Origin: Acidobacteriota bacterium | Lineage (GTDB): Bacteria; Acidobacteriota; Terriglobia; Terriglobales; Acidobacteriaceae | Direction of reading: 5' to 3' | Assembly: GCA_021779695.1 (NCBI GenBank) | Contig: JAJYAE010000138.1 | Coordinates: 1-11,040, forward strand | Length of the DNA: 11,040 nucleotides | Part shown: piece after piece, positions 1-11,040 of the stretch | How positions within the stretch are numbered: position 1 is the stretch's first letter | Layout: every line of letters starts with the position of its first letter | Position numbers and translations under genes: made by a program | The notes under the pieces: generated by a model | Told to the model about the DNA's origin: nothing | Seen by the model: the letters and a program-made list of their open reading frames with translations, nothing else | Databases searched by the model: none

Positions 1-1846
1 TGGTGCTGGACTGGCCGTTGTTGTACTGGCCGATGGAGAGGCGATAGACGCTGTTGAGCTCGTCGAGGATCTGGTAGAACTGCTCGCCCGCGGTGGCGTC
101 GCTGAGGCCGATGGTCCAGCGATAGCCGTAGTCGGTCTGATAGCGGTTGTAGAGGCCGCGCTCATTGCCTGCGCCGGTGCCGAGGCGGAAGTGGTTGGTG
201 ATGGTGGCGTCCTGCTGCGAGCCGTACCAGTCGCCGGTGAGGCCATTGAAGCTGCGGTGGAAGGTGTCAAGGAAGCTGTTGCGCGTGCCGTTGTCAGTGA
301 GTTTTCCGGTGAACATGGTGCCGCCGGTGATCCAGTTGTTGTAGGCGCTGCCGGCGTCGGCGATGACCTGGCTGGTGGAGTTCTCATTGCGCAGGCCGAG
401 GATGGTGTTGTTCTGCGCGTTGGGGCCGAGGTGCAGCGCGGTGGAGCAGCCCTCGACATCGCCGCCGGTGAAGGTGTTGCCGTCGCCCTGCGCGAGATTG
501 ATGCCGGTGGTGCCTGCGATGGGATTGCCGCTGGATGTGGGGCAGTCAATGTGAAGGCGCACGAAGGCACTGGCGTTGAGCCAGTCGGTGGTGGCGGGAT
601 TGCTGATCTGATGGCCGATGGCGTTGACGGCGGTGAGGAAGCCGGTGAAGGCGTTGTCGTAGAACGTGCCGCCGGTGTAGTTGCCGGTGCCGTCGAGCGT
701 GATGCCGGTCTGGCTGGAGTTGCCCTGGAAGTAGAGGCTCTGGAGGTCGAGCTCCTGCGTGCGATAAGCAACGAGGCCTTGCGCGGTGGCGCTGGTGGAG
801 CCGGTGGTGTTGAGGACGGCGTTGTCGAGATGGAAGCCTTGCGTGTCTGCGGCGTAGGTGGGGTCGCCGATTTGAAAGATGGCGGCGGCGCCGGAGTACG
901 CGAAGACTGTGCCGCCAAGCGTGCCACTGGCTGCGCTGGAGCCACGCAGGGCGCAGCCGTGGAGCGTGACGTTGCGCGTGCCCGCGGTGACGAGGATCTG
1001 GTTCGCGGTGTAGATGGTGGCGCAAGGCAGGAGGATGGTGGTGTTGGCCGTTGAGATGGTGAGGCTCGAACCCATGGAGAGCGCGCCGGAGAAGTTGCGC
1101 GCATCACAGGTGCCGCCGTAGGTCGTGCTGATTTTTGCGACGCAGGACTGGAGCTTTGCGCCGAAGTCCGCGCCGGAGAGTTGATCGACTTGAATGGCTG
1201 CGCCGATTTGCGTGGCGGTGACGGGGCCGGTGAGCGTGCCACCGGTGAGGGGCAAGGCCTGACTGAAGGAGGCGTCGACGTAGTGCTTGTCAGCGGCCTG
1301 AAGGGGTTGCGTGGGATCGCCGCTGAGATAGAGCGGTCCGGTGAGTGTGCCGCCGGTGGGCGAGAGCGTGCTGGAGGTGATGGACTGGATGGCCTGATCG
1401 ACGTAGGCCTTGTCGACGGCCTGCACGGCCTGCACAGCGGGCATGAGCTGCGACTGCACGGCGGCGAGCGTGGCCTGCGCGGCGGCGGGCACGACCCAGT
1501 ACTGCGTGCTGGTGGAGCCGTCGCTCATTTGATAGACCGCGGTGTAGAAGAGGCCGGCGGGCGTGGAGCCGAGATTGGGCGCGAGGTTGACGGAGAGGAA
1601 TCCGTCGGCGGCGATGGTGGCCGTGGTTTTGCCGGCGGCGACCAGAGAGCCACCCGCGGTGGTGAACGAAGGCCAACTGATGAGCACGGTTCCCGAGCCG
1701 GGCTGACCGTTGGCCAGATAGACGGTGCCCTGCACGGTGGTGGTGGTGACGCCCTGCGCGCAGGCCAGCCAGGCGCTTGCGAGGCCGAGTAGAGTTCCGG
1801 CAAGCAAGCGGGCGACGCGCATCCAATCGAGTTTTGTGAGCTTCAT
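1..1846 (-). CDS. Secreted right-handed beta-helix (pectate-lyase-like) protein with fibre-type repeats, 3' end outside window
   Basis: The frame from ATG 1846 stays open to the left edge, giving 615 residues; the C-terminus is missing. An AAGGAAGG ribosome site lies 5 nt before the ATG. Residues 1-30 form a signal peptide: basic N-region, hydrophobic core, and an A-C-A cleavage site before Gln31. Residues 32-120 look like a beta-rich N-terminal domain. Two motif pairs follow: DKAYVD (145-150) with TGGTLTGP (164-171), and DKHYVD (186-191) with TGGTLTGP (201-208). These resemble stalk repeats of phage tail fibres. From DFGAKLQSC (227 on) the sequence turns into Gly/Asn/Thr-rich short strands (for example GNTFTGGDVEG and NNTILGL), typical of a right-handed parallel beta-helix. 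It is probably exported to the periplasm or cell surface. Sugar binding or cleavage is possible, but no catalytic residues can be assigned. Fold class is likely; function is unknown. Confidence 0.8.
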   Translation of the reverse strand, partial: MKLTKLDWMRVARLLAGTLLGLASAWLACAQGVTTTTVQGTVYLANGQPGSGTVLISWPSFTTAGGSLVAAGKTTATIAADGFLSVNLAPNLGSTPAGLFYTAVYQMSDGSTSTQYWVVPAAAQATLAAVQSQLMPAVQAVQAVDKAYVDQAIQSITSSTLSPTGGTLTGPLYLSGDPTQPLQAADKHYVDASFSQALPLTGGTLTGPVTATQIGAAIQVDQLSGADFGAKLQSCVAKISTTYGGTCDARNFSGALSMGSSLTISTANTTILLPCATIYTANQILVTAGTRNVTLHGCALRGSSAASGTLGGTVFAYSGAAAIFQIGDPTYAADTQGFHLDNAVLNTTGSTSATAQGLVAYRTQELDLQSLYFQGNSSQTGITLDGTGNYTGGTFYDNAFTGFLTAVNAIGHQISNPATTDWLNASAFVRLHIDCPTSSGNPIAGTTGINLAQGDGNTFTGGDVEGCSTALHLGPNAQNNTILGLRNENSTSQVIADAGSAYNNWITGGTMFTGKLTDNGTRNSFLDTFHRSFNGLTGDWYGSQQDATITNHFRLGTGAGNERGLYNRYQTDYGYRWTIGLSDATAGEQFYQILDELNSVYRLSIGQYNNGQSST

Positions 1847-1877
1847 CGGAGCCTTCCTTCTGCGATCAAAATCTTGA

Positions 1878-1938
1878 GGGCCATCGCGTGTGGGCGATGC
1901 GGCAAGCTGCTGCCGCTGCGCCCCCTGTGCGATGGCCC
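1878..1938 (-). other. Long imperfect hairpin between the small orphan gene and the beta-helix gene
   Basis: The outer arms GGGCCATCGC (1878-1887) and GCGATGGCCC (1929-1938) are perfect reverse complements. Inside them GGGCG (1892-1896) pairs with CGCCC (1919-1923), and GCGGCA (1899-1904) pairs with TGCCGC (1911-1916), around a 6-nt loop. In total 21 base pairs are interrupted by two small internal loops. In minus-strand RNA it lies 16 nt after the stop of the gene at 1955-2281 and 31 nt before the ATG at 1846. It could be an attenuator or terminator, or a leader structure of the beta-helix gene. Only a weak T-stretch (ATTTTG) follows, so intrinsic termination is not assured. Confidence 0.6.
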
Positions 1939-1954
1939 CCTGTTGCGTACTGCT

Positions 1955-2281
1955 TCAGTTCTTCAGTTCGGTGTTGCTGCCGGGCTCAGTCCACTGAGGC
2001 TCTGCAGCCCATTGATCGGCAAGGCTGGGTCCCGGTGGCTCAGCCTGCTTTTGCACGGACGCTCCGTAGCGTTCGGCGAGGTCGTAGAGGAACCGGGCGC
2101 ACTGGATGTGGCCGTCAAGGCCGCTCTTTGCCAGCGCCAAAGCGAGATCGATGCTCTTTTCGCGCAGCACGATATCTGCAGCGATGCGCATCTGTTCCGC
2201 GCCGGTTCCAACGGTGGACTCGGTTTCAGTTTCCTGTTTGCGTGGCGAATCGATCACCACGAGCTTCGTTTGCGATTCCAT
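1955..2281 (-). CDS. Small orphan hypothetical protein, 108 aa
   Basis: I do not recognise this protein. The ATG at 2281 is preceded by GGCGGA six bases upstream; the frame also stays open to a GTG at 2359, but with no better ribosome site. The N-terminal third is polar (MESQTKLVVIDSPRKQETE). Residues about 34-72 read as two amphipathic helices (MRIAADIVLREKSIDLALAL, then GHIQCARFLYDLAERYGAS), a helix-turn-helix-like hairpin of repeats. The tail is Pro/Gln/Glu-rich. There is no signal peptide or membrane segment. It lies on the same strand as the beta-helix gene, 108 bp upstream, with a large hairpin between them. The helical pattern argues for a real gene; function unknown. Confidence 0.5.
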   Translation of the reverse strand: MESQTKLVVIDSPRKQETETESTVGTGAEQMRIAADIVLREKSIDLALALAKSGLDGHIQCARFLYDLAERYGASVQKQAEPPGPSLADQWAAEPQWTEPGSNTELKN

Positions 2282-2438
2282 CTTCTGTCCGCCTGTCCCG
2301 GACAGCCATTCGCGGTTGTGCCGCTGCAGGAGCGGATCGATTGCCAGGCAGCTCCGCACCGGAGCTGCGATCCGTACGTTGAATCAGATGCTCTTTTCGG
2401 CGGCACAAGGACCGCGGCCGGAGTCCGAAAAGAATGTG

Positions 2439-2459
2439 GAAGAGCGACACGTGCTCTTC
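2439..2459. repeat. Inverted repeat GAAGAGC-N7-GCTCTTC
   Basis: Two perfect 7-bp arms flank a 7-nt loop that overlaps a CACGTG palindrome. It lies in the gene-free stretch upstream of the small minus-strand gene, so it could be an operator or a leader hairpin. Nothing else supports a function. Confidence 0.35.
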
Positions 2460-2516
2460 GATGTTCAGCATCTCTTTCTTGATTATTTTCAGGATAGCGA
2501 ATGGCGAGAATTAACA

Positions 2517-2541
2517 TGCAAAACTTGGAAAGTTTTTTGCA
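2517..2541. repeat. AT-rich inverted repeat, possible operator
   Basis: TGCAAAACTT at 2517-2526 is mirrored by AAGTTTTTTGCA at 2530-2541, with GGA between and two extra T residues in the right arm. It sits in the AT-rich part of the intergenic region between the divergently placed small gene and aquaglyceroporin gene, where a regulator site would be expected. No regulator family can be named. Confidence 0.35.
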
Positions 2542-2660
2542 CAGTGTTTTCAATGGTTTGAGTGGGTTCGACGAGATGCGGGGACTTGACAGCTTGGCGG
2601 CGTGGGGCTGCGTCGGTGAAAATGCCTTCGATTCACGCATTGATGTTTTGATTGCAGGCA

Positions 2661-2667
2661 AGAGGAG
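2661..2667 (+). promoter_or_regulatory. Ribosome binding site fixing the aquaglyceroporin start
   Basis: AGAGGAG ends 5 nt before ATG 2673. The alternative in-frame TTG at 2652 lies upstream of this site and has no ribosome site of its own, so ATG 2673 is preferred. Confidence 0.75.
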
Positions 2668-2672
2668 CTTGG

Positions 2673-3401
2673 ATGCATTCGGTGTGGCTGGGCGAGATGA
2701 TGGGCACGCTGGTGCTGGTGCTGCTGGGCAACGGCGTGTGTGCGGGCGTGACGCTGCGGAAGTCGTATGCGGCGGATGCGGGCTGGATGGTGGTGACGAC
2801 GGGCTGGGCGCTGGCGGTGCTGTGTGGAGTGCTGGTGGCGCAGGCCTTTGGAAGCCCGGGCGCGAATCTGAATCCGGCGATTACGCTGGCGGCGGCGGTG
2901 ACGAGCGGGGACTGGTCGCAACTGGCGTGGCTGTGGAGCGCGCAACTGGTGGGCGCGATGGGCGGCGCGGCGCTGACGGTGGTGCACTACGGGCCGCACT
3001 GGAAGGAGACTCCGGACGCGGCGGCGAAGCTGGGGATCTTTTGCACGAATGGCGCAGTGCCGAGTCCGCTGTTCAATTTTCTGAGTGAAGTGATTGGGAC
3101 GATGGTGCTGGTGGTGGTGGCGGGCGCCATTGGGTCGCATGGTGTGTCAGCCACGGGACCGGCAGGCGGCGTGGGGCAGTGGCTGGTGGCGAGCCTGGTG
3201 TGGGGGATTGGACTTTCGCTGGGCGGCACGACGGGATATGCGATTAATCCGGCGCGCGATCTGGGTCCACGGCTGGTGCATGCGCTGGCGCCGATTCCCG
3301 GCAAGGGCGGATCGAATTGGGGATACGCGCCGATTCCTGTGCTGGGGCCGCTGACGGGCGGCGTACTGGCGGGGTTGCTGTTGCGGCTGGCACATGTGTG
3401 A
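2673..3401 (+). CDS. Aquaglyceroporin / glycerol facilitator (MIP family)
   Basis: This is a 242-aa inner-membrane channel of the major intrinsic protein family, of usual length. Both half-helix pore motifs are present: GANLNPA (Asn67-Pro-Ala) and NPARD (192-196). The Asp after the second NPAR is typical of glycerol facilitators rather than water-only aquaporins. Lining it up with GlpF puts the selectivity filter at Trp45, Gly180, Tyr189 and Arg195, close to GlpF's Trp/Gly/Phe/Arg, so passage of glycerol or other small polyols is likely. Six hydrophobic segments are visible. There is no glycerol kinase or glycerol dehydrogenase next to it, so its physiological solute is open. Its last codons and stop fall inside the first copy of a downstream tandem repeat. 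Confidence 0.92.
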   Translation: MHSVWLGEMMGTLVLVLLGNGVCAGVTLRKSYAADAGWMVVTTGWALAVLCGVLVAQAFGSPGANLNPAITLAAAVTSGDWSQLAWLWSAQLVGAMGGAALTVVHYGPHWKETPDAAAKLGIFCTNGAVPSPLFNFLSEVIGTMVLVVVAGAIGSHGVSATGPAGGVGQWLVASLVWGIGLSLGGTTGYAINPARDLGPRLVHALAPIPGKGGSNWGYAPIPVLGPLTGGVLAGLLLRLAHV

Positions 3402-3419
3402 GGGATGTCTCACGCCCAC

Positions 3420-3449
3420 CCATTTCGTCTGCTGATGCAGACAAAATGG
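3420..3449 (-). other. Repeat hairpin A, copy 1
   Basis: The left arm CCATTTCGTCTGC and right arm GCAGACAAAATGG enclose the loop TGAT. Twelve of 13 pairs are Watson-Crick. The odd pair is C-A on the plus strand but G-U in minus-strand RNA. Confidence 0.75.
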
Positions 3450-3550
3450 ATGGTGCACACAGTTCAGTGGTGAGTTGAGGTCGTGATTTCCTCGGTCTCA
3501 AAAGCAAGACAGGGGGCACCTGTCTCCATCGCGATCCAAGTCTCTGCTCT

Positions 3551-3590
3551 CCCACCCAAGGTCTCCACTTGCGTGGAGACCTTGAATGGG
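3551..3590 (-). other. Repeat hairpin B, copy 1
   Basis: Eighteen-base arms enclose the loop TTGC. The inner 11 bp (AAGGTCTCCAC with its complement) are perfect. Two outer positions are C-A mismatches on the plus strand and G-U wobbles in minus-strand RNA. Confidence 0.75.
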
Positions 3591-3635
3591 GCACCCAGAT
3601 GGATGGCGCATGTGTGAGAGGTGTTCGACGCCCAC

Positions 3636-3665
3636 CCATTTCGTCTGCTGATGCAGACAAAATGG
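3636..3665 (-). other. Repeat hairpin A, copy 2
   Basis: Identical to hairpin A of copy 1, 216 bp further on, including the single position that pairs (G-U) only in minus-strand RNA. Confidence 0.75.
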
Positions 3666-3766
3666 ATGGGGCACACAGGTCAGTGGTGAGTTGAGGTTGT
3701 GATTTCCTCGGTCTCAAAAGCAAGACAGGGGGCACCCGGTTCCGTCGCGATCCAAGTCTCTGGTCT

Positions 3767-3806
3767 CCCATTCAAGGTCTCCACTTGCGTGGAGACCTTG
3801 AATGGG
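3767..3806 (-). other. Repeat hairpin B, copy 2 (perfect 18-bp stem)
   Basis: CCCATTCAAGGTCTCCAC at 3767-3784 and its exact reverse complement at 3789-3806 enclose the 4-nt loop TTGC. In minus-strand RNA it lies about 30 nt past the stop codon of the zinc dehydrogenase gene. It could therefore block or end read-through and protect the 3' end, although no T-run follows it. Confidence 0.8.
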
Positions 3807-3834
3807 GCACCCAGATGGATGGCCGTGAGATTCC

Positions 3835-4851
3835 TTAGCTGACGTCGATCATGATTTTGGTGAAGCGGGCGGGGTCGCGGTCCCATGCGGCGAAGATGGC
3901 GGGCGCTTCTTCGATGGGGACGGTGTGCGTGACGGCGTCTTCGACGGGGAAGCGGCGCTCTTCCAACATGCGGATGACGGAGCGGAAGTCCTCTGGCTGC
4001 GCGTTGCGCGAGCCGAGGATGTCGAGCTCCTTCTGGACGAAGAGGCGTGTTTCGTAGGCGACGTTCTCTTTGGCATAGCCGATGTAGACAACGCGGCCGG
4101 TGAAGGCGACCTCTTCGACGGCGGCACGGAAGGTCTGCGGGAGGCCGATGGCTTCAATGATGACGTCGGGGCCGCGGCCGCTGGTGAGCTCGGCGAGGCG
4201 GGTGTGGAGATCTTCTCGCGCGGTGTTGATGAGGTAGACGGCGCCGGCCTTTTGCGCGGTGGCGAGCTTGGCGTCATCAAGATCGATGCCGATGACGGTG
4301 GCTCCGCGGAAGGCTGCACCGGCGACGGCGCCGAGGCCGACACCACCGCAGCCGATGATGGCCACAGTGTCTTCTGCCGCGACGCGGCCGCGGGCGGCGG
4401 CGTGGAAGCCGACGGTGAGCGGCTCAACGAGGCAGAGCTCCTTGAGGGTGAGGCTGGCGCTGTAGAGTCGCGAGGCTGGCGCGTTGATGTATTCGGTGAG
4501 CGCGCCGTCGCGCTGGACGCCGAGGGTCTGGTTGAACTGGCAGGCGTTGGCGCGGCCACGGAGGCAGGCCGGGCATTGGCCGCAATTGGAGTAGGGCGAG
4601 AGCGTGACTTCCATGCCGGCGGTCCATTGCGGATGGGCGGGGTTGGTGTGGACGACGGTGGCGGCGACCTCGTGACCGGGAATGCGCGGGAAGGTGATGA
4701 GCGGATTGCGGCCGCGGTAGGAGTTGAGATCGCTGCCGCAGAGGCCGACTTTGTGGACGCGGAGCAGGATGTCGTCTGTTGTAACGGGCGCGGGCTCGGG
4801 GACGGAATGAATGGCGGCCTGGCCGGGAGCTTCAAGAACAAGGGCTTTCAC
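3835..4851 (-). CDS. Zinc-dependent medium-chain alcohol/polyol dehydrogenase
   Basis: This 338-aa cytosolic NAD-dependent oxidoreductase belongs to the sorbitol / L-idonate / galactitol-phosphate dehydrogenase group. It has a GroES-like N-terminal domain and a Rossmann domain. Catalytic zinc ligands fit Cys38, His60-Glu61 and Glu143. The structural-zinc lobe has Cys90, Cys93, Cys96 and Cys104. The nucleotide loop is GCGGVG (167-172), and Asp190 at the end of the second strand favours NAD over NADP. The start is GTG 4851, with AGGAGA 7 nt upstream; the open frame continues far upstream but that part is the antisense of the neighbouring gene. It is divergent from a dehydratase of the altronate family, so it may oxidise an aldonate or polyol feeding that enzyme, for example as a substitute for a mannitol-type UxaB. 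Exact substrate unknown. Confidence 0.9.
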   Translation of the reverse strand: MKALVLEAPGQAAIHSVPEPAPVTTDDILLRVHKVGLCGSDLNSYRGRNPLITFPRIPGHEVAATVVHTNPAHPQWTAGMEVTLSPYSNCGQCPACLRGRANACQFNQTLGVQRDGALTEYINAPASRLYSASLTLKELCLVEPLTVGFHAAARGRVAAEDTVAIIGCGGVGLGAVAGAAFRGATVIGIDLDDAKLATAQKAGAVYLINTAREDLHTRLAELTSGRGPDVIIEAIGLPQTFRAAVEEVAFTGRVVYIGYAKENVAYETRLFVQKELDILGSRNAQPEDFRSVIRMLEERRFPVEDAVTHTVPIEEAPAIFAAWDRDPARFTKIMIDVS

Positions 4852-5016
4852 GAGCGGGTCTCCTGCGGAATGAAGAGAATGAAGAAGCGATGAAAGATTG
4901 ATGATACGGCGAGGGATGCTGCCTGTGCGAGCTGGACGGTCGAAGCGAGGTGAGTGCACGTTGTATTCTGGGCAATGGTGAACCAACCACCGATGCTGAG
5001 TTGCTGAAGGAGTGGC
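4852..5016. promoter_or_regulatory. Divergent intergenic region between dehydrogenase and dehydratase genes
   Basis: These 165 bp separate two genes that point away from each other, so promoters for both should lie here. AGGAGA (4859-4864) is the ribosome site for the minus gene, and GAAGGAG (5006-5012) for the plus gene. TATTCT at 4964-4969 is a possible plus-strand -10 box, but I find no convincing -35 at the right distance. No obvious operator palindrome is visible. Confidence 0.45.
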
Positions 5017-6642
5017 ATGGCGGAGAGCGTGCTGCAGATTGATCCGCGAGATAACGTAGTGGTGGCCCTGACGGCGCTGGCCGCGGGCAGTGAGGTGAAG
5101 CTGGGCGCATTGAGATTGCGCGTGGCGGAGACGGTTCCGGCAAAGCACAAAGTTGCGTTGAGGGAGCTGGCGCCGGGCGACGTGATTCGCATGTACGGCA
5201 TGGTGGTGGGCGAAGCGACGGCGGCGATTCCGCGGGGTGGAAGGCTGACGCAGCGGAACGTGCGGCATCGCGCGGAGGCATACACGGCGACGCGGCAGCC
5301 AGTGACGTATCACCCGCCAGATGCTTCTGCGTGGGCGGGCCGCAGGTTTATGGGCTACCACCGCGCGGATGGACAGGTGGGCACGCGGAACTACTGGCTG
5401 GTGCTGCCGCTGGTCTTTTGCGAAAACCGCAACGTGGAACAGATGAAGGAAGCGCTGGAAGAAGAGCTGGGCTATGGCAGTTCTGGAAGAAGCTATCGCC
5501 AGCATGTGCGCGAGTTGATGGCACGGCGCGCGGGCGCGAGCGCCGCCGAGATGAAGCAGGCGCGGGCGGAGCGGGTGTTCCCGCATGTGGACGGGATTCG
5601 ATTTTTGACGCACCAGGGCGGCTGCGGCGGAACGCGCGAAGATGCGCAGGCGCTGTGCGGACTGCTGGCGGGATACATTCATCATCCCAATGTGGCGGGC
5701 GCGACGGTGCTGAGCCTGGGATGCCAGAACGCGCAGGCCTCGATGCTGATGGAGGAACTGGAAAAGCGCGATCCGAAGCGGGCGAAGCCGGTGCTGATCT
5801 TTGACCAGCAGAGGACGGGGCGGGAGAGCGTGCTGATGACGCGCGCGCTGGATGAGACTTTTGCGGCGCTAGAAGAAGCGAACACGGCTCGGCGCGCGGC
5901 GGCTCCGCTGGCTGCTTTGACGGTTGGACTGAAGTGCGGCGGGTCGGATGGGTTCAGCGGAATCTCGGCGAACCCGATGATTGGATATTTGTCGGACGTG
6001 CTGGGCGAGCTGGGCGGCACGACGCTGCTGAGTGAATTTCCTGAGCTGCACGGCGTGGAACAGGAGCTGATCAACCGGTGCGCGACGGATGGGCTGGCGC
6101 AGAGGTTCTATGAACTAATGCAGGCGTATGCGGCACGGGCGCGGGCGGTGCACTCGGGATTCGAGATGAATCCGTCGCCAGGAAATATCGAGGACGGGCT
6201 GATTACGGACGCGATCAAGTCCGCGGGCGCTGCGCGCAAGGGCGGCGTGGCTCCGGTGAAGGACGTGCTGGATTTTCCGGAGTATGCGACGACGCCGGGG
6301 CTGAACCTGCTGTGCACGCCGGGCAATGACGTGGAAGCCGTGACGGCGCAGACCGGCGCGGGCGCGAGCCTGGTGCTTTTCACGACGGGACTGGGAACGC
6401 CGACGGGCAATCCGATTGCGCCGGTGGTGAAGATTGCGACGAACTCGGCCTTAGCGGCGCGGATGGACGACATCATCGACTTTGATGCGGGCGGGATTGT
6501 GACGGGGGAGACGACGATTCCGGAGTGCGCGGGCAAGCTGATGGAGTTGTGCATTGAGGTGGCGAGCGGCGAGCGGCAGACCAAGGCCGAGCTGATGGGG
6601 CAGAACGACTTCATTCCATGGAAGCGGGGCGTATCGCTGTAG
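5017..6642 (+). CDS. uxaA: Altronate/galactarate dehydratase family enzyme (UxaA-type), full length
   Basis: This 541-aa cytosolic enzyme is the fused form of the family. A SAF-type N-terminal domain (about residues 10-95) is followed by a linker and the large catalytic domain from GYHRADGQVGTRN (113-125). Conserved blocks include HQGGCGGTRED (199-209), KCGGSDGFSGISANP (306-320), EFPELHG (340-346), NPSPGN (385-390) and TTGLGTPTGNPIAP (456-469). The cysteines in the first two blocks are candidate metal ligands. The family removes water from aldonates or aldarates, such as D-altronate to 2-keto-3-deoxygluconate, in iron-dependent fashion. ATG 5017 has GAAGGAG 4 nt upstream. At 541 residues it is somewhat longer than typical UxaA or GarD. 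The symbol marks the family; altronate versus galactarate or another sugar acid cannot be decided, because no uxaB, uxaC, kdgK or kdgA is in view. Confidence 0.9.
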   Translation: MAESVLQIDPRDNVVVALTALAAGSEVKLGALRLRVAETVPAKHKVALRELAPGDVIRMYGMVVGEATAAIPRGGRLTQRNVRHRAEAYTATRQPVTYHPPDASAWAGRRFMGYHRADGQVGTRNYWLVLPLVFCENRNVEQMKEALEEELGYGSSGRSYRQHVRELMARRAGASAAEMKQARAERVFPHVDGIRFLTHQGGCGGTREDAQALCGLLAGYIHHPNVAGATVLSLGCQNAQASMLMEELEKRDPKRAKPVLIFDQQRTGRESVLMTRALDETFAALEEANTARRAAAPLAALTVGLKCGGSDGFSGISANPMIGYLSDVLGELGGTTLLSEFPELHGVEQELINRCATDGLAQRFYELMQAYAARARAVHSGFEMNPSPGNIEDGLITDAIKSAGAARKGGVAPVKDVLDFPEYATTPGLNLLCTPGNDVEAVTAQTGAGASLVLFTTGLGTPTGNPIAPVVKIATNSALAARMDDIIDFDAGGIVTGETTIPECAGKLMELCIEVASGERQTKAELMGQNDFIPWKRGVSL

Positions 6643-6669
6643 GCTGAGGGCGATCGCGTTCAGCGCGGG

Positions 6670-7401
6670 CTACTCCAAAAACGAGGCGAGGACGGACAGG
6701 GCGGCGAGAGCGGCGGTCTCTGCGCGGAGGATGCGCGGGCCGAGCGAGACGGCGCGCCAGCCGTTGTCGTCGAAGAGCGCTTCCTCGTTGGGCGCCCATC
6801 CACCTTCAGGACCAATGGCTAACTGAAACGCGGGCAGCTCAGGTTGCTCGGAGCGGAGCACGGAGTCGAGGGCGCCGCGCAGCGTGGTGGAGCGCTCCTG
6901 CTCGGCGAGGACGAGGCGCACATCGTTGGATGTGGCGGCAACGATTGCGTTGAGCGGCTGCGGATCGTGAATGACAGGAATGTCAGAGCGGCGGGACTGC
7001 TGCGCAGATTCTTTTGCGATGCGACGCCAGCGCTCGGCGCGCTTGGTTGCGGCCTGGGCGAGATGCTTTTCCGTTCGGCGCGCGATGGCGGGCGCGATGG
7101 CGGCGACGCCGAGCTCGGTGGCTTTCTCGATGGCCCACTCCATGTGATCGAACTTGTAGACGGCCATGACTAAAGTGACGGGCAGAGCGGGTTCGGATTG
7201 GATTTCAGCAAGAAGATTGAAGCGAACCTCGGCGGGAGTGACGGCTGCGACCTCTGCGTGGAAGACGTGGCCGCCGGCGACGACGTCCGCAAGGATGCCG
7301 GGCTGGGCACGCAAAACGCGCGCGAGATGTTCGGCCTGAGTGCCGGTAATGGTGGCGGTGGCTTCATCCCAAATTTCAGCAATCCAGCGGCGGCGCGTCA
7401 T
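6670..7401 (-). CDS. rsmE: 16S rRNA (uracil-1498-N3)-methyltransferase RsmE
   Basis: This 243-aa SPOUT-class methyltransferase transfers a methyl group from S-adenosylmethionine to N3 of U1498 of 16S rRNA, in the small-subunit decoding region. It has a small N-terminal PUA-like domain (about 1-70), then the knotted domain. Family signatures are present: MEWAIEKATELGV, RWRRIAKESAQQSRRSDIP, the cofactor-loop motif GPEGG (197-201), and SLGPRILRAETA (219-230) at the C-terminal knot. Length is normal. ATG 7401 has AAGGA about 9 nt upstream. It converges with the dehydratase gene, leaving only 27 bp between stop codons and no clear terminator there. Confidence 0.96.
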   Translation of the reverse strand: MTRRRWIAEIWDEATATITGTQAEHLARVLRAQPGILADVVAGGHVFHAEVAAVTPAEVRFNLLAEIQSEPALPVTLVMAVYKFDHMEWAIEKATELGVAAIAPAIARRTEKHLAQAATKRAERWRRIAKESAQQSRRSDIPVIHDPQPLNAIVAATSNDVRLVLAEQERSTTLRGALDSVLRSEQPELPAFQLAIGPEGGWAPNEEALFDDNGWRAVSLGPRILRAETAALAALSVLASFLE

Positions 7402-7438
7402 GGCGAGCGATCCTTCAGAAGCAACTGATGTTCAGTTT

Positions 7439-7457
7439 ACCCGCATGAACAGCGGGT
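7439..7457. repeat. Inverted repeat ACCCGC-N7-GCGGGT upstream of rsmE
   Basis: Two perfect 6-bp arms flank ATGAACA, 38 bp before the rsmE start. An overlapping pair TGTTCA/TGAACA (11-nt spacing on the minus strand) is also present. It could be an operator or a leader hairpin of rsmE; the evidence is only the symmetry. Confidence 0.35.
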
Positions 7458-7483
7458 TTGCGGTGTTGCCGGACACAGGGTGC

Positions 7484-7525
7484 AAAAACACTTCGGGGGA
7501 CGCTGGAAGCGTCCCCCGAAGTGTT
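7484..7525 (-). terminator. Strong intrinsic terminator of the Lys/Ala peptide gene
   Basis: AACACTTCGGGGGACGCT (7487-7504) and its exact reverse complement (7508-7525) enclose a 3-nt loop. In minus-strand RNA this 18-bp GC-rich stem begins 21 nt after the TAA of the peptide gene and runs straight into five U residues (7488-7484). It may also act weakly in the plus direction, where TTTT follows at 7529-7532. Confidence 0.92.
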
Positions 7526-7546
7526 GCCTTTTGGTTGGTTGACCCG

Positions 7547-7618
7547 TTACTTCTTCTTCGCGGTTTTCTTCGCGGCCTTCTTCGCGGGTGCCTTCTTGGC
7601 TGCTTTCTTCGTTGCCAT
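7547..7618 (-). CDS. 23-residue Lys/Ala-rich histone-tail-like peptide
   Basis: The 24-codon frame from ATG 7618 to TAA 7547 encodes a peptide starting MATKKAAKKAPAKK and ending AKKK. It contains 11 Lys, 8 Ala, 2 Thr, 1 Pro and the initiator Met, with a KKAA-type beat. It resembles the basic C-terminal tail of histone H1-like or HU-like DNA-binding proteins, but without any globular domain, so binding to DNA, RNA or another polyanion is a guess. Translation is supported by AAGGGAGA (7634-7627) about 8 nt before the ATG. Transcription is supported by a near-consensus promoter at 7681-7709 and a terminator at 7484-7525. The predicted mRNA is about 190 nt and monocistronic. It is far shorter than normal annotation limits; the complete signals argue that it is real. 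Confidence 0.85.
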   Translation of the reverse strand: MATKKAAKKAPAKKAAKKTAKKK

Positions 7619-7635
7619 TTGCCTATTCTCCCTTT

Positions 7636-7652
7636 TCGATGGGTTGCATCGA
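7636..7652 (-). other. Leader hairpin next to the ribosome site of the peptide gene
   Basis: TCGATG (7636-7641) and CATCGA (7647-7652) form a 6-bp stem with a 5-nt loop ending directly at the Shine-Dalgarno sequence in minus-strand RNA. It overlaps the alternative palindrome GCATCGATGC (7646-7655), so two mutually exclusive structures are possible. Confidence 0.45.
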
Positions 7653-7654
7653 TG

Positions 7655-7672
7655 CTGCAATTTGAATTGCAG
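7655..7672 (-). promoter_or_regulatory. Inverted repeat at the predicted transcript start of the peptide gene
   Basis: CTGCAATT and AATTGCAG are perfect 8-bp arms with 2 nt between. With the -10 box at 7681-7686 the transcript should start near 7674, so the repeat covers about +3 to +20. It is well placed as an operator or as a 5'-end hairpin protecting the mRNA. Confidence 0.55.
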
Positions 7673-7680
7673 TTGAGGAA

Positions 7681-7709
7681 TGTATAGATTCACGAATGCT
7701 CAGTGTCAA
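7681..7709 (-). promoter_or_regulatory. Near-consensus sigma-70-type promoter of the peptide gene
   Basis: On the minus strand the -35 box TTGACA (7709-7704, perfect) and the -10 box TATACA (7686-7681) are separated by exactly 17 bp. A T-rich run lies just upstream of the -35 box, like an UP element. It is the best promoter match in the window and implies strong transcription. Confidence 0.88.
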
Positions 7710-7729
7710 GAAAAAAACGTAGGGAGAGT

Positions 7730-7753
7730 GGAAAAAGTGGCAACAATTTTTCC
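7730..7753. repeat. AT-rich inverted repeat downstream of the CPBP gene
   Basis: GGAAAAA and TTTTTCC are perfect 7-bp arms around a 10-nt loop, 28 nt past the CPBP stop codon. It may be a weak terminator for that gene or part of the A/T-rich upstream region of the peptide promoter. Confidence 0.35.
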
Positions 7754-7781
7754 TGCGTTGAGACATTGATGAGGAAGCGCG

Positions 7782-8618
7782 TCAGAGAATGTGATGCACT
7801 TTGAGGATTCCGAGCGCGAGTCCAGCGACGAGATCATGAAGACTATGCGCAAAGATGCAGGGACGCAGGCTGCGCCTGTACAGCATGAGCAGACTGAAGA
7901 GAGCGCCGAAGACGACGAGCAGCACCATGTTGCGCAAGCCTTGATATCCATGCGCCGCGCCGAAGAGCACTGCGGAAAAGAAGACGCCGAGGAAGACATT
8001 GCCGCGCGCCCACGCAGTGAACTGGCCCTGGAAGTAACCGCGAAAGACGGACTCCTCCACGATGCCGACGAGGAGGCAAAGCAGCGCCCATGCCGCCGCC
8101 TCCTGGAGGTTGGAAGGCGCGACCTGCAGCATGGCGCGCTCGGCCGGATTGTGTGAGGGAACGAGCGGAGCGCCAGTTGCATGCCACGGAACGACGCCAT
8201 GCGTGACCCAGGCTTGAATGCTGACCCACGTTGCGCCGACGGCACCGAGGACCATGAGCGAGACGAGCCAGAAGAGGAGTGCGACGCCGAAGTCGGCGAG
8301 GATGCCGCGCATGCCGGAGGAAAGATCGCCGAAGAGTGTGCGGAGGGGGATACGGCGCATGCGCATCCCCCACGCGACCCAACCGAGCATGAGGAGTTCC
8401 ATGACGCCGGTGGCGGCGTAGGTGGCGTAGCGGTTATGCATTGGCTGCTGCTGTGCCGCGCGCATGGAGCCGGCAACGGAGACAGCGGCGATGACAAGGA
8501 CGAGGACGGCGGTGTGCCAGATGGGCGCGAGGGTGGTGGTTGCGGGAGGCGACGTCGGCGTATGGAAATCGGAAGGTGGATCGGCGAGGGGTTGCGTCAC
8601 GTCGAAGGTTGGCTCCAT
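7782..8618 (-). CDS. CPBP-family intramembrane metalloprotease (CAAX/Rce1-like)
   Basis: This 278-aa polytopic inner-membrane protein belongs to the CPBP (Abi/Rce1) family. A polar, Pro/Thr-rich cytosolic N-terminus (1-33) is followed by about eight hydrophobic segments. All three family motifs are intact: EExxxR as Glu188-Glu189...Arg193, FxxxH as Phe219...His223, and HxxxD as His258...Asp262, which together form the metal-dependent active site. Bacterial members can cleave membrane peptides or serve in peptide processing or immunity; the substrate here is unknown. ATG 8618 has GAGGA 5 nt upstream, better than the in-frame TTG at 8666, which would overlap the sdaA stop. It follows sdaA by 44 bp on the same strand and may be co-transcribed with it. 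Confidence 0.92.
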   Translation of the reverse strand: MEPTFDVTQPLADPPSDFHTPTSPPATTTLAPIWHTAVLVLVIAAVSVAGSMRAAQQQPMHNRYATYAATGVMELLMLGWVAWGMRMRRIPLRTLFGDLSSGMRGILADFGVALLFWLVSLMVLGAVGATWVSIQAWVTHGVVPWHATGAPLVPSHNPAERAMLQVAPSNLQEAAAWALLCLLVGIVEESVFRGYFQGQFTAWARGNVFLGVFFSAVLFGAAHGYQGLRNMVLLVVFGALFSLLMLYRRSLRPCIFAHSLHDLVAGLALGILKVHHIL

Positions 8619-8662
8619 AGTCGTCCTCAAAAGGGAAAGTGGAAGAGGTAGCGGCAGAGCGT

Positions 8663-10075
8663 TCAACAGGCGATGACGTTGAGCGCGAGGCCGGCAAGGC
8701 TTGTCTCTTTATACCGCGACTGCATGTCGAGGCCGGTGAGGTACATGGTGCGGATGACCTGATCGAGGGAAACCTTGTGCTCCTCCGATTCGCTGAGTGC
8801 GATGCGCGCGGCGTGGACGGCTTTGGCGGCGCCCATGGCGTTGCGCTCGATGCAGGGAATCTGGACGAGGCCGCCGATGGGATCGCAGGTCATGCCGAGG
8901 TTGTGTTCCATGGCGATTTCTGCGGCGTGTTCAATTTGGCCGTTGGTGCCGCCGAGTGCGGAGACGAGTCCACCGGCGGCCATGGAGCAGGCGACGCCGA
9001 CCTCGCCCTGGCAACCGACCTCCGCGCCGCTGATGGATGCGTTCTCTTTGTAGAGGATGCCGATGGCGGCCGACGTGAGGAAGAAGCGCAGGATGCCTTC
9101 GTGGTCAGAGTCGGGGATGAAGCGATCGTAGTAATGCAGGACGGCGGGCACAACGCCGGCGGCACCGTTGGTGGGCGCGGTGACGACGCGGCCTCCGGCG
9201 GCGTTTTCTTCATTGACGGCCATGGCGAAGACGGTGACCCAGTCGAGCGGGGCCAGCGGATCACTGCGGAGACCTGTGGCTTCTTTCTCGCGGAGGCGCT
9301 CGGCGAGGCGATGGGCGCGGCGGCGCACGTTGAGGCCGCCGGGAAGAATGCCTTCGGTCGCCATGCCGCGCTGGACACAGTCCTGCATCGTGAGCCAGAT
9401 GCGATCGATGCCGGCGCGGACCTGTTCGACTGGGGACTGCGGCAGATCGCGCGAGACGAGGGCGCATTCATTTTCCAGCATGAGCTGGGCGATGGAAAGT
9501 TCGTTGGCGTGGGCGGCGGCGAGGAGCTCCGCTGCGGTGTGGAACGGGAACGGGACGAACGTGGGTGGTTTCTCTTTCGACGCGTCGACGCCGTCCTCGG
9601 TGATGAAGCCGCCACCGATGGAGAAGTAGGTGCGCGTGTCGAGGATGGCGCCGGTGGCGTCCGATGCGGTGAGACGGATGCCGTTGGGGTGCTGCGTGTG
9701 TGCGCCGGGCGGAAACATGGTCTCGCGCTCGAAGAGCAGGTCCGTCTCTTCATGGAACGCAACCGAGCGGATGCCGGCGAGCGGCAGTGCGTGCGCGGCG
9801 CGGATGGCGAGGACAGTGGATTCGATGGCGGAAGGATCGATGGTGGCGGGCTCATGACCGGAGAGGCCGAGGAGGACGGCGCGGTCAGTGGCGTGGCCTT
9901 TTCCGGTGAGGGCGAGCGAGCCGTAGAGCTCGGCGCGAACGCGCGCGACGCGGTCGAGCAGGCTATGTTCGGCGAGCAGATGCGCAAAGCGGCAGGCTGC
10001 GCGCATGGGGCCCATGGTGTGGGAGCTGGATGGGCCAACACCGATTTTGTAGAGATCGAAGAGACTCGTCGTCAC
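8663..10075 (-). CDS. sdaA: L-serine ammonia-lyase (L-serine dehydratase), iron-sulfur, single chain
   Basis: This 470-aa cytosolic enzyme deaminates L-serine to pyruvate and ammonia. The N-terminal domain carries the signature GVGPSSSHTMGPM (12-24). The C-terminal catalytic domain carries the [4Fe-4S] ligands Cys355 (GAEVGCQGEVG), Cys397 (MTCDPIGG) and Cys408 (IPCIERN). The very last residue is Cys470, which in the Legionella enzyme enters the active site as the fourth cluster ligand (the tail-in-mouth resting state). This supports an intact C-terminus and serine activation of the same kind. The start is GTG 10075. No ribosome site precedes it, but TACAAT lies 7 nt upstream, suggesting leaderless translation. 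A CPBP protease gene follows closely. Both subunit domains are fused, unlike the Firmicutes SdaAA/SdaAB pair. Confidence 0.96.
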   Translation of the reverse strand: MTTSLFDLYKIGVGPSSSHTMGPMRAACRFAHLLAEHSLLDRVARVRAELYGSLALTGKGHATDRAVLLGLSGHEPATIDPSAIESTVLAIRAAHALPLAGIRSVAFHEETDLLFERETMFPPGAHTQHPNGIRLTASDATGAILDTRTYFSIGGGFITEDGVDASKEKPPTFVPFPFHTAAELLAAAHANELSIAQLMLENECALVSRDLPQSPVEQVRAGIDRIWLTMQDCVQRGMATEGILPGGLNVRRRAHRLAERLREKEATGLRSDPLAPLDWVTVFAMAVNEENAAGGRVVTAPTNGAAGVVPAVLHYYDRFIPDSDHEGILRFFLTSAAIGILYKENASISGAEVGCQGEVGVACSMAAGGLVSALGGTNGQIEHAAEIAMEHNLGMTCDPIGGLVQIPCIERNAMGAAKAVHAARIALSESEEHKVSLDQVIRTMYLTGLDMQSRYKETSLAGLALNVIAC

Positions 10076-10082
10076 GGATGAG

Positions 10083-10088
10083 ATTGTA
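10083..10088 (-). promoter_or_regulatory. Possible -10 box of sdaA (leaderless start)
   Basis: TACAAT on the minus strand lies 7 nt upstream of the GTG start, so transcription could begin at or next to the start codon. No good -35 box is visible, and no Shine-Dalgarno sequence lies upstream of the GTG. Confidence 0.4.
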
Positions 10089-10194
10089 CTGCGGGGAGGG
10101 TTGAGGGGGCAGGAACGAGAGACGGAGGGACTGGGAAATGCGAGAGGAGCTGGAGCGGCCGGTGTTTCATTTGATCGATGCGAAGAGCGATGCG

Positions 10195-11040
10195 TCAGCG
10201 CTTCACGGTGAACGAGAGCTCGATCATGGATGCGATTTCAGTAAAGTCCGGGCCGCGCTGGTCGTAGGCAAAGACCCAGAGTGTGTGCTTGCCGGGGGCA
10301 ATGTCGGCAAGATCCCAGCCGCGCTGTCCACCGAGATAGAACGGGGCGAGACGCGTTTCGCTGTAGGGAACGCCATCGAGGAAGAATTCGACGCGACGAA
10401 TCGGCCAGCGCGGATCGTGGTCCGCAACGACGGCTTCAACGCGCGTGCCGGGAGTGATGGTGTCGCCGTCTTTGAGGCCGATGAGACGAATGGACGGGAG
10501 CAAGGGACTGCTGTCACTGCCGGGTTTGGGCGGTTCCGGCGATCCGGTGAGCCGAGCCACCTGGTCAAAGAAGAGCCACTTGGCCGTGGTGTCGATCGTC
10601 CAATTGACGGGGATGGACTGGAAGCCGTCGTGGTCGTTGTTCAGGCCCTGATCGTAGTAGCCCCAACCGACCCGCTCTTCGGTGGCCGCCTGCAGATTGA
10701 AGGTGGTGACGTCATCCTCATTGATTAAAAACGCGCGATGGTATCCAGCAGCCGCGCGATAGGCGCGGATGCGATCGTGCACGCCTTCGGGTGTGAGCCA
10801 GTTGGTGTGGAACATCACGAAGTCGGCTTCGCGCAAGGCCTGAAAGCCGCGGCTGGAGCGGGACGGCGGATCGCCAATCCAACTGAAGGAGACGGGAATC
10901 TCGTGGCGCACGGTCTGCTGCGCGAGATGCACGGCGTCCACAATGCCGCTGGGCTGCAGCCAGGGATGGGTTGGGTAAAGGAACTCCGTCACCTCGTTCG
11001 CGACCTCGATGAGGATGTTGCGATTGGGGAGATCGCGCAG
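10195..11040 (-). CDS. Glycosidase-like TIM-barrel protein with C-terminal Ig-like domain, 5' end outside window
   Basis: The frame is open to the right edge; 281 C-terminal residues are visible, starting LRDLPNRNILIEVANEV, so the N-terminus is missing and the internal GTG at 10992 is not the true start. NILIEVANE resembles a clan GH-A strand 4 with an Asn-Glu acid/base. FLINEDD (about residue 110) could carry the second carboxylate on a later strand. GWGYYDQG and the segment FQSIPVNWTIDTTAKWLFFDQVARLTG look like the end of such a barrel. After a Pro-rich linker, residues about 185-281 form an Ig-like beta-sandwich (IRLIGLKDGDTITPGTRVEA, then VEFFLDGVP). The protein is probably exported and acts on polysaccharide, but the signal peptide lies outside the window and the family assignment is tentative. 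Confidence 0.72.
   Translation of the reverse strand: MRDLPNRNILIEVANEVTEFLYPTHPWLQPSGIVDAVHLAQQTVRHEIPVSFSWIGDPPSRSSRGFQALREADFVMFHTNWLTPEGVHDRIRAYRAAAGYHRAFLINEDDVTTFNLQAATEERVGWGYYDQGLNNDHDGFQSIPVNWTIDTTAKWLFFDQVARLTGSPEPPKPGSDSSPLLPSIRLIGLKDGDTITPGTRVEAVVADHDPRWPIRRVEFFLDGVPYSETRLAPFYLGGQRGWDLADIAPGKHTLWVFAYDQRGPDFTEIASMIELSFTVKR

Follow-up and report, generated by a model that had tools for sequence, protein, structure and literature searches.

RNAIII is a dual-function bacterial RNA. The same is true of SgrS (PMC4021124) and of VcdRP, whose protein is 29 aa long (PMC8672173), and coding small RNAs as such are already known (PMC5521070). On the protein side, the KPAA domain of AlgP and PhaF have been described as histone H1-like tails rich in lysine and alanine (PMC9239181), and Chlamydia Hc2 varies in length through lysine-rich repeats (PMC2848022). 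Here we analyze a Lys/Ala (K/A) micro-ORF unit that resembles both groups, found in the window, i.e., the whole stretch of 11,040 nt of the acidobacterial contig JAJYAE010000138.1. We consider it rather probable that this unit is a conserved, normally single-copy, dual-output gene, which would serve as the mRNA for an H1-tail-like polycation and have, in addition, a function at the RNA level.

Parts of the unit and selection on its frame

All parts of the unit lie on the minus strand of the window. The -35 hexamer TTGACA (7704..7709) is followed, after a 17-nt spacer, by the -10 hexamer TATACA (7681..7686), and the predicted +1 is A7674, 56 nt from the ATG. A 5′-end hairpin, CTGCAAT-TCAA-ATTGCAG (7655..7672), begins 2 nt past the predicted +1, and a second leader hairpin, TCGATG-CAACC-CATCGA (7636..7652), lies directly 5′ of AAGGGAGAATAG (7623..7634), which is both the ribosome-binding site (RBS) and a conserved unpaired motif. 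The micro-ORF MATKKAAKKAPAKKAAKKTAKKK (7547..7618) has, in its re-derived translation, 23 aa plus TAA, with 11 Lys and 8 Ala. It is followed by an AAGGCAA motif (7524..7530) and by an intrinsic terminator (7484..7525) with the core GGGGGACGC/GCGTCCCCC, an 18-bp stem (7525-7487) and a U-tract (7488-7484). The neighbours, both on the same strand as the unit, are a CPBP/Rce1-type protease (PF02517) upstream and an RsmE-type methyltransferase (PF04452) downstream. Every element of the miniature Lys/Ala peptide gene proposed by the sequence-only reading (promoter, leader, RBS, 24-codon frame and terminator) was thus confirmed in the sequence. Its further statement, that these are the strongest expression signals in the window, found no backing in the consensus scanner, which listed no promoter anywhere in the window; the stem is the longest among the 13 listed. 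The rule used by the scanner calls for a final T in the -10 box, and the promoter of the unit went unlisted because TATACA ends in A. The scanner placed the terminator stem on the plus strand only, as the stem already takes up two of the five Ts that form the U-tract (7488-7484) on the minus strand. When K/A criteria were applied (12-60 codons, K+A ≥75%, K ≥40%), exactly one ORF passed on both strands of the window, the 23-aa micro-ORF, and none passed in 2 Mb of random DNA with the composition of the window (one strand, ATG starts); the conservation of the unit is a stronger test of its reality than this comparison. Elsewhere in the window (3464-3886), two adjoining minus-strand ORFs carry near-identical segments (GAPFKVSTQVETL...TEEITTSTHH), which suggests a tandem repeat of roughly 200 bp.

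The RNA elements were compared among related units. The -35 box was TTGACA in 134 and TTGACT in 30 of the 164 distinct units, the -10 box was TATACA in 117, and the spacer was 17 nt in all 164, in a search that admitted only spacers of 16-18 nt and TATA- or CATA-type -10 boxes; three loci with TAGATT (L282, L287 and L290) stand outside this count. A hairpin begins no more than 5 nt from the predicted +1 in 155 of 157 distinct leaders, and the second hairpin ends no more than 6 nt from GGGAG in 116 of them, with other stems, such as TCCAT/ATGGA in the short-peptide clade, also occurring at this second position. The folding z of the 157 leaders averages -3.06. Two-sided pair changes were observed in both hairpins (C-G/T-A and A-T/G-C in hairpin 1), in an alignment that was fitted to model R2 and therefore leans towards it (of 90 matches, the 64 with GGGAG were retained, and 63 of these are distinct); RNAalifold detected no common pairs on the unfitted alignment A2. 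The AAGGGAGAATAG motif is invariant in A2, in which 65 of the 66 sequences had been selected by that exact motif, but GGGAG was also found upstream of rsmE in 19/19 genomes of the ORF-less genus described below, independently of motif selection. Of 165 distinct 3′ regions, 90 have an AGGCAA motif no further than 70 nt past the stop codon (2.65 expected from shuffles). A terminator that satisfies the strict rule is present in 126 of 163 distinct 3′ regions, 107 with the core. The core GGGGACGC/GCGTCCCC was detected in 10 of the 12 genomes searched, as a single occurrence except in G003 (the genome of locus L022), which has two, and therefore it is no generic terminator of these genomes. Hence, the unit shows conserved sequence signals for a promoter and a terminator of its own, with a predicted transcript of ~190 nt.

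The 164 distinct units encode 107 distinct peptides of 12-76 aa, and in 163 units the peptide has 12-32 aa. The 107 peptides consist of 53% K, 32% A, 7% T and 3% P, the value for Lys having a built-in floor, as the choice of the ORF required ≥25% Lys. There is no D or E in any of them, Arg occurs in two, and they end in KKK (70/107) or KKH (28/107). When 60 close pairs, mutually independent and equal in length, were compared, the substitutions at codon positions 1, 2 and 3 were 47, 28 and 252, respectively, and the changed codons were synonymous in 221 and non-synonymous in 66 cases. This bias, which is free of the Lys floor, indicates that the frame is under protein-level selection, so that the identity of the micro-ORF as a gene is strongly supported by its pattern of change; together with the conserved promoter, RBS and terminator, the synonymous-biased evolution upholds the earlier claim of a gene. 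Furthermore, of the 151 Ala codons at position 2, 150 are GCA, compared with 389 of the 930 Ala codons elsewhere, a bias that reads as a synonymous constraint, at the RNA or initiation level, on top of the frame. At locus L201, a similar leader and RBS are followed by a 76-aa ORF that is entirely of the K/A type; therefore the length of the peptide looks free and its composition conserved.

Distribution and gene context

The check proposed by the sequence-only reading, a search of acidobacterial genomes for K/A ORFs with a promoter and a terminator, found the unit to be recurrent. A scan with the RsmE protein yielded 43 acidobacterial loci, and the unit was present in 43/43. A scripted check placed it 5′ of rsmE, in the same orientation, in 41 of them; this is also its position in L023, which has Ns inside the ORF, and in L041 the unit is on the strand opposite rsmE. 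Hence, 42 of the 43 named loci have rsmE downstream of the unit and in the same orientation. The promoter spacer was 17 nt in 43/43 scored sequences (42 loci plus the window; the sequence of L007 ends just upstream of the ORF). As the peptide HMM (A1) proved insensitive, with matches at E≤0.05 in nine of 80 family genomes and none to the known copy in G006, it was replaced by a DNA pattern and then by the leader model R1. Within the class of G003, the DNA pattern matched 29 of 299 genomes, 28 of them with the K/A gene and one (L066) by chance, and the reversed-pattern control matched 1/299. These finds include a clade with peptides of 12-17 residues, e.g., MATKKKAKKKKKH.

The leader model R1 comprises promoter, leader and RBS, and excludes the pre-terminator region and the terminator; it is a sequence-only model because RNAalifold, run on the MAFFT alignment A2, gave no consensus pairs. 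It was built from the family of G003, and its reach outside this family is limited. R1 matched 91 of 100 genomes of the family, 88 of which have a K-rich ORF in the unit (G037, G202 and G069 are without one). The nine of the 100 family genomes with no R1 match may have incomplete assemblies or may truly lack the unit, and R1 does miss real copies, since G332 has no R1 match yet carries an ORF-less unit. At E≤0.01, 103 of 299 class genomes were matched, a count in which some matches are longer K/A proteins and which includes 17 genomes counted by a sole, weak match with an E of 0.0013-0.0085 (G341, G181, G119, G330, G126, G248, G154, G264, G135, G253, G283, G178, G169, G237, G241, G244 and G130). 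Among 247 phylum genomes R1 matched 30, 26 of them already in the class draw and the other four (G419, G430, G436 and G538) being the weakest matches. No match to the unit was found in plasmids, and among the 80 viral pattern matches listed, of at least 120, none had a K-rich frame after the motif.

The unit is normally single-copy, with one family genome (G363) having two different copies on two contigs (L234 and L279); other extra matches were a split unit in G066, a longer K/A protein in G071 and a contig-end piece in G083. The leader of L299 (G066) has an insertion of ~60-70 nt ahead of the second hairpin, and the ORF (MATKKGGSKKGGSKKGSKKH) is intact. In total, 233 loci were examined: 207 with a K-rich ORF, 14 with the unit and no such ORF, and 12 missed by the regular expression. 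Some genomes are repeated among the 207 loci, which reduce to the 164 distinct leader-plus-ORF sequences. One of the 14 is L023, which was not counted as a loss owing to its Ns, so that 13 are left. Among the 12, L198, L282, L287, L290, L299 and L300 had ORFs after all, L007 is cut off, L189, L196, L199 and L203 encode K/A proteins of greater length and have no unit, and L204 has neither.

The gene downstream of an intact unit is convergent in the short-peptide clade and in the L145 clade, where it encodes a coiled-looking protein; in L041 and L110, rsmE is on the strand opposite an intact unit. In L096, L102, L113 and other loci of the short-peptide clade, the convergent gene has ~985 codons (in L113 we take it, from reading its sequence, to be a UvrD-like helicase), and rsmE is located beyond it on the opposite strand. 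A further, deeper set of seven units (L185, L190, L191, L193, L194, L197 and L200) encodes peptides that start with MKNATKK, MKTATKK or MKNAAKK; these units share a similar promoter, 5′ hairpin and AGGGAGAAT, and their terminator sequences are unrelated.

Loci that lost the ORF and retained the RNA

The 13 ORF-less loci have kept the promoter, the leader, GGGAG and the terminator. A scan for short K/A ORFs in them gave a single candidate, of 13 residues with a GTG start, in L175, and its orientation was not matched to that of the unit. In 12 of the 13, rsmE lies 199-321 nt downstream of the unit start on the same strand, with the terminator in between, and these 12 form one clade, with support 100/99, in a midpoint-rooted rsmE tree with 72 rows, in which long branches were flagged outside this clade. 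The mean pairwise identity within this clade was 0.34 upstream of the unit, 0.66 in the promoter, 0.51 in the leader and 0.71 in the RBS-like motif, the last three values being partly due to ascertainment, and, for regions outside R1, 0.63 in the pre-terminator and 0.72 in the terminator; it was 0.34 in the former ORF, 0.33 in the spacer to rsmE and 0.61 at the start of rsmE. The former ORF has drifted to the level of the flanks and the terminator has been retained.

Because R1, by which the 13 loci were found, contains promoter, leader and RBS, a bait-free check was run, in which 19 genomes of one genus were fetched by rsmE alone and the upstream region was inspected. The TTGACA-17-TATACA/C promoter was present in 18/19 (the contig of the 19th starts inside it, with the -10 box intact), and a terminator of the form GGGGA(A)GCGC/GCGC(T)TCCCC in 18/19, G602 having a run of Ns between the arms. 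A K-rich ORF was observed upstream of rsmE in 0/19. Eight of these genomes were already among the 13 ORF-less loci and 11, including G332, were new. The sequence-only reading had held that hairpins persisting without the frame would point to a non-coding RNA; 88 of the 91 family units keep the frame, and one clade did lose it and kept the RNA. The 13th locus, L174, is situated between the thiolase-like and the coiled-looking genes of the L145 clade, with 77.8% and 66.5% protein identity to the neighbours of L145, and its downstream gene is convergent. Judged from gene context, it looks like a separate, second loss of the ORF.

The 13 ORF-less RNAs carry 38 copies of GGCAA between GGGAG and the terminator (3.12 expected from shuffles), L175 having one only. 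Of the 12 leaders that were folded, four (L176, L178, L180 and L174) showed no folding excess (z -0.1 to 0.8). The ORF-less unit is on contigs of 4.8-6.4 Mb in G202, G285, G210 and G349, so misassembly is unlikely. With the peptide profile (E≤0.01), an insensitive tool, other K/A proteins were detected in two of the 13 ORF-less genomes (G349 and G300). Two such proteins of G349, which is without the micro-ORF, L205 and L219, have KKVSIKAQRNNGPL at or near their end; it is possible that they substitute for the lost peptide. These comparisons suggest that the RNA probably fulfils a role that is separable from that of the peptide. The function of the RNA may be younger than the peptide, given the unrelated terminators of the seven MKNATKK-type units.

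Interpretation and comparison with known systems

Sequence comparison demonstrates that the frame is under coding selection, that the RNA parts are conserved and that the RNA was kept where the ORF was lost. The unit could be an ordinary mRNA for a polycationic microprotein, with RNA parts that serve stability and translation only and with ORF-less copies that are decaying wrecks. A 5′-proximal hairpin, a strong RBS and a start-proximal codon constraint do fit a highly expressed mRNA, and ORF remnants can be read by eye, with ACG at the old ATG in L176 and A-T-R-T-A-K-K-stop in L181. However, decay would remove the parts jointly, and wholly in some species, whereas the unit is kept in all 19 genomes picked by rsmE alone, and the ORF-less terminators are more alike than the starts of rsmE (0.72 and 0.61), with the body of the ORF at flank level; we regard this explanation as unlikely. 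It is also quite improbable that the RNA of the ORF-less clade has become a cis-acting, attenuator-like leader of rsmE and is a plain mRNA elsewhere. The location of rsmE 199-321 nt downstream on the same strand in 12/12 clade loci, with the terminator in between, would be accommodated by such a role, but the ORF-less L174 has a convergent downstream gene, and GGGAG and GGCAA are common to ORF-bearing units of the L145 clade whose downstream gene is convergent. A lysine-sensing leader peptide, or attenuator, acting on the downstream gene in all lineages would explain why Lys codons are placed directly 5′ of a terminator with rsmE downstream on the same strand in 42/43 loci. In such a system the regulated gene is always downstream on the same strand, and here intact units have convergent downstream genes or, in L041 and L110, rsmE on the other strand; in addition, rsmE is not a lysine gene, which leaves this proposal with a very slight chance.

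A purely non-coding RNA with an incidental K/A frame could persist without the ORF, as is the case in 13 loci, but it is hardly credible in view of the excess of third-position (252 vs 47 and 28) and synonymous (221 vs 66) changes and of the K-rich frame kept in 88/91 family units. The palindromic terminator might instead be kept as an insulator that ends transcription from neighbours on both strands, the rest of the unit being a passenger. The stem is indeed very strong, palindromic and placed between genes, and the neighbours are convergent in several clades, but the retention of promoter and GGGAG in 19 genomes, the excess of GGCAA and the selection on the frame are left unexplained, and this role is very unlikely. 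Finally, the AGGGA sequence fits the ANGGA core of the CsrA binding site, and the terminator has a weak, sub-threshold Rfam match to RsmW on the plus strand, which would speak for a sponge RNA that binds CsrA/RsmA through AGGGA. CsrA (PF02599) was found in 0/12 genomes, while 3/14 control genomes were positive, which refutes the sponge for these 12 genomes and makes its probability close to nil.

Under the dual-output model, a near-consensus promoter would give the ~190-nt transcript, and a hairpin a few nt from its 5′ end, together with the strong terminator, would make this transcript stable and presumably abundant. In most lineages a strong RBS would direct the synthesis of a near-pure Lys/Ala polycation of 12-30 residues, probably disordered. 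The peptide most likely acts like a free-standing histone H1-type tail, by composition rather than by sequence, and would neutralise a polyanion such as DNA, RNA, the ribosome or polyphosphate. As in the sequence-only reading, we infer that it is abundant and that it binds nucleic acid or another polyanion. The RNA would act independently, by means of the hairpins at its 5′ and 3′ ends and of the unpaired motifs GGGAG and GGCAA. Its action is presumably in trans, since a convergent gene lies downstream of some intact units and of the ORF-less L174. Hfq was found in 12/12 genomes, and with CsrA in 0/12 this makes base-pairing more plausible than a CsrA sponge, the likeliest role of the RNA being that of an Hfq-assisted, trans-acting small RNA. 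The leader hairpins and the codon-2 GCA might have no purpose beyond translation initiation and mRNA stability. Peptide and RNA may also cooperate, with the polycation binding to the RNA that encodes it or to partner RNAs. Of the two options in the sequence-only reading, a polycation or a coding regulatory RNA, the data favour a combination rather than either alone. The stronger form of the model has two separable outputs, a 12-30-residue polycation and a small RNA, produced from one transcript of a new gene family present in about nine of ten family genomes, with one lineage (a whole genus and its relatives), and apparently a second, having dropped the peptide and kept the RNA. We give this form slightly better than an even chance.

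Frames of 12-30 codons are of a size commonly skipped by gene callers, and this gene, present in most of the examined genomes of a soil-bacterial family, belongs to no database family above cut-off. No match above cut-off was obtained for it in Rfam, Pfam, NCBIfam or PADLOC, and Rfam 15 gave 0 matches at gathering score for the window and 10 related loci, six of them ORF-less. The 23-mer of the window had no Pfam match at E≤1 and in NCBIfam matched only valine--tRNA ligase (4.1 bits) and no H1-like/HC2 family. The 30-mer of L030 stayed below the curated cut-offs of PF07382 (15.2 bits vs 40), NF038053 (15.3 vs 80) and NF050153 (17.8 vs 100), and the 76-mer of L201 reached 7.7 bits with PF07382, far below its cut-off. 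Among the open-access papers searched, none of those listed is evidently about the K/A gene and none was found with the exact string KKAAKKAPAKKAAKK, and a Granulicella omics paper (PMC7074687) has no mention of small RNA, non-coding, histone or intergenic.

Longer K/A proteins of relatives (L199 and L203) have, as in the unit, the AAGGGAGAAT ribosome-binding site and a MAIKK/MATKK start. These proteins (L199, L203, L205 and L050) measure 86-176 aa, however, and carry additional segments that are C-terminal or acidic; no two-hairpin leader unit is present in L199 and L203. The last two (132 and 86 aa) share a C-terminal segment (SGRSGKKVT...KQAIAIGLSEARK) behind the K/A head. When compared with the H1-like proteins AlgP, PhaF, Hc2 (PF07382/NF038052) and the Burkholderia H1-like protein (NF038053), the micro-ORF product has a similar composition of Lys, Ala and some Pro and Thr, and the 107 distinct peptides are, like those of the H1-like/HC2 group, rich in K and A and free of acidic residues. 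By this analogy, to which the sub-threshold HC2 and H1-like matches of the L030 30-mer add, the peptide would be a disordered polycation that acts by charge, as H1-type tails do. In the known proteins, however, such tails are parts of, or make up, much longer proteins, whereas in the unit the tail is the whole product, i.e., a natural minimal polycation in which length is free and composition kept.

The unit resembles the dual-function RNAs in its predicted short, terminated transcript, its small ORF and its apparent RNA function, and its codon statistics show an ORF selected for its protein, as in those RNAs. It differs from them in that its peptide is a near-pure K/A polycation, and in that evolution has separated the outputs, the ORF being lost and the RNA kept. 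Species with both outputs and the RNA-only genus thus constitute a natural experiment on the passage from mRNA to non-coding RNA. Coding small RNAs and H1-like tails are already known; what is new is a stand-alone K/A tail of 12-30 residues as a family-wide gene, and a genus that keeps only the RNA.
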